A DNA stretch of 64,000 nucleotides from positions 224,224 through 288,223 of the forward strand of contig PASF01000002.1 in NCBI GenBank assembly GCA_002711845.1, read 5' to 3'. The number at the start of each line of letters is the position of its first letter. Positions within the stretch are counted from its first letter, which is position 1. Positions 1 through 64,000 of this stretch are shown here, one piece after another. The stretch comes from Gammaproteobacteria bacterium (GTDB lineage: Bacteria > Pseudomonadota > Gammaproteobacteria > Pseudomonadales > Pseudohongiellaceae). The notes under the pieces were generated by a model, which was not told where the DNA came from, did not search any database, and saw only the letters and a program-made list of their open reading frames with translations. Position numbers and translations under genes: made by a program.

Positions 1-443
1 CGGCGCGCGGTGAGGCCAATGTCTGGGGCGCGCTCACCAATGCCCTGTACAGTTCACACAAAGCCATCGGTTTCACCGTGCTGCTATTGATGCTGATGCG
101 CATCGCTATGAAAATACGGCTTGGCACGCCGTCCTACCCGGACACCATGCCGCGCCGCCTGGCACAGGCCGCGACGGGACTGCACCATCTGCTTTATCTG
201 CTGCTGGTGCTGGCCCCGTTGTCTGGCTGGGCCGGTGTCACGGCCTATCCGGCGCTGGTAACACTGGGTGGCTACGATCTGCCAGCCATGCCGTTTGTGC
301 CACAGAATCGCGAGCTGGCCGAACAATTATTTGGGGTACATGGCGCGCTTGCGATAACGTTGGCGGTACTGATTGTCGGCCATATCGGCGCCGCTGTTCG
401 GCATATGCTGCGCAAGGATGGCATTGTGCGGCGAATGCTTTGA
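1..443 (+). CDS. Cytochrome b561 family membrane protein (5' end outside window)
   Basis: The frame is open from base 3 and ends at a TGA at 441-443; the start lies upstream of the window. About 146 residues are visible, with three hydrophobic segments. Histidines sit where the di-heme b561 family places them: SSHKAIGF before the first visible helix, TGLHHLLYL in the next, FGVHGAL in the third, then GHIGAAVRH near the C-terminus. Family knowledge: prokaryotic b561 proteins are inner-membrane di-heme electron carriers passing electrons from quinol to periplasmic acceptors. It converges on the PEBP gene with a 22-base gap. Partner and substrate cannot be deduced. Confidence 0.85.
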   Translation, partial: ARGEANVWGALTNALYSSHKAIGFTVLLLMLMRIAMKIRLGTPSYPDTMPRRLAQAATGLHHLLYLLLVLAPLSGWAGVTAYPALVTLGGYDLPAMPFVPQNRELAEQLFGVHGALAITLAVLIVGHIGAAVRHMLRKDGIVRRML

Positions 444-465
444 CGTCACCGGGCTGTGTTCCGGG

Positions 466-942
466 TCAGGCCTCGTAGTGTGCCATCAGCCGGTTCATGC
501 CCAGTACATGGGGTTCCACTTTCTCCAGAAACGCTGCCAGCTCAAGGCCATCGGCCAGCACCGGCTCCAGGTCCAGAGCAAGCACCCAGAAGAAGTAATG
601 ATGCCGGCCGTGGCCCGATGGCGGCTTGGGACCACCGTAGCCAGCGTTGTCAAAATTGTTCATGCCCTGCGCATATTCTTTACAGCCTTGTGGCAGGTGA
701 GTGGCTTCAGGTGGAATGTTATAAATCAGCCAGTGCACAAAACCGTAGTTGCCCGTCGTCGAGATCAGCGGCGCATCGGGATCGTGACAGAACACGGCCA
801 ATGACCGGGTGCCCTCGGGGATGTTGGTCCAGCGCAGGTCTGGCGACACGTTACCACCGTCAAAGCTGTGTTTGTTATCAATGCGCTCTCCTGGCACCAG
901 GTCGTGACTGATAAGTGTCATGTCTGAAAGTGCAAATGTCAT
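466..942 (-). CDS. YbhB/YbcL family Raf kinase inhibitor-like (PEBP) protein, cytoplasmic form
   Basis: 158 residues with the phosphatidylethanolamine-binding protein signatures in order: SPDLRWTNIPEGT, the DPDAP ligand-site motif, FVHWLIYNIP, GYGGPKPPSG and HYFFWVLALD. No signal peptide, so it is probably cytoplasmic. The length matches E. coli YbhB. Bacterial PEBPs have no firmly established substrate. A second, exported paralogue is encoded at 46058-46627. The gene lies 31 bases downstream of the permease gene on the same strand, so they may be co-transcribed. A cytosine-rich run TAACTCC precedes the start on the plus strand, which reads as GGAGTTA on the coding strand and serves as ribosome site. 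Confidence 0.9.
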   Translation of the reverse strand: MTFALSDMTLISHDLVPGERIDNKHSFDGGNVSPDLRWTNIPEGTRSLAVFCHDPDAPLISTTGNYGFVHWLIYNIPPEATHLPQGCKEYAQGMNNFDNAGYGGPKPPSGHGRHHYFFWVLALDLEPVLADGLELAAFLEKVEPHVLGMNRLMAHYEA

Positions 943-973
943 AGTTACTCCTTTTGGGTCAGAAACGGTGTGG

Positions 974-2203
974 TCAGATCAGCATCAGTGCGGCCCCGCC
1001 GACCAGCCAGATGGCAGCAAGCGCAGACAGCGCGCGTAATACCTTGTCGGTCAATGAGGCGCCGCCGTGGTCGTGATGGTGGTGACCGCCGTCGGCCTGC
1101 TTGCCTTGACGATAGAGCCAAAGCAATACCGCAGTGGCCAGCAGGAAGGCAATGTTCAGCGCCAGCTGATAGTTGACCTGAAAAAATTCGCGCTCGCCTG
1201 GATCACGGCCGCCGGCGAACTCGGGCAGCATGCCCAGCGCGGCCAGGCCGTAGTGCATTATCAGCGCGACCGACACGATACCGACCAGCATGATGGCAAG
1301 GATGTAAAGCGCCATCTTCCAGCCGTAGTAGGACGCGTTGATCCGCAGCACCGGCAGCACGACGAGATCGGAAAAAATAAACGCCATAACCCCGGCAAAC
1401 GTCACCCCTTGCCCGAACAGGACGGCCGCCAGAGGTATATTGCCCATGGAGCCGATGAAGGTGAAAAATGCGGCCAGTGGCGCGATCAAGGCCTGTTGCA
1501 GGGTCAGCCAGAAACCGGGGTTAGCGGCATTGTCTCCCCCTGAGCCCAGAAACAGTGCCTGGAAAAAACTCTGTGGCACTGCGGCAGAAATGATACCGGC
1601 AACCGTGAAGCCGATCAGCACATCCTTCCATACCATCTGCCACTCCATGACATAGGTTGTGCCGATATCCTGCCAGTATGCGCGGCTGGTGATCTTCTCC
1701 CGCCAGCTGACCGACTCACTGTGATCGCCGTGTTCGTGTGCCTGCTCGGTCCTCTCGCGGGCCATGGCCTCGAGCCGGCGGGGTCGGGTAATGCGAATCA
1801 GCAGCCAGGTCACCAGAATCAGCAGCAGGCCGCCGACATATTCGCCGACGACAAATTGCCAGCCGAGAAAAATCGCAATCACCATGCCCAGTTCAATCAC
1901 CAGATTGGTCGATGCCAGCATGAACGCTAATGATGGCGCCAGGCCAGCGCCTTTGCTGAACAGGGCGCGGGTGGTGGAAAGTGCGGAGAAACTGCAGGAG
2001 CTGGACAGGAATCCAAAGAAAGTGCCGAGTGCGATGCTTTTGGGGCCATCTTTGCCCATGGCTTTTTGCATGCGCTCGCGGGTCACCAGAACCTGAATCA
2101 GGCTACTGATGATATAACCCAGAATGAAGGCCCATAAGGCCATCCAGAAAAATCCCAGGCTGGTTGTGGCTGCTTCCTGCCACGTGCTCAGGAATGCCTG
2201 CAT
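974..2203 (-). CDS. YraQ/ArsP-like (DUF318) permease with His-rich cytoplasmic loop
   Basis: 409 residues with about eight to ten hydrophobic helices. The N-terminal helix ends in a QVLVTRERMQ stretch followed by GTFFGFLSSSCSFSA, the cysteine-containing repeat typical of UPF0718/DUF318 permeases; the second half-repeat shows FIGSMGNIPLAAVLF. The family includes ArsP (organoarsenical efflux) and YraQ, so export of a metalloid or metal compound is possible. Two His-rich patches, EHGDHSES in the central loop and GGHHHHDHGG near the C-terminus, could bind metal. The substrate is an inference. A start at 2203 is supported by GGAGATGACGC just upstream. Confidence 0.85.
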   Translation of the reverse strand: MQAFLSTWQEAATTSLGFFWMALWAFILGYIISSLIQVLVTRERMQKAMGKDGPKSIALGTFFGFLSSSCSFSALSTTRALFSKGAGLAPSLAFMLASTNLVIELGMVIAIFLGWQFVVGEYVGGLLLILVTWLLIRITRPRRLEAMARERTEQAHEHGDHSESVSWREKITSRAYWQDIGTTYVMEWQMVWKDVLIGFTVAGIISAAVPQSFFQALFLGSGGDNAANPGFWLTLQQALIAPLAAFFTFIGSMGNIPLAAVLFGQGVTFAGVMAFIFSDLVVLPVLRINASYYGWKMALYILAIMLVGIVSVALIMHYGLAALGMLPEFAGGRDPGEREFFQVNYQLALNIAFLLATAVLLWLYRQGKQADGGHHHHDHGGASLTDKVLRALSALAAIWLVGGAALMLI

Positions 2204-2437
2204 GCGTCATCTCCTTCGCAATCAGTGCGTTTGCTATGGCGGCGACTGCCTATCCTACCGCAAATGGCGCCCGATTTCTGCCGCCGTCCGGACGCGGGCT
2301 ATTTATCTTAGGCAGAAAACCGCTAAAAGTGACGCAATCTGTGAGGATCTGCTTTTAGTTGCACTCAAATCCGCAATGATTGATTATGCCGGTAGCCTTT
2401 GTGAAATGGGTGCAATCGCAGCTGATGGAGAATCATC

Positions 2438-2752
2438 GTGAAACACATTTACACGCATGAAAATATCGTTGTCTTGCATTCAGTGAAAAACGTGCTCGCG
2501 CTGAATGACATCGATTCGGTGGTCAAGAACGAGTACACCATTCCGGCCGGCGCCAGGCATGGCATCAACAATATTTTTCATGAGCTGTGGATTCTGCATG
2601 ATCAGGATTTCGACCGGGCTGTTGCTGTCATTGATACCGAAATAGACAATCCGGTGGGCAAAGCGCCCTGGCAGTGCGAGCATTGCCAGGAAGAGAACGA
2701 GGGCAGTTTTGAGATCTGCTGGAAATGTCAGCGCGAAACGGCCAGCACATGA
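2438..2752 (+). CDS. DUF2007-type protein with C-terminal zinc ribbon
   Basis: 104 residues. The N-terminal part (about 1-70) resembles the DUF2007 'putative signal transducing' ferredoxin-like domain, with ENIVVLHSVKNVL and a glycine-alanine-rich turn. Residues from about 80 form a treble-clef or ribbon: CEHCQEEN followed about 12 residues later by CWKC, giving four cysteine ligands for zinc. The start is a GTG at 2438, preceded by GGAG at 2428-2431. It stands alone on this strand, between the permease and a decayed DUF2254 gene. The biological role of the family is not known. Confidence 0.8.
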   Translation: MKHIYTHENIVVLHSVKNVLALNDIDSVVKNEYTIPAGARHGINNIFHELWILHDQDFDRAVAVIDTEIDNPVGKAPWQCEHCQEENEGSFEICWKCQRETAST

Positions 2753-2759
2753 CTGCGCA

Positions 2760-3030
2760 TCAGCTGTCGGCAGAAAACCTGGCGGCCTCGCGCACAGCCT
2801 CAATATCATCCTGATGCAACATCGCCCGCTCCGACCTTGCCAGTGCTTTGCGTGAATGCGCTTTGGCCGCCGCCGTCAGTGCTGGGTCGTCAATACCATG
2901 GAGCCCACGGCAAAGGTGGCAATAACCAGCATGCTGGATGCCATGATGGACAGTAGTGACTCGACCGATGTCTGCGTGAGCCGTGTGGCGGCGTGCGTTG
3001 CAACGTTATACCATAAGTGGAAGTTGAGAC
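2760..3030 (-). pseudogene. Collapsed DUF2254 membrane protein gene (N-terminal part and C-terminal tail remain)
   Basis: Two coding traces lie on the minus strand in different frames. Reading from about 3022, one frame gives TQTSVESLLSIMASSMLVI followed by ATFAVGSMVL, which is the conserved first-loop and helix region of DUF2254 integral membrane proteins, then stops at about 2878. The other frame gives DPALTAAAKAHSRKALARS and ends at a TGA at 2760-2762, resembling the C-terminal tail of the same family. The middle of the protein, normally several hundred residues, is missing and the true N-terminus is gone. I infer a large internal deletion with frame change. The family assignment is from memory of the motif. 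Confidence 0.6.
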
Positions 3031-3055
3031 AGCAGTGGTGCGGGGGAGAATGTGA

Positions 3056-3736
3056 ATGCAGAACATGCTGACGGGCAAGCGGGTACTGGTCACGCAGGCA
3101 ACGGAATTCATGGGGCCGGCCTTTTGTGAGGTCTTCGCTGAGCAGGGTGCAACTGTCATCCCGAGTGACCGGGAGCTGTCAACGCCGGGCAACGCACAAA
3201 GCATCGTGCAGGAGGCCGGCGAGTTTGACGTGCTGGTCGCCAATCTGTCGATGATGGCGCCGTCAACACCGGCGGCGGAGGTAGAGGAAGCCGAGTGGCG
3301 CGAGGTGTTTGCCGCGCTCGTGGATCCGCTGCCTGGGTTGGTGAAGGCAGCGGCGCCCATGATGAGCAAGCGTGGCGGCGGCAAGATTCTGGTGGTGGGT
3401 AGCGCTTCTGCGCTGCGTGGCATGAAGAGAGCGTCAACCTACAGTGCTGCCCGCGGGGCACAAGTGGCCTATGTGCAGGCCGTGGGTGTGGAATTGGCGC
3501 CCCTGAATATTCAGATGAATGCCATCGCCCAGAATTTTGTGGACAACCCGACCTATTTCCCGGCAGACGTGCAGGCCAACCCGAAGTTTCAGGCCAGGCT
3601 GGCGCGGGAGGTGCCACTGGGACGGCTGGTCAGTGCGCGCGAGGATGCCCAGTTTGCTGCCTACCTGTGCAGCAGTGCTGCCGACTGTTTTGTTGGGCAG
3701 GTGTTCCCCGTCTGTGGTGGCTGGGTGGCGCGCTGA
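3056..3736 (+). CDS. Halohydrin dehalogenase-like SDR enzyme
   Basis: 226 residues with a short-chain dehydrogenase fold but without the glycine-rich NAD(P) motif. Instead T13-x4-F18-x-G20 is present, and the catalytic triad is S116-x12-Y129-x3-R133, with Arg in place of the SDR Lys. These two patterns are the published sequence fingerprint of halohydrin dehalogenases, which turn vicinal haloalcohols into epoxides plus halide and reverse the reaction with nucleophiles such as cyanide or azide. The later DNPTYFP and VPLGRL segments also fit that family. The start has GGGGGAG upstream. Its TGA overlaps the ATG of the sensor kinase by one base, so the three genes likely form one operon. Substrate unknown. 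Confidence 0.8.
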   Translation: MQNMLTGKRVLVTQATEFMGPAFCEVFAEQGATVIPSDRELSTPGNAQSIVQEAGEFDVLVANLSMMAPSTPAAEVEEAEWREVFAALVDPLPGLVKAAAPMMSKRGGGKILVVGSASALRGMKRASTYSAARGAQVAYVQAVGVELAPLNIQMNAIAQNFVDNPTYFPADVQANPKFQARLAREVPLGRLVSAREDAQFAAYLCSSAADCFVGQVFPVCGGWVAR

Positions 3737-5295
3737 TGTTCAAGCGAAAACTGTATCTATTTGCTGGTGCCTCCTGTGTGGCGCTGATTGTGGTTCTGCT
3801 GTCAGCGGCGGTGTCTGCGCAGATCACCCGACAGAATCTGTCGCAAAGCACCATGGCACAAACGCTGCTGGTGGAGCACCAGCAACTGTCGAGCATTTCC
3901 TATCGCCTGTTCAAGCAGCTGACTGACGGTCTGATTTTTGGCCAGACCGCGAATCAGGCCGGTGTTCGAAACAAGCAGGAACAGATCAGCGAGACGATCA
4001 GCAATATCCGGCGCCTGGAGTTGGCGCAGCGCGAGGCGCTGGGATTGGAAGTGACCCGCGGCAGCGTCGAGGACACTGAGGGGCTGGCGCAACTGGTCAC
4101 ACAGATCATCAATGAATTCCAGTCCATTGCCGCGACGCGTGATGATATGCCGCTGAACAGGCAGGACCGCCTCAGGACATTGCTTGAGGTCACGATTGAT
4201 AACCAGTTCCGGGAGGCCATCAACGCTGCGGTCACCCGACAGAGCAATGTGGTGACGGCGATCAATGCCCGCATAGATATGCTTAACACCGCCATCGTCT
4301 GGTTCACGGCGGCATTCGGACTGTTGGGCCTGCCGCTGATCATGTTGGCATGCTGGTGGCTGATCAATCAGCTCTATCCGCCCTTGCAGGCAATTTCCAA
4401 TGGCGCCGAGGCGTTGGCCAGAGGCAACTACGATCATCGATTACCGGACACGCTGGATCGGGAATTTCTGCCCATTGTGCAATCGTTCAATACCATGGGT
4501 CGGCAGCTACAGGAACATGAGTTGTCCGCGGAGCGCTCCCGCAAGCAGCTCGAATTTGAAGTGGCCAAACGGACCCGGGAGCTGATTGATGCTAACGGTA
4601 AACTGACCGATATAGACAATCGACGCCGGCAGTTCCTGGCGGATCTGAGCCACGAGCTGCGCACGCCGCTGACGGTCATTCGCGGTGAGGCCCAGGTAAC
4701 CCTGCGGCAGCCCACCGTCGGCGAGACAGCCTGCCGGCAAACCCTGGACGTCATTCTGGATCAGGCCGTGGGGCTGAGCCGGCTGGTTGATGACTTGTTG
4801 CTTCTGGCCCGTGCAGAATCCGGGCAGTTGATACTGGAGTCAGAATGGTTCGACCTGTCCGGCTGGCTGAGGCTGCAGGTCGAGCATTGGCAACGACTGG
4901 AGCCCGCGTATCGAATAAAGCTTGAGTGGGCCTTCGACAGCGAAGAGGCACAGCTTTACGGCGATCGCCAGCGGTTGGCCCAGGTGATAGCCATCCTGAT
5001 CAATAACGCGGTCAGATACTCGCAGCCAGACACCGCCGTGGTGGTGAAGGCGGCGCAGCAGGCAGGTCGGTTGAAGATTTCGGTGATCGATCAGGGCGCC
5101 GGGATAGCGCCAGCGGATTTGCCGTATATATTTGAACGCTTTGTTAGAATCAATCGGTCGGTTGAAGGCTCCGGCCTGGGCCTGGCAATTGCGCGCACCA
5201 TTGCAGAAGCACACGACGGTGAGTTGAACGTGGATTCGGCACTTGGCAAGGGCTCCACGTTTACCCTGTCGCTGCCGTCGGAGGAAAAGTCATGA
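3736..5295 (+). CDS. Membrane sensor histidine kinase with HAMP domain
   Basis: 519 residues from the ATG that overlaps the preceding stop. TM1 spans about residues 8-28 and TM2 about 187-212, enclosing a periplasmic helical sensor domain of about 155 residues. A HAMP linker follows (about 212-265), then a coiled coil, the H-box with His306 in LSHELRTPL, the N-box around NNAVRYS (near 425), and G-boxes DQGAGI and GSGLGLAIA. All residues for autophosphorylation are present. It is adjacent to a halohydrin dehalogenase-like gene and overlaps its cognate regulator by four bases. The signal is unknown; the periplasmic domain has no recognisable ligand-binding motif. Confidence 0.92.
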   Translation: MFKRKLYLFAGASCVALIVVLLSAAVSAQITRQNLSQSTMAQTLLVEHQQLSSISYRLFKQLTDGLIFGQTANQAGVRNKQEQISETISNIRRLELAQREALGLEVTRGSVEDTEGLAQLVTQIINEFQSIAATRDDMPLNRQDRLRTLLEVTIDNQFREAINAAVTRQSNVVTAINARIDMLNTAIVWFTAAFGLLGLPLIMLACWWLINQLYPPLQAISNGAEALARGNYDHRLPDTLDREFLPIVQSFNTMGRQLQEHELSAERSRKQLEFEVAKRTRELIDANGKLTDIDNRRRQFLADLSHELRTPLTVIRGEAQVTLRQPTVGETACRQTLDVILDQAVGLSRLVDDLLLLARAESGQLILESEWFDLSGWLRLQVEHWQRLEPAYRIKLEWAFDSEEAQLYGDRQRLAQVIAILINNAVRYSQPDTAVVVKAAQQAGRLKISVIDQGAGIAPADLPYIFERFVRINRSVEGSGLGLAIARTIAEAHDGELNVDSALGKGSTFTLSLPSEEKS

Positions 5296-5975
5296 AGGTA
5301 CTGGTGGCAGATGATGAGCGCTCCCTGCTTAACTTCATTGCCCGTGGGTTGAGTGCGGAGGGGCTCGATTGCACGACTGTGTCCCAGCTGCATGAGGTCA
5401 GTATGCAGGCGTATCAGCAGCAACCCGATGTCATCGTACTGGACCGGCTGTTTGGCGACGAAGACAGTGTGCTGGAGCTGCCGGCGATTCTGAAGCGGTC
5501 GCCAAAAAGCCGGATACTGTTGTTGACGGCGCTTGATGATGTGAATGACCGGGTTACCGGTCTGCGTGCTGGTGCCGATGACTACCTGTGCAAGCCCTTT
5601 GATTTTGATGAGTTGCTGGCGCGGGTGCAGGCATTGGGGCGCCGGATCGAGGGGCAGGCAGGGGAAGCCGTCGACGTGGTTCAGCAGGGCAACCTGGCTC
5701 TGGATCCGTCCAGCCGGCTGGTGCGGCGCGAGGGCGTCGAAATTTCCCTGACCAGCCTGGAATTTGACCTGCTGGCTTTTCTGATGCAGAACAACGGCAA
5801 AGCGCTGTCTCGTGAACGCATTCTCAACAAGGTCTGGGGACAGCAATCTGAACCCCTGACCAATATCGTTGATGTTTATGTCAGCCGTTTGCGACAGAAA
5901 CTGGATAACCCCCCACCGGACGAATCCATGATTCAGACGGTGAGGGGGCTCGGTTACCGTTTCAGGATTACCTGA
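5292..5975 (+). CDS. OmpR/PhoB-type response regulator
   Basis: 227 residues. The receiver domain (1-115) has the acidic pair D7 D8, phosphoacceptor D51 in VIVLDRLFG, T79 and K101 in YLCKPF. A winged-helix DNA-binding domain follows (about 130-225), with LTSLEFDLLAFL, SRERILNKVWG and the terminal TVRGLGYRF. The start overlaps the kinase stop (ATGA), implying translational coupling. It presumably regulates this operon or nearby genes in response to the paired kinase. No binding site was identified. Confidence 0.95.
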   Translation: MKVLVADDERSLLNFIARGLSAEGLDCTTVSQLHEVSMQAYQQQPDVIVLDRLFGDEDSVLELPAILKRSPKSRILLLTALDDVNDRVTGLRAGADDYLCKPFDFDELLARVQALGRRIEGQAGEAVDVVQQGNLALDPSSRLVRREGVEISLTSLEFDLLAFLMQNNGKALSRERILNKVWGQQSEPLTNIVDVYVSRLRQKLDNPPPDESMIQTVRGLGYRFRIT

Positions 5976-5984
5976 TTGGCGTTG

Positions 5985-6836
5985 TTACATGGGTGACAGC
6001 AGGGAGGGATGCGTGACCAGGTTACGGACGCCATGGGCGTGGTCTTCCTCGAACACATTGTCATCGCACCAGTCGCCAACAGTCTCGATGTCGACAAATG
6101 CCACCTCCGGTCGCACACTCCAGCTCACCTGCAATGGCGACCCAGCTTCATTATACGCTGGGCCGGTAGTGGACCCGGTGTACTGAATGGGCGTACCGGT
6201 GTCCAGGGGAATATTGAGCGCCTGATGGTATCCGCCGCGCTCGCCGATGGCCGCCAGCTCGTTGAAATCCAGCGCCGAGCGATCGTTAACCAGCACCAGG
6301 ACCTGGCCTTCCACGCGCAGCTGAGGGTTCATGGTGTTGTCATCCAGGCAGGCGCCCAGTGTTGGGCCAGGGTTGATCTGCGCGCTTGAAAACACATAGT
6401 GTACTTCGATGGTGTCCCCCGGCTGCAGAGACTGGTTGTTGGCCGGACACACCTGCCCCGAGACCGGTGACAGCTGGCTTGCGGGCAGTTCGCCATCATA
6501 GAGAAACCCGGTGTGGTTGCCGTGACCGTCACCGTTGCCAGCGTAACGGGTAAACTCGCCGCCCCGGTGTTCGGCGTTGCTGTGGAAATGGATATTGCAC
6601 AGATTAAGCTGGTCGTGTCCCGGTGCCATGCTGAACTGGCGCAGGTTCTCACCCTGCGGGTTGGCCAGATCACGCGGCGATTGCGGGCCGAAGCCCTGGC
6701 CTGTGGTGTTCTCCAGCAAAGCCTGCTGCTGCTGTTCGATAACACTGTCTGCTACTGCAGCGCCATGGTCATTGGCGGATACTGCCAGGGAGGCTGACAT
6801 GCCCAGGATGCCGGCCACTACTGCCTTGTATTTCAT
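5985..6836 (-). CDS. Exported delta-class carbonic anhydrase
   Basis: 283 residues with an N-terminal signal peptide (about 1-21, ending SLAVSA). The core CNIHFHSNAEHRGGEF carries the Cys-x-x-His-x-His-x-x-x-Glu-His arrangement that marks delta carbonic anhydrases, first known from diatoms and dinoflagellates and later annotated in bacteria. Further cysteines (VCPAN, GACLDD, DWCDD) could form disulfides in the periplasm. The predicted reaction is reversible CO2 hydration outside the cytoplasm. The gene stands alone and converges on the response regulator with a 9-base gap. The assignment rests on the single strong motif and the overall length. Confidence 0.8.
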   Translation of the reverse strand: MKYKAVVAGILGMSASLAVSANDHGAAVADSVIEQQQQALLENTTGQGFGPQSPRDLANPQGENLRQFSMAPGHDQLNLCNIHFHSNAEHRGGEFTRYAGNGDGHGNHTGFLYDGELPASQLSPVSGQVCPANNQSLQPGDTIEVHYVFSSAQINPGPTLGACLDDNTMNPQLRVEGQVLVLVNDRSALDFNELAAIGERGGYHQALNIPLDTGTPIQYTGSTTGPAYNEAGSPLQVSWSVRPEVAFVDIETVGDWCDDNVFEEDHAHGVRNLVTHPSLLSPM

Positions 6837-6992
6837 CGATTCACTCCTGCGGTGGGTTAACTGCCCCCTAGCGTAGTGAACGATTCCGAATTGATCATGA
6901 ACCTTTAATTAAAATCTGATGAACAGCGCGGCACGCGACATGACGCCCGGCCATTATGATTTGTGTGTGGATGACTGCGGTCTGGCGGTGCG

Positions 6993-7184
6993 CTAGCGCG
7001 TTTTGGGGGCTTTGGGCCCCAGCAGGAACCACAGTATCAGTCCCAGTACCGGCAGGAACAGCAGCACCAGTATCCACAGCAGTTTGCGGGTGCCTCCGGC
7101 CGAGCTTTGTGCCACCTGAATCACCGCCCAGATAACAATCACCAGCCAGATCAGCCCCAGAATGCCATTAATTTGCACGTCCAT
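6993..7184 (-). CDS. Small membrane protein with PLDc_N-type domain
   Basis: 63 residues with two hydrophobic helices (GLIWLVIVIWAVIQV and LLWILVLLFLPVLGLIL) and a basic tail, matching the phospholipase D-nuclease N-terminal helical hairpin found as a stand-alone protein in many bacteria. The W-x(n)-P-V-L-G-x-I-L-W-x-L-x-G pattern is characteristic. A GGAGATGAGCG sequence before the ATG provides a ribosome site. No function is established. Confidence 0.8.
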   Translation of the reverse strand: MDVQINGILGLIWLVIVIWAVIQVAQSSAGGTRKLLWILVLLFLPVLGLILWFLLGPKAPKTR

Positions 7185-7259
7185 CGCTCATCTCCGTTCA
7201 GGCCAAATAGTCACGTTACTCTCCGTGCACAAGCGATTCAACGTTTTTCAGCAGTCCCG

Positions 7260-7775
7260 CTAAACCGCCTTGATCCAGTCGACGCAAAGCTCAAATGCGC
7301 CCTCGTGTTTGTCGGCCAGTAGAAAGCCCATTTGCTGGACGTGCCGGGGATCAAACGCCGGGCCGGACAGCCTGCGGCCACGCAGCGTGGGCTGCAATTG
7401 GCTGAAATGCAGGCGCAGCTCCAGCCAGGCGTCTCTGGTCGTCTGAAATGTTGTGGCGTAGGCGATCCGCGACCCCTGGTGGTGGGCATCGGTGTACAGC
7501 CTGAACTGGTAGCTGCGCCCGTCGCCCCTGACCCGCAGCAGCACGCCATCAAAGGCACTCAGGTCATGGTGCTGGTCGCGCGCGCGGACGGACGCAAAAC
7601 CGCCATTGTTGGCCAGTGAGATGACACCTTTGAAGACCAGCCTGTGGTCAACAAACTGGGGCTCGCCCCGTGACTGGCCGCCCATGACGCCATCATTGAT
7701 GGGGTGCCAGGCTGTCTGCGTGTCCGGGTCGGTAAAATCCATTAACAGCATTGGTTCGTACGTTTTTGTATTCAT
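7260..7775 (-). CDS. CIA30 family protein
   Basis: 171 residues counted from the ATG at 7775; a longer reading to 7868 is possible but would cross the promoter region of the divergent gene. Motifs: DFTDPDTQTAWHPINDGVMGG near the start, FASVRARDQHHD, VRGDGRSYQFRLY, and GRRLSGPAFD near the end, fitting the complex I intermediate-associated protein 30 / NADH:ubiquinone oxidoreductase-associated beta-sandwich domain. No signal peptide. Bacterial members have no proven function; the mitochondrial relative assists complex I assembly. Divergently transcribed from the CDGSH-glutamate synthase fusion. Confidence 0.8.
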   Translation of the reverse strand: MNTKTYEPMLLMDFTDPDTQTAWHPINDGVMGGQSRGEPQFVDHRLVFKGVISLANNGGFASVRARDQHHDLSAFDGVLLRVRGDGRSYQFRLYTDAHHQGSRIAYATTFQTTRDAWLELRLHFSQLQPTLRGRRLSGPAFDPRHVQQMGFLLADKHEGAFELCVDWIKAV

Positions 7776-7830
7776 GTTGTTACCATGGACTGGTAGGCTG
7801 GACATCGTCAACTCAAACAGAGGTTTTTCC

Positions 7831-9357
7831 ATGAGTGAGCCCGTCGTAGCGGATAACAAGCCCGTCAAAAAGTCGCTGACTAAAGGGGAGACCTATTTCT
7901 TCTGTGCCTGTGGCCGCTCCGGTGACCAGCCCTTTTGCGACGGTTCCCACAAAGGTACGGGTATGACGCCCCAAAAGTTCACCGCAGACGACAGCGGCGA
8001 TGTCTATCTGTGCCAGTGCAAGCACACCAGCAATCCGCCGTATTGCGATGGCACCCACAAACGCTTCAGTGACGATCAGGTAGGCAAGGCATCGAAAGAC
8101 GACGACAGTGTTATTGCCAAATCGACCCAGGAAGAACCCACGCTGTCGTTCATTCAGCAATTGGCAAAAGAAGGCCTGTCGACACTGGGCAAGCACGGTC
8201 CGATGACGGCCATGGGGGTGCCGCGGCACACGCTGCCGCACTGGGATGATATCCAGATCATGATGGCACAGCTGGCCAGCAAACCCTTGATGGATGATGC
8301 CGAGGTGGCGACACAACTGGTTATCGGTCCGGAAGCCAGGAAGCCACTGGTGCTGTCAATGCCGCTGTTTGTCTCTGACATGAGTTTTGGGGCGTTGTCC
8401 GAAGAAGCCAAGATTGCGCTGGCCAAAGGGGCTGAGCTGGCAGGCACGGGTATCTGCTCCGGTGAGGGCGGCATGCTGCCGGAAGAGCAGGCGGCAAACT
8501 CCCGGTATTTCTTTGAGCTGGGCAGTGCCGGATTCGGCTACCGCGAAGAGTTGCTGACCAAGGTGCAGGCGTTCCACTTCAAGGGTGGCCAGGGTGCCAA
8601 GACCGGGACCGGTGGTCATCTGCCGGGCAGCAAGAACAAAGGCAAGATATCCGAAGTGCGGGGCATTCCCGAAGGAGAGGACGCCATTTCGCCCCCGACA
8701 TTCCGAGACCTGTCGTCAATTGCTCACTTCAAGAGCTTTGCCGGTCATGTGCGCGAACTGACTGGCGGTATTCCGGTGGGGTTCAAGCTCAGTGCCAATC
8801 ACATTGAGCGCGATATTCAGTTCGCGCTGGATGCCGGCGCCGACTACATTATTCTGGATGGGCGGGGCGGCGGCACCGGTGCAGCGCCGGAAATGTTTCG
8901 CGACCATATCAGTGTGCCGACGATTCCGGCGCTGGCGCGGGCGCGGCATTACATGGACAAACAGAATGCCAGTGGTCGAGTGACACTCATTATTACCGGC
9001 GGCCTGCGCGTGCCTACAGACTTTGTCAAGGCGATGGCGCTGGGCGCCGATGGGGTTGCCGTGGCCAACAGTGCCATGCAGGCCATCGGTTGCATGGGCG
9101 CAAGAATATGCAATACCAATAACTGCCCGGCAGGCATCGCCACGCAGCGTCCGGAGTTGCGTCAGCGGCTGGATGTTGATGATGCCTCGGTGCGACTGAG
9201 AAATTTTCTGCAGTCGTCGGTCGCACTGATGCAGGTCATGGCCCGGGCCTGCGGCCACGATGCGTTGAGCAAGCTCAATCATGATGATCTGGCGACCTGG
9301 AAGCGTGACATGGCGGATCTGTCTGGTGTACGTTACGCCGGGTTCGTACAACATTAA
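7831..9357 (+). CDS. CDGSH iron-sulfur / FMN glutamate synthase-like fusion protein
   Basis: 508 residues from the ATG at 7831, preceded by AGAGG. Residues about 20-75 hold two CDGSH-type modules, FCACGRSGDQPFCDGSHKG and YLCQCKHTSNPPYCDGTHK, each able to bind a [2Fe-2S] cluster through three Cys and one His. From about 110 onward the protein is a GltB-like FMN domain: SFGALSEEAK, GEGGMLPEEQ, KTGTGGHLPG, then GGGTGAAP and an Fe-S loop CMGARICNTNNC. Family knowledge: such proteins are FMN oxidoreductases of the glutamate synthase superfamily whose substrate is mostly unknown; there is no amidotransferase domain. A VOC gene follows after 20 bases. Confidence 0.88.
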   Translation: MSEPVVADNKPVKKSLTKGETYFFCACGRSGDQPFCDGSHKGTGMTPQKFTADDSGDVYLCQCKHTSNPPYCDGTHKRFSDDQVGKASKDDDSVIAKSTQEEPTLSFIQQLAKEGLSTLGKHGPMTAMGVPRHTLPHWDDIQIMMAQLASKPLMDDAEVATQLVIGPEARKPLVLSMPLFVSDMSFGALSEEAKIALAKGAELAGTGICSGEGGMLPEEQAANSRYFFELGSAGFGYREELLTKVQAFHFKGGQGAKTGTGGHLPGSKNKGKISEVRGIPEGEDAISPPTFRDLSSIAHFKSFAGHVRELTGGIPVGFKLSANHIERDIQFALDAGADYIILDGRGGGTGAAPEMFRDHISVPTIPALARARHYMDKQNASGRVTLIITGGLRVPTDFVKAMALGADGVAVANSAMQAIGCMGARICNTNNCPAGIATQRPELRQRLDVDDASVRLRNFLQSSVALMQVMARACGHDALSKLNHDDLATWKRDMADLSGVRYAGFVQH

Positions 9358-9377
9358 AAACAACGAGGAGAATGGCA

Positions 9378-9758
9378 ATGTTCAGCCACATCATGCTGGG
9401 AGCGAATGACATAGACGCGTCAAAACAGTTTTACGACGCCACGCTGGGCGCGCTGGGCATCAATCCGGGGACGGTGGATGCCAAGGGTCGATGCTTCTAT
9501 CGTACCAAGGCCGGTGTCTTTGCGCTGAGCAAGCCGATAGACGGTGAGCCCGCCTGTAATGGTAACGGCAGCACTGTCGGTTTTGCGGCGGAAAGCCCGG
9601 AGGCGGCTGACGCCTGGCACAAGGCGGGGCTGGCTAACGGCGGCGTGGCCTGTGAAGACCCGCCCGGTGTGCGTGAAGGCCCCGGCGTCAAACTCTACCT
9701 GGCCTACCTGCGCGACCCGGCAGGCAACAAGATCTGCGCCTTGCACCGGGTCGCGTAG
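9378..9758 (+). CDS. VOC superfamily (glyoxalase/dioxygenase-like) protein
   Basis: 126 residues from the ATG at 9378, chosen because GAGGAG at 9365-9370 is seven bases away; the ATG at 9372 is too close. The first half starts MFSHIMLGANDID and the second ends YLRDPAGNKICALH, the two beta-alpha-beta modules of vicinal oxygen chelate proteins. His4 and the late Tyr/Glu positions are candidates for metal ligands, but the set is not clearly complete. Lies 20 bases downstream of the CDGSH fusion and is probably co-transcribed. Reaction unknown. Confidence 0.85.
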   Translation: MFSHIMLGANDIDASKQFYDATLGALGINPGTVDAKGRCFYRTKAGVFALSKPIDGEPACNGNGSTVGFAAESPEAADAWHKAGLANGGVACEDPPGVREGPGVKLYLAYLRDPAGNKICALHRVA

Positions 9759-9778
9759 CGAGCAGAAAGGCCATAGGC

Positions 9779-11434
9779 TCAGGGCGTCGGCGTCGGTGTT
9801 ATCACTTCGTTACCTTCCGCTGCCGCGTCCTCTGAGGTTTCTGCCGCGTCATCGTCACTGTCTTCGCCTCTTCTCTCCAGCGCCTCGGTGTGGCGCAGGA
9901 AATCCGCCTGGTCGCCATAGTAGTCGTCCACCGCATGCTCGGACGATACCGGACTCAGGTAGTGCGTTTCGGTCAGACCTTCTTCGCGCATCGCCAGGCC
10001 GGTCAGGCAGGCCTTGATCACGTGGGCGCTGTTCAGCGTGGTCATATAGGTCGGATCAAGGTAGGGGTGCAGCTCCACCAGTTCAAAGCCGATGACATTG
10101 GCTTCCGCGCACAGGCGGCGCACGATGGTGATCGACTCGCGCATATCCAGGCCGCCGGATACCGGCGTGCCGGTTGCCACGGCAAAGGCCGGATCGATGA
10201 CATCGATATCAAATGAAATATAGAGTTTGCGGCCTTCTTCGCTGGCCTCCTTCACAACACGGTCCAGGGTCGCTTCCCAGCCACGCTGTTCGATTTCCGC
10301 CATGGTGTGATAACGCATGCCGTTCTCGCGCATCCATTTGAACGCTGCCTCATCAGGGCCACTGGAGCGCAGACCCACCTGGATGTAATCCTGGATACGC
10401 ACATGGCCCTCATTGAGCAGACGGTATACCGGGGCGCCGTGACTGATCAGGTGCGGGCTGCCCCACCAGGCGTCGTAGTGCGAATCAAAGTGAATGACCG
10501 ACACTTCTTCTTTGCCATAAACGTCAGCCATGGCGGCCACGTTGGGGTAGGACAGGGAATGGTCACCACCGACGATGACCGGGACCGCGCCGGTGTTGCC
10601 GATCTCGCGCACGACTTCCCGGATATGCTGCATGGAGCGCTCGGTGCTGGCGTTGTCAATGGCAATGTCACCGTAGTCGACAATGTTGAGTACGCTGCCG
10701 GGGTTGACCTGTACGTACTGATCACTGCCGCCCAGCGCCCGGCCACGAACACGCATGTCCGTGGTGGCCTGAGCGCCCGAGTCGCGCCAGCCCGAACCCA
10801 TGTTCAGGGGGGCACCAACAATCGCCACATCAACCTCTGCTGCCACCAGGTCTTCCGGCGTCAGCGCCAGCGGGAAACCACCAAATGTGGGTGGCCCGCC
10901 ACCGCCGTTGTAGCGACCCAGCGATATTGTGCCGGCTTCACGTTCCGGGTCCATCGATGCCGGCCTGCGCAGACGCCAGGCATTAAAAATGGGGGAGTCG
11001 GTGTTCAGGGCAATGTTGGGTGCATCCCGGCCTTCGGTGTAGCGTTGGGCGCTGACCACACTCTGCATGGCTTCAACCCAGGTCAGAATATGCTCGGGGG
11101 TGTTTTCTTCCAGGTATTCAACCGTTTTTTCCAGATCCCCGCGGAAGCGCCCCGCATCGCCGCTTTGCAGAAACGCTATCTGCTCTTCGCTGAGCAGCGC
11201 GAGCTTGTCGGAAACGCTGTCCGGCAGCTCGATGCCGGGCCGGTCTTCCTCGCGTGGATCTTCGGTGTCAAAGGGGTAAGGGTTGGTGCCGGTCACGTGT
11301 TCGGGTTCGTCGGCTGCCGATTGCGGCTGCGCAGCCAGGTGTGTGCTGGCACCAAAACCGGCCAGCATCACGGCGGCGGCAAGCGGTAACAGTCTGGCGG
11401 AGATCAAGGTCTTGGGTGTCGGAATTTTCATCAT
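9779..11434 (-). CDS. Exported ureohydrolase (agmatinase/arginase family), catalytically complete
   Basis: 551 residues from the ATG at 11434, whose first 35 residues form a signal peptide ending near THLAAQ. After a roughly 130-residue N-terminal extension comes a ureohydrolase domain with every Mn ligand motif: GGDHSLSYP, HFDSHYDAW and SFDIDVIDPA, plus GTPVSGGL. The family hydrolyses guanidino compounds to urea, in most cases in the cytoplasm, so export is unusual. An acidic, low-complexity tail rich in Glu, Asp and Ala follows residue 520. The gene begins 64 bases after the related gene 11499-12926 and is probably co-transcribed. Substrate (agmatine, guanidinobutyrate or other) cannot be told. 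Confidence 0.85.
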   Translation of the reverse strand: MMKIPTPKTLISARLLPLAAAVMLAGFGASTHLAAQPQSAADEPEHVTGTNPYPFDTEDPREEDRPGIELPDSVSDKLALLSEEQIAFLQSGDAGRFRGDLEKTVEYLEENTPEHILTWVEAMQSVVSAQRYTEGRDAPNIALNTDSPIFNAWRLRRPASMDPEREAGTISLGRYNGGGGPPTFGGFPLALTPEDLVAAEVDVAIVGAPLNMGSGWRDSGAQATTDMRVRGRALGGSDQYVQVNPGSVLNIVDYGDIAIDNASTERSMQHIREVVREIGNTGAVPVIVGGDHSLSYPNVAAMADVYGKEEVSVIHFDSHYDAWWGSPHLISHGAPVYRLLNEGHVRIQDYIQVGLRSSGPDEAAFKWMRENGMRYHTMAEIEQRGWEATLDRVVKEASEEGRKLYISFDIDVIDPAFAVATGTPVSGGLDMRESITIVRRLCAEANVIGFELVELHPYLDPTYMTTLNSAHVIKACLTGLAMREEGLTETHYLSPVSSEHAVDDYYGDQADFLRHTEALERRGEDSDDDAAETSEDAAAEGNEVITPTPTP

Positions 11435-11498
11435 ACGTTTTCCAGTCGTCAGTGCAGGTTTCAGGTCGCCATTTAAATCGCAGCGGTGGTTCATGGGC

Positions 11499-12926
11499 TC
11501 AGTCCTGGCCGTGATCGAGCGCCAGCGGGTGAATCGCGTCGGGTGCGAAGCCCGCTTTGCGCGATGCCATGCCCACCAGGCAGGCATTGAGCACGGCGTT
11601 AGAGTTCAGGGCAGACAGCCGCGACCAGTCCAGCGCGGGCGCCATGTCGGTTATTTCGAAGCCGACAATCTCTCTGGCTGCGCACAGGTAACGAACGGTT
11701 GATGTCACATCGTGGATGCTCAGGCCGTTGGCGGATACCCGTCCGGCAGCAATCATGTCACCAGGGTCAATGACGCTGACATCAATGGAGACGAACAGCT
11801 GTTCAGGCAGTGCATCAAGTTCAGCGACGACCCGGTCCATGACGGCGCTATAACCGCTGCGGTTGACTTCGGCCATGGTGTGATAGCGAACGCCATTGTC
11901 TTGCAGCCACTGCAGTGTGGTCTCCGTGGCCGCGTCGCCCCGCAGCCCGACGGTGATCAGCTCGGCGCCGTCAATGATGCCTTCGTCCAGCAGCATGAAC
12001 AGCGCCTGATCGTCGGAGATGGTGTGCACGGCATCGCGCCGGGCATCAGGGTGCGCGCTAAAGTGTACCAGTCCGAAACTGCCATTGCCGTGGGTCTGGG
12101 CAACACCTTTGACTGCTGGGTACAGTATTGAGGTGTCGCCACCGACCATCATGGGTGTCGCGCTGGTGCCGGCCGTTTCGGCGACCATGGCAGTGACATG
12201 CGCCACGGAGCGTTCAATGCTCATGTTATCAACACGGAAGTCGCCGTAGTCGACAACGGTCAGTACCTTCATCGGATCGACCAGCGTCTGGATGTCCAGC
12301 TCGGCGATGGTGTCCAGCGAGCGCATGACATTGGGGCCGGCTTCCGCGTTGCGGCGGCCACTGCTCATGTCACTGGGAATGCCGACGATGGCAACATCCA
12401 CATTGCCCGCCGTCAGGTCTTCGGGCCACACTGCCACCGGTGCGCCGGCAAACGTGGGGATGCCGGATTCGGGGAACATGTAACGGTGCACACTGAAGGG
12501 GCCGGGTTCGCGTTTGTCGTCGCGCAGAATGGCGGGCAATAGGACACCACTGTTAAAACTGTTTGCCGTCAAATTCAGCGGCATGGCGCCCATGTCCCGA
12601 CTCGGGTCGTAGCCCATTTCCCCGGCAACGGCCAGCAGGTCTGTGATCAGTGACTGGATGCTGGCTGCATCACGATTGGCCAGTTCCAGCTCCATCTGCC
12701 GTGCCGGCATGAAGGGCAGGAAACTGCCGTTTACAACAAAATTTCGTTCGCCCGAAGGCAGACTGCTCAGCTTGTCGCTGAGCTCATCCGGCAGCTCCCA
12801 GTTCTCGGCACCTGTTGCCAGTGTCGAGCACAGCAGCGCGCAGGCGGCCAGTGTGGAGCGTAAGGGGAGGCGTCGGGATGGGCGAGATGTGGTGATGGTG
12901 TCTGGCGTACTTATCGTACTGGACAT
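11499..12926 (-). CDS. Exported ureohydrolase paralogue with degenerate metal site
   Basis: 475 residues with a signal-like N-terminus (basic region then LPLRSTLAACALLCSTLATGA). Its architecture matches the downstream paralogue, including the N-terminal extension and the MKVLTVVDYGDF segment. The catalytic motifs are altered: GGDTS replaces GGDHS, HFSAHPD replaces HFDSHYD, and SIDVSVIDP replaces SFDIDVIDP. Three of the six metal-binding residues are therefore changed (His to Thr, Asp to Ser, Asp to Ser). I infer a pseudoenzyme that may partner or regulate the intact copy. The reading frame is otherwise undamaged, so it is not a decaying gene. Confidence 0.85.
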   Translation of the reverse strand: MSSTISTPDTITTSRPSRRLPLRSTLAACALLCSTLATGAENWELPDELSDKLSSLPSGERNFVVNGSFLPFMPARQMELELANRDAASIQSLITDLLAVAGEMGYDPSRDMGAMPLNLTANSFNSGVLLPAILRDDKREPGPFSVHRYMFPESGIPTFAGAPVAVWPEDLTAGNVDVAIVGIPSDMSSGRRNAEAGPNVMRSLDTIAELDIQTLVDPMKVLTVVDYGDFRVDNMSIERSVAHVTAMVAETAGTSATPMMVGGDTSILYPAVKGVAQTHGNGSFGLVHFSAHPDARRDAVHTISDDQALFMLLDEGIIDGAELITVGLRGDAATETTLQWLQDNGVRYHTMAEVNRSGYSAVMDRVVAELDALPEQLFVSIDVSVIDPGDMIAAGRVSANGLSIHDVTSTVRYLCAAREIVGFEITDMAPALDWSRLSALNSNAVLNACLVGMASRKAGFAPDAIHPLALDHGQD

Positions 12927-13236
12927 GCGGCGTTGCTCCTGACCTGTTCAATTTGCAGATAATTGGATTAAGCAATATGGGTGCCATTGGCAGAGAGTCG
13001 TCGGTACAGTGACGAGTGTCTGATGATGACCCTTTATATATCAGGGGTTGCCGGGGTTCGATGCGTCAAACAACTGGGGTGGGGGTGCCCGTTATGCGAG
13101 GTTCGTGGTCAGGGCTGTGCTGGGGCGTTGCTGAAGGCGGTGCACTGTTGCAGGGCAGTGGGAGAGAGTATGACGCAAGCCATCTGCGCCGGAGCCGGTG
13201 CTAAACGCCGGTTCCGGAGCAGGTGGTGCGTAGGGG
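12927..13236. other. Intergenic region between the ureohydrolase pair and katG
   Basis: About 310 bases. It should hold the promoter of the ureohydrolase pair (minus strand) and the 3' end of katG. No convincing gene, repeat or terminator hairpin was seen. Short open frames on the plus strand are Cys/Arg-rich and lack a ribosome site. Confidence 0.5.
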
Positions 13237-15501
<2,265 letters not shown>

Positions 15502-15571
15502 TCATCGTTTTGCCTTGTCGGAAGACTATACATCAGGTCCAATGACACGGTGAATGTTGTTTTATCAACCG

Positions 15572-15596
15572 GCACGATAGATATTTTCTATCGTGC
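15572..15596 (-). promoter_or_regulatory. OxyR-type operator upstream of katG
   Basis: A perfect 10-base inverted repeat, GCACGATAGA then five bases then TCTATCGTGC. It contains ATAG-N7-CTAT (15577-15580 and 15588-15591), the OxyR half-site pair. It sits about 107 bases upstream of the katG start and about 60 from a TATAGT hexamer, matching activator placement at OxyR promoters. It is also 70 bases upstream of the divergent amidotransferase gene, which it could affect. Confidence 0.7.
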
Positions 15597-15667
15597 AACT
15601 TGGCCGGTCACAGGCTGTCCAGGTCTGATCTCGCCCGACACTTAATTCTGAAGAGCTTTGCAGATTT

Positions 15668-16387
15668 ATGAAAATTGCCATCCTTGACGCTGATATCCTG
15701 CACGACAGCCTGCGACCTGATTATGGCAGTTATGGCCTGATGTTTGAGCATTTGCTGGGGCCGGCGACAGGCGGCTGGCAGCTGTCGGTCCATCACGTCA
15801 TAGATGGTCAGTACCCGGAGGACCCGCAGCAGTACGACGGGTTTCTCATTACCGGCAGCAAACATGACAGTTTTGCTGATGATCAATGGATTGTGGCGCT
15901 TCGGCAGTATGCGCGAACACTGTTCCGGCAGGGCAAGCCAATGGTGGGCGTGTGTTTTGGTCACCAGTTGCTGGCACATGCTCTGGGTGGTCGCGCCGGC
16001 CGCTCCGACGCGGGCTGGGGCCTGGGTGTCATGCAATACCGTGTGCAGCAACAGCCGGCATTTGTTGGTGATCGCAAGACTGTGAACCTGATCGCCAGTC
16101 ATCGCGACCAGGTGCTGGCGCTGCCCGAAGGGGCGCAGCGCCTGCTAAGCAATGACTTCTGCCCGAATGCGGCCTTCTACATACCGGGCAAGGTATTGGC
16201 GATTCAGGGGCATCCCGAATTCAGTGTTGACTACGCCAGGGCGTTGCTGCATGTGCGTGCCGGGCAATGGTCGACGGAAATGCTGGCGCAGGTCGAATCC
16301 AGTTTCTCTGTGCCGCACGATGGGTCACTGGTTGGACAATGGATAAAACGTTTTCTGGAACAAAACAAAAATAACCACGAGGATTGA
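15668..16387 (+). CDS. Class I glutamine amidotransferase-like protein
   Basis: 239 residues. Contains the nucleophile elbow GVCFGHQLLAHALGG (Cys about 97), the His-Glu pair in IQGHPEF, and an early FLITGSKHDSF oxyanion strand, so the Cys-His-Glu triad is complete. Stand-alone relatives of the GMP synthase amidotransferase domain include gamma-glutamyl hydrolases of polyamine or amino-acid adducts, so the substrate is uncertain. No signal peptide. Divergent from katG and followed after four bases by a cyclase-family gene, with which it may be co-transcribed. Confidence 0.85.
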   Translation: MKIAILDADILHDSLRPDYGSYGLMFEHLLGPATGGWQLSVHHVIDGQYPEDPQQYDGFLITGSKHDSFADDQWIVALRQYARTLFRQGKPMVGVCFGHQLLAHALGGRAGRSDAGWGLGVMQYRVQQQPAFVGDRKTVNLIASHRDQVLALPEGAQRLLSNDFCPNAAFYIPGKVLAIQGHPEFSVDYARALLHVRAGQWSTEMLAQVESSFSVPHDGSLVGQWIKRFLEQNKNNHED

Positions 16388-16391
16388 GACC

Positions 16392-17330
16392 ATGCCTGAT
16401 AACCTGAAGCATCTGCTTTTCATACTGATTGTCGCCGGCGGTAGTGCAGGGCTGGCCTCCGCGCAGGACTGGGTGCCGTCACGATTCGGTGCCGACGACC
16501 GTATTGGCGCCGCCAACAATCTGAGCCGGGAGGCAGTGTTGGCGGCGGCCAGCCTGATCCAGACTGGCCAGGTCTATTCGCTGGGCATAGATACCGAGGA
16601 AGGCGCGCCAGCATACGGTGGACGCACCTATGACATCGACATTATTGCGTCCGGTGCCAACGTGCCCGTGGGCGCTGATGTGGTTACCTCGAACGATGAA
16701 CGGGTCACCACCAGTTTTGGTATCGGTTCCCAGATAGATGGCCTTGGGCATCTGGGGATTGGCAATCAGTACTACAACGGCCTGACCGCCGCCGAGATTG
16801 TCCGGGACACCGGGCTGGCGGAGCTGGGCACCCACGATATTCCGCCGATCGTGACGCGTGGGGTGCTGCTGGACATGACCCGGCACTTCGGGGTGGATAT
16901 GGTGAGTGAAGGCACTGCCTTCAATCGCGCCGAAATCGATGCGGCAGCCAGCGCGCAGGGGCTACAGATTCAACGCGGTGATGTGGTGTTGTTCCACACC
17001 GGCTGGTTGCAATTACTGGGCGTCGACAATCAGCGTTATATTTCCAGCCAGCCGGGTTTGGGCGTGGAAGGGGCCGAGTACCTGGCAGAGCTTGGCGTGG
17101 TCGCAATAGGCGCAGACACACCGGCCCTGGAAGTGATACCGTTCGAAAACCCGCAACGGGTTTTTGCGGTACACCAGACCTTGCTGGCCAAACAGGGTGT
17201 TTACATTCTGGAGAGCATGAACACCGCAGCGCTGGCAGCCGATGGGGTGCAAGCGTTCATGTTTGTACTGGGCCAGCCGAAATTCAAAGGCGCAGTCCAG
17301 GTCGTGGTAAATCCGATTGCGATCAGGTAA
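16392..17330 (+). CDS. Exported cyclase/kynurenine formamidase-like protein
   Basis: 312 residues with a signal peptide of about 20 residues ending LASAQD. The remainder fits the cyclase family (PF04199 type), with GSQIDGLGHLGIG standing where the metal-binding HxGTHxDxxxH motif lies; here the first His is absent and Asp and His remain. Later, GDVVLFHTGW and HQTLLAKQGVYILE are typical of the fold. These enzymes hydrolyse N-formyl or cyclic amides such as N-formylkynurenine; the substrate here is unknown. The gene lies 17 bases before yghU on the same strand. Confidence 0.82.
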   Translation: MPDNLKHLLFILIVAGGSAGLASAQDWVPSRFGADDRIGAANNLSREAVLAAASLIQTGQVYSLGIDTEEGAPAYGGRTYDIDIIASGANVPVGADVVTSNDERVTTSFGIGSQIDGLGHLGIGNQYYNGLTAAEIVRDTGLAELGTHDIPPIVTRGVLLDMTRHFGVDMVSEGTAFNRAEIDAAASAQGLQIQRGDVVLFHTGWLQLLGVDNQRYISSQPGLGVEGAEYLAELGVVAIGADTPALEVIPFENPQRVFAVHQTLLAKQGVYILESMNTAALAADGVQAFMFVLGQPKFKGAVQVVVNPIAIR

Positions 17331-17347
17331 GGCCAAGAGGAGTATGC

Positions 17348-18223
17348 ATGAGCGACAAAAAGTACACGCCGCCAAAAGTATGGAACCCTGAAGAAGCCAG
17401 CGGCGGCAGATTTGCCAGTATCAACCGGCCGGTTGCCGGGCCAACGCACGACAAACCACTGCCCGTGGGCGAGCATCCGATTCAACTGTATTCGCTGGCG
17501 ACACCCAACGGCGTCAAGGTTACCATTTTGCTGGAAGAATTGCTGGCAGCGGGACACAAAGGCGCCGAGTATGACGCGTACCTGATCAATATCATGGGCG
17601 GTGACCAGTTCGGCAGTGGTTTTGTAGACATCAACCCGAACTCGAAAATACCGGCCATGGTTGATCAAAGTGTGACACCGTCGGTACGTATTTTTGAGTC
17701 CGGCGCCATGTTGCTGTACCTGGCCGAAAAGTTTGACGCATTTATTCCCCGAGATAATGCCGGGCGTGCCGAATGTCTGTCGTGGCTGTTCTGGCAGATG
17801 GGCAGTGCGCCTTTCCTGGGCGGCGGGTTTGGTCACTTCTATGCGTATGCGCCGGAAAAATACGAGTATGCGATCAATCGTTATACGATGGAGGTAAAGC
17901 GACAGCTGGATGTGCTGGACCGCCAGTTGGCGGAATCCCGCTTTATCGCGGGCGATGACTATACCATTGCCGATATGGCGATATGGCCCTGGTACGGGGC
18001 ACTGGTCAATAACAAAGTTTACGATGCTGCGGAGTTTCTGGCCACGCACACCTATACCCATGTCGTTCGGTGGACTCGGGAGATAGAACAAAGACCGGCA
18101 GTGCAGCGCGGAAGAATGGTGAACCGGTCCTGGGGCGACTTGCATGAGCAATTGCGCGAGAGGCATGACGCTTCCGATTTCGACCATCGCACCCAGGATA
18201 AACTCAGTTCGAACGGCAGTTAG
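17348..18223 (+). CDS. yghU: Glutathione S-transferase YghU type (GSH-dependent disulfide oxidoreductase)
   Basis: 291 residues, near-collinear with E. coli YghU by eye: NINRPV-like SINRPVAGPTHDKPLPVGEHP, LYSLATPNGVKVTI, NPNSKIPA, then PFLGGGFGHFYAYAP and the C-terminal RGRMVNR and HDASDF. Family knowledge: YghU binds two glutathiones and reduces disulfide-bonded substrates, with modest peroxidase activity. An AGAGGAG ribosome site precedes the ATG. Cytoplasmic. Its 3' end overlaps that of the frameshifted membrane protein gene by four bases. Confidence 0.95.
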   Translation: MSDKKYTPPKVWNPEEASGGRFASINRPVAGPTHDKPLPVGEHPIQLYSLATPNGVKVTILLEELLAAGHKGAEYDAYLINIMGGDQFGSGFVDINPNSKIPAMVDQSVTPSVRIFESGAMLLYLAEKFDAFIPRDNAGRAECLSWLFWQMGSAPFLGGGFGHFYAYAPEKYEYAINRYTMEVKRQLDVLDRQLAESRFIAGDDYTIADMAIWPWYGALVNNKVYDAAEFLATHTYTHVVRWTREIEQRPAVQRGRMVNRSWGDLHEQLRERHDASDFDHRTQDKLSSNGS

Positions 18224-18850
18224 CGTGTATTCACCGAGATTGGCGGTAGCGCTGCCGTAAACAGTGCTACCGTGCCACTCATCTGCAGTGTCTCTTCCCA
18301 CAGCTGGCTGCGGTCCTGGGGAAGTGGCACGATGGATTTGTCAAAAAACCAGGATGCCATGTAGAGCAGCACGCCCGCCCCGGTCAGCACGCTGTTGGGT
18401 GTGCACAATATGTGCAGCTTTTTTTGCCACAACGACTGGCGATGACCAGCCACCCGGGCAAGCAGCCATAGCCACACCGCGACACCGGTCAATCGGATGA
18501 GATTCTCTGCGTACGCCCAGCCTGCCTGTGAGCCCAGCTTGTCGATATCCAGTTCGCGTATCATGATGGACAGACACAGCATTGCCGATCTGATGGCAGA
18601 GCCGGTCAGTCGTGGCAGTGGCCGGCAGGCGACTTGATTGCAGTGTGTGCTGCAGTGTGGCCAGTATCAGAAACAGTACCTGGATGTTTTCTATCAGGCG
18701 ATTTTCAAAGGTGACCGTGGTGTCCTGGTACCACAGACGGTTGGCTACCAGGGCGCAGATCAGGGCAATGGCAGCTGCCAGTGCCAGCAGGGGGGCGCTT
18801 CTGTTCAGCGCCTGCGAGATGGGTCTGCTGTTGGAATTGGTCAAAATTAT
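18220..18850 (-). pseudogene. Frameshifted multi-helix membrane protein gene
   Basis: Two minus-strand frames together make one plausible protein. The 5' part (to about 18615) reads RSAPLLALAAAIALICAL, then RLIENIQVLFLILATLQHTL; the 3' part reads SAMLCLSIMIRELDIDKLG, then a second pair of helices and FDKSIVP, ending at 18220. The frame change falls near 18605-18625, in the GCCACGACTGACC region. The ENIQ start, RELDIDKL loop and SWFFDK-LWEETL end resemble a family of small inner-membrane proteins of unknown function. A sequencing error cannot be excluded. The start codon is uncertain; a TTG at 18844 is one candidate. Confidence 0.6.
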
Positions 18851-18972
18851 TGTGTTTTCTATCAGTATTGTTTGTGGCCAAGAATACCAATACCGCCCGG
18901 GTAATGGTAGCCGCGGCTGGCCGGTGGTCTGAAAGTGCACTAGAATGAGGCCCCCCGAGCGAGCGAGCCGCC

Positions 18973-19083
18973 ATGACAGAATACTTCATCCAGGCGTTAA
19001 TTTACCTTATCGCAGCGGGCATCGCAGTGCCATGGGCCAGGCACCTAGGCCTGCAGCCGCATACCGGCGGTGGTCGGACATGA
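18973..19083 (+). pseudogene. N-terminal scrap of a KefB/KefC-type cation:proton antiporter
   Basis: A 36-codon frame begins MTEYFIQALIYLIAAGIAV and continues PWARHLGL, which matches the first helix of KefB-family antiporters, then diverges and stops at 19081-19083. Full-length KefB is about 600 residues, so only the N-terminus survives; the rest was deleted. The stop overlaps the rlmA start (ATGATG at 19080), so translation of the scrap may now couple to rlmA. No further KefB-like sequence was seen in the window. Confidence 0.6.
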
Positions 19084-19967
19084 TGTCGGGCCATTCAGGC
19101 GACAGCCCCTGCCTGCCTTTTGCGCAGTTGGCCTGCCCGCTGGATGGTGCGGCGCTGGCCGATGTCGGCGGCAGTTGGCAGTGCGACAATGGACACAACT
19201 TTGACGTGGCGCGACAGGGGTACCTGCACTTGTTGCCGGTACAGAAGAAGCGCTCGCGCGAACCGGGTGACAGCAAAGACATGGTGGCTGCGCGTCAACG
19301 CTTTCTCGCCGCCGGCCATTATGCGCAGGTGGCTCAGGCAATCTGTGGCACCCTGCTTGACGGGTTGGCGTCGCATCGGCGCGCCACTGTTCTGGATGCC
19401 GGTTGCGGAGAAGGGTACTATCTGCGTCAGCTGGCTGCTGCCGCCCAAGGCTCGCTGCGTCTGGCCGCGCTGGGATTGGATATCTCCAAGTGGGCGGTGC
19501 AGTGCGCGGCCCGACGGGACCACAACATGCGCTGGGTGGTTGGCAGCAATGCCAATCTGCCGGTGTTGTCGGGGACACTGGACCGGGTCTTGTGCATGTT
19601 CGGTTTCCCGGTATACAGTGAGTTCGCGCGGGTCCTGCGTAATGACGGTTTGCTGATACAGCTTGACCCGGGACCGTCGCATCTGCTGGAACTGCGGGAG
19701 ATCATTTATCCCAGTCTGAAGCCGGCGCGCGCAACCCGGGACGATGTGCCCGCAGGTTTCGCCAGGGTCGCGGCTGAGACCGTCCGCTATACAACTGATA
19801 TAGTCGGTACCGGTCCGATACAGGATCTGCTGACCATGACACCGCATCTGTATCGGGCCAGTGCCGATGGCCGGGCCCGCGCTGCAGCGTTGACCTCGCT
19901 GAACGTCACCATTGATGTCGAGCTGGTCACTCTGCGAAAAACTGCCAACATGGAAACGGAATCATGA
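19080..19967 (+). CDS. rlmA: 23S rRNA (guanine-N1)-methyltransferase, RlmA type
   Basis: 295 residues from the ATG at 19080 (or 19083). An N-terminal zinc-finger region LACPLDGAAL, then QCDNGHNFDVARQGYLHLL, is followed by PVQKKRSREPGDSKDM and the Rossmann motif LDAGCGEGYY for S-adenosylmethionine, then DISKWAV. This is collinear with E. coli RlmA, which methylates G745 of 23S rRNA. The second zinc Cys of the CPxC pair is Asp here (CPLD). The C-terminal QMTPxxxR-like region LTMTPHLYRA is intact. It overlaps the next small gene by four bases (ATGA). Confidence 0.9.
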   Translation: MMSGHSGDSPCLPFAQLACPLDGAALADVGGSWQCDNGHNFDVARQGYLHLLPVQKKRSREPGDSKDMVAARQRFLAAGHYAQVAQAICGTLLDGLASHRRATVLDAGCGEGYYLRQLAAAAQGSLRLAALGLDISKWAVQCAARRDHNMRWVVGSNANLPVLSGTLDRVLCMFGFPVYSEFARVLRNDGLLIQLDPGPSHLLELREIIYPSLKPARATRDDVPAGFARVAAETVRYTTDIVGTGPIQDLLTMTPHLYRASADGRARAAALTSLNVTIDVELVTLRKTANMETES

Positions 19968-20242
19968 AACATATGTTGCAACGGCTGTGCCGCCCGGTAC
20001 TGGCCTATTTTGAGAAAGGCGAACCAGCCGTCAGTTACCGGCCGTCACACAGAATGATTCTACTGGCGGTTGCTGCGCTGTTTCTGGTGCTGTTTGCTGT
20101 CTCCCTTTACCTGGCGTTGTCAGCAGGGCAGCTGGGTGCGTTGATACCGGTCGTTGCATTTTTTGTGGTCAGCTCGGTGTCACTGATTGTCGGCACGCTG
20201 GGCAGTGATACGGCGGTTGCGCGTATCTGGGGCCTTAAATAG
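19964..20242 (+). CDS. Small two-helix membrane protein
   Basis: 92 residues: a basic, amphipathic N-terminus then two hydrophobic helices (about residues 30-52 and 57-80). The ATG overlaps the rlmA stop, so it is translationally coupled. No recognised domain; function unknown. The next gene starts three bases after its stop, suggesting one operon. Confidence 0.7.
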   Translation: MKHMLQRLCRPVLAYFEKGEPAVSYRPSHRMILLAVAALFLVLFAVSLYLALSAGQLGALIPVVAFFVVSSVSLIVGTLGSDTAVARIWGLK

Positions 20243-20244
20243 TC

Positions 20245-21108
20245 ATGCGGGTCCCTCAGTCCTGGCAGGGCCAGGCGTTCAACCAGGTGCCGGACTCGGA
20301 TAATCGCATTCATTCCGATGAGCTGGCACGGGAATACGGGTTCACCGGTGCATTGGTGCCGGGTGTAACAATATCATGTTATCTGATCCAGCCAGCGGTG
20401 CAGGCATGGGGGCTGCATTGGCTGGGGCGCGGTGCGGTGCATGCCACCATCAAAGCGCCTGTGTATGATGCGTGCGATTTCCAGGTTGAGGTGGCGCAGC
20501 AGCCGTCTGCCAACCGGTATCATGCGCAACTGCGCAGTGAAGAGCGTCTGTGCGCCACCGCGGAGGTCTGGCTGCCCGACGCACTGGAGGTTGAACCGGA
20601 GTACCAGCAGCACATACTCATGGCTGACGATTATTCGGGCCCGGAAGCAACCCGCGAGATCATGGAAAAGTTTCGTGAACACGGATGCCCCGCTAAGTCT
20701 TTTCTGTGGTCGGCTGAGCATGAAATGGCGACCTATCTTCGTGATCAGGCGGGTATGCCGACATTGCTGCGAACATCGGCGGGCACTCGTGAAGGGCGGG
20801 GTGACGGCCGGGGTGACAGGCAGGGTGACAGTGGCTATGCCAATATGTCGTTCCTGCTGGGCTGCGCCAATCGCCATTTTGCTGCCGTGGCGCATATGAG
20901 TCCCTGGATTCATCTGGAAATCCGCGCCCAGAACTTTCAGGCAGTGCCGCTGGGCACGCCGCTGGTCAGCGAAATGACAATTACCGATCTGTTTAACAAG
21001 AAGGGTCATGAGTTTGCAGATTGTGTTTTCAACCTGTTCATGGCCGGGAGCAGACGCTGTGTGTGCTCCATTCAGCAGCGGGCCATCTACCGGATGCGGC
21101 CCGCCTGA
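20245..21108 (+). CDS. Hotdog/MaoC-like fold protein with Gly-Asp-Arg insert
   Basis: 287 residues. The N-terminal half resembles a MaoC/hotdog acyl-CoA binding domain: DNRIHSDELAREYGFTGALVPG recalls the N-terminal segment where many MaoC-type hydratases carry their catalytic dyad, but a clear Asp-x4-His dyad is not visible. The second half contains SFLLGCANRH and PWIHLEIRAQNF. Between them a tandem repeat encodes RGDGRGDRQGDSG (near residues 187-200). Ribosome site is weak. Enzymatic role unproven. Confidence 0.6.
   Translation: MRVPQSWQGQAFNQVPDSDNRIHSDELAREYGFTGALVPGVTISCYLIQPAVQAWGLHWLGRGAVHATIKAPVYDACDFQVEVAQQPSANRYHAQLRSEERLCATAEVWLPDALEVEPEYQQHILMADDYSGPEATREIMEKFREHGCPAKSFLWSAEHEMATYLRDQAGMPTLLRTSAGTREGRGDGRGDRQGDSGYANMSFLLGCANRHFAAVAHMSPWIHLEIRAQNFQAVPLGTPLVSEMTITDLFNKKGHEFADCVFNLFMAGSRRCVCSIQQRAIYRMRPA
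20795..20836 (+). repeat. Short imperfect tandem repeat inside a coding region
   Basis: Units of about 12 bases around GGGTGACGGCC, GGGTGACAGGCA and GGGTGACAGTGG occur in succession, together with an initial GGGCG form. It encodes the RGD-rich segment of the hotdog protein and keeps frame because the unit is a multiple of three. Confidence 0.6.
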
Positions 21109-21160
21109 GTAGCGATTTGATAAAGCCCCTGACTTTCCGAACAACTGACGTGGAGGACAG

Positions 21161-21469
21161 ATGAAATACCTGTTTGAAGTTCACATCAAGCCCGGTCATC
21201 GCGCCGAAGAGTACGCGGACGCATGGGTGCGCGCCAGCGAGATCATCCAGCAGGCGCCGGGCGCCCGTGGTACCGAGCTGCACCGGAAACTGGACAACCC
21301 CAATGTCCTGATTGCCATCGCCAGTTGGGAGAGCAAGGCCGCTCGCGACGCCATGGAAGCAAAGCATGATGCCAGCGTCGCGGAGATTATCCGCGGTGCG
21401 GCGCATGTGTGCGACATTCGCCCGCTTGGCGAATTCGATGAACCGGAGTGGGTAGTTCGTCCGGTATGA
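21161..21469 (+). CDS. Dimeric alpha-beta barrel (ABM-like) small protein
   Basis: 102 residues with a beta-alpha-beta-beta-alpha layout: KYLFEVHIKPGHRAEEYADAW, then GTELHRKLDNP and LIAIASWESKAARDAM. This pattern and length match antibiotic-biosynthesis-monooxygenase-type or related ferredoxin-like barrels. No obvious cofactor residues. A GGAGG site precedes the ATG. Its stop overlaps the start of the Nramp relative (ATGA), so the two are coupled. Confidence 0.7.
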   Translation: MKYLFEVHIKPGHRAEEYADAWVRASEIIQQAPGARGTELHRKLDNPNVLIAIASWESKAARDAMEAKHDASVAEIIRGAAHVCDIRPLGEFDEPEWVVRPV

Positions 21470-22881
21470 CCAGATCTGACCAAACCGACACAATGATTCG
21501 GTCGGTGGTTCCCCTGCCCCCGGTCGGTAAGGACAAACTCAAATGGTACGGCCCCGGGCTGCTGTGGATGTTGTCAGCGGTGGGTACCGGTTCCATTCTG
21601 TTCACCCCGCGCGTGGCCTCTGCCTATCAGTACGACCTGCTCTGGCTGCTGTTGCTCGTGGTCTTTTTCATGTGGGTCATGATTCGCGAAATGGCGCGTT
21701 TCTCGGTGGTGACCGGGCACAGCATGCTGGAAGGCATGCACACCCTGAAAGGTCCGCGCAACTGGGCTGTCTGGTTGATCCTGCTGCCCCAGCTGTTTGC
21801 CGCGACCGTAGGTATCGCCGGCTTATCTGCCATCGTCGGCAGCGCACTGGTGTCAGTCCTGCCCGGGGCGAACTGGCTTTACAGTGTGCTGGTTGTTGTC
21901 ATTTGCACGGGCTTTACCGCCAGCGGCCGGTACATGAAAATCGAGCGATTGAGTCGGATCATGGCTGTGGTACTGATGCTGCTGACCGTTGTCGCGGCGA
22001 TAGTCGTGTTTTCCGACGGACAGAGCGTGATGGCGGGTCTGGTCCCCGGGGTGCCGGAGAATGCCGACCTGTACATCATTCTGCCATGGGTGGGCACGAT
22101 ACTGGCGGGCTCCATGGGCATTGTCTGGTTCGGGTACTGGACGGCGTCAAGAGGTTACGGTGGGGGCCTGATTGAAGAGCCTCGGGACCAGGCCCGGCAG
22201 CGCAGTGACCCCGACACGTTTGAGCAGCGCACGCAACGAATTCAGGCATGGTTGCGCGTCATGAACGGGGCCGCCACGCTCGGTGTGCTCGGCGGACTGG
22301 TGGTGATTTTTTCCTTTATGGTGCTGGGCGCCGAGCTGCTTGCGCCACAAGGCGTGATGCCGCAAGGCAGCGATGTGGCTGACGACCTGGGCCGTCTGTT
22401 CTCCGAGACCTGGGGCGCAGCCGGCGAGATCATGATGCTGGCCGCCATCATCATTGCGCTGGGTGGCAGCATTCTGGCCAATCAGGACGGCTGGGGCCGC
22501 AGCTTTGCCGACATGACGATGATACTGGGGCGCGTGGAACCGGACCGTGCAGCGCCTGACGGGCCCGCCGAAACGCAGGCAGGGTTCTTCACGTTATCGC
22601 GGCGCACACTCAAGCGGCTGTTTATTGTGGTGGTGACGGGCGTGCTGCCCGTCGTGGTGGTAGTGGTGTTTGAGGACCCGGTCCAGATCATGTCCGCGTC
22701 AGGTATCATTGCTGCCGTCCATACACCGTTTATTGTCCTGACCGCCTTATTTGTCAACCACACCCGTCTGCCGCAGGCGCTGCGACCGGGTCCGTTCTAT
22801 TCACTGGCGATGCTGGTGTCCGGCCTGTTCTACCTCGGCTTTGCGACGCTGTATTTTGTGCAGCTCGCGGGTTGGATTTAG
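21466..22881 (+). CDS. Nramp-superfamily transporter lacking the canonical metal motif
   Basis: 471 residues, about eleven hydrophobic helices. TM1 begins YGPGLLWMLSAVGTGSILFTP; in canonical Nramp metal transporters this helix carries the metal-binding DPGN, replaced here by GTGS. TM6 reads GSMGIVWFGYWTASRG where MPH is expected. The helical topology and the GPGxL opening still place it in the Nramp superfamily. Substrate is therefore unlikely to be the usual Mn/Fe and remains unknown. It starts within the stop of the preceding ABM-like gene (ATGA). The TM6 loop is followed by a charged region with DQARQRSDPD. Confidence 0.82.
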   Translation: MTRSDQTDTMIRSVVPLPPVGKDKLKWYGPGLLWMLSAVGTGSILFTPRVASAYQYDLLWLLLLVVFFMWVMIREMARFSVVTGHSMLEGMHTLKGPRNWAVWLILLPQLFAATVGIAGLSAIVGSALVSVLPGANWLYSVLVVVICTGFTASGRYMKIERLSRIMAVVLMLLTVVAAIVVFSDGQSVMAGLVPGVPENADLYIILPWVGTILAGSMGIVWFGYWTASRGYGGGLIEEPRDQARQRSDPDTFEQRTQRIQAWLRVMNGAATLGVLGGLVVIFSFMVLGAELLAPQGVMPQGSDVADDLGRLFSETWGAAGEIMMLAAIIIALGGSILANQDGWGRSFADMTMILGRVEPDRAAPDGPAETQAGFFTLSRRTLKRLFIVVVTGVLPVVVVVVFEDPVQIMSASGIIAAVHTPFIVLTALFVNHTRLPQALRPGPFYSLAMLVSGLFYLGFATLYFVQLAGWI

Positions 22882-22920
22882 GGTATATTCGCCGGCACCA
22901 ATGCCCGAAGATGACGACTC

Positions 22921-23433
22921 ATGACCATGACTATCAGGCCGGCGAGCCAGGCCGACGCGCAGGCGATCGCCGACATCTATAATCACTACATTGCCAACAC
23001 CGTGGTGACCTTCGAAGAAGTGCCGGTCGCACCGGTCGAGATGGCTGCACGTATCCAGGCTGTGGTGTCTGCATCACTGCCTTGGCTGGTCGGCGAGTTG
23101 GTGTCGGGCGATCAGGTGTCAGTAGCAGGCTACGCCTACGCGACACCGTGGAAAAGCCGCAGTGCCTATCGCTATTCGGTGGAAAGCTCAGTCTATCTTG
23201 CGCCGGGCTGTTCGGGACAAGGTTTGGGCACAACGCTTTACAAGGCGCTGCTGGAAGAGCTGAAGCGCAGTTCTGTGCATAGCGTCATGGGTGGCATCGC
23301 CTTGCCCAATGTGGCCAGTGTCGCCTTGCACGAGCGTCTCGGGTTTCGCAAAGTTGCGCAGCTGCAAGAGGTCGGCTATAAGTCCGGCCAGTGGCTCGAT
23401 GTGGGCTACTGGCAGATATTGCTGCCAGGTTGA
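22921..23433 (+). CDS. GNAT N-acetyltransferase, phosphinothricin/MnaT-like
   Basis: 170 residues. Opens with IRPASQADAQAIADIYNHYI followed by NTVVTFEE, as in Pat/MnaT acetyltransferases; the acetyl-CoA loop is CSGQGLGTTLY, followed by GIALPN and LHERLGFRKVAQL. Family members acetylate methionine sulfone, sulfoximine or phosphinothricin. Cytoplasmic. Start may be 22921 or 22927 (two nearby ATGs). It follows the transporter by 39 bases. Confidence 0.9.
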   Translation: MTMTIRPASQADAQAIADIYNHYIANTVVTFEEVPVAPVEMAARIQAVVSASLPWLVGELVSGDQVSVAGYAYATPWKSRSAYRYSVESSVYLAPGCSGQGLGTTLYKALLEELKRSSVHSVMGGIALPNVASVALHERLGFRKVAQLQEVGYKSGQWLDVGYWQILLPG

Positions 23434-23507
23434 CTCGCTGTCAGGCTGGGGCTAATCTGATTGACGATTTCAACACAGTCTGCACACAGGCAGATCCGGA
23501 GTGCTAC

Positions 23508-24323
23508 ATGTCGATTTTTTCTTTAACTTCTGTATCAAAACTGTTGGTCCCGTCTCTGGTGTTGATGCTGTCCCTGTCGGTGACGGCGCAGGCGGAAACA
23601 CTTCGTAACGTGGTATACGGGCAAAAAGACGGCCTGGCCATGGTCATGGATGTCTATCAGCCTGACGGCAATGCCAACGGCGCCGCCGTCGCCTACATGA
23701 TCAGCGGCGGCTGGATGTCCAGCCCGATGATGCAGAACGCCTATGAATCCATGTTTGTCCCTTTGGTGGATGCCGGCTACACGGTGTTTGCGGTTCGCCA
23801 TGGCAGCAGCCCGCGCTACAACGTGCTGGAAGCCTGGAATGATGTGTCACAGGCATTTCAGTTCATCGCTGCCAACGCGGCAGATTATGACGTTGATCCC
23901 GAGCGCATCGGCGTTTCCGGGATCAGCGCCGGTGGTCACCTGTCGCTGATGCTGGGTCTGTCCACGGATGATCAGCCGTATCGGCCGGCGGCGGTCGTGG
24001 CTTACATGCCACCGACCAACCTGCGGGGCATGACCGGTCCCAATGACAATTTCCCGGCTTTGAACTTTGATGCCGCGCTGGCACCGACGGTGTCGCCGGT
24101 AGACTTTGCCAGCGCCGGCGACCCGCCTGTGTTGCTGGTGCATGGTGATGCCGACGATCTGGTCGATATCAGCCACAGCGAAAACATGTACCAGGCGCTG
24201 GCATCGGCGGGTATCGAGCGGAATTTCGTGGTGATTGAAGGTGCTGGCCACGGTTTGTTTATGGGTGATGATGGCGTGACCGCGGCCAATGCACTGAAAG
24301 GCTGGTTTGATCAACATCTGTGA
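23508..24323 (+). CDS. Exported alpha/beta hydrolase
   Basis: 271 residues from the ATG at 23508, preceded by GGAG. Signal peptide residues 1-24 (ends TAQAE). A serine nucleophile elbow GISAGGH, an acid in HGDADDLVDIS, and a catalytic His in GAGHGLF make a complete triad. The HGG-type oxyanion motif is replaced by ISGGW. Resembles BD-FAE/esterase-like enzymes acting in the periplasm; substrate unknown. Confidence 0.85.
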   Translation: MSIFSLTSVSKLLVPSLVLMLSLSVTAQAETLRNVVYGQKDGLAMVMDVYQPDGNANGAAVAYMISGGWMSSPMMQNAYESMFVPLVDAGYTVFAVRHGSSPRYNVLEAWNDVSQAFQFIAANAADYDVDPERIGVSGISAGGHLSLMLGLSTDDQPYRPAAVVAYMPPTNLRGMTGPNDNFPALNFDAALAPTVSPVDFASAGDPPVLLVHGDADDLVDISHSENMYQALASAGIERNFVVIEGAGHGLFMGDDGVTAANALKGWFDQHL

Positions 24324-24358
24324 AGGTGCTGGCAGAGCAGGAGAGACCAGGAGAATGT

Positions 24359-25114
24359 ATGTCTGAAGTGAAAGTCGCATTGGTGACCGGTGCGGCGTCA
24401 GGGATTGGCCGTGCCAGTGCCATCGCACTGGCGGCCGCCGGGTTTACCATTGCGGTCAATTATCGAAGCAAAAAAGCCGAAGCCATGACGCTGCTGGAGG
24501 AACTGGCCGGTGACGGACATCAGGCATTTTGTGCTGATGTTGCCGATGCCAATGACGCAGGCAAACTGGTGTCGGACGTGCTGGAGGTCTATCAGCGACT
24601 GGATGTGCTGGTGAATGCTGCTGGCCAGTTTACGCCACAGGACATTAAAAATGGCAATTATCGGGAGTGGCAGGACGCCTGGCAACACAGCCTCCAGCTG
24701 AATCTGATGGCGCCAGTCAATCTGGCGTTTCTCGCGGCCAAACCCATGAAAGAACAGGGTAGCGGCAAAATAATCAATATAACGTCACGTGGCGCCTTTC
24801 GTGGTGAGCCGACGGCGCCTGCCTATGGCGCTGCCAAATCCGGGCTCAACTCGGCAACCCAGTCGCTGGCGCTGGCTTTGGGTGAGCACGGCATCTGTGT
24901 ATACGCGATCGCGCCGGGCTGGACCGAAACACCGGCAGCGTCTCCGCGTATTCGCAAGCAGGGCTGGGACGACGTTGCGGCACAAAGTCCGCTGGGCCGG
25001 ATAGGGCGGCCGTCCGAGATTGGTAACCTGGTCGCCTTTCTCGCAGGCAGTGAAACCGACTACCTGACCGGGGCGATCATTGATGCCAATGGCGCCTCGT
25101 ACTTGCGAAACTGA
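24359..25114 (+). CDS. Short-chain dehydrogenase/reductase
   Basis: 251 residues from the ATG at 24359, with AGGAGA upstream. A classical SDR: TGAASGIGRA cofactor motif, NAAGQ, catalytic Ser in ITSRGAF and Tyr-x3-Lys in PAYGAAKSG. VNYRSKK after the second strand favours NADP(H). Similar to 3-oxoacyl-ACP reductase or sugar dehydrogenase types; the substrate cannot be deduced. It lies 35 bases downstream of the hydrolase gene and precedes an M20 peptidase, likely in one unit. Confidence 0.9.
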   Translation: MSEVKVALVTGAASGIGRASAIALAAAGFTIAVNYRSKKAEAMTLLEELAGDGHQAFCADVADANDAGKLVSDVLEVYQRLDVLVNAAGQFTPQDIKNGNYREWQDAWQHSLQLNLMAPVNLAFLAAKPMKEQGSGKIINITSRGAFRGEPTAPAYGAAKSGLNSATQSLALALGEHGICVYAIAPGWTETPAASPRIRKQGWDDVAAQSPLGRIGRPSEIGNLVAFLAGSETDYLTGAIIDANGASYLRN

Positions 25115-25163
25115 CAACCACCATCAGCACGGGTGACACGTCAGTCACCAGACGGAGAATGAC

Positions 25164-26450
25164 ATGGTCAGAGTATGCGCGCGCAGTACAGCTTTCTTGT
25201 TACTACTGTTAACGGGGCAGGTGTCTTTTGCGCAGTTGCATCCGGCGGTATTTGACGCCGCTACCGTACAGAAAGCACCCATGATCTCCACCATGGAGCG
25301 ACTGGTCGGCATTGAGTCCGGCAGCGGCGATCGTGAGGGGCTGGAGCAGATCGCAACACTGATTGCTGACGAGTTGCGGGCGCTGGGTGGTGAGGTGGCG
25401 CTGCTGGAAGCGAGCGATGATATTTATCGCATGTTCGACACGCCGGAGCAGCCCGGGCCCATGGTACATGCACGGTTTGCCGGTACCGGGGACAGCAGGG
25501 TTCTGCTGATTGCGCATATGGATACCGTTTACCTGCGCGGCATGCTGGCGCAGCAACCGTTCCGAATTGACGGTAATCGCGCCTACGGACTGGGTATTTC
25601 CGATGACAAGCAGGGTGTTGCCCTGATCATTCATGTCATCGCCCTGCTGCAGGCCATCGGATTCGATGACTACGGGACGCTGACGGTGCTGATCAATGGC
25701 GACGAAGAGATCAGCTCTCCAGGCTCGCGCGCGATGCTGACGCGCCTGGGCGCCGAGCATGATGCGGTGTTTTCAGCCGAGCCCTCGCGCATCGACAATG
25801 ATGCACTGTCGCTGGCCACCAGTGGGATTGGCGCCGTCACCCTGTCAGTCAAAGGGCGCGCTTCCCACGCCGGCGCGGCACCGGAAATGGGGCGCAATGC
25901 ACTGTACGAAATGGCGCATCAACTCTTGCAACTGGATGATCTGTCGGATCCCGAGGTCGGGTTCAAGGTGAACTGGACGCTGGCGCAGGTGGGGACCAAC
26001 CGCAATGTGATACCGGCAGATGCCGTGGCAACGGCAGATGTCCGTATGCTGCGGCTGGAAGACTTTGAGCGTCTGGAGTCACGTATTCAGGAGCGGATCA
26101 GCAACCGCCTGATACCGGACACAGAGATCAGTCTGCGCTTCGAGAATCGCCGGCCACCGTTGCAGGCCACGGACGCATCGCGAGAACTGGCCGCGCATGG
26201 CCAGCGCATCTACCAGGAACTGGGCATGACATTGGGCGTCAATGACCAGGCCGAGGGCGGTGGCACAGATGCTGCCTTTGCGGCATTGCAGACTGAGGCG
26301 CCGGTGATTGAGCGCTTCGGCCTGCAGGGCTTCGGGGCGCACACCAGCAACGATGAGTATGTGCTGCTGGACTCGATAGAACCGCGGCTGTACCTGCTGG
26401 CGCGCATGATCATGGATGTGTCCACGGGCGTCGCGCCTGGGGTAAAATAG
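25164..26450 (+). CDS. Exported M20-family zinc peptidase (glutamate carboxypeptidase-like)
   Basis: 428 residues with a signal peptide ending about LTGQVSFAQ. Metal and catalytic motifs: AHMDTVY (His, Asp), GLGISDDKQG (bridging Asp), NGDEEISSPGS (catalytic Glu pair), SAEPS and the late His in GAHTSNDEYV. A dimerisation domain sits in the middle (about 185-300). The closest described type is glutamate carboxypeptidase/CPG2, which removes C-terminal Glu from peptides or folates. It would act in the periplasm. A GGAGAATGAC stretch precedes the ATG. Confidence 0.92.
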   Translation: MVRVCARSTAFLLLLLTGQVSFAQLHPAVFDAATVQKAPMISTMERLVGIESGSGDREGLEQIATLIADELRALGGEVALLEASDDIYRMFDTPEQPGPMVHARFAGTGDSRVLLIAHMDTVYLRGMLAQQPFRIDGNRAYGLGISDDKQGVALIIHVIALLQAIGFDDYGTLTVLINGDEEISSPGSRAMLTRLGAEHDAVFSAEPSRIDNDALSLATSGIGAVTLSVKGRASHAGAAPEMGRNALYEMAHQLLQLDDLSDPEVGFKVNWTLAQVGTNRNVIPADAVATADVRMLRLEDFERLESRIQERISNRLIPDTEISLRFENRRPPLQATDASRELAAHGQRIYQELGMTLGVNDQAEGGGTDAAFAALQTEAPVIERFGLQGFGAHTSNDEYVLLDSIEPRLYLLARMIMDVSTGVAPGVK

Positions 26451-26533
26451 CGCGAACAATGAACCAACAGCTCAGTGGCGAATGATGCGACTGGCCGGAA
26501 ATCGCCGATATTGGCGAAGACAGAGGGATATAA

Positions 26534-27730
26534 ATGATTATAAAGCCAAAATACCGTGGATTTATCTGCACCACAACGCACCCGACCGGCTGCCTCCGCA
26601 ACGTCAGGGACCAGATAGCGGTGACCCGGCAGCAGGGCGTGCACGACGAGGGTCCGAAAAAGGTATTGGTGATCGGCGCCTCCAGTGGCTATGGCCTGGC
26701 AGCAAGGATCACCGCGGCTTTTGGTTACCAGGCGGCCACAGTGGGTGTTTTTTTTGAGAAGCCCGGTACCGAGACCAAGCCGGGTACGGCGGGCTGGTAC
26801 AACTCCTGGGCATTCGAGGAGGAAGCCAAAAAGGCAGGCCTGTACGCCAGATCCATTAACGGTGATGCTTTTTCCCATGAGGTGCGCGAGCAGACCATTG
26901 CCATGATCAAGCAGGATCTGGGTGACGTGGACCTGGTGGTGTATTCACTGGCATCACCGGTGCGCAGAATGCCGGACACCGGTGAACTCAAGCGTTCCGT
27001 GCTCAAGCCCATTGGTGATGTATACCAGTCAACCGCGATCGATACCAACAAGGATCAGATCATTCACGCGGAAGTGGAGCCCGCCTCTGATGAGGAAATC
27101 GCCGATACCATCACGGTGATGGGTGGCGAGGACTGGGAATTGTGGATGCAGGCGCTGAGTCAGGCCGACGTGCTGGCCAAGGGCGTGAAAACGGTTGCGT
27201 TCAGTTATATCGGCACGGAAATGACGTGGCCGATCTACTGGCATGGCGCCCTGGGCAAGGCCAAGGAAGATCTTGATCGCGCCGCGTCCGAGCTTAACGC
27301 CCGGCTGGCGAACAACTACGGTGGCAGTGCCAATGTGGCAGTGCTGAAGTCTGTTGTCACGCAAGCCTCCGCGGCAATACCGGTGATGCCGCTGTATATC
27401 GCTCTGGTATACAAGGTGATGAAAGACAAAGGCCTGCATGAAGGCACCATTGAGCAGTTGAACCGCCTGTTTCGTGAGCAGCTGTATCGCGACGACGGCC
27501 AGGCTTTCGATGTTGATGAGGCGGGGCGCCTGCGTATGGATGACAAGGAGCTGCGCGAAGACGTGCAGGCAGAGTGCAAGGCGCTGTGGCAGCAAGTCAA
27601 TAATGATAACCTGTTCCAGTTAACCGACTATGCGGGCTACAAGCACGAATTCCTCAAGCTGTTCGGTTTCGAGCGCAGTGATGTGGATTATGACGCAGAT
27701 GTTGCCACTGACGTCGATTTCAAAGCCTGA
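26534..27730 (+). CDS. fabV: Trans-2-enoyl-CoA/ACP reductase FabV
   Basis: 398 residues, the usual FabV length. N-terminal [22 protein letters not shown]-binding [16 protein letters not shown], and the catalytic Tyr-x8-Lys in [10 protein letters not shown] preceded by YIGTEMTW. FabV reduces the double bond of enoyl-ACP or enoyl-CoA in the last step of fatty acid elongation and is intrinsically insensitive to triclosan. Monocistronic here. Confidence 0.97.
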
Positions 27731-27745
27731 GGTGAGTAACCGGCG

Positions 27746-29020
27746 CTAGGCTTTGACCGCAGACGAGCGGATGATGACTGGCAATTCAGTATAGCCTTTG
27801 ACAAAGCTGGAATAGATGCGTTTCGGCTCTCCCACAACGTCCACTTTGTCGAAGCGCTGGCTGATTTCCTCCCAAAGAATGCGCAGTTGCATCTCTGCCA
27901 GGCGGTTGCCCATGCAGCGATGAATACCAAAACCAAAAGACAGGTGCTGGCGTGCGCGTGGCCTGTCGATGATAAACGCATCGGGGTTGTCGATGGCCTC
28001 CGCATCGCGGTTGGCGGAGGCATACCACATCAGTACCTTGTCACCGGCGCGTATGGTCTTTCCGCCCAGTTCGGTATCCACTTTGGCGGTGCGGCGCATA
28101 TAGGCCAGCGGGGTTTGCCAGCGGATGATCTCTGACACCATGGAGGGGATCAGTGCCGGGTTGTCGCGCAATTTCTGATATTCGTGCGGGTGCTCATTGA
28201 GTGCCAGCACACCGCCGCTGATGGAGTTGCGAGTAGTATCATTGCCACCCACGATCAGCAGTATCAGATTGCCCAGGAACTCCCGTGGCGGCATGTTGCG
28301 GGTGGCCTCGCCATGCGCCAGCATGGAGATAAGATCGCTGCCGGGTTCCTTGCTGGCGCGTTCCTGCCACAGACTGGAAAAGTAAGCCAGGCACTCCTTG
28401 AGAATTTCAAAGCCTTCTTCATAGCTGTCAATCAGGCCGGCGCCGGGAATGGCGGTGGCAACATCCGACCAGTAGGTCAGTTTGTGACGATCCTCGAACG
28501 GGAAATCGAACAGCGTCGCCAGCATTTGTGTGGTCAGGTCACGTGACACCAGCTCTACCCAGTTGAAGGGTTCGTCTCTGGGCAGAGCGTCAAGGATGGC
28601 GATGACCCGTTGCCGGATCAGCCCTTCCAGGTTCTTCAGGTTGGCCGGTGCCACGACGCCCTGCACCGTCTTGCGCTGCTCTTCATGCTTGGGCGGATCC
28701 ATGGCGATAAACATGGGCAGCGTGAATTCCGGAATCACATCAACGATGCCAATGGTAGGCTCGGAGGAGAAGATGTGGGGCGCCGCCTCCATGGTCATGA
28801 TGTCCTTGTACGTCATCACTGACCAGTAAGGACCCAGTGGCGAGTCTGCGCAGTAATGTACCGGTGCGTCACGACGCAGGCGCGCCAGGAAGGGCAGGAA
28901 TTCATTAGCCTGCCAGATGCCCGGATGCGCCAGGTCGATTTCTTCCAGCGGCGTGGTCCACGGGTCACGACCGACCAGGCTGCGACTGCGTTTGGTGCTG
29001 TGGTCTGCTACGTCTGGCAT
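27746..29020 (-). CDS. Cytochrome P450, CYP153-like alkane/fatty acid hydroxylase
   Basis: 424 residues. I helix GGNDTTRN, ExxR in SEIIRWQTP, and heme loop FGFGIHRCMGNRL with proximal Cys369. The features LIVGGNDTTRN, RRTAKVDTELGG and FVKGYTELPV fit the CYP153 family, soluble bacterial P450s that terminally hydroxylate n-alkanes and fatty acids. A [2Fe-2S] ferredoxin gene lies 30 bases upstream, as expected for a redox partner, then a GST. No ferredoxin reductase gene is nearby. Start has the CGGAGTG box upstream. Confidence 0.9.
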   Translation of the reverse strand: MPDVADHSTKRSRSLVGRDPWTTPLEEIDLAHPGIWQANEFLPFLARLRRDAPVHYCADSPLGPYWSVMTYKDIMTMEAAPHIFSSEPTIGIVDVIPEFTLPMFIAMDPPKHEEQRKTVQGVVAPANLKNLEGLIRQRVIAILDALPRDEPFNWVELVSRDLTTQMLATLFDFPFEDRHKLTYWSDVATAIPGAGLIDSYEEGFEILKECLAYFSSLWQERASKEPGSDLISMLAHGEATRNMPPREFLGNLILLIVGGNDTTRNSISGGVLALNEHPHEYQKLRDNPALIPSMVSEIIRWQTPLAYMRRTAKVDTELGGKTIRAGDKVLMWYASANRDAEAIDNPDAFIIDRPRARQHLSFGFGIHRCMGNRLAEMQLRILWEEISQRFDKVDVVGEPKRIYSSFVKGYTELPVIIRSSAVKA

Positions 29021-29050
29021 GTTGACACTCCGTTGGCGGATGCGTTTGCG

Positions 29051-29371
29051 CTAGAACTGGTACTCCGGCAGGCGCATGACCAGACCGTCAAGATCATCAC
29101 TGATGTCGATCTGACAGGACAGCCGGGAATTGGCGCTGCGCTCGGGGTTGATATCCAGCATGGGCTCTTCGAACTCTCCGGGCTCGCCAACCGCCTGCAC
29201 CCAGTTTTCGTCCACGAAGACATGGCAGGTGCCACAGGAGCAGGCGCCGCCGCAGTCGGCATCAATGCCCGGTACCAGATTCTTAATGGCGGCTTCCATC
29301 ACTGAGTCGCCATTGCTGGCGTCGACAACATGTTCTGTACCATTGTGTTCTATGTAGGTGATTCGGGTCAT
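29051..29371 (-). CDS. [2Fe-2S] ferredoxin, adrenodoxin/putidaredoxin type
   Basis: 106 residues with cluster ligands C40, C46, C49 and C86 in the C-x5-C-x2-C...C pattern of vertebrate-type ferredoxins that serve P450s. The C-terminal acidic region and final QF are typical. It lies between the GST and the CYP153-like gene in the same orientation, so it is very likely the electron donor to that P450. No reductase is encoded here. Confidence 0.95.
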
Positions 29372-29409
29372 GATAAAACGGGCTCTCGGTTTTGTGGGTT
29401 GGACAACTG

Positions 29410-30075
29410 TCAGCGCACGACAATGTTCTGTGCACCCTTGACGATGTCATCCGGCGTGCGACTGCGCTCTGGTTGTTTGATGCCGCGCTGGCAGGCGGGG
29501 CGCTCATAAAGCTGGTCAAGCCAGCGTTGCAGGTGTGTCAGGCCGTCCACACTGACGCCTGACCAGCTGTAGGTGCGCGCCCAGCACCAGTTGGCGATAT
29601 CGGCAATTGTGTACACGTCACCAGCCAGATATTCGGACGCTGACAGGCGGCTGTCAAGTACCTCAAACAGACGCCGACACTCGTTCTGGTAACGGTCGAT
29701 GGCGGGCTGGATCTTCTCGGGAAAGTAGCGATAAAAAACATTGGCCTGGCCCATCATCGGACCGACACCTCCCATCTGGAACATCAGCCATTGCAGGGTG
29801 CGCGATCGGGTTGCCGGGTCTTCCGGGTACAGGCGCGCAAATTTTTCCCCCAGATAGATCATGATGGCGCCGGATTCAAAAACAGTAAAGTCGTCATTGC
29901 TGCGATCAACAATCACCGGAATACGGCCATTGGGGTTCATGGCCAGGAACGCCGGTGTCTTCTGCTCACCGGCCGACAGGTTAACGGAGTGCAGGGTGTA
30001 GTCTGCACCGATCTCTTCCAGCATCACCGTGACCTTGTAACCGTTAGGTGTGGCCGAGCTGTAAACGTCGATCAT
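29410..30075 (-). CDS. Glutathione S-transferase (YfcG/Ure2p-like)
   Basis: 221 residues: thioredoxin-like domain with [26 protein letters not shown] and [13 protein letters not shown], then the helical domain with [12 protein letters not shown]. The Asn-Gly near residue 11 and the PNGRIP cis-proline match YfcG-type enzymes. First gene of the unit with the ferredoxin and P450; may detoxify epoxide or aldehyde products, which is inference. YfcG relatives have disulfide reductase activity with glutathione. Confidence 0.9.
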
Positions 30076-30203
30076 GGAAAGCCTCTGGCTGGGGTGTACT
30101 TTTCCTGCGTTGAATCGTATGTTATTACTGAATGTGATACAACATGGTCTTGCCCAGAGGCTTCCCTACACCTGTCACACACAACAATTGAGAGATCAGG
30201 CGT

Positions 30204-31400
30204 ATGCTTAATAATAACACCGCTTCCGCCCCGACATTTGCCAGACTGGTGGCCATCATTCTGGTCATCATGGTGTCCCTCGTTGCCTGCAGTGAGCCTG
30301 AGCCACCCGCAGTGCCTGATGTGCCGACGGCCGTCAATGTGCCGGCTGTTGATGCAGACGAGCAGACCTATGCTGATTTCTCCGGCCTTGCGTCGGGCTG
30401 GAACGCTTTCGCGCCTGGTGGCGACACCGTCTGTTCTGATGGCTCGGAGTATCGCTTCTTTGTCAAACAGGGCGAGCCTGACAAGTTAATGTTTTACCTG
30501 GAAGGCGGCGGTGCCTGCTGGGATGGAGCCAACTGTGATCCGGACCTGCAGCCCAGCTATCAGATCAACCTGGCGGCGACCGATCCGGCCAATGCCCACG
30601 GCATCCTGGCCTTCGATCATCCTGAGAACCCGTTTGCCGATTACACCATTGTTTACGCCCCTTACTGCTCTGCCGATGTCCATCTCGGCGACTCGGTGCA
30701 GACCCACATGGCACCAGAGATCGAGGGGCATGCAGCCCATGAGGTCAATATCCAGCACCGTGGCCTGGTCAATGCCAGCGCCGCCATGCAATGGGCTTTT
30801 GACCATGTCCTGGTGCCGCAGCAGATCTTTGTGACCGGATCCAGCGCCGGGTCTATCCCCTCACCGTTCTATGCGTTGGAGATGGCGCAGCATTACCCGC
30901 AAGCTGATGTGGTGCAGCTTGGCGATGCGTCGGGCGGCTACCGTGGATTTGCCAATTTTAATCCCTATGATGTCTGGGCCACCGATGAAGTGCTGGCCAA
31001 TATGAGCTATATCAGCGACATCCCGGCTGATGAGTTCAGTTTCCACCACCTTTACATTGGCGCCGCCCAGGCACGTCCGGACATCCGATACGCTTCCTAT
31101 GACAACGCCGAAGACGACGTTCAGAAACAGTTTCTGGCACTGGGCGGTACGCCCACCGAGTCGCTGTTGCCGCTGCTGGAGACCAACCTGAACGAAATCG
31201 CTGACGCCATTCCGGATTTCCGTTACTACGTTGCTGGAGGCTCGATGCACACCATCCTGCTGCGTCCGGAAGTCTACAGCTACGAAGTTGAAGGCGTGCG
31301 CTTTGTTGACTGGCTGACAGACCTGGCCGCAGGTGAGCCGGTGCAGAATGTCATGTGTCTGAATTGCGAGCTGGCGCCGGAACCCGTCCAGGCTCCTTGA
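30204..31400 (+). CDS. Pectinacetylesterase-like lipoprotein hydrolase
   Basis: 398 residues. Lipobox MVSLVACSEP gives a lipidated Cys at about 33. Motifs: FYLEGGGACWDG near the start of the domain, TGSSAGSIPSP nucleophile elbow, and GGSMHTILLRP for the late catalytic His. This fits the pectinacetylesterase/NOTUM superfamily of Ser hydrolases. Real substrate in marine bacteria is open; a deacylase is likely. Two cysteines (CDPD, CSAD) may pair. Stands alone, divergent from the GST-P450 unit. Confidence 0.85.
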   Translation: MLNNNTASAPTFARLVAIILVIMVSLVACSEPEPPAVPDVPTAVNVPAVDADEQTYADFSGLASGWNAFAPGGDTVCSDGSEYRFFVKQGEPDKLMFYLEGGGACWDGANCDPDLQPSYQINLAATDPANAHGILAFDHPENPFADYTIVYAPYCSADVHLGDSVQTHMAPEIEGHAAHEVNIQHRGLVNASAAMQWAFDHVLVPQQIFVTGSSAGSIPSPFYALEMAQHYPQADVVQLGDASGGYRGFANFNPYDVWATDEVLANMSYISDIPADEFSFHHLYIGAAQARPDIRYASYDNAEDDVQKQFLALGGTPTESLLPLLETNLNEIADAIPDFRYYVAGGSMHTILLRPEVYSYEVEGVRFVDWLTDLAAGEPVQNVMCLNCELAPEPVQAP

Positions 31401-31426
31401 TGATCAGTGCACCCCTGCTGACCTGG

Positions 31427-32257
31427 TTAAATTGAGCCTAGCAGGGGTGCAATCGCCGTATCAAACTTGATGCTGGCCAGGTCGTCAGCACGGGTACGAC
31501 CCTGTGTAAGAAGCGCGAGGGGTATGTTGGCCTGGTGTGCCTGGCGAGCAAAACGAAACCCCGAAAACACCATCAGTGACGATCCGATAACCAGCAGGCC
31601 ACGACTGCCCGCGAGTGCCTCGAATACCTTGTCGACACGAGGCCGCGGTACGTTGTCACCAAAGAACACCACGTCCGGTTTGAGTATGCCGTCACATTGC
31701 GGGCAACCTGGCACTATGAAATCGGAAAAGTCCATCTCCAGATCGGCGTCGCCGTCGGGTGCAACGGTTGCAGAAAGGCTGCCCAGAGAAGGATTGAGTG
31801 CTGAACATCTGGCATGCATGAGTGCGCGTTGCTCCGTGTAGCCGCAAGACATACACACCAGTTCGTCGGCACGTCCATGCAAGTCCACGACAGCGGTACT
31901 GCCCGCTTTTTGATGCAGGCGGTCGACGTTCTGTGTCACCAGCAGGGACACCAGGCCCCTGTGCTCCAGCTCGGCGATTTTGTGGTGAGCGAGATTCGGT
32001 TGTGCCTGTTGCATGATTGGCCACCCTACCAGACTGCGCGCCCAGTAGCGCTGCCGTGTTGCAGCGCTCTGCATAAAGTCCTGATGCTGCACCGGCTGTT
32101 TGCGCTTCCAGTTGCCATGGCTGTCGCGATAGTCCGGAATGCCAGAATCAGTACTGATGCCCGCGCCAGTCAACACCAGCAGCGGCGCATTGCGGTGAAT
32201 GAAAGCGGTCAGTTCACCTGATTGTTGCTCAAGACAGTTTTGTAACACAGTTGTCAT
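31427..32257 (-). CDS. Sir2-family NAD-dependent protein deacylase
   Basis: 276 residues. NAD motifs GAGISTDSGIPDYRD, TQNVDRLHQKAG with catalytic His in DLHGR, and zinc Cys pairs CMSCG and CPQCDG. The GIPDYRD variant rather than GIPDFR fits the class II (SIRT4-like) group. Deacylates lysine residues using NAD+. No signal peptide. The intergenic stretch to the secreted ParB-like gene (32258-32327) is short and divergent. Confidence 0.95.
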   Translation of the reverse strand: MTTVLQNCLEQQSGELTAFIHRNAPLLVLTGAGISTDSGIPDYRDSHGNWKRKQPVQHQDFMQSAATRQRYWARSLVGWPIMQQAQPNLAHHKIAELEHRGLVSLLVTQNVDRLHQKAGSTAVVDLHGRADELVCMSCGYTEQRALMHARCSALNPSLGSLSATVAPDGDADLEMDFSDFIVPGCPQCDGILKPDVVFFGDNVPRPRVDKVFEALAGSRGLLVIGSSLMVFSGFRFARQAHQANIPLALLTQGRTRADDLASIKFDTAIAPLLGSI

Positions 32258-32327
32258 GATTGTTTGTCACACTGATAGATTATTTAAGTCTGCTGCCAAT
32301 TAGCGATGACCACAGGTCGGGAGGCTC

Positions 32328-33287
32328 ATGCCCAGTACCAAATTCAATATCAGAGTCATCTGCCAGGCTGCACTGGTCGCGAGTCTGCTGTGTGCCTGCT
32401 TTACCACCAGCCAGGCCGATGACGATATCGTGATGGTGGCTGTGGGTGCATTGCAGCCCACTCAAGCCTTTATCGCGCATGACCAGGTAAATTACAAGTT
32501 GCATCGTTATCTCATCGATCGGCGCAAACTGTTTGATGATCTGTGCGAGGTCCATGGTCGCGGTGATCGCGCAGACATAACGGCAGGCTCAGTGCCGCAA
32601 CAGCTTGATTCATTTTCATGTCGTCTCAGTGACATTACCGGTTTTGCGCCGGACACCATGAAGACAGTCGTCCGGGGTCCAGGTGGACGATACTATCTGA
32701 CGGATGGCCATCATACCTTCACCACCTTTCATGACTTCGCCGAGACCGGGCCCGCATTTGAAGTGCCGGTACGCGTTACCCATGATCAGTCAGGCATGAC
32801 ACGAGCCGGGTTCTGGCGCTGGCTGCAGCAAAACAATCTGACCTGGTTACGAGATGCTGACGGCGCCGCCGTTTCGCCCGAACAGGTACCCAGGCAATTG
32901 GGCAGGGACAGTCTGGGCAATGATGTCTGGCGCGGTGCGATGTATTTCCTGCGCGATAAAGTATGGGTCAAGCCGCAGCCAGCCGTGCCTTTTGTCGAGT
33001 TCTACTGGGCGCAGCATTTGCGCCAGGATTCCCAGCTTCAGCCCGGTCCTCTGGTCTCTGCACAGGCATACCTGTCCTGGCTGCAGCAAATAGCTGCCCA
33101 TATTCAGGCCCTGCCTGATCAACCCGGGCTGGGACCTCAGGGGCAGTCGCCGGACGCGCTGGGGCGGCTGAACACAGACAAACAGCCCGATCTGGGTGAC
33201 CTGCTGTGTGCTGGCAATGAGATCGGCAAACTCGGCATGGCGCTGGCTGCCAGAGGCATTGTCAGTGACTGCTCGCAGGGTTACTAA
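32328..33287 (+). CDS. Secreted ParB/Srx-fold (ParBc_2-type) protein
   Basis: 319 residues with a signal peptide or lipoprotein-like start (LVASLLCACFTTSQA). The middle has VAVGALQPTQAFIAHDQVNYKL and YYLTDGHHTFTTF, the ParB-like nuclease signature for the exported ParBc_2 family. A Cys pair CRLSD and a late CAGNE are available for disulfides. Family function is not known; the fold is shared with sulfiredoxin and plasmid partition proteins but here is outside the cytoplasm. Confidence 0.8.
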   Translation: MPSTKFNIRVICQAALVASLLCACFTTSQADDDIVMVAVGALQPTQAFIAHDQVNYKLHRYLIDRRKLFDDLCEVHGRGDRADITAGSVPQQLDSFSCRLSDITGFAPDTMKTVVRGPGGRYYLTDGHHTFTTFHDFAETGPAFEVPVRVTHDQSGMTRAGFWRWLQQNNLTWLRDADGAAVSPEQVPRQLGRDSLGNDVWRGAMYFLRDKVWVKPQPAVPFVEFYWAQHLRQDSQLQPGPLVSAQAYLSWLQQIAAHIQALPDQPGLGPQGQSPDALGRLNTDKQPDLGDLLCAGNEIGKLGMALAARGIVSDCSQGY

Positions 33288-33361
33288 TCACTCTGTTGTT
33301 TATTCGTCTGCTGCGGTACGCTGCGTATCGGTGCAGCTCAACTAAAACAAGAGGATGAGTC

Positions 33362-34561
33362 ATGAAATTACGCGGTCTGTTGCAACCCTTGTTAGTCCTG
33401 TTCTGTCTATCGCCAGCATGGGCACTGGCACAATCCGGTGATCAGGTACGCTGGCTCGATCCGGCCACGGACGCGCAGAACCTGCCCACTGACGGAAGCA
33501 TCCTGTTCTGGTCGGGCGATGAACAGATTGCCGGATTCCGCAATATTCCTCTGTTGAGCCCGGTGCGGCATGTGTCGCGTGGTGACCAGGTAATGCCATT
33601 GCCACGCGCCGAACGGGACTTCTCCATGCTGCGCTACCAGGTAAACGGCGAAACCTTCGATCTGGATGACTATATGCGTCACAATCATGTCGGCGGTGTG
33701 CTGGTGCTCAGGGACGGCGAGATCATGCTGGAGCGGTATGGCCTGGGTAATGATGAGGATACTCAGTGGGTGTCCTTCTCCATGACCAAGTCAGTGGTGT
33801 CGCTGCTGACCGGTGCGGCCATCGCCGATGGCTACATCAGCAGCGTTGACGACCCGATCACCGATTACCTGCCGCAGCTGCGCGGCAGCAGCTATGACGG
33901 TGTCAGTGTCAAACATGTCCTACAGATGGCCTCGGGTACTGACTGGAACGAGGACTACGCGGATCCGGCGTCTGATGTGGCTACGTCACCCAGCGACATG
34001 CTGGCACTGATGCAGTTCATGGGCGAGAAAGCGCGGGTTGCCGAGCCGGGTGAACGCTTTAATTACAACACCGGAGAAACCAATCTGGCAGGCGCCATCG
34101 TACGCGCTGCCATTGGCAATAACCTGGCAGCCTACCTGACACAAAAGATCTGGCAGCCCTGGGGCATGGAAAGTGATGCCACCTGGATCAGCCATGGTCC
34201 CTATGGCGGAGAGCTGGGGGGCTGCTGCCTGTCCCCGGTGCTGCGTGACTGGGGGCGCCTGGCACTGCTGGTGATGAATGGCGGTGTATTGCATGATGGC
34301 ACCCGGGTAGTCCCCGAAGACTGGATTGCCGAGTCCACCGAACCCTCGCCGGGCAGCGATAACTACGGGTATCTGTGGTGGCTGAATGGTGATGGTACGT
34401 ACCGTGCCAGTGGCATCTTTGGCCAGGGCATTTATTTCAATCCTGGTGAGAATCTGATAATTGTCGTGCAGGGTGCCTGGCCGCAGGCCACCGGCGCCAG
34501 CTTTGCCATGCACCGGGACAGTTTTTTTAACGCCGTGGCAGCGTCGCTGAATGACGACTGA
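33362..34561 (+). CDS. Exported serine hydrolase of the class C beta-lactamase superfamily (NylB-like)
   Basis: 399 residues with a signal peptide ending WALAQ. Catalytic S140-x-x-K143 in SFSMTKSV, YNT motif at FNYNTGETN, and a C-terminal GIFGQGIYF segment standing for the KTG box. Overall layout resembles 6-aminohexanoate-dimer hydrolase and related esterases/amidases. The start has AGAGGATG. Its 3' end overlaps the NhaC start by 11 bases, suggesting coupling. Confidence 0.88.
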   Translation: MKLRGLLQPLLVLFCLSPAWALAQSGDQVRWLDPATDAQNLPTDGSILFWSGDEQIAGFRNIPLLSPVRHVSRGDQVMPLPRAERDFSMLRYQVNGETFDLDDYMRHNHVGGVLVLRDGEIMLERYGLGNDEDTQWVSFSMTKSVVSLLTGAAIADGYISSVDDPITDYLPQLRGSSYDGVSVKHVLQMASGTDWNEDYADPASDVATSPSDMLALMQFMGEKARVAEPGERFNYNTGETNLAGAIVRAAIGNNLAAYLTQKIWQPWGMESDATWISHGPYGGELGGCCLSPVLRDWGRLALLVMNGGVLHDGTRVVPEDWIAESTEPSPGSDNYGYLWWLNGDGTYRASGIFGQGIYFNPGENLIIVVQGAWPQATGASFAMHRDSFFNAVAASLNDD

Positions 34562-35969
34562 TCCGATACCGGGTGCAGCCGACAGCGAGGCCAGGCGGCC
34601 CAGTGCCGCGCACGGGGCGCTGTGTTTTGGTGGCAATCTGGGCATTATCGCACTCGGTCTGTTTGGGCTGGGTGTCAGTTTGCACATTCTGCTGTTTGTC
34701 TGTCTGATCTGGACGGGGCTGAATAGCCGGGTACTGGGTTACCGCTTTGTGGCTATTCGCGCCATGATGAGTGACGGTATCAGCCGTGCCTTGCCGGCCA
34801 TCTATATCTTTCTGTTGATCGGTCTGGTGATTGCAGCCTTCATGCAAAGCGGCACGGTGGCGGCCCTGATTTATTATGGCCTGAACCTGCTCAGCCCGGC
34901 CTGGTTTCTGGCCGCGGGTCTGGTGCTGTGCAGTGTGATGTCGGTGGCCACGGGCACCTCGTGGGGCACCGCCGGCACACTGGGCGTGGTGTTGATCGGT
35001 ATCGGCGGCACCATGGGAATCCCGCTGCCACTGGTGGCAGGCATGATTGTCTGCGGCGCGACCTTTGGCGACAAGCTGTCGCCGGTGTCAGATACCACCA
35101 ATCTGGCCGCCATGAGCGCAGGCACCTCCCTGTTTCGCCACATCGGATCGATGTTGTACACCACCGTGCCGGCCTTTCTGGTCAGCCTGCTGATATTTGT
35201 GGGTCTGGGGCTGAGCTACGCCGATAACGCACTGCCGACCGCAGCAATCGCGGAGATTCAGCAGGCCCTGTCGTCAGCCTATGGATTGAACCTGCTGGTT
35301 ACCCTGTTGCCGCTACTGGTGATGCTGACGCTGAGTCTGCGACGGTTTCCGGCGGAAGTGGCGATGACCGCGAGCGTTGTGGTCGCGGTGCTGATCGCCA
35401 TCGTGTATCAGGGCCAGAGTGCGGTCACAGTGCTCAACAATCTGTGGAGTAACCAGGCCGGTACCACTGGCATTGCCAGTCTCGATGAGTTGCTCGGGCG
35501 CGGTGGCATGCTCAGCATGAGCTGGACCCTGTTGTTGTCACTGATGGCACTGGCGCTGGGAGGCATGCTGTTTGCGGCAGGATTCCTGCAGGCGCTGCTG
35601 CAGGGCATCATCGCCCGCCTCAAGCGGACCGCCAGCCTGATTGCCAGCACCATCGGCGCCGGCATCCTCGGCAACATTGGCATGGGTGAAGCCTATATCA
35701 CCATCATTCTCAACAGCCAGCTGTTTCGCCCTGCGTTTGAAAGCAAAGGGATCGACAATGCGGTATTGTCGCGCTCGGTAGAAGAGGGCGCAACCATGAG
35801 CACCGGGTTGATTCCGTGGACCACGGCGGGTGCATTTTACGCCGCGACACTGGGTGTGCCGGTGCTGGAGTATCTGCCCTATGCATTTCTTAACTACCTC
35901 AATCCGCTGATTTCCATGGTCATGGCGATACTGGGTTTAGGTCTGTTGCGCAGTATGAAAAAAAACTGA
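34551..35969 (+). CDS. nhaC: Na+/H+ antiporter NhaC-like
   Basis: 472 residues, about 11-12 helices. Motifs: TSWGTAGTLG, CGATFGDKLSPVSDTTNLA with acidic/polar residues for ion exchange, and a GNIGMGEAYITIIL segment in a later helix. Family knowledge: NhaC-type antiporters exchange Na+ (or an organic/Na+ pair such as malate-lactate in the MleN type) for H+. Sodium efflux fits a marine habitat. It overlaps the preceding hydrolase by 11 bases; transcription probably continues across. Confidence 0.9.
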   Translation: MTTDPIPGAADSEARRPSAAHGALCFGGNLGIIALGLFGLGVSLHILLFVCLIWTGLNSRVLGYRFVAIRAMMSDGISRALPAIYIFLLIGLVIAAFMQSGTVAALIYYGLNLLSPAWFLAAGLVLCSVMSVATGTSWGTAGTLGVVLIGIGGTMGIPLPLVAGMIVCGATFGDKLSPVSDTTNLAAMSAGTSLFRHIGSMLYTTVPAFLVSLLIFVGLGLSYADNALPTAAIAEIQQALSSAYGLNLLVTLLPLLVMLTLSLRRFPAEVAMTASVVVAVLIAIVYQGQSAVTVLNNLWSNQAGTTGIASLDELLGRGGMLSMSWTLLLSLMALALGGMLFAAGFLQALLQGIIARLKRTASLIASTIGAGILGNIGMGEAYITIILNSQLFRPAFESKGIDNAVLSRSVEEGATMSTGLIPWTTAGAFYAATLGVPVLEYLPYAFLNYLNPLISMVMAILGLGLLRSMKKN

Positions 35970-35979
35970 CATTATTTTG

Positions 35980-36009
35980 TTGACACTGTTGCAACTTCAA
36001 GCTTACTCT
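35980..36009 (+). promoter_or_regulatory. Candidate sigma70 promoter for the small peptide gene
   Basis: A perfect TTGACA at 35980-35985 is followed after 18 bases by TACTCT (36004-36009), a weak -10. It lies in the gap after nhaC and about 40-70 bases upstream of the peptide ATG. Confidence 0.5.
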
Positions 36010-36050
36010 CAGGCCATGTTCAATTGAGAAATGAAAAAGGAGGTGATCCA

Positions 36051-36128
36051 ATGTCGAGTGATTCAGCTAAGGTTTCAATGGATGTTGGTGCAATTAATAA
36101 AGCTGGGAGTAACGACCTGGTGGTTTGA
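36051..36128 (+). CDS. 25-residue peptide gene with near-perfect Shine-Dalgarno sequence
   Basis: A 25-codon frame starts at ATG 36051: MSSDSAKVSMDVGAINKAG, then SNDLVV, stop TGA at 36126-36128. Upstream, AAGGAGGTGATCC (36037-36049) pairs with 13 consecutive bases of the canonical 16S rRNA 3' end, far stronger than any other site in this window. A promoter-like TTGACA precedes it and a strong terminator follows at 36180-36204. The peptide has no helix-forming hydrophobic stretch and no cysteine. An alternative 37-codon frame opens at ATG 36031 but has no good ribosome site and would use the purine run as coding sequence. Function unknown: peptide product, leader peptide, or regulator. Confidence 0.55.
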   Translation: MSSDSAKVSMDVGAINKAGSNDLVV

Positions 36129-36179
36129 TAACACCCCTCTCTGATTTCAGAGAAGGTTCCATTGGAGCCAGCATCACGG

Positions 36180-36204
36180 AAAGGGAGCCTAGGCTCCCTT
36201 TTTT
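36180..36204 (+). terminator. Rho-independent terminator after the peptide gene
   Basis: AAAGGGAGCCTAGGCTCCC followed by TTTTTT. The palindrome is near-perfect so it can work in both directions. Two smaller hairpins precede it: TCTCTGA-TT-TCAGAGA at 36138-36153 and GGTTCC-ATT-GGAGCC at 36155-36169 (one G-U pair). The GGAGCC of the second could alternatively pair with the GGCTCC of the terminator. Confidence 0.85.
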
Positions 36205-36224
36205 AATGTCCTTTTTATCAGGTC

Positions 36225-36352
36225 ATTGAAAAGCTATCTGCATTGCCATTGCTTCGTAAAAAACAGGTTCAGAGTGCTCATTTACGACGTGTAAACTCCG
36301 CTTCCTCACCTGTTTTCGGGTCGCACTGGCTGCCTCGATGACGCTTTTCAAT
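36225..36352 (-). repeat. Structured repeat element, copy B
   Basis: Read on the minus strand it matches copy A at 60561-60684. Ends are a perfect 10-base inverted repeat ATTGAAAAGC (minus strand 36352-36343) and GCTTTTCAAT (36234-36225). Inside are CGAGGCAGCCAGTGCGA (36337-36321), a middle stem AAAACAGGT/ACCTGTTTT, an inner stem TTTAC/GTAAA with a five-base loop, and the conserved tail ACGAAGCAATG. It lies between the peptide terminator and the transaminase start, 33 bases upstream of the GTG. Confidence 0.75.
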
Positions 36353-36385
36353 AGCCTGCAACGTCGTGTATTCAGAAGGTGCGGT

Positions 36386-37243
36386 GTGAGCAAGACGGTA
36401 TTTGTAAACGGTGAATATTTGCCATCTGACAAGGCCAGCATTTCCGTGTTCGATCGCGGGTTTCTGTTTGGTGACGGTGTCTACGAAGTCATTCCGGTGG
36501 TGATGGGCAAGCTGGTCGACGAGGAATACTCGCTGGAACGTTTGCGGCGTAGCCTCAGCGCGGTCGAGATTGCCTGGCCCTGCAGCGAAGCGGATTACCT
36601 GCACATGCTGCGTGAGTTGATCCGACGCGACTCTGTGACGGAAGGCAGCGTTTATGTGCAGATTACCCGTGGTATTGCGGAGCGTGACTTTGCCTACCCG
36701 CTGCATATCAAAAGCACTATCATGGCCTACACCTCGCCGCGCAATCTCCTCGACAACCCGGCTGCCAAGGCCGGCGTCAAGGTGGTGTCGGTGCCCGATC
36801 TGCGCTGGCAGCGTCGCGACATCAAATCACTGAATCTGCTGGGCCAGTGCATGGCCAAGCAGCAGGCTGCCGCACAGGGCGCTTTCGAGGCCTGGATGGT
36901 GGAGGATGGCAAGGTCACCGAAGGAGCCTCGTCGTCGGCTTTCATCATCAAGGACAAAACCATCATCACGCGCGCGCTGTCCAACGCCATTCTGCCCGGC
37001 ATTCGGCGCCGGGTGATCATGGAGCTGGCCGCAGAGTCTGGGCTGTCGCTGACAGAGCGCAGCTTCACGCTGGCGGAAGCGATGTCGGCCGATGAAGCGT
37101 TTATCAGCAGCGCCACCACACTGGTGATGCCTGTGGTCAGCATTGACGGCAACAACATTGCTGATGGCAAGCCCGGTCCAGTGACACAGAAGCTCAGGCT
37201 TCTGTACATAGACAGTCTGCTGGCCGAAGCCGCCAGTAAATAG
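36386..37243 (+). CDS. D-amino-acid aminotransferase
   Basis: 285 residues from the GTG at 36386, chosen because VSKTVFVNGEYLP matches the usual D-alanine transaminase N-terminus and AGAAGG lies seven bases upstream; the ATG at 36338 lies inside the repeat element. Fold type IV PLP enzyme: FDRGFLFGDGVYEVIPV, the PLP lysine in RDIKSLNLLGQ, and EGASSSAFIIKD. Reaction: exchange of amino groups between D-amino acids and 2-oxo acids, supplying D-Ala or D-Glu. It precedes gamma-glutamyltransferase by 37 bases. Confidence 0.9.
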   Translation: MSKTVFVNGEYLPSDKASISVFDRGFLFGDGVYEVIPVVMGKLVDEEYSLERLRRSLSAVEIAWPCSEADYLHMLRELIRRDSVTEGSVYVQITRGIAERDFAYPLHIKSTIMAYTSPRNLLDNPAAKAGVKVVSVPDLRWQRRDIKSLNLLGQCMAKQQAAAQGAFEAWMVEDGKVTEGASSSAFIIKDKTIITRALSNAILPGIRRRVIMELAAESGLSLTERSFTLAEAMSADEAFISSATTLVMPVVSIDGNNIADGKPGPVTQKLRLLYIDSLLAEAASK

Positions 37244-37280
37244 AGTCTCTCATCGTTGACAAGCTCGCGGAGCCCATGAC

Positions 37281-38993
37281 ATGAAAATAACAACAAACGT
37301 CGGACTGTTTGCCAGAGCCACAGCTCTGATACTGATCTGCCTGTTACCTGCAGCCCTGTGGGCGCAGAGCGGCAAAACCCCGTTGCGTGCGGAAAACGGG
37401 ATCGTCACCAGTGCCTCTCGCATTGCCTCGCAGGTGGGGGTTGATGTATTGCAGGATGGCGGCAATGCCGTTGATGCGGCGGTGGCCACCGCACTGGCAT
37501 TGGCAGTGACCTGGCCAACAGCCGGCAACATTGGCGGCGGCGGCTTCCTGGTCTATCACGGTGATGATGGCCATGCCACCACCTTCGACTTCCGCGAGAA
37601 AGCGCCGCTGGCTGCCTCTGAGCGCATGTACGTGGGGGCAGACGGCATGAGTAGCAATGCCCAGCACCGCGGCTATCTGTCCGTGGGTGTCCCCGGCACG
37701 GTGGCCGGCCTGTATGCGGCTCATCAGTCGCTTGGCAGCCTGCCCTGGGCCGACCTGGTGGCACCATCGGTGGCGCTGGCCCGTGAGGGTATTCCCATCA
37801 CGTATGCCTTGTACAGTGGCTTCGATCGCAATCAGCCTTTTTGGGAGCAGTTCCCGTCTTCAGCTGCGGTGTTCATGAATAACGGTGAGCCCTATCAGCT
37901 CGGCGATACCTGGGTACAGCCCGATCTGGCGCGCACGCTGGAACGCATTCAGCATGAGGGCCGCGACGGCTTTTACAAAGGCGAGAATGCGCGCATGCTG
38001 GCCGCGTTCATGCAGGAAAATGGCGGACTGATTACCGAGGAGGACCTGGCGCTTTACCAAGCGGTTGAGCGTGAGCCGGTGCGGGGCACGTATCGTGGTT
38101 ACGACATCGTCAGCATGCCGCCACCCAGTTCCGGCGGGGTCGGTATCATTCAGATGCTGAATATTCTGGAAGGGTTTGACCTGGCGAAAATGGGCCACAA
38201 CTCGGCAGACTATCTGCACGTGCTGACCGAAGCCATGCGTCGTACTTATGCTGATCGTGCCGAATTTCTGGGTGATCCGGACTTTAATCCGGATATGCCG
38301 GTCAGTCGTCTGATCAGCAAAGAGCATGCGGCGTCGCTGCGCGCAACGATCAATATGGACCGGGCATCCGTCAGTGATGAAACCGAATTTGCGGATATCT
38401 ATGAAAGCGAAGAAACCACGCACTTTTCTGTGGTCGACAAAGACGGCAATATGGTGTCGCTGACCTATACTCTGGAGAACGGCTACGGTTCGCGCATAGT
38501 CGCTGAAGGTGGTGGCTACCTGCTCAATAACGAGATGGGTGATTTTAACCCGGTGCCAGGTGTCACGGACAGGGATGGGCAGATTGGCACTGCGCCCAAC
38601 CTGGTGGTGCCACAAAAGCGCATGCTGTCATCAATGTCTCCTACTATTGTCGCGCAGAACGGCAAACCGGTGCTGGCCATTGGCAGCCCGGGCGGCCGCA
38701 CCATCATCAATACCACCATGCAGGTGATTCTCAACATGATTGATCACGGCCTGAATGTGGCCCAGGCGGTGGAGGCGGGGCGCATGCACCACCAGTGGCT
38801 GCCCGATGTAACCAGCATGGAAGCCAACGCATTCTCCCCCGACACCATCCGTCTCTACGAAGCCAAGGGGCATGAAACCCGTGTGCGCGGTAACCAGGGC
38901 TCGGCCATGGGTATTTTTATCGATCGTGACAATGGTCTGTATCACGGTGCGGCAGATTCGCGGGCGGGCGACGGTGCGGCGGTGGGCTACTGA
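37281..38993 (+). CDS. ggt: Gamma-glutamyltransferase
   Basis: 570 residues with a signal peptide ending LPAALWAQ. The large subunit carries GGNAVDAAVATALALAV, TAGNIGGGGFLVYH and RXXK-type substrate segments; autoprocessing should occur before Thr379 in EETTHFSVVDKDG, giving the small subunit that holds NNEMGDF and GSPGGRTIINTTMQ. It cleaves gamma-glutamyl bonds (glutathione, gamma-Glu peptides) in the periplasm. Probably follows the D-amino-acid transaminase in one unit. Ends one base before rlmE, convergent. Confidence 0.97.
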   Translation: MKITTNVGLFARATALILICLLPAALWAQSGKTPLRAENGIVTSASRIASQVGVDVLQDGGNAVDAAVATALALAVTWPTAGNIGGGGFLVYHGDDGHATTFDFREKAPLAASERMYVGADGMSSNAQHRGYLSVGVPGTVAGLYAAHQSLGSLPWADLVAPSVALAREGIPITYALYSGFDRNQPFWEQFPSSAAVFMNNGEPYQLGDTWVQPDLARTLERIQHEGRDGFYKGENARMLAAFMQENGGLITEEDLALYQAVEREPVRGTYRGYDIVSMPPPSSGGVGIIQMLNILEGFDLAKMGHNSADYLHVLTEAMRRTYADRAEFLGDPDFNPDMPVSRLISKEHAASLRATINMDRASVSDETEFADIYESEETTHFSVVDKDGNMVSLTYTLENGYGSRIVAEGGGYLLNNEMGDFNPVPGVTDRDGQIGTAPNLVVPQKRMLSSMSPTIVAQNGKPVLAIGSPGGRTIINTTMQVILNMIDHGLNVAQAVEAGRMHHQWLPDVTSMEANAFSPDTIRLYEAKGHETRVRGNQGSAMGIFIDRDNGLYHGAADSRAGDGAAVGY

Positions 38994-38994
38994 C

Positions 38995-39615
38995 TCAGCC
39001 CTTGAAGCCTTTGCCGACCAGATACACCTCACGGGATCGTGCCCGTGAGGCATCAGGTTTGCGGGTAACCACTTTGTCGAAACTGCTGCGCAGGTCCTTG
39101 ACGTAATCGTCGTAGCCTTCGCCGTGGAATACCTTGGCCAGGAAGTTGCCGCCGGGTTTCAGGGTCTGTCGCGCCATGTCCAGGGCCAGCTCCACCAGGT
39201 ACATGGACGCTGCCTGATCGGCAGCGTCGACGCCACTGATATTAGGCGCCATGTCCGACATCACCAGGTCGACGTGAGCACCGCCCAGGGCGGTCATGAT
39301 CTGATCAAACACATCCTGTTCAGTAAAATCGCCCTGTATGAAGTCAACATCGGCAATGCTGTCCATGGGCAGAATATCGGACGCGATGACGCGGCCCTTG
39401 GGTTCGGCAATGGGGGCGGCCACCTGCGACCAGCCACCGGGGGCCGAACCCAGGTCGAGAATCAGCATGCCGGGACGCATGAGTTTGTCTTTTTCGTTAA
39501 TTTCCAGCAGCTTGTAGCTGGCGCGTGAGCGAAACCCGTCGATCTGTGCTTTTTTCACGTACGGGTCGTTGACGTGTTCGTCCAGCCAGCGTTTGCTGCT
39601 TTTTGATCGGGCCAT
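38995..39615 (-). CDS. rlmE: 23S rRNA (uridine-2'-O)-methyltransferase RlmE (FtsJ/RrmJ)
   Basis: 206 residues from the ATG at 39615 ([11 protein letters not shown]); upstream Met codons add an unlikely tail. Catalytic tetrad K-D-K-E: Lys in RASYKLLE, Asp in SDMAPNISG, Lys in LAKVFHGEG, Glu in [11 protein letters not shown] motif [14 protein letters not shown]. coli RlmE methylates U2552 in 23S rRNA. In E. coli it is paired with ftsH; not so here. Confidence 0.97.
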
Positions 39616-39747
39616 GTGATTGCCGGGTACACTGAGGATGACTTTTTCGGGGTGAAAGCATAGCATAGTCGCCTATTGAGCAGTACCGCGCGTGATGCCT
39701 GCTGCATGCCAACACCTTTTGCCGGAGTCACCGGCCGGGGCCCGACC

Positions 39748-41382
39748 ATGATTCGTCTGACCGAACTTGCCTTGCCGCTGGACCACCCACCGGAGGCATT
39801 ACGCGCTGCCATTGTAAAACGTCTGCAAATTGGTGATGACGAGCTGCTGGACTTCAATGTCTTCAAGCGCAGCTACGATGCGCGCAAGAAAAACACCGAA
39901 ATCACATTCGTCTACATCATTCACGTCACGCTGGCCGATGAAGCCAGCGTGCTGCAACGTTTTATCGCAGATCAGCACGTCAGGCCGGCACCGGATACTG
40001 ATTATCATCCGGTGGCCCGGGCGCCGGCTGAACTGCGCGAGCGGCCAGTGATCATTGGCTTTGGCCCCTGTGGTCTGTTTGCAGCACTGATTCTGGCGCA
40101 GATGGGGTTCAGGCCCATTGTGCTGGAGCGTGGCAAGGATGTGCGCAGTCGCACCCGCGATACCTGGGCTCTGTGGCGCAACCATCAATTGACGCCCGAA
40201 TCCAATGTCCAGTTTGGTGAAGGCGGGGCCGGCCTGTTTTCGGACGGCAAACTCTACAGTCAAATCAAGGATCCGAAGTTCTATGGTCGCAAGGTCATGC
40301 AGGAGTTCGTTCGGGCGGGCGCGCCCGAAGAGATCCTGTTTGTCAACAAACCGCATATTGGCACCTTCCGTCTGACCGGTGTGGTGTCGGCCATGCGCGA
40401 GGAGATTAAGTCGCTGGGCGGCGATATCCGCTTTGAGAGCCGGGTCGCCGATATCACGCTTCATCACGGCAGGGTTGCCGGCGTTACGCTGGACAGCGGC
40501 GAAACAATAGATTCCCGCTATGTGGTGCTGGCGCTGGGACACAGTTCGCGTGATACGTTCCGCATGCTGCACCAACGGGGTGTCTTTGTGGAGGCCAAGC
40601 CATTCGCCATTGGTTTTCGTATCGAGCATCCGCAATCGCTGATCGACAGATCCAGACTGGGCAAATATGCGGGTCACCCGGCGCTGGGTGCAGCAGACTA
40701 CAAACTGGTGCATCACGCCAGCAATGGCCGCGCGGTTTACAGCTTCTGCATGTGCCCGGGCGGCACCGTTGTGGCGGCGACGTCGGAGACAGGTCGGGTG
40801 GTGACCAATGGCATGAGTCAGTACTCCCGTAATGAGCGCAACGCTAACGCTGGCATCGTGGTGGGCATTAATCCCGAGCAGGACTTTCCCGGCGACGCGT
40901 TGGCAGGCGTGGCGCTTCAGGAACAGCTTGAGTCGCATGCGTTTGAGCTGGGCGGGCGCGATTACAGTGCGCCCGGGCAATTGGTTGGCGATTTTGTGCG
41001 CGGCCAGGCATCGACGAATCTGGGTGATGTCGTACCGTCCTACAAGCCTGGCGTAAAACTGGGTGACCTGGCGACATCTTTGCCTGAGTATGCAATTCGT
41101 GCCATTCGTGAGGCATTGCCGGCGTTCGGCAAACAGATCCGCGGCTTCGATCGGGATGATGCCGTGTTGACCGGTATTGAGACGCGAACCTCATCGCCGG
41201 TGCGTATCACCAGAGATGTGCAGACTCTGCAAAGCCTTAATACCCGTGGCCTGTATCCGGCCGGCGAGGGTGCCGGTTACGCCGGTGGCATTCTGTCTGC
41301 AGGCGTTGATGGCATCAAGGTCGCTGAAGCGCTGGCACAGGCGATGCTGGCAGATGCCTGTGCTATCAATAACAGGGAATAA
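39748..41382 (+). CDS. FAD-dependent oxidoreductase (NAD(P)/FAD family)
   Basis: 544 residues from the ATG at 39748. An N-terminal domain (1-100) with FKRSYDARKKNTEITFVY precedes the dinucleotide motif VIIGFGPCGLFAALILAQMG. Further signatures are FGEGGAGLFSDGKLYSQ and the late GEGAGYAGGILSAGVDG. This matches the widespread family of conserved bacterial flavoproteins without assigned substrate (COG2509-like). No membrane segment. Followed by the SpoU-type gene with three bases between; divergent from rlmE. Confidence 0.88.
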   Translation: MIRLTELALPLDHPPEALRAAIVKRLQIGDDELLDFNVFKRSYDARKKNTEITFVYIIHVTLADEASVLQRFIADQHVRPAPDTDYHPVARAPAELRERPVIIGFGPCGLFAALILAQMGFRPIVLERGKDVRSRTRDTWALWRNHQLTPESNVQFGEGGAGLFSDGKLYSQIKDPKFYGRKVMQEFVRAGAPEEILFVNKPHIGTFRLTGVVSAMREEIKSLGGDIRFESRVADITLHHGRVAGVTLDSGETIDSRYVVLALGHSSRDTFRMLHQRGVFVEAKPFAIGFRIEHPQSLIDRSRLGKYAGHPALGAADYKLVHHASNGRAVYSFCMCPGGTVVAATSETGRVVTNGMSQYSRNERNANAGIVVGINPEQDFPGDALAGVALQEQLESHAFELGGRDYSAPGQLVGDFVRGQASTNLGDVVPSYKPGVKLGDLATSLPEYAIRAIREALPAFGKQIRGFDRDDAVLTGIETRTSSPVRITRDVQTLQSLNTRGLYPAGEGAGYAGGILSAGVDGIKVAEALAQAMLADACAINNRE

Positions 41383-41385
41383 CGC

Positions 41386-42126
41386 ATGGATCGACTGACA
41401 ACGGATGAGCTGAAAAAATTACATCAAAAAAAGTACCGCCTGCAGTTTGGCTGTTTTCTGGCCGAAGGTGAACACCTGGTGCTGGAGCTGCAGAAGGCCG
41501 CGCTGACCAACACCGCGCTGCTGGACAGTGAGCTCTATGTTACCGAGTCCTTTCAGGGCTGGCCGGGGCCTTTGCAGAAGACCGTTATCAGCGAAAAGCT
41601 GATGACACAGTTGTCAGATACCAAAACGCCGCAGGGTATTGTCGCCCGGGTACCGATGGCCGCCCTGAAGGGCAACGGAGCAGTGCCCGGGCAACGTGCC
41701 ATTTATCTTTTTGAAACCCAGGACCCGGGCAACCTGGGCACAATTTTGCGGACGCTGGGGTGGTTCGGTGATTTCGCCTGCCTGCTCAGTCCGGGGTGTG
41801 TCGACCCGTTCAACAGCAAAGTTGTACGTGCCAGTATGGGGGCAGTGTTCCATGTGCCCATGGAGCTGGAGGTGCCCCTGTCAGCGCTTGCTTTGCGCTA
41901 TGGGAATATTGCCTGCCTGGACATGCAGGGGGCGCCGCTGATCTCGGCGTCGTTCATGCAGTCCCAGTGTCTGGTGTTTGGCAATGAAGCTCGTGGGATC
42001 CCAAGAGAATCGCTGGAGGCCATGGGTGCCCGCATATTCACCATCCCCGGCAGCGGTGACGTGGAGTCGCTCAATGTGGCTGCGGCCGTGAATATGTGTG
42101 TCTATGAACTGAACCGGGCAAGCTGA
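41386..42126 (+). CDS. TrmH/SpoU-family RNA 2'-O-methyltransferase
   Basis: 246 residues. The SPOUT motifs are present: DPGNLGTILRT (motif 1), KVVRASMGAVFHVP, LVFGNEARGIP (motif 2) and IPGSGDVESLNVAAAVNMC (motif 3), which form the knot binding SAM. The N-terminal third (KKLHQKKYRLQFGCFLAEG) looks like the substrate-binding domain. Target RNA not determined. Co-transcribed with the flavoprotein by spacing. Confidence 0.92.
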   Translation: MDRLTTDELKKLHQKKYRLQFGCFLAEGEHLVLELQKAALTNTALLDSELYVTESFQGWPGPLQKTVISEKLMTQLSDTKTPQGIVARVPMAALKGNGAVPGQRAIYLFETQDPGNLGTILRTLGWFGDFACLLSPGCVDPFNSKVVRASMGAVFHVPMELEVPLSALALRYGNIACLDMQGAPLISASFMQSQCLVFGNEARGIPRESLEAMGARIFTIPGSGDVESLNVAAAVNMCVYELNRAS

Positions 42127-42143
42127 ACCGGCTGCGGGGCGGG

Positions 42144-42608
42144 TCAGCTGAAACTCAATGGTAAGGCCAGCGATGCACATACCACCGCGGTGACCGCCAG
42201 GCGCATCCTGAAGTAGCGCGCGGTTATTCTGCCTGCTTTGTGCAGGCGATAATCCACCCACAGCAATACCAGAAAGATCGCGATGACGATCACAAAATAA
42301 GCGACAAACGAAGCCATCAGAAAACCCAGCCAGCAGATCACTGTCAGACCATTACTGACCATCAACAGGTTGAGATTTCTGGCCTGTGCATCCTGCAGGT
42401 ATTGCCCCCAATGGATGCCGCACATGAACACGGCGATGGCAAGACTGTAGCTGCGCAAGATTTCTGCGGTGCTTCCCAGTAACGGCAGGTTGTAGACACC
42501 CAGCGTCAACAGCAGACTGCTGGCCAGAAATGGCAGTGCGCCCAGGCCCGCCAGAATGGCCGGCAGACTGACACGTGAGGGGTTTGAGTCTGTCGATGGC
42601 ATCATCAT
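42144..42608 (-). CDS. DUF3429 membrane protein
   Basis: 154 residues from the ATG at 42608, which has CGGAG eight bases upstream. Five hydrophobic helices: LPAILAGLGALPFLASSLLL, IAVFMCGIHWGQYL, then NGLTVICWLGFLMASFV and two more. The GxHWGxYL motif after the second helix is typical of DUF3429. Function unknown. Convergent with the SpoU gene. Confidence 0.85.
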   Translation of the reverse strand: MMMPSTDSNPSRVSLPAILAGLGALPFLASSLLLTLGVYNLPLLGSTAEILRSYSLAIAVFMCGIHWGQYLQDAQARNLNLLMVSNGLTVICWLGFLMASFVAYFVIVIAIFLVLLWVDYRLHKAGRITARYFRMRLAVTAVVCASLALPLSFS

Positions 42609-42647
42609 GAAGTACACTCCGTTTCGCACGACAGTCGAGCAGGCGTC

Positions 42648-42944
42648 TCATCTCGGCCGGAAATGCGCTGAACCGTCTGGCGAGATGCCGTGGCGTCCGC
42701 TGATGTACGTCAGCGCGTGGGTCACGGCCCGTTCCACGGACTGGGCATTCATGGTGTACTCCTCTTCAGATTCAAAGAAGCGGGTATCCACGATATGCCG
42801 CACATAGCGGGCGGGTAATCTGTTGAGCGCCACACAGGCAACGTCGGCGATGTAGTCATCATTGTGGGCCTCGGCAGTGCCAGCCAGCTGGCGCTGGATG
42901 GACTCGTAAACAAGGCTCTCGTAGTAGTTGGTGATCAGGTCCAT
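42648..42944 (-). CDS. ComFB-family small protein
   Basis: 98 residues. MDLITNYYESLVYESIQRQL is followed by DDYIADVACVALNRLPARYV, corresponding to the ComFB signature D-[IV]-x3-A-L-N-x-L-P-x-x-Y; then a Phe-rich segment and a Tyr-containing tail. Most ComFB proteins carry Cys ligands before this motif; here only one Cys remains. The family is linked to late competence and, in recent reports, to cyclic dinucleotide binding. No competence genes nearby. Confidence 0.7.
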   Translation of the reverse strand: MDLITNYYESLVYESIQRQLAGTAEAHNDDYIADVACVALNRLPARYVRHIVDTRFFESEEEYTMNAQSVERAVTHALTYISGRHGISPDGSAHFRPR

Positions 42945-43028
42945 AGCCGGTCTGCTTTGTTGTTTTGCCTGATGATACTCTGACCCCGTGCCAAGTGAAA
43001 GTGACCGTTCGGATGGGACGTGCTGCTG

Positions 43029-44120
43029 TCAGCGTTGCGACCCCAGGATATTGTCGATTTCCCGGTCCAGCTGAGGCCGGTCAGCAAGGCGCTGAAACAG
43101 CTCATGCACCTGCGCAGAGGGCTGGCACAGTGCTGCGAGTACGCCAAGCACGGCCCCTCTGTGGACATTGTCACCGCCCAGGTTGGCATTGGCGATCAAT
43201 GCCTGTTTGCTGTCGTCAAGATACCGGGCTGCCAGATAAAGTATCCCTGGCCAGGCACCATCAATGTAACAGGCGATGGAGTATTTGCGCCCCAGGACGT
43301 CACTGTCGTCCCGCGTCCGGACCAGCAGATCGGGCAGATTGAGTCCGGCGCTGTGCCGGGCCGTGTGTGACAGCATGGACATGACATCGTCAGTCTGGCC
43401 GCGGAATAGCAGGTTGTCGAGCAGTGCGACATAGGCGCGGCACACTTGTGCCAGGCCGGTATCCGGGTGCGTCAAAAACAGGTGTTGTTGACACAGGTCC
43501 TGCACAGCTTCCAGAGAGTTGCCACGCAGTCGCTCGGCAAACACAATGGGCGCGATGGTCACCAGCCCGCCAATGGAAGGTGTGTCGTGTGTGACCGCCC
43601 CGCAGTGCAGCGGCGGCTTGCCCTGTTCCAGGTTGGCGAAGAATCCTCGATGACAGGATTCCGCGTAGGTGTCCGGATGTTGTGGCGGATCTGCCGTCAG
43701 TAGCTCAATGTAATGTTGCACATAAACGCCGGGGTCATAGTGTCCTGCGTTCGCTGCGATCGATCGCATCACGGCACGGGCACAATGTGCGTTGAGTGTG
43801 TTCTGGCCCGCACGCATCCCCTGGTGGTAATGCTGGTTGGGCACATCCCAGAACTGACGTTTGCCCTTCAGAATGACATCGCCGACGATATCCCCGCCAG
43901 ACGCCGGTGCGCGCGTTTGTCGCCCGCCCTGGCGGGTGGAATGCAGCGACATGATAGACGACGGATGAAAAGCAGGGGCATCGTGGAATGCCTGCACGCC
44001 GCCGGGGAATTGCCGGAAAATATCGGCCGGGCGATAGTACCAGTGCACGGGCATGGACAATGCGTCAGCGACGAACAGTGCTTCCAGCGCGGCTCGCGCG
44101 CGCGTCATTGGTTCGGTCAT
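43029..44120 (-). CDS. ADP-ribosylglycohydrolase-family protein
   Basis: 363 residues, all-helical. First-domain motif ALFVADALSMPVHWYY, GQNTLNAH in the middle, HDTPSIGG, and the C-terminal NLGGDNVHRGAVLG in place of the GGDxD metal site. Two of the metal-binding residues of DraG-type enzymes are substituted, but the GGDNxHRG form is common in a related subfamily. Whether it removes ADP-ribose is uncertain. No signal peptide. Followed by the ABC exporter gene. Confidence 0.8.
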   Translation of the reverse strand: MTEPMTRARAALEALFVADALSMPVHWYYRPADIFRQFPGGVQAFHDAPAFHPSSIMSLHSTRQGGRQTRAPASGGDIVGDVILKGKRQFWDVPNQHYHQGMRAGQNTLNAHCARAVMRSIAANAGHYDPGVYVQHYIELLTADPPQHPDTYAESCHRGFFANLEQGKPPLHCGAVTHDTPSIGGLVTIAPIVFAERLRGNSLEAVQDLCQQHLFLTHPDTGLAQVCRAYVALLDNLLFRGQTDDVMSMLSHTARHSAGLNLPDLLVRTRDDSDVLGRKYSIACYIDGAWPGILYLAARYLDDSKQALIANANLGGDNVHRGAVLGVLAALCQPSAQVHELFQRLADRPQLDREIDNILGSQR

Positions 44121-44149
44121 GATTCTGTCTCCTGTTCATGCGTCGGGAC

Positions 44150-45916
44150 TCAGGGTTGAGTGTCGAATTGCAGAGCGGAGAGACGGGCGTACAGCGGGCT
44201 GCTGGTCAGCAGTTGATCATGGCTGCCAGTGGCCACCAGCCGGCCTGCCTCCATGACCGCGATTCGATCAACATTGCGGACTGTCGCCAGGCGGTGCGCG
44301 ATAATCAGGGTTGTGCGCCCCTGCATCAGTTTCTCCAGTGCTATTTGTACTGTACGCTCGCTTTCGGCATCCAGAGCACTGGTGGCTTCATCCAGCAATA
44401 AAATTTTCGGGTCCTTGAGGATTGCCCGGGCAATCGCCAGGCGTTGTTTCTGACCGCCGGACAGGCGGATGCCGGCCTCACCCAACTGGCTGTTCCAGGT
44501 GTCCGGCAGCCGGGTGATGAACTCGCTGGCGAACGCCGCGTCGGCGGCGGCATGCACTGCCGCATCGCTGGCGTCGGGGCAGCCGTAGCGGATATTGTCG
44601 GCAACGGTGCCGGTAAAGATGGTGGGCTGCTGACTGACCAGCGCGATGTGCCGCCGTAATGCCATCGGATCAAGTGATCGGATATCGATGTCATCCAGCA
44701 GGATGCGCCCACTCAACGGGTCATAAAAGCGCAGTAGCAAATCAAACAGCGTGGATTTGCCGGCCCCGGAGGGCCCCACCAGAGCCAGGCTGCTGCCAGC
44801 TTCGACGTCCAGTGCCAACCCATCCAGCGCGGGGGTGTCTGGCCGGGTTGGATAACAAAAGCGGATGTTGTCAAACCGGAGCCTGCCGTGCACGTCTGCG
44901 GGCAGTGAAGCCGGCGCTGCCGGCGCGCTGATAGCTGATGCCGCATTCAGCAGTTCAGTCAGCCGCTCGGTGGCACCGGCGGCCCGTTGCAGGTCACCAA
45001 ATACCTGGCTGATGGCGCCGACTGCGGATGCCACCATGACCGCGTAAACGACAAAGGCAGTCAGCTCGCCGGCACTCATGCGGCCGTTGATGACATCCTG
45101 ACCGCCCACCCAGATCATGGCGGCCATGGCAACAAAAACCAGGGTCATGACAATCGCAATCAACAAAGACCGTGACCTAATCTGCGACAGCGCGACGTTA
45201 AAGGCTGTTTCCACATGACCGGCAAACAGGCGTTGATCCTCTTGCTGATGGTTGTAGGCCTGTACGGTTTTGATCTGTTGAATGCTTTCGCCGACATAGG
45301 CGCCGACGTTGGCGATCTGGTCCTGCGTCCGCCGGGACAATTTCCGTACGCGGCGTCCGAAAATGATGATGGGGCCGATCACCAGCGGAATGCATAGCAG
45401 TACGACACTGGTGAGCCGCGGATTGGTGATAAACAAGAAAATGACGCCGCCGATCAGCAGCAGGGTATTGCGCAACGCGATGGAGGCCGACGAACCGATA
45501 ACTGTTTGCAGCAACGTGGTATCGGTGGTGATGCGCGATTGAATTTCGCCACTGATGTTGTCTTCGAAATACGCCGGGTGCATGGTCAGCAAATGATCGA
45601 ATACGGCTTTGCGTATATCCGCCGTGACCCGCTCGCCCAGCCAGGACACCCAGTAAAACCGGGCAAACGTGCCCAGTGCCTGCAGAATGGCGACAATCAG
45701 AAATCCGACAACGGCACCGCTTAACGATTGAGTGGACCCGGCCACAAAACCGGAGTCGACGATGATGCGCACATATTGCACCAGACCCAGGGTGAGGCCT
45801 GCGGTAAACAGCAACGCGACCGATGCCAGTAGAATCTGCTTTTTGTAAGGTAAAACAAACCGCGCTGCCTGCAGCAGGCTGCCGATACCGGTCTTGTTGG
45901 GTGCTTCCTTGTCCAT
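44150..45916 (-). CDS. ABC exporter, MsbA/LmrA-like half transporter
   Basis: 588 residues: six-helix membrane domain (about 1-320) and a nucleotide-binding domain with Walker A GPSGAGKST, Q-loop, signature LSGGQKQRL, Walker B ILLLDEATSALD and H-loop IAHRLAT. Resembles MsbA-type lipid flippases and multidrug exporters; acts as a homodimer. Short distance to the ADP-ribosylglycohydrolase homologue on the same strand. Confidence 0.95.
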   Translation of the reverse strand: MDKEAPNKTGIGSLLQAARFVLPYKKQILLASVALLFTAGLTLGLVQYVRIIVDSGFVAGSTQSLSGAVVGFLIVAILQALGTFARFYWVSWLGERVTADIRKAVFDHLLTMHPAYFEDNISGEIQSRITTDTTLLQTVIGSSASIALRNTLLLIGGVIFLFITNPRLTSVVLLCIPLVIGPIIIFGRRVRKLSRRTQDQIANVGAYVGESIQQIKTVQAYNHQQEDQRLFAGHVETAFNVALSQIRSRSLLIAIVMTLVFVAMAAMIWVGGQDVINGRMSAGELTAFVVYAVMVASAVGAISQVFGDLQRAAGATERLTELLNAASAISAPAAPASLPADVHGRLRFDNIRFCYPTRPDTPALDGLALDVEAGSSLALVGPSGAGKSTLFDLLLRFYDPLSGRILLDDIDIRSLDPMALRRHIALVSQQPTIFTGTVADNIRYGCPDASDAAVHAAADAAFASEFITRLPDTWNSQLGEAGIRLSGGQKQRLAIARAILKDPKILLLDEATSALDAESERTVQIALEKLMQGRTTLIIAHRLATVRNVDRIAVMEAGRLVATGSHDQLLTSSPLYARLSALQFDTQP

Positions 45917-46057
45917 GGTCTGCAGTCTGTCACGCTACACCGGCGCAGACAATAGCGTCGTCGCAAAGTGGCGTTGAATGCATTGAGTTGCGGGGCGGCC
46001 TGTTCTATTCTGGCTGATGACATTGGAACAGTTGTTAATCACCCTGGAGTACACATC

Positions 46058-46627
46058 ATGATAACCATAAAACAGACACTGGCAGCGATTGGCCTCAGCC
46101 TGCTTGCCCTGCCGGCGCTGCTGTCGGCAGCGGAGATGGAAGATACCATCACTGTCAGCAGCACCGCCTTTGATCATCACGGCATGGTGCCGCTGGCCTA
46201 TTCTGCCTACGGCGACAATACGGTGCCGCAGATCAGCTGGAGCAATCTGCCGGCAGGCACCGAGCAGCTGGCGCTGGTGATGGACGATCCCATTGCCCCT
46301 ACACCGCAACCCTTTGTGCACTGGGTTGCCTACAATATTCCTGCGGATGCCGGCGAATTGCCTGAAGGTTTGAGCAAAGATCCCCAGGTGACCGGTGTGC
46401 CCGCATTGGCAGGGATGATCAACGGCGTCAACGGTGCCCGGATGACCGGTTACTTTGGTCCCCGTCCGCCCGCAGATGGCAAACTGCATGCCTACCACTT
46501 CCGTATTTATGCGCTGGATACGGAGCTGGACCTAGCGGAAGGCCTAAACAAGACCCAGCTGCTGGAAGCCATTGATGGTCACATTCTGGCAACCGGCATG
46601 CTGATGGGGCACTACGAACAGAAATAA
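46058..46627 (+). CDS. YbhB/YbcL PEBP-family protein, exported form
   Basis: 189 residues from the ATG at 46058, with TGGAG eight bases before. Signal peptide 1-25 (ends LLSAAE). Family motifs as in the paralogue at 466-942: LDDPI-like VMDDPIAP, FVHWVAYNIP, GYFGPRPP and YHFRIYALD. The periplasmic location is inferred. Role unknown, as for YbcL, which in uropathogenic E. coli modulates host signalling. Confidence 0.9.
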   Translation: MITIKQTLAAIGLSLLALPALLSAAEMEDTITVSSTAFDHHGMVPLAYSAYGDNTVPQISWSNLPAGTEQLALVMDDPIAPTPQPFVHWVAYNIPADAGELPEGLSKDPQVTGVPALAGMINGVNGARMTGYFGPRPPADGKLHAYHFRIYALDTELDLAEGLNKTQLLEAIDGHILATGMLMGHYEQK

Positions 46628-46694
46628 ATCCGCGCGGGGACTGAACTGCGGCACGAGACCCCGCCGGGCCGCCGTTCAGCGTTCATCTGTCACA

Positions 46695-48107
46695 TCACTC
46701 GACGGCATCAATATCGGTGCCGTGCGTTTCGGTCAGTAGCCATACCGACAGCAGGGTCAGCGAAGAGGCGATCGCCATGTACAGCGCCACGTAAAAAATG
46801 CCGTACTGGTTCCACAACAGCACCGCGATGGTAGGCGCCAGTGCCCCGCCGACGATCGCGCCAATCTGATAGCCCAGCGAGGCGCCTGAATAGCGTACAT
46901 GGGTAGAAAACAGCTCGGTAAAAAACGCCGCCTGAGGCCCGTACTGCAGACCCATGAAACCCAGCCCCAGGGTTAACGCCAGCGTGATCAGGTAGAAATT
47001 GCCGGTATCAACCAGCGGGAAGATGGCGAACGCCCAGGCCCCGGTCAATACCGCGCCCAGCATAAAAATGCCCCGGCGTCCGTGGCGGTCCGAGTAACCC
47101 GCCGCCCAGAACTGGAACGGGATCTGTATCACTGAGGCTATCAGCACTGCGGCGAGCAAGGTGTCACGTGGCAGGCCGACACCTTCCGCACTGCTGCCGT
47201 ACGCGACAACAAACGCGATCATGATATAGAAGGTCACCTGGATCGACAGGAAGGCACCTGCCGCCAGACAGATACGGCCCGGGTACAGCCGAAGAGCTTC
47301 AAGCACCGGCGAGCGGCGCATATTAACGGCGCGACTGTCGGCAGCCACCTTGCTGAAGGCCTCTTCAGGCGCCATCAGATCTTCACCATGATGTTTGAGC
47401 TGCTTGACGCGTTCCAGCTCCTTGAATGCAGGTGTGTCTTCCAGATGCAATTGCACGTACAGGCTGATGCCAATCAACACCACACTGGCCAGGAAGGGAA
47501 TGCGCCAGCCCCAGCTCATGAAGGCTTCTTCCGAGACTGCATAGGAAATTAGCAGAAAGGCGAGGTTGGCCAAAATCACACCGATCGGTGCGCCGGCCTG
47601 GGCGAACGCGCCGTACCAGCCGCGTTTCTCCGGAGGCGACGTCTCCGTCACCAGCAGCATCGCGCCGCCCCACTGACCACCGATGGCCAGGCCCTGCACA
47701 AAGCGCAGTACCACCAGCATGATGGGGGCCGCGGCGCCCGCCGTGGCATAACCCGGCAACGCCCCGATCAGGGTGGTGCCCACCCCCATCATCATCAGCG
47801 CCACCACCAGCATTTTTTTGCGGCCCACCCGGTCGCCAAAATGGCCGAAGATAATGCCACCCAGCGGTCGCGCAATAAACCCGACCGCGAAGGTGCTGAA
47901 CGACGCGATCAGCGCCACCATAACGGGCATGTCAGAGGGGAAGAATACGATGGGGAAAACCAGTGCCGCCGCCGTACCGTAGAGGAAAAAGTCATACCAT
48001 TCGATACTGGTACCGGCCAGCGACGTCAGGGCCACTTTGCGCATGGTCGTTGTTGAGGCCGTTGAAGCCTCGGGCAGCGAGTCCGCCGGGGGTGCGTCTG
48101 TGCTCAT
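46695..48107 (-). CDS. MHS-type MFS transporter (ProP/KgtP-like)
   Basis: 470 residues with 12 predicted helices. SLAGTSIEWYDFFLYGT at TM1 and GRPxGGxxFGxFGDRxGRK-type loop (ARPLGGIIFGHFGDRVGRKK) mark the metabolite:H+ symporter subfamily. Members take up proline/betaine, ketoglutarate, citrate or other organic acids; the substrate is not evident here. A ribosome site AAGGAATTATC precedes the ATG. Its upstream region holds an inverted repeat. Confidence 0.9.
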   Translation of the reverse strand: MSTDAPPADSLPEASTASTTTMRKVALTSLAGTSIEWYDFFLYGTAAALVFPIVFFPSDMPVMVALIASFSTFAVGFIARPLGGIIFGHFGDRVGRKKMLVVALMMMGVGTTLIGALPGYATAGAAAPIMLVVLRFVQGLAIGGQWGGAMLLVTETSPPEKRGWYGAFAQAGAPIGVILANLAFLLISYAVSEEAFMSWGWRIPFLASVVLIGISLYVQLHLEDTPAFKELERVKQLKHHGEDLMAPEEAFSKVAADSRAVNMRRSPVLEALRLYPGRICLAAGAFLSIQVTFYIMIAFVVAYGSSAEGVGLPRDTLLAAVLIASVIQIPFQFWAAGYSDRHGRRGIFMLGAVLTGAWAFAIFPLVDTGNFYLITLALTLGLGFMGLQYGPQAAFFTELFSTHVRYSGASLGYQIGAIVGGALAPTIAVLLWNQYGIFYVALYMAIASSLTLLSVWLLTETHGTDIDAVE

Positions 48108-48137
48108 GATAATTCCTTGTTATTGTTTTTTTATCAG

Positions 48138-48155
48138 GTTCGCAAAAACGCGAAC
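48138..48155 (-). promoter_or_regulatory. Inverted repeat upstream of the MHS transporter
   Basis: GTTCGC-N6-GCGAAC, 31 bases upstream of the transporter start. It could be an operator or a 5' UTR hairpin; no regulator gene is adjacent. Confidence 0.35.
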
Positions 48156-48190
48156 AGATTGATATTGCTCCCCTTTTAGGTGGAAAGCAA

Positions 48191-48234
48191 GGGAGCCCCT
48201 GAGCAGATCGCGCCGGCCTTGTTCAGGGGCTCCC
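48191..48234 (-). terminator. Hairpin terminator-like structure after the MacAB-like operon
   Basis: GGGAGCCCCTGA at 48191-48202 pairs exactly with TCAGGGGCTCCC at 48223-48234, 20-base loop. It sits just beyond the stop of the last permease gene on the minus strand. Following bases TTGCTTTCC (minus strand) give a weak T-run. Confidence 0.65.
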
Positions 48235-48252
48235 AATCAACGCGGAGCGGCG

Positions 48253-49464
48253 TCAGACCGACCGCGTTGCCAGCGCAGGGGTGATGCGCGATGCCGCCCG
48301 GGACGGACCGATCACGGCCAGTTGGCCAACCAGCAGTAATGCCAGCATGCCTGTCGGAATGTAATACCAGCCAATTCTGGGCATATTGAACGTTTGCACC
48401 AGAAACATGTTGAACGCAACGGTCAGCACGGCCCCAACAATCACACCCATGCCTGAGATGATGGCATTCTCCACCAGAAAATGACGCAGAATCGAGCCTT
48501 GTGTTGCACCCAGCGCGCGGCGGGTGCCAATCTGCCTGCGGCGCCGGTTGATGCTGAACACAGCCAGGCCGACAATGCCCATGGCGGTAATGAAAACCAG
48601 TGTGGCAATGACAATGCTCAGGATACGGGTCATGACACTATCGATGCGATAGCTTTCCTCCCGGGTATCCGCCATGGTGCGCAACTGACGCAGGATACGT
48701 TGCTCGTTACTGGCGCCCAGCATCTCCTCCACCATCGGCATCAAACGGTCCTGTTCACCCGGTTCAGTCCGGATCAGGTATAGCGAGGCGCCATCTATCA
48801 CAATTTCGGGAAAAATGGCGGCATTTTCTATGTCTTCCCAGAGTGGCCAGGGTGCCTGTAGTTGTCTGACCACGCCGATAATACGAACGGCCTGATCGGA
48901 AGGCGTATAGACGACCTGCCCGATCGCTGCCTGCGCCCCTTCGGGGAAAAGCTGCTCAGCCAGGGCCTGGGTAATGATGACCGTATCGGCGTTCGCATTG
49001 CTGGATGATTCGCGAATCAGCACATCTGCTTCGGTAAAATCGACGCCCGCTACCAGCTCAAGCCCCATGGTGTTCAGGCTGCCGTGGTCGGCATAGTAGA
49101 TGGCGGATGGCACACTGGACGCCAATTCGCCCGGCTCCAGTAAAAAGGCAGATGACGAACCACTGTTGCTGACCGGCACGGTGTTGATGACGGTGGCGTC
49201 GACAATACCCGGCGTCTGCCGGAGTCGCGCCAGGTCATCAGCGGCTGTCACTTCTTCGTTGAAGTTCTGACCAAAGCCGATGCTGCGAATATAAAACAGG
49301 TTGTCCTCGTCCGTGCCGCTGGGGCGGCTCATCAGCTCGCCACGCTGATTGATGATGTAGACCGCGTTGACAATCACCGTCATGGTGAAGGCGATCTGCA
49401 CGGCAATCAGAATGACGCCCAGCTTGTTGCGCAGCAGCGCGCGTAGAATAGGTCCGAATTCCAT
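48253..49464 (-). CDS. MacB/FtsX-like ABC permease, last gene of export operon
   Basis: 403 residues. An N-terminal helix (ALLRNKLGVILIAVQIAFTM), a large periplasmic domain (about 40-265), then three C-terminal helices with FSINRRRRQIGTRRALGAT before the second membrane span. This is the MacB/LolC-type topology. It needs a partner ATPase, supplied by the gene at 50796-51500. Ten bases separate it from the second permease; both are presumably part of one complex. Confidence 0.92.
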   Translation of the reverse strand: MEFGPILRALLRNKLGVILIAVQIAFTMTVIVNAVYIINQRGELMSRPSGTDEDNLFYIRSIGFGQNFNEEVTAADDLARLRQTPGIVDATVINTVPVSNSGSSSAFLLEPGELASSVPSAIYYADHGSLNTMGLELVAGVDFTEADVLIRESSSNANADTVIITQALAEQLFPEGAQAAIGQVVYTPSDQAVRIIGVVRQLQAPWPLWEDIENAAIFPEIVIDGASLYLIRTEPGEQDRLMPMVEEMLGASNEQRILRQLRTMADTREESYRIDSVMTRILSIVIATLVFITAMGIVGLAVFSINRRRRQIGTRRALGATQGSILRHFLVENAIISGMGVIVGAVLTVAFNMFLVQTFNMPRIGWYYIPTGMLALLLVGQLAVIGPSRAASRITPALATRSV

Positions 49465-49473
49465 ACGTTTCTC

Positions 49474-50781
49474 CTACTGCAGTTTCAGGTGGATGGCCGG
49501 ATTGATATTGCAGGCCCGCCAGATTGGATAAAGACCGGCGATAACGGTGCTGACGACGGCCAGCACAATGGTCACCACAACCACGGTCAGATTCAGATGC
49601 ATCCAGTCGGAGACAATCAGGTCGCCCATGAGTACCTTGATGCCCTCCAGACCCAGGGCGGCGACACCCAGGCCCAGTAACCCGCCCAGCGCACCAATAA
49701 ACCCGGCTTCAATGACATGCTGGATGAACAGTGATCCTTTGTGAGCCCCCAGTGCCTGCCGGACACCGATTTCCGGCGCTTTGCCCAGGAACTTCGACAG
49801 CAGCAGCCCCACGGTATTGAGCAGGCACACTGCGAGCAACATGGCCGCCAGTGCCGACAGAATACGCGTTTCATCGGGCAGCACTTCCTGTTCAACCATC
49901 CATTCATTGACATCAAACAGACGCTTATCCACCGGCTGCTGCAAGCGGCCAAACGATTTCTGCTCTGCAGCATAATTGTTTATCAGGTTCAGGTAGTCTT
50001 CATAGGCCGTCCGGTCCTGAAGCTCTACCCAGAACTGGATCCAGGCGCATTCGGCATTGAGAAACGCCTGAAACCCATCACCTTCGGGCGCCTGCCAGCA
50101 ATTGGTGTTGCCTGCCCTGTCCATGCGCAGATCGACAATCAGGTGCCAGGGTATATAGGCTTCCTCGATCGGGTCGAACGGGCCATTATTGACATCGTAG
50201 AACTTGGGCACCGGAGACCAGTTGTCGAGCACACCTGTGACGGTAAAATTGTAACCATGCAGGTGAACAGTCTCGCCAACGGAGTCGATGCCGCCAAACA
50301 GCTGCTCATTGAGTTCGCGAGACAGGACAATCACCTGTTGCCGGCCCTCATCGGCACTGCGGTCCCAGCCACTGCCGTATTGAAAAGGTATGTCGAACAT
50401 GGTGAAAAAATCACTGAAGTTGCCACGGCCGCTGACCGAAAACGGCCGTATTTCCGGGTTGTCTGGTTCGACGACGCCGACGAACTTTGATGAAGCCGTT
50501 CTCGGGTAACGGCTGGTCAGCTCCAGCAGCGCCAGGGTGTCGATATAGGTCAGTTGCGGGGGCGGGTCGAAGTCGGGGAATGAGGGGTTGCCGTAGTCCA
50601 GTTGCACATGAAACAGTTGAGCGCTTTTGTGTGGAATGGGGTCGCCGCCCATAAAATAGTTCAACGTAAAGATCACCATATAGGCGCCAATGCCAATGGC
50701 CACAGCCAGCACCATCAGTGAACTCAGGATCGGGTTGCGGCGATAGCTCAGCAGCGCCAGCCGGACATAGTAGATGAACAT
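49474..50781 (-). CDS. MacB/FtsX-like ABC permease, second subunit
   Basis: 435 residues with the same layout as its neighbour: first helix LALLSYRRNPILSSLMVLAV, a periplasmic domain up to about residue 310, then FLGKAPEIGVRQALGAHKG and two last helices. The two permeases differ in sequence, so a heterodimeric core is likely, unlike the MacB homodimer. Confidence 0.92.
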   Translation of the reverse strand: MFIYYVRLALLSYRRNPILSSLMVLAVAIGIGAYMVIFTLNYFMGGDPIPHKSAQLFHVQLDYGNPSFPDFDPPPQLTYIDTLALLELTSRYPRTASSKFVGVVEPDNPEIRPFSVSGRGNFSDFFTMFDIPFQYGSGWDRSADEGRQQVIVLSRELNEQLFGGIDSVGETVHLHGYNFTVTGVLDNWSPVPKFYDVNNGPFDPIEEAYIPWHLIVDLRMDRAGNTNCWQAPEGDGFQAFLNAECAWIQFWVELQDRTAYEDYLNLINNYAAEQKSFGRLQQPVDKRLFDVNEWMVEQEVLPDETRILSALAAMLLAVCLLNTVGLLLSKFLGKAPEIGVRQALGAHKGSLFIQHVIEAGFIGALGGLLGLGVAALGLEGIKVLMGDLIVSDWMHLNLTVVVVTIVLAVVSTVIAGLYPIWRACNINPAIHLKLQ

Positions 50782-50795
50782 GTTGCGCCTCCGGG

Positions 50796-51500
50796 TCAGC
50801 TGACCGCTTCAAGTTGTCCAACAACCGTGTTGGGGTCGGTATCGGCTATGTAGCCGTCGAGGAAATGAATGTTGCGGGCACTGCGGCTGGCCAGCGAAGG
50901 ATCATGGGTCACCATGATAATGGTGGTGCCGGCAGCATTGATGGATTGCAGCAGTTCCATGACGCCTTCGGCTGTGTTCGAGTCGAGGTTGCCGGTGGGT
51001 TCGTCGGCAAGCAGGAAGCGCGGTTCGCCGACCAGTGCGCGGGCGATAGCGACACGCTGTTGTTGTCCGCCGGACAGCTGTGAAGGCAGATGCTTTTTTC
51101 GTGACAACAGACCGACCGAGTCGAGTGCGCGGTCTATACGATCTTTGCGTTCGGCCGCTTTCATGCCGCGATATCGAAGGGGCACATCGACGTTGTCGAA
51201 CAGGTTCAGATCAGGCATCAGATTGAAACTCTGGAAAATGAACCCTATTTTCTGATTGCGCAGTTTGGCCCGCTGATAGTCGCTCAGCCTGGAGACATCC
51301 TCACCATCCAGCAGGTATTGCCCGTCGGTCCAGGTTTCCAGCAGTCCGGCGATATTGAGGAAGGTGGTTTTACCGCAGCCCGACGGACCGGTGATGGTAA
51401 TGAATTCACCTTCGGCAACATCAAGTGAGATATCACGCAAGGCCTGTGTTTCAACCAGGTCAGTACGAAACACCTTGCTGATGTGGGTCATCTTTAACAT
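50796..51500 (-). CDS. ABC transporter ATP-binding protein, MacB/LolD class
   Basis: 234 residues from the ATG at 51500, which has AAGGAG six bases upstream. Walker A GPSGCGKT, Q-loop FQSFNLMPD, signature LSGGQQQRVAIA, Walker B FLLADEPTGNLD, H-loop MVTHDPS. Energises the two FtsX-type permeases encoded downstream. Separated from the adaptor gene by about 50 bases. Confidence 0.95.
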   Translation of the reverse strand: MLKMTHISKVFRTDLVETQALRDISLDVAEGEFITITGPSGCGKTTFLNIAGLLETWTDGQYLLDGEDVSRLSDYQRAKLRNQKIGFIFQSFNLMPDLNLFDNVDVPLRYRGMKAAERKDRIDRALDSVGLLSRKKHLPSQLSGGQQQRVAIARALVGEPRFLLADEPTGNLDSNTAEGVMELLQSINAAGTTIIMVTHDPSLASRSARNIHFLDGYIADTDPNTVVGQLEAVS

Positions 51501-51552
51501 TGTTCTTCTCCTTGTGATCACGGTCTGTGCCGGACGTGGTAATGCGGGTTAT

Positions 51553-52824
51553 TCAGTTGTTGATCATGACGGTATCAGCATCATCAAAGGCATCAGTGCC
51601 GGAGACGATAATGGTGTCACCGACCGTCAGGCCGTCGAGTATTTCCACGGATGCCAGGCTGGTAGCTCCGATGACGATGGGGGTGCGGTAGGCCATATTA
51701 TTGATGACACGATAGGCCAGACGGCCACTGCCACTCTCCAGAAACTGGCCGCGCTGAACCATCAGCACGTCGAGCTTTTCTTCCAGCAGAATCCGTGTGC
51801 TCAGTCGCTGGTTCTGTCGCAAGCCGTCGGGCACCGGTTCATCAAACCGCAGACGTGCCGATACCTGGTTGTCGACGATTTCAGGAGATACAGCCACGAG
51901 AGTGGCCCGTTGCAGCTGTGAACCGGCCCGGACTTCGGCAAGCATGCCAAGTGCCAGGTCGCTGACATAATTCTCGGGAACCTGTACTTCTATTTCAAAC
52001 GCCGACAGGTCGACGACGCTGAGCACGGCCTGGTTGCGCGTCACACTGGTTTTCTGATCAACCAGTAGATTGCCGACGATGCCACTGGCCGGCGATACGA
52101 TGGATAATTCGTCCACTTGACGCGTCAGGTCCGATACCAGAAGCGCCTGTTGCTCCACAGCCAGCTGCCGCGTCTGTAATTCAAATTCCAGGCGCTCGTT
52201 GTCCAGTTCGGTATCCAGCGCGGCATGTTTGTGCATGACCTGGGCCGTTTCCAGGTTGTCGCGTGCACGTTCGTAGTCGACGGCGGTGATGGCCCCCACT
52301 TCAATGGCCTGTTGCGAACGGTCCAGTTCTCGCTGAGCCGCTTTCAGGGAAATGGTTGCTGAGTCAAAGGCGCGAGTGTTTTCCAGGACTTCCTGCTGAT
52401 TGGCAATGCGCTGGCGGTCATACTCTATCTGTAGCGACATCAGACGTGAGCGCTCTTGCAGCAACTGGTTCTGCAGCTCCGGGCTGTCGATGGTGGCCAG
52501 CACCTGGCCCTCTGCTACGGTATCGCCGGCATCCACCGAGAATGTGATGGTGCCGCCCTGACTGGCGAACAGTGTGGGGCTGACGGCAGCAACAATACGA
52601 CCCTGAACAGTGACATCGCGAACAAAGTCGCCGCGGACAACCTCGGCAAAACGCAGACGCTCGGCTGAGACTGACTGTTGTGCCTGGCTCCAGCGTTGCA
52701 CAGCAGGTACCGTGACCCAGGCTAGCAATAGCAGGGCGACAACGGCCGACAAAATGAGTATTTTTTTTCGGCCATTGGCCGGGCTGAGCGCTATGTCCTG
52801 TGAAGAGGTGTCGCTGATTTTCAT
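51553..52824 (-). CDS. MacA/HlyD-type periplasmic adaptor protein
   Basis: 423 residues from the ATG at 52824. One N-terminal helix (ILILSAVVALLLLAWV), then barrel-sandwich, an extended coiled coil (about 95-230, Gln/Glu/Leu-rich with many heptads), and a beta-barrel C-terminal part. It links an inner-membrane ABC or RND pump to an outer-membrane channel. No TolC homologue is encoded nearby, so the channel must be supplied elsewhere. First gene of the four-gene unit. Confidence 0.9.
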   Translation of the reverse strand: MKISDTSSQDIALSPANGRKKILILSAVVALLLLAWVTVPAVQRWSQAQQSVSAERLRFAEVVRGDFVRDVTVQGRIVAAVSPTLFASQGGTITFSVDAGDTVAEGQVLATIDSPELQNQLLQERSRLMSLQIEYDRQRIANQQEVLENTRAFDSATISLKAAQRELDRSQQAIEVGAITAVDYERARDNLETAQVMHKHAALDTELDNERLEFELQTRQLAVEQQALLVSDLTRQVDELSIVSPASGIVGNLLVDQKTSVTRNQAVLSVVDLSAFEIEVQVPENYVSDLALGMLAEVRAGSQLQRATLVAVSPEIVDNQVSARLRFDEPVPDGLRQNQRLSTRILLEEKLDVLMVQRGQFLESGSGRLAYRVINNMAYRTPIVIGATSLASVEILDGLTVGDTIIVSGTDAFDDADTVMINN

Positions 52825-53090
52825 TTTTGTACCAATCGAATAAAACAGTATTGTTGTCTGCCGCGTCACAGGCTCATCACGCATGAGACGTGATCAGCCA
52901 TGTTGATGGTTTAAAGCCATCGTTAAAAATACCTGACCGGCTTGTCGTTCATGATTGGCAATGGAATTAGCAAATTTGGGGCCAACCCTGCTTTATGGGC
53001 TGAAAGTCCTTTTAAAACAGTTGGCTATCTTGTTCTTCCAGACGTTGATTGCCGGCAGGGGAATCGGGTTAGCTGGCGAACGATGTTGAA

Positions 53091-53117
53091 GGTTGGCGAA
53101 GATCGCCAACCTTTTTA
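53091..53117 (+). terminator. Strong rho-independent terminator without an assigned gene
   Basis: GGTTGGCG-AAGAT-CGCCAACC followed by TTTTT, an 8-base-pair stem in plus orientation. The genes around it are on the minus strand, so it marks the end of a plus-strand transcript that is not otherwise identified. Confidence 0.75.
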
Positions 53118-53162
53118 AGAATTCGTCGACCGTGGTGACCAGGGGGAGGTCAGCGGGGGCAC

Positions 53163-53190
53163 AAAAAAGCCGGCGCAGATGGCCGGCTTT
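53163..53190 (-). terminator. Terminator of the serine hydrolase gene
   Basis: On the minus strand AAAGCCGGC, a seven-base loop, GCCGGCTTT and a T-run. It lies 30 bases after the hydrolase stop at 53220. Confidence 0.8.
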
Positions 53191-53219
53191 CAAGGAGACA
53201 TTCTGTCAGTGGGGTCAGG

Positions 53220-54449
53220 TCAGTCAATGGCCTCATAGACCACACGCTGCGCGACGTTATTGTCAAACGGGGCGCCGCGTGGACCCCCACGTTTCTGCTC
53301 CATGTAGATCATGAAAAAGTCGTTGGCCGGGTCCACCAGAAACAGGGTGCCGCCAATGCCGCGCCAGCCAAAGTTGCTGGGACCGTCAGGGTCGGCGGCG
53401 TCCACCGGCTGCAAATGAAACCCGAGACTCCAGCCGCCCCGATCGCCATAGAAGAAATATTCGCGCGAGACATCGTCGGTGATGCGCTCTTCCTGCATCA
53501 GTGCCAGTGTCTCTTCCTCAAGAATCCGGGCGCCGTTATATTCCCCGTCATTCAACAGCATTTGTGCAAAGCGGATATAGTCCTCTGTCGTTGAGTTCAA
53601 CCCGCCGCCACCGGACAGCATAGGGCGCACCACGGTATTGTCGCTCATCGCGCCGTGTACGGGCTCGGCAATGCGTGACGCCTTGGCAACCGGTACATAA
53701 AAGCTGGTCTCATCCATGCCCAGGGGTGCAAAAATACGTTCATTGAGAATCACGTCCAGGGTCTGGCCAGCAGCCGCTTCAAGCACTGCGCCCAGCACAT
53801 CGGTGGAGTGCCCGTAATGCCAGGCGGTTCCCGGTTCGAACAACAGCGGCAGGTTGCCCAGGCTGTCTGCAACTTCCCGGGCCGTGGCACTGCCATCAGA
53901 CGGCACATTGGCTTCGTACATGCCACCCAGGGTAGTGCCCATGGCGAAAATGGACTGCACCAGGCCGGATTTGTGGGTCAGCAGATGTGCCACCGTCATT
54001 TCATTCTGCGCGGGGCGGGTAGCACCGGTTTCCTGATCGATGATTGCCAGTGAGTTGAATGCGGGCAGGTATTTGCCGACCGGATCGTCAATGCTGAGCA
54101 GGCCGTCCTCCACCATGGACATGGCGGCGACGCTGACAATGGGTTTGGTCATCGAGTAGATACGGAAAATGGTCTGTGCGTCCACCGGCGTGGCGTCGTC
54201 GGGCCCCTGCGTGCCGACCGTCTCCAGCAGACCAACGCCATCGTTGTTGCCCACCAGCAGCAAGGCGCCGGCAATATGGTTGCCGTCTACGGCGGCCTGC
54301 ATCTGGGCGCGGATGGCGGCGATTTCAGTCTGGTCGATGCCGAATGCTGATGGTTCAATCCTGTTGATCGAACTGTCATCGGCCATCGCCGTGATTGAGC
54401 TGGCCAGCAGCAGGGCCGCTGCGGCAGTGGTCGGGAAAATCAGTTTCAT
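53220..54449 (-). CDS. Exported serine hydrolase (class C beta-lactamase-like)
   Basis: 409 residues with a signal peptide ending SITAMAD. The SxxK motif is SMTKPIV, the second position Tyr is in WHYGHSTDV (Y-x-H rather than Y-x-N), and the C-terminal box is WRGIGGTLF. This fits EstB-like carboxylesterases and D-aminopeptidases more than beta-lactamases. Monocistronic, with its own terminator. Confidence 0.9.
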   Translation of the reverse strand: MKLIFPTTAAAALLLASSITAMADDSSINRIEPSAFGIDQTEIAAIRAQMQAAVDGNHIAGALLLVGNNDGVGLLETVGTQGPDDATPVDAQTIFRIYSMTKPIVSVAAMSMVEDGLLSIDDPVGKYLPAFNSLAIIDQETGATRPAQNEMTVAHLLTHKSGLVQSIFAMGTTLGGMYEANVPSDGSATAREVADSLGNLPLLFEPGTAWHYGHSTDVLGAVLEAAAGQTLDVILNERIFAPLGMDETSFYVPVAKASRIAEPVHGAMSDNTVVRPMLSGGGGLNSTTEDYIRFAQMLLNDGEYNGARILEEETLALMQEERITDDVSREYFFYGDRGGWSLGFHLQPVDAADPDGPSNFGWRGIGGTLFLVDPANDFFMIYMEQKRGGPRGAPFDNNVAQRVVYEAID

Positions 54450-54690
54450 GGGTGGGTAACCTCGGCATTGTTGTTGTTGGCGGTCGGGCTGTGTTCAGGC
54501 AGCCGGACGCTGGAATGATTATGCGGCAGCACCCTGAGTGAGTCAATTTGGTGGGGGATACGCTGCCCTGCGCGCAGGACAACACGATTGCTGGCCACCG
54601 TCCGGTGGCGGCAAGGATGGTAATTTGCCGTCTGACTGTGTATTTTTGCTGACAGTAACGAAAAATCAGACATCTTCACGAGAGCAAGTC

Positions 54691-55860
54691 ATGCAGCTGA
54701 TATTGAAACTGATTGCCGGCATTGTGCTGGGCATTCTGATCGGACTTTTTGCCCCTTACGGGCTGACCCAGGTGTTGATCACCTTCAAGGCTCTGTTTGG
54801 CGAGCTGCTGTTTTTTACCATACCTTTGCTGATCCTGTTCTTTATCACCAGCGGTATCGCGGCGTTGCCCCGAAATGCCGGACGCCTGTTAGGCCGGTCG
54901 TTGAGCCTGGCCTACCTGTCGACGCTGCTGGCCGGCACGGCTGCTTTTGTGGTCGCCGCCATATTGGTCCCGATGCTGACCACGCCCGGTTCTGCCACCC
55001 CGGCTACCGGCCAGGTGGTGCTAGCCCCCTTTGTGGAATTGACCATACCGCCGGTTTTTAATGTGATGACCGCGCTGGCGCTGGCCTTTATTTTCGGCGT
55101 TGGTATCGCCGCCACCGGTGCCACGCAATTGAAAGATCTGTCCGATCAGGGGCGTGAGATCATTCAGCGGCTGCTGGTCAGCATCATCATTCCGCTGTTG
55201 CCGCTGTACATCGCCGGCGTCTTTGCCGAGCTTGCCGCGGCCGGCACCGTGTTTGGTACCTTGCGCACCTTCGGCGTGGTGCTGGTAATGGCCCTGGTGC
55301 TGCACTGGGCCTGGATCCTGACGCTGTTCACGCTGGCAGGCATCAAGGCCGGCAAGTCACCTCTCGGGCTGATCCGCAATATGCTGCCAGCGTACTTTAC
55401 GGCGCTGGGCACCATGTCCAGTGCCGCCACCATTCCGGTGTCGCTACAGTGCAGCAAAAACAATGGCGTGTCCCCGGATGTGGCGGACTTTACCGTACCT
55501 CTGTTTGCCACTGTGCACCTGTCAGGCTCAACGATTACCATTGTCAGCTGTGCGGTAGCGGTGATGTCGATCTACAATGGTCTGGACATACCGTCACTGA
55601 CCATTATCGTGCCGTTCATCCTGATGCTGGGCATTGTCATGCTGGCGGCGCCGGGTGTGCCGGGTGGGGCGGTGATGGCAGCGGTCGGCCTGCTGGGGTC
55701 GATGCTGGGTTTCAGCGAAACGGCAGTCGCCTTGATGATTGCGTTGTACATGGCACAGGACAGTTTCGGCACTGCCTGCAATGTCACCTGTGACGGCGCC
55801 CTGTCGATTCTGGTCGGGGAAGCCGCCGCAGACACCGCAACCAGCGTGCACGGGTCATGA
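54691..55860 (+). CDS. DAACS-family dicarboxylate/amino acid:cation symporter
   Basis: 389 residues from the ATG at 54691. Contains about eight helices with two re-entrant loops; SSAATIPVSLQC and the LSGSTIT segment correspond to the substrate-binding HP1/TM7 serine-rich and TM7 elements of the glutamate/aspartate transporter family, and GTACNVTCDG near the C-terminus to TM8. Transports Glu, Asp, Ser or C4 acids with Na+ or H+. Slightly shorter than GltP (437). Its stop overlaps the mscS-like stop by six bases, convergent. Confidence 0.9.
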   Translation: MQLILKLIAGIVLGILIGLFAPYGLTQVLITFKALFGELLFFTIPLLILFFITSGIAALPRNAGRLLGRSLSLAYLSTLLAGTAAFVVAAILVPMLTTPGSATPATGQVVLAPFVELTIPPVFNVMTALALAFIFGVGIAATGATQLKDLSDQGREIIQRLLVSIIIPLLPLYIAGVFAELAAAGTVFGTLRTFGVVLVMALVLHWAWILTLFTLAGIKAGKSPLGLIRNMLPAYFTALGTMSSAATIPVSLQCSKNNGVSPDVADFTVPLFATVHLSGSTITIVSCAVAVMSIYNGLDIPSLTIIVPFILMLGIVMLAAPGVPGGAVMAAVGLLGSMLGFSETAVALMIALYMAQDSFGTACNVTCDGALSILVGEAAADTATSVHGS

Positions 55861-56760
55861 TGGCAGGTCAGTCGCCGGCGGCACGGTCTGCTGTGGTACA
55901 CCGCTGCCCGGTGGACGGGGCAGGTAATCGTTGTTCTGGAATACCTCGGACATGATCGCCTGTTCGATAAAGCCGCGCTGACCCGACTTGACCGGTACCC
56001 GCACGATCAGGTGAATCTCTCCCGCCACCGGTACCTGCAAGGTGACCCGGGGATCCACAGAGGGCGGCTCCAGGCCGCGGGTCACGCTGACCCGGTTCAT
56101 GTAGCGGCGCACCTCCTCCAGAAACGGCGCACACTGCTTGCGCGCCGAGGCGACAATGGCCTGTTGCGCGCTGCGCCAGTCATCGTCGCGCTTGAAGGGC
56201 ACGGTAAAGACGTGCAGTACATAGTCATGGGTGAAGCTTTCATTGATCACAGGTTCGGACACGAACAGGGCGTTGGGAATCACTGCCATGCGGCCGGTGC
56301 GCTGATGCGTCAACTTGCCCGGACCCACCTCCAGGATGGTCGTCGCCAGCAGGTTCTGATCAATGACGTCGCCGCGGAACTCCTTGATCTGGATCCGGTC
56401 GCCGATGCTGAAAGAGCCTGCGCCGGCCTTGAGAATGGAACCGGTGATACACATGATCAGTTCTTTGGTGGCCACCACAAAGGCCACCGCAATCGCGACG
56501 ATCGACAAGGCCAGGGTGCGCAGCTCCTCACCCCAGATCAAGGCCAGGCCCAGCATCAGCAGCAGGATAAGACCGTTTCGGGACTGCACGAGCCAGCGCC
56601 GGCGAAGTTCCAGCGATTCCACCTGACGCTTGATGAAGCGTGCGATCAACGCCCGCACGACCAGCAGGCCCAGTATCAGCAGTCCGGTGCTGATCAACAG
56701 ACTCAGCATGGAGTCGGGCACCACAAAATTGGCCAACGATGTCTGTATGCGTTCAATCAT
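55855..56760 (-). CDS. Small-conductance mechanosensitive channel family protein
   Basis: 301 residues: three N-terminal helices, then the beta domain with GAGSFSIGDRIQI, and NALFVSEPVINES before the alpha-beta C-terminal domain. The pore helix lacks the standard Gly/Ala spacing of MscS, so gating may differ. Function in osmotic downshock is the family role. No gene-order clue. Confidence 0.88.
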   Translation of the reverse strand: MIERIQTSLANFVVPDSMLSLLISTGLLILGLLVVRALIARFIKRQVESLELRRRWLVQSRNGLILLLMLGLALIWGEELRTLALSIVAIAVAFVVATKELIMCITGSILKAGAGSFSIGDRIQIKEFRGDVIDQNLLATTILEVGPGKLTHQRTGRMAVIPNALFVSEPVINESFTHDYVLHVFTVPFKRDDDWRSAQQAIVASARKQCAPFLEEVRRYMNRVSVTRGLEPPSVDPRVTLQVPVAGEIHLIVRVPVKSGQRGFIEQAIMSEVFQNNDYLPRPPGSGVPQQTVPPATDLPS

Positions 56761-56909
56761 GCCATCTATCCTTCGTCTGGCAACGTGATGCCATCAACAA
56801 TTTCAGCTTTCCCTGAGCGGGCTTCGGTCATATTATGGGCCCTTGATGCGGGTTTTGCCTACCGTTCAGCCCGACAGCTCCGAACCAGTCTCTCAGCGAG
56901 GTCCCACGC

Positions 56910-58298
56910 TTGACCGATACCCGCACACACGCCGCCAATACGCCTGACCCCAGAACACAGACAACGTCCAGGTATACACCGGCGACGGCCATTGCTGTGG
57001 TGGTTGCCAACATGATCGGTACTGGCGTGTTTACCAGTCTGGGCTATCAGATCATTGATATCAAATCGACTTTTGTGCTGCTGATGCTGTGGCTGGTGGG
57101 GGGCGTGGCCGCCCTGTGTGGCGCGCTGACCTATGCCGAACTGGCCAGTCGTTTGCCGCGTTCGGGCGGTGAATACAATTTTCTCAGTCAGCTCTACCAC
57201 CCGTCCATCGGCTTCGTGTCCGGTTGGGTGTCGCTGACCGTGGGGTTCGCCGCGCCCACAGCACTGGCGGCGATGACCTTTGCCGCGTATCTGGATTCGT
57301 CAGTGCGCCACCTGGTCCCGATTGATCGCATGGCGGCGGCACTGGTGCTGGTGGCTGTGGTGACCTTTGTACATGGCCGTAACCACAAGGCCAGTGGCGG
57401 GCTGCAAAACTGGTTCACGGTGCTCAAGGTAGTGTTGATTGTCGGATTTGTGGGCCTGGTGGGTATCGCGGTGGATGCACCGCAGCCGATCAATCTGCTA
57501 CCGACCGACGGTGACGGTACGCTGCTGATGAGCAGTGCCTTCGCCGTGTCGCTGATCTACGTCAACTATGCCTATACCGGCTGGAACTCGGCCACCTATA
57601 TTACCGGAGAGATCGAAAACCCGGCACGCTCGGTACCGCTGGTGTTGATTGGCGGAACCGCCATTGTAATTCTGTTATACCTGGCTCTTAATGCTGCCTT
57701 TCTGTACGCCGTACCGATGGCCGAGCTCGAGGGTCGCCTGGAAATCGGTGTTATTGTGGCGCAGGCAACCTTTGGCAGCACCGGCGCGCTGGTCATGGGT
57801 GGCGTGCTGTCGTTGCTGTTGATCTCGACCGTCAGCGCCATGCTGATGGCGGGGCCACGCGTGTTGCAGGTGATGGGTGAGGATTTCCGGCTGTTCCGCC
57901 TGCTGGCCGTGCGCAACAGCAGCGGTGTGCCCAGGGCGGCGGTGTACACTCAGGGCGGACTGACTATTTTGTTCATTGTGACGTCTACATTTGAGTCGGT
58001 GCTGGTATTCTCAGGGTTTATTCTCGGGCTTAGCTCCCTGGCCACCGTCCTGGGGGTTTTTGTCCTGCGCTTTAAAAAAGGCGCGGACAGGCAGGCTGGC
58101 AGTTACCGGACCTGGCTTTTCCCGTTGCCGCCACTGATCTACAGTGCCATCATGATCTGGACACTGACCTTCATAGCCTTCAACCGTCCGCAGGAGGCTG
58201 CAGTTGCTGCCGTCATCATCGCGCTGGGTTTTATCTGTTACATCGTGACCGAAAAGTATTCGTCTGTCGGTCCAGAGACTGCTGCAAAACAACAATAA
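56910..58298 (+). CDS. APC-family amino acid permease
   Basis: 462 residues, 12 helices. Likely TTG start at 56910 with GAGG eight bases upstream. TM1 VVANMIGTGVFTSLGY carries the G-x-G-x-x-x-x-S unwinding motif for substrate; later RSGGEYNFL and ENPARSVP are family hallmarks. Imports or exchanges amino acids; the specific one is unknown. Twelve bases separate it from the penicillin acylase gene, with which it is likely co-expressed. Confidence 0.92.
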   Translation: MTDTRTHAANTPDPRTQTTSRYTPATAIAVVVANMIGTGVFTSLGYQIIDIKSTFVLLMLWLVGGVAALCGALTYAELASRLPRSGGEYNFLSQLYHPSIGFVSGWVSLTVGFAAPTALAAMTFAAYLDSSVRHLVPIDRMAAALVLVAVVTFVHGRNHKASGGLQNWFTVLKVVLIVGFVGLVGIAVDAPQPINLLPTDGDGTLLMSSAFAVSLIYVNYAYTGWNSATYITGEIENPARSVPLVLIGGTAIVILLYLALNAAFLYAVPMAELEGRLEIGVIVAQATFGSTGALVMGGVLSLLLISTVSAMLMAGPRVLQVMGEDFRLFRLLAVRNSSGVPRAAVYTQGGLTILFIVTSTFESVLVFSGFILGLSSLATVLGVFVLRFKKGADRQAGSYRTWLFPLPPLIYSAIMIWTLTFIAFNRPQEAAVAAVIIALGFICYIVTEKYSSVGPETAAKQQ

Positions 58299-58310
58299 CG
58301 GAGTTCCGCC

Positions 58311-60533
58311 ATGGTTTCGATCACTGCATACCCGCACTATATTCGCCAAAGCCTGTTGTTACTGGCGCTGTTGGTGATGTTGCCCGCCTGCTCGGCGCCC
58401 GAGTCTGACAGCGCCGGTTCAGAGCTGCAGCGGCTGCAGGCTATTGCCGAGCGGGTCACCATCATGCGTGATGATTTTGGTGTCGCGCATATCTACGCCG
58501 AAACCGACGCCGATGCCGTATTCGGATTTCTCTATGCGCAGGCGGAGGATGACTTTTCGCGCATCGAACGCAACTATACCTGGGCGATTGGCCGGTTGGC
58601 CGAAGTTGAGGGCGAGTCAGCCCTGTTCAGTGATCTGCGAGCGAGGCTGTACATGAGCGAAGCGGAAGCGCGAGCGGCATATGCAGACGCACCCGCATGG
58701 CTGCAGGATCTGAGCGATGCCTTTGCCGATGGCCTGAACTACTACCTGGCGACGCATCCGGAGGTCCAGCCCGCCTTGCTCTCGCGCTTTGAGTCATGGA
58801 TGCCATTCTATTTTTTTGAAGGCTCCATTGGCGGTGACATCGAACAGATTCCGCTGCCCGGTATCGAAGCCTTTTATTCTGGCGCGGCGCCGGCGGCAGT
58901 GGCCCAGTTGGCCCCTCCGTCGTTGGCCGAGTCAATACATGATGAGCCGGTCGGCTCCAATGGCTTTGCCCTGGCAGGATCGCGTACTGCGTCGGGTGAT
59001 GCCATGTTGCTGATCAATCCGCATACCAGTTTCTTTTTCCGGGGCGAATACCATGTGGTCAGTGATGAGGGCCTTAATGCCTACGGGGCTGCAACCTGGG
59101 GTCAGTTCTTTATCTATCAGGGATTCAATGAAACCACCGGCTGGATGCACACCTCTACCGGCGCAGACTTCATGGATGAGTTTGTGCATGACGTGGTGCA
59201 GGAAGGCGATGAGCTTTTCTATCGCTACGGTGACGAACTGCGTCCCATTGCGGTATCGGATATCACACTCGACTATCTTGATGATAACGGTGTGATACAG
59301 ACGCGCAGTTTCAAACGTTACATGACTCACCAGGGGCCGGTCACCCACATGCTGGATGACAGGTGGGTCGTCACCCGCATCAACTGGAATTCTGTGGACG
59401 CCCTGCGTCAGTCCTATCTGCGCATGAAAACCGCCAACTATGATGAGTTCCTGGACATGATGGATATACGCACCAACTCCTCGAACAACACGGTATTTGC
59501 CGATGCAGAGGGCAATATTGCCTATTTTCATGGCAATTTCATGCCCCGGCGAGATACGCAGTTTGATTATTCACAACCGGTGGACGGCAGTCACCCGGCA
59601 ACCGACTGGCAGGGCGTTCATGAGGTAGAGGAAACCGTGATGATGGTGAACCCGCCCAATGGCTGGTTGCAGAACACCAACGCGACGCCGTATACCATGG
59701 CCGGTGCGGACAGTCCGCGGGCTGAGAACTTCCCGCCCTACATGGCACCGGAAGCGGAAAATTTTCGTGGCCTGCAGGCAGTCCGGTTGCTGCAGAACGC
59801 CTCGGACATGACCCTTGAATCGCTGATTGAGCTGGCGTATGACCCTTATGTCAACGGCTTTGAGCACCTGGTGCCAGGGCTGATCAGTGCCTGGGAGGCA
59901 CTGGAAGCGGACTGGCCTGATCTGGAGCAGCCGGTCGAGGCGTTGCGCAGTTGGGATTACCGGGTCAGCACCGACTCAGTGGGAATGACCCTGGCGCACT
60001 TCTATGGGATGAACGCCGCGAGAGAAATCGACACGCCGGCCGGGCTGAGCCAGATGGAACAGATCAACTGGCTGGGCACGGACAGCGATCCGGTTGACAG
60101 ATTGTCGGTGTTCAGCGCGACACTGTTACAGCTGACCGAAGCCTTTGGGACCTGGAACACACCCTGGGGTGACATAAACCGCTATCAGCGCATCACCGGT
60201 GATATCGATCACCCTTACAGCGACAATGCCCCGAGCCTGCCAGTGGGGATGGCATCGTCACGCTGGGGCGCGCTGGCGTCATTCGGCGCGCGTGCCTACC
60301 CGGGCACCAATCGGATTTACGGTTCATCGGGTAACAGCTTTGTTGCCGTGGTGGAGTTTGGTGACCGGGTGCGGGCCAAAAGTCTGCTGGCCGGCGGTCA
60401 GAGTGGCGACCCGGCCTCGCCGCATTTTGATGACCAGGCACAGCGCTACGTGGATCGCGAATTCAAGGACGTCGCCTATTACCGCGAAGATGTCGAAGCC
60501 CGGGCGGTTCGCACCTACCACCCGGGGCAGTGA
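58311..60533 (+). CDS. Penicillin acylase family lipoprotein (Ntn hydrolase)
   Basis: 740 residues. Lipobox VMLPACSAP makes a lipidated Cys about 27. The alpha chain ends before Ser216 in EPVGSNGFALAG, the autocatalytic nucleophile; HTSFFFRGEYH and the Asn in SNNTVFAD contribute to the oxyanion hole. Family members cleave amide bonds of penicillins, N-acyl homoserine lactones or cyclic lipopeptides. With an amino acid permease just upstream, peptide or N-acyl amino acid use is plausible. Confidence 0.9.
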   Translation: MVSITAYPHYIRQSLLLLALLVMLPACSAPESDSAGSELQRLQAIAERVTIMRDDFGVAHIYAETDADAVFGFLYAQAEDDFSRIERNYTWAIGRLAEVEGESALFSDLRARLYMSEAEARAAYADAPAWLQDLSDAFADGLNYYLATHPEVQPALLSRFESWMPFYFFEGSIGGDIEQIPLPGIEAFYSGAAPAAVAQLAPPSLAESIHDEPVGSNGFALAGSRTASGDAMLLINPHTSFFFRGEYHVVSDEGLNAYGAATWGQFFIYQGFNETTGWMHTSTGADFMDEFVHDVVQEGDELFYRYGDELRPIAVSDITLDYLDDNGVIQTRSFKRYMTHQGPVTHMLDDRWVVTRINWNSVDALRQSYLRMKTANYDEFLDMMDIRTNSSNNTVFADAEGNIAYFHGNFMPRRDTQFDYSQPVDGSHPATDWQGVHEVEETVMMVNPPNGWLQNTNATPYTMAGADSPRAENFPPYMAPEAENFRGLQAVRLLQNASDMTLESLIELAYDPYVNGFEHLVPGLISAWEALEADWPDLEQPVEALRSWDYRVSTDSVGMTLAHFYGMNAAREIDTPAGLSQMEQINWLGTDSDPVDRLSVFSATLLQLTEAFGTWNTPWGDINRYQRITGDIDHPYSDNAPSLPVGMASSRWGALASFGARAYPGTNRIYGSSGNSFVAVVEFGDRVRAKSLLAGGQSGDPASPHFDDQAQRYVDREFKDVAYYREDVEARAVRTYHPGQ

Positions 60534-60560
60534 TTTAATCTCCCAAGGTAAAGTAGCTCA

Positions 60561-60684
60561 CTGAAAACGTTTTCGAGGCAGTCAGTGCGAGGCAAAAGCA
60601 GGCTTACAAGCGCAGTTTACAAAGAGTAAATGAACATTGTAAGTCTGCTTTTAACGAAGCAATGACAACGCAGGTGGTTTTCAG
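60561..60684 (+). repeat. Structured repeat element, copy A
   Basis: 124 bases with terminal inverted repeats CTGAAAAC (60561-60568) and GTTTTCAG (60677-60684). It contains a GAAAACGTTTTC palindrome (60563-60574), CGAGGCAGTCAGTGCGA (60574-60590), a 16-base-pair middle stem (60594-60609 with 60637-60652, one G-U pair), an inner stem TTTAC/GTAAA (60616-60630), and the tail ACGAAGCAATG. It sits between convergent gene ends, and its right end supplies the stop codon of the M28 gene. Copy B is at 36225-36352. Confidence 0.75.
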
Positions 60685-62027
60685 AAGGCGCCGGCGGGTC
60701 CGGGGAATACAACGGGACTCTGCACGCCGCTGGCGGACACGCTGGACACGCCAAAGAAGTAGTTGTCGATGACCACATTCTGCAGGGTGAACTCATCGAC
60801 ATCACCCACTGTGCGTGAGTGCGTCCATTGTGGCTCGGTGGTCAGCCGCCAGTGCAGCCTGTAGTGTGTGGCACCCGATACTTTGTCCCAGTTCAGGGTG
60901 GTGTCGGGGCTGACCTGGCCGCGGATGCTGACATTGGCTGGCGGCGCTGGCGCCCAGGACATGGCTGCCATGGTAACGGCATTGAGAGCGGTGAGTTTGG
61001 CGGCGTAGTCAAAGTCGACATGCTCAAGTACATCGCCGTAGGCAATGCCGTCCTCTATCCGTATATCCTGGTGTTGCCAGTTGTAGTTTTCGTTGGTTTC
61101 CATGATGCGCACGGCGGGAAAGCCGGCTTCGTTAAAGGGCCGGTGATGGCCGCCGCGGCCGAACCGGTCCAGCCGGTAGACCATCATCACATCAAGATTG
61201 GGAATGTAGCGATCAGCCATGTCGTCGATGTAACGCGCCATATTGCGTGAAGCGGAGTCGACCTCACCACCCTGGAAACGACGCTGCCGGGCTTCGTCTT
61301 CGGTTTCCACGTAGCGCGTACCTTCAGAAAAAACCCGCGCCGTGGTGTTGTTGATGACGCCGTTGATACCACGAATATTGCCGATCATGTCATTGTTGAT
61401 GACAGCCTTGATATCCCAGTTGTGCTCGCGGGCATGGGCCGCCAGAATGGCGCCACCGTTCAGTCCCTGCTCTTCGCCGGACAGACCGGCGTAGATAATC
61501 GAACCGGGGAAGCTGTACTGGCTCAGTACCCGCGCTGCCTCAAGGGTCCCGGCCATGCCGGTGGCGTTGTCATTGGCGCCGGGTGAGTCGCTGGTTGAAT
61601 TCATGATGTCGCTGACGCGGCTGTCGATGTCGCCACTCATCATGACAAAGCGGTCGGGCTGTTCACTGCCTCGCTGGATGGCGATGACGTTAACCACTTC
61701 AACCGGGTCCGGCACGCGCGCAGTGCCCGACACGATGTCACTGACGTAGAATACTTCCAGGCAACCACCGCAGTCGGCAGAGATCCGGTCGAACTCGGCC
61801 TTGATCCAGCGCCGGGCAGCCCCGATGCCGCGGGTATCGGATTCGGTGTCCGACAATGTGTGGCGGGTGCCAAAACCGGCCAGTGTGGCAATGTCCTGCT
61901 CAAGACGTTGTGCCGAGGTTGCCGCCGCTATATCGTGTAATGCCTGTTCATCGGCCAGTGCCACCGGGGTCAGTATGGCATTGCCTGCCAAAACACCGAA
62001 TGCCAAACCGGGGATAAAGTTGTTCAT
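60681..62027 (-). CDS. Exported M28-family metallopeptidase with C-terminal Fn3-like domain
   Basis: 448 residues from the ATG at 62027, with GAGG seven bases upstream; a TTG at 62033 is in frame. Signal peptide ends VALADE. Metal motifs: MSGDIDSRVSD (Asp where the family has His), PGANDNATG (bridging Asp), SGEEQGLNGG (catalytic Glu and ligand Glu), NNDMIG, and GGHHRPFNE (final His). The C-terminal 90 residues look like a fibronectin type III-like sandwich. Starts just after the DUF885 gene ends. Confidence 0.88.
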   Translation of the reverse strand: MNNFIPGLAFGVLAGNAILTPVALADEQALHDIAAATSAQRLEQDIATLAGFGTRHTLSDTESDTRGIGAARRWIKAEFDRISADCGGCLEVFYVSDIVSGTARVPDPVEVVNVIAIQRGSEQPDRFVMMSGDIDSRVSDIMNSTSDSPGANDNATGMAGTLEAARVLSQYSFPGSIIYAGLSGEEQGLNGGAILAAHAREHNWDIKAVINNDMIGNIRGINGVINNTTARVFSEGTRYVETEDEARQRRFQGGEVDSASRNMARYIDDMADRYIPNLDVMMVYRLDRFGRGGHHRPFNEAGFPAVRIMETNENYNWQHQDIRIEDGIAYGDVLEHVDFDYAAKLTALNAVTMAAMSWAPAPPANVSIRGQVSPDTTLNWDKVSGATHYRLHWRLTTEPQWTHSRTVGDVDEFTLQNVVIDNYFFGVSSVSASGVQSPVVFPGPAGAF

Positions 62028-62029
62028 TT

Positions 62030-63880
62030 TCAAACCTCGCTTGCCGCAGCAATGTAAGCATCAACTTCGCGCTCCAGTACCGTCAGCGGTACGACGCCCA
62101 GGTTGAGCACAACGTTATGGAAGTCCTGCATGGAAAAGCGGTCACCCAGCGTCTCACGAGCCCGCTCGCGTAACTCGATGATGCGCAATTGGCCAATCAT
62201 GTAGGACGTGGCCTGACCCGGATAAACGACATAACGATCCACTTCGCTGGGCGGAATGCCATAATCGATCGCCTGCTGGCGCGTCCATTGTTTGGCGTGC
62301 AGCCCGGTGTCGACCACCAGGCGCCGGGCGCGGAACAGCTCCGAGTCCAACTGCCCGAGCAGGCCTTCAATGTCATCTTCGTACCAGCCTTCCTCGGCCG
62401 CCAGTCTTTCGGCATACAGGGCCCAGCCTTCGGAACTGGCCGAGATGCCGCCGAAAGCACGTATTTGCATGAAACGTGGCAACTCGTCATTCTCGGTAAT
62501 CAACGCAATCTGGAAATGATGACCTGGCACGGTTTCGTGATAAACGAGGGTGCGCAAGGTGAAATTGCTCAGTCGATCCTCTCGCAAAGGCATCTGAAAA
62601 ATGCCGGGGCGTGAACCGTCCAGCGGCGGTGATGTGTAGGAAGCCGCAGCATTTGCCCAGCGGAACTCGGGGTAGGGCTGGGCAATGACCGGGGTGGTTG
62701 GTCGATTGTCGAACAGGCTTTCAGCCCGGGACTCGGCGTCGCGCAGATAGATTTCGATATCGTCCATCAGTGCGGCCCGGCCTTGATCCGTATTCGGGTA
62801 GGCGAGGCGCTGTTGCAGAGTCGTTGCGCGCTCTTCCACGGTGCCCTCATTGAGACCGATCTGGCGCATCAGCGCATCCATCTGCGTTTCGATGCGAGCC
62901 ACTTCGCGCAGGCCAATCTGGTGGATCTCATCGGCGGTCAGGTCGGTTGTGGTAAAGCGTTTGAGCTGCGTCGCATAATAGGCGTCACCCCCTTCGATGG
63001 CCCACAATCCGGCATCATTGGTAGACGAGGGTAATTGTGCTTGCAATTCACCGATGGCATCGCGCCAGGCCGGGTAGACCTCTTCTTCGACAATCATGGC
63101 GGCACGTTCCAGCAGCTGAACGCGCTGGTCTTCAGTCAGTTCCTCCACGCTCCCGGTTTTGCTGAACAATGTTGTGGCCAGCGGATTGTCGCGTGGCGAG
63201 TTGGAGATAAACCGGTCCATCTGCTCGACGGTGGTCTGCAGAATGAACGTGGGCGGGATGATGCCGGTAGCGGCGCGCCGGGCGGCCTCTGCGGTAGCCT
63301 CGCGCATACGATCATCGAGCAGCTGCAGGCGGGTCAGGTAGTTTTCTGCATCATTGGCGGATCGCAAGGGATGAACCACGGTCAACTGATTGACCAGCCC
63401 CACATTGGCACCGTTCATCTGCTGCAGCGGGAACTCATACGCCAGAAACGCTTCGCTGTCGATCACGCGTTGCAGGGACCAGCGCATGACATCGGCCGAG
63501 ATGCGCACGGCATCGCTTTCCTGATCCAGGTCGTAGCGGTCCAGTTGCGCGAGCCCGTCACGGGCCAGCGCAATGATGCGCTGTTCCTGAGCAAGGGTCA
63601 GTGGCGTGATCTGCTGCTCCAGCTGATTCTGCTCATCGCCGTCAAAATAGCCGGTGCTGATCGCCAGGTTGGGGTTGGCGCGGACCCATTGATCGGTAAA
63701 CTGGGCAAAAAAGTCTTCGATTGCTGCCGGCGCTTCAGTGGTCGGGGTTTGCGCCGACGCCGGTTGCGTGTCTGTTGCTGGCAATGTGGTTGATGGCGGT
63801 GCGGGCTCGCTTGCCGGTGAACAGGCCAGCAGCAGGGCCAGCAGACTGACAGGAATGACGCGTCTCAGTGTGTGTTTCAT
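62030..63880 (-). CDS. DUF885 lipoprotein, probable metallo-carboxypeptidase-like
   Basis: 616 residues with lipobox LLALLLACSPA. The zinc motif HETVPGHHFQ (HExxPGHH variant typical for DUF885) is followed by SEGWALYAERL, holding the third ligand Glu, and ends in NLGVVPLTVLEREV. Exported to the cell envelope. Family members cleave C-terminal residues from peptides or act on dipeptides. A three-base gap to the M28 gene suggests coupled translation. Confidence 0.9.
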   Translation of the reverse strand: MKHTLRRVIPVSLLALLLACSPASEPAPPSTTLPATDTQPASAQTPTTEAPAAIEDFFAQFTDQWVRANPNLAISTGYFDGDEQNQLEQQITPLTLAQEQRIIALARDGLAQLDRYDLDQESDAVRISADVMRWSLQRVIDSEAFLAYEFPLQQMNGANVGLVNQLTVVHPLRSANDAENYLTRLQLLDDRMREATAEAARRAATGIIPPTFILQTTVEQMDRFISNSPRDNPLATTLFSKTGSVEELTEDQRVQLLERAAMIVEEEVYPAWRDAIGELQAQLPSSTNDAGLWAIEGGDAYYATQLKRFTTTDLTADEIHQIGLREVARIETQMDALMRQIGLNEGTVEERATTLQQRLAYPNTDQGRAALMDDIEIYLRDAESRAESLFDNRPTTPVIAQPYPEFRWANAAASYTSPPLDGSRPGIFQMPLREDRLSNFTLRTLVYHETVPGHHFQIALITENDELPRFMQIRAFGGISASSEGWALYAERLAAEEGWYEDDIEGLLGQLDSELFRARRLVVDTGLHAKQWTRQQAIDYGIPPSEVDRYVVYPGQATSYMIGQLRIIELRERARETLGDRFSMQDFHNVVLNLGVVPLTVLEREVDAYIAAASEV

Positions 63881-63927
63881 GGTGACCTCGGATAACCGGT
63901 TACAGCCGGGCAGACAGGTTCAGCCGA

Positions 63928-64000
63928 TCAGCGGCGCATCTCGCCGGCGATCGGTGTTTTCATCTTTCTGGCAATGGTCTCAGCACTGTATCCCAGTGCG
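63928..64000 (-). CDS. C-terminal fragment of a further gene (5' part outside window)
   Basis: A minus-strand frame runs in from the window edge and ends at a TGA (63928-63930). The visible end is ALGYSAETIARKMKTPIAG, then EMRR. Too short to identify. It precedes the DUF885 gene by 47 bases and may be in the same operon. Confidence 0.45.
   Translation of the reverse strand, partial: ALGYSAETIARKMKTPIAGEMRR

Follow-up and report, generated by a model that had tools for sequence, protein, structure and literature searches.

Whether a transposon can carry a functional RNA is the question raised by two short, gene-less elements, copies A and B, in the window (the whole stretch of 64,000 nucleotides analysed here). 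MITEs are usually viewed as decaying remnants defined by their ends alone. The persistence of one fold from phylum to phylum in an element without genes, where unpaired bases stay fixed and stems are exchanged, suggests a working interior, and the family to which both copies belong supplies many natural variants and compensatory mutants with which to address the question. The same material poses the alternative question of whether replication errors alone can imitate RNA covariation, and either answer matters for the discovery of RNAs by covariation. The evidence favours a short non-autonomous MITE-like family with IS5-type ends, the interior fold of which is probably under constraint, most likely as RNA. 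The RNA part of this reading is preferred by a narrow margin, in the absence of transcript data.

Two copies of one folded element

An earlier note, made from the sequence alone, had described one copy on each strand with a fixed order of terminal repeats, stems and a central hairpin, and the positions, strands and block order that it gave all held (Table 1). Copy A is read 5' to 3' from position 36352 down to 36225 and is flanked by the genes of a Na+/H+ antiporter and an aminotransferase class IV; copy B sits directly 3' of a penicillin-amidase-family gene (ORF end 60533), with an M28 peptidase gene as its other neighbour (genes named by a protein scan). The further claim that no transposase is present held for the eight neighbouring proteins scanned, the remaining genes of the window being outside the scan. 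Exact (0-mismatch) occurrences of the block CGAGGCAGYCAGTGCGA in the window are confined to these two copies.

Table 1. Positions of copies A and B and of their parts in the window. G000 is the label of the window genome (3.59 Mb); R1 is the covariance model described in the text.
Feature	Position	Strand	Basis
Copy A, complete element	36225..36352	-	R1 118.3 bits, E 3.7e-29, at G000:C2:260448-260576
Copy A, 5' conserved block CGAGGCAGCCAGTGCGA, lower stem and internal loops	36321..36337	-	0 mismatches
Copy A, apical hairpin GTTTAC-ACGTC-GTAAAT, basal G-U wobble	36280..36296	-	Sequence reading and RNA folding
Copy A, 3' conserved block ACGAAGCAATGGC	36245..36257	-	0 mismatches
Copy B, complete element	60561..60684	+	R1 126 bits, E 2.4e-31
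Copy B, left end CTGAAAAC, terminal stem 5' arm	60561..60568	+	
Copy B, 5' conserved block CGAGGCAGTCAGTGCGA	60574..60590	+	
Copy B, inner stem 5' arm AAAAGCAGGCTTACAA, covarying helix	60594..60609	+	Fold and alignment covariation
Copy B, apical hairpin GTTTAC-AAAGA-GTAAAT	60615..60631	+	Sequence and RNA folding
Copy B, inner stem 3' arm TTGTAAGTCTGCTTTT	60637..60652	+	Sequence and RNA folding
Copy B, 3' conserved block ACGAAGCAATGAC	60654..60666	+	
Copy B, right end GTTTTCAG, terminal stem 3' arm	60677..60684	+	

In the orientations of Table 1 the two copies share one imperfect hairpin shape. Each has an RNA minimum free energy of -45.9 kcal/mol, with fold z-scores of -4.5 for copy A and -5.9 for copy B, and for neither was any of 200 shuffles as good.

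A covarying fold with fixed loops

The fold and its covariation are shown by an alignment of family members. Of 169 core-bearing elements collected, a length and motif filter removed 41 (inserts, variants or proximity to a contig end); from the 128 left, 46 were aligned without reference to structure (alignment A2). RNAalifold on A2 yielded 29 pairs, 20 of them with double changes. Pairing was found in 97.1% of 1333 cells, compared with 83.8% when the 3' letters were shuffled and 34-41% when partners were slid by 1-3 columns. Double-change cells numbered 163 against 34.6 in the shuffled data, and on all five measures none of 500 shuffles reached as high. The structure was derived from A2 itself, which favours it over the slid versions, and covariation was assessed by shuffles, slides and pair types across phyla rather than in a phylogeny-aware manner. 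The covarying structure that serves as a criterion of functional non-coding RNA is thus present.

Two claims of the earlier note can be judged here. The covariation it saw between two copies held and extends to the 46 sequences of A2, and covariation gives strong support to its suggestion that a secondary structure, of RNA or single-stranded DNA, is conserved, with strand asymmetry (below) favouring one functional strand. For its suggestion of a non-coding RNA, the fold covaries as expected; transcription is only inferred, without expression data. Neither outcome that would have refuted it occurred: covariation did not vanish in a larger alignment, and the family is not limited to two copies without homologues, there being about 12 loci in the genome and members in many other genomes.

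Outside the stems, two internal loops are largely constant across phyla: AAGG/AACG, and GSA/GA beside a bulged A. The apical stem is nearly invariant in sequences found by the core pattern because the search pattern forces it, and it covaries in copies found otherwise (GCGTAC/GTACGT, GTGTAG/CTACAT, GCTTAC/GTAAGT). Its basal G-U pair was kept in all 29 non-redundant rows not found by the core pattern, next to pairs that covary. The alignment behind this count drew on 83 of 101 rows, and, since the apical G-U was present in the sequences on which R1 was trained, the model is biased toward finding that pair. Both larger alignments, the pair-type alignment and that of 83/101 rows, were fitted to R1 and lean to its structure; the rows of the former were mostly pattern-found, and its fixed core bases are forced by the search. 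Some Mariprofundales copies have next to no inner stem, so that their two loop motifs meet; this suggests that it is the loops, rather than stem length, that are conserved.

Copy number and spread

The covariance model R1 was built from 46 sequences and 29 pairs. The model search and copy count proposed in the earlier note returned 16 matches at E <= 1 in the window genome, reduced to 12 distinct loci at E <= 1e-5 once two antisense duplicates, the second occurrence of a locus that recurs with an identical flank, and a remnant (E 0.3) had been removed. Exactly two of the genome's R1 loci fall in the window. Shortened copies at C2:92425 and C1:91883, and the remnant at C11:18048, retain their ends and lack the apical part. 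The doubled locus comprises the same element and an identical long flank at G000:C14:138576-138706 and C6:224784-224914, at a contig end and inside another contig, respectively, and is probably an assembly duplication.

Among relatives, blastn with copy B gave matches in 21 of 56 genomes, the window genome counted. Of 194 genomes from the order, 80 gave R1 matches at E <= 1e-4, as did 59 of 299 from the phylum at E <= 1e-6; no more than 17 and 11 candidates, respectively, were scored per genome, and per-genome copy numbers saturate. The core string AGTTTAC-N(3-7)-GTAAATGAGCATTTT occurs in at least 120 public genome stretches, for which the chance expectation is about 0.15 in 257 Gb, an estimate that takes base frequencies as equal. 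The 80 titled stretches comprise 37 Gammaproteobacteria, 25 Bacteroidota, 7 Nitrosomonadales, 4 Mariprofundales or Mariprofundaceae, 3 Desulfobacterales, 1 'Proteobacteria' and 3 uncultured. Taxonomy here rests on titles, and all 25 Bacteroidota stretches are titled as metagenome-assembled genomes; a plasmid-borne copy is found in the isolate Haliscomenobacter hydrossis DSM 1100 (R1 47.2 bits), with the compensated apical stem GTTTAG/CTAAAT.

Extrachromosomal sources were scarce. Two queries found no match in 50,697 phage records, and the core pattern occurred in 5 stretches of 2.9 million viral contigs. From 72,556 plasmids, one record matches copy B and nine match a Pseudomonas copy; a Halomonas copy returned 311 plasmid records at E <= 10, of which those inspected beyond the first 17 or so are short matches that we take to be chance. 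The family is therefore mainly chromosomal, and phage or plasmid cargo was rejected as an account of it.

No Rfam family matched at gathering score in the window or at 12 loci other than tRNAs apart from the elements, and nothing came near threshold for the elements searched. The core strings were not found in the open-licence PMC papers searched, and word searches there likewise gave no description. The family would also explain a repeat class in Pseudomonas, Halomonas, Alistipes and other genomes that may, as far as this limited search of open-licence literature goes, have remained unnamed.

Mobility and target sites

Mobility is shown by sites that differ between close relatives. The gene 5' of copy B was found in 13 of 15 genomes of the genus, with the element at the site solely in the window genome; the gene that follows copy A was found in 14 of 15, with the element in two, the window genome and G011, its closest relative in both protein comparisons. 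Empty sites were confirmed by a model search over all 27 loci, and in the two that lie at contig ends (L289, L305) the same search found no element. At the copy B site both neighbours are kept in G011, G013 and G006, with a short spacer in place of the element; in other relatives the downstream neighbour is different or the contig ends.

Elsewhere the family has sharp boundaries. Genome G292 holds near-identical 140-bp copies in eight fetched stretches with unrelated flanks, each copy running from GGGCGTGTTGACATTC to GAATGTCAACAGGGCC with TA abutting the ends; TA was present at both sides in six of eight measured copies. The same behaviour was seen in G283 (seven stretches, two sub-types) and G256 (three stretches). 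Elements bounded by CAGG...CCTG mostly have YTAR as flanking 4-mers, and left equals right in 17 of 41, against a shuffled mean of 6.5; none of 5000 shuffles reached 17. No clean target duplication was visible by eye at copies A and B.

The criteria by which MITEs are recognised can be set against these results. Target-site duplication is seen in CAGG-ended elements and in G292, copies are dispersed, multiple and mobile, and the elements stay below the 500-bp limit for MITEs, without a transposase gene and with terminal repeats (92-305 bp in G219 and 124-128 bp in the window, with paired ends). The MITE reading offered by the earlier note is accordingly well supported, by IS5-family ends (below), target duplication, insertion polymorphism and near-identical dispersed copies, and the family is very probably a mobile element.

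Terminal repeats and candidate helpers

The identity of the ends with those of IS5-family elements is likewise shown. Genome G219 has one core with two end types, CAGGCYGTTGAAAAAC and GGGCRCCTCTAAAAAC. Its class-B ends, GGGCACCTCTAAAAAC, are identical to one terminus of an IS5-family element that the genome itself carries, and a class-A end, CAGGCTGTTGAAAAA, is present at both ends of an IS5-family element in G130; both transposases exceed the NCBIfam IS5 cut-off. Further IS5-family ends in the order, GGAAGCTCTGCACAAC and GGAACCTCTGATTAA, resemble the ends of other elements, GGAAGCTCTGAAAAAG and CCTCTGATTAACG. Ends of the CAGG type number 52 and 50 on the two strands of G219 (one mismatch allowed), against 0 in the control, and among those inspected no pair about 1 kb apart was found that would indicate an insertion sequence with class-A ends. 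Sharing of ends with an autonomous element, another MITE criterion, holds in G219 and G130, with none demonstrated in the window genome. The criterion of a deletion derivative, with an interior taken from an autonomous element, is not fulfilled; the core was not found in 30 IS5-type loci (only match 12.6 bits, E 1.4).

Mobilisation in trans by an IS5-family transposase is probable and remains an inference. Both IS5-type transposase and element were present in 12 genomes, against 10.7 expected, so the two are uncorrelated; 14 of 26 transposase-bearing genomes lack an element match, and G130 itself had none in the order-wide R1 search. The window genome has one short PF05598 match and nothing in a search for IS5 transposase homologues, which means that no active helper is seen there. 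The lack of correlation suggests that helpers are transient or that other IS5 subgroups are involved. It is possible that helpers come and go, or that such subgroups serve, and this is a gap in the case.

Other partners were considered. Among ORFs within 4 kb at 125 loci no protein cluster spans more than five loci, and an adjacent partner gene was rejected; the clusters of that size look like common housekeeping families and not transposases (names by eye). Y1_Tnp was found in 12 of 16 genomes, and in neither of two element-rich genomes, G210 and G161 (at least 17 element matches each); a Y1/RAYT partner was rejected on that ground. The same result weighs on a broader rival, that the family is a single-stranded DNA element for an HUH/Y1 transposase (REP/RAYT, IS200-like) or an integron-like recombinase. 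The imperfect hairpin, the conserved unpaired bases and the one-strand polarity described below speak for it. Against it stand the absence of Y1_Tnp matches in the two element-rich genomes, the lack of replication-strand bias in G219 (19 leading and 25 lagging, p 0.45, for 44 copies oriented by end type and match strand, those with ambiguous ends excluded), and ends and targets that fit a DDE transposase. This rival is very unlikely, and the earlier note's alternative of a REP-like element is unsupported in the strict sense, on element size and on the same lack of a Y1 match in two element-rich genomes.

Working strand and relation to genes

A fold on the plus strand tolerates G-U, and the same pair becomes A-C on the minus strand. 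With the fixed wobble excluded, GU/UG outnumber AC/CA by 72:22 in 106 rows (out of 115 candidates), by 45:11 in the 55 of these that are non-redundant (p 5e-6) and by 24:10 in the 29 rows recovered without the core pattern (p 0.02). The strand asymmetry is thus shown, and the excess of G-U over A-C points to one working strand. That strand may act as RNA or as single-stranded DNA, between which these data do not separate.

A cis-acting host element, that is, an mRNA 3' structure, terminator or REP-like stabiliser serving host expression, is a second rival. It would account for the closeness of elements to gene 3' ends (median 20 bp, versus 73 bp from 5' ends, with a simple ORF caller) and for the 40 of 123 elements that lie between convergent genes. 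Against it, those of the 123 elements that lie in tandem contexts are not biased in orientation (23 sense, 34 antisense, p 0.18), both window insertions are polymorphic in the genus, and no U-tract was seen by eye right behind the hairpin in copies A and B. The rival is judged unlikely. Without an orientation bias a function in host mRNAs is unsupported, and co-transcription with neighbours in a fixed orientation was rejected for want of a sense bias.

Compensation at orthologous loci

Copies at the same site in different genomes bear on how the pairing is kept. Orthologous copies fell into 10 groups by flank similarity, in some cases judged from short flanks alone. Between copy A and its orthologue L045 there is, among other changes, a compensatory A-U to G-C pair. 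Over one pair of copies from each of six groups, 25 base pairs were changed on both sides against 8.5 expected under independence, and 21 of the 25 still pair; single changes broke the pair in 28 cases and kept it in 15, and so many pair-breaking changes imply that constraint on old copies is weak. A fold test on 13 orthologous pairs gave three with P < 0.05, three below the simulated mean and two level with it. Compensation at orthologous loci is real, but it is not clean.

An ordinary MITE is the third rival: the palindrome would be maintained without selection on the fold, as template switching or gene conversion rewrites one arm from the other. A template-switch mechanism has been published for RNA hairpins (PMC8794818), and this or conversion from other copies may contribute to the compensation. 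At L006/L055 the inner stem is wholly rewritten between short flanks 93-98% identical, which may be stem replacement and fits arm-copying, and the excess of double changes, yet with 28 of 43 single changes breaking pairs, also counts for this rival. However, arm-copying would erase asymmetric loops, and the AAGG/AACG and GSA/GA loops and the bulged A are largely fixed across phyla; nor does it sit well with the apical G-U in 29 of 29 rows and the G-U excess on one strand. Maintenance by copying alone is therefore considered unlikely.

One set of apparently orthologous copies differs in direction: in L203, compared with L032, L047 and L050, the window-genome element stands in the opposite orientation to its flanks, possibly by inversion in place or independent insertion.

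A proposed mechanism

In the preferred reading, the family would consist of short non-autonomous transposable elements, typically 124-140 bp, whose terminal inverted repeats would be recognised by IS5-family DDE transposases and which would be inserted at YTAR/TA targets. Unlike that of ordinary MITEs, the interior would be a conserved fold and not an insertion-sequence remnant, built of variable covarying stems, fixed loops (AAGG/AACG, and G-S-A/G-A beside a bulged A) and an apical hairpin whose basal G-U is constant. The fold would be read on one strand, most likely as RNA upon transcription of the element; less likely, it would act as a single DNA strand during transposition. Its retention would follow from better spread or better tolerance of the copies in which it is intact. 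Action as RNA is an inference, held as somewhat more likely than not, and the effect of the fold has not been shown.

A bolder reading can be entertained, for which the evidence falls slightly short: the structured domain, most likely RNA, would be the conserved payload of a gene-less transposon lineage. The several IS5-type ends, the spread over Pseudomonadota and Bacteroidota, the evolution by covariation and the plug-in modules in the loops (below) would then mark a transposable non-coding RNA, a step for which the balance again tips a little the other way.

Relation to known repeats

Prokaryotic MITEs that insertion sequences move in trans (PMC10969869) resemble the family in being short, gene-less, intergenic, foldable and multicopy, with IS-type terminal inverted repeats and target duplication; they differ in that the family's interior was not found in the 30 IS5-type loci and is conserved, with covariation, from Pseudomonadota to Bacteroidota. 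ERIC and Correia (PMC10969869) are likewise intergenic palindromic MITEs, as is NEMIS, and transcripts containing ERIC, NEMIS or Correia are processed by RNases. ERIC is present in E. coli genomes, in which blastn with copy B found no match. The pneumococcal BOX element (PMC3049150), described in pneumococcus and other streptococci, is similarly MITE-like, with modular internal units, a predicted RNA fold and variable length; the main text of that paper makes no mention of covariation.

REP/RAYT repeats (PMC3733652) are alike in being palindromic, dispersed, intergenic and of high copy number, and unlike in that the REP unit measures 20-40 bp, compared with 124-140 bp and IS5-type ends in the present family. 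REP repeats are mobilised in trans, by Y1 transposases. The R0, R2, R30, R178 and R200 repeats of Pseudomonas fluorescens (PMC2718517) are also intergenic, at 89-320 bp, and R0 and R2 have ends in common with insertion sequences (PMC2718517). R30 (120 bp), R178 (101 bp) and R200 (320 bp) may be earlier sightings of the family, their sequences being as yet uncompared.

Inserted modules and further observations

In long copies of about 170-305 bp the scaffold is unchanged and carries recurrent inserts, in varying combinations, at set places within the internal loops. This description comes from 20 G219 sequences that were read; a regular-expression table sorted 13 of 40 loci and was unused for counts. 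A module of 45-50 nt (CGACTGCATGGATGCAGGAGGTAGAGCG...) is found in either arm, and the window's genus has a similar one; of three orthologous copies there, two contain it and the third lacks it. The insertions, in two distant genera (G219 L232-L251; L005, L023, L033, L044), are at corresponding internal-loop positions, and the module may be a separate repeat.

Copies were mostly seen singly. Mariprofundales-type copies with the inner stem almost absent stand in tandem in a public genome contig (L182 3862-4098), and three tandem copies lie inside 500 bp at L186 819-1308.

Close to copy A, positions 36040-36180 of the window contain a perfect Shine-Dalgarno string, AGGAGGTGATCC, followed by a 25-codon ORF (36051-36128) and then by GGTTCCATTGGAGCC and a GC hairpin with a T-run. 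The tail of this arrangement is recognisable 5' of the aminotransferase gene in about 10 of 14 printed genus loci, and the whole resembles what could be a leader peptide or a structured leader.
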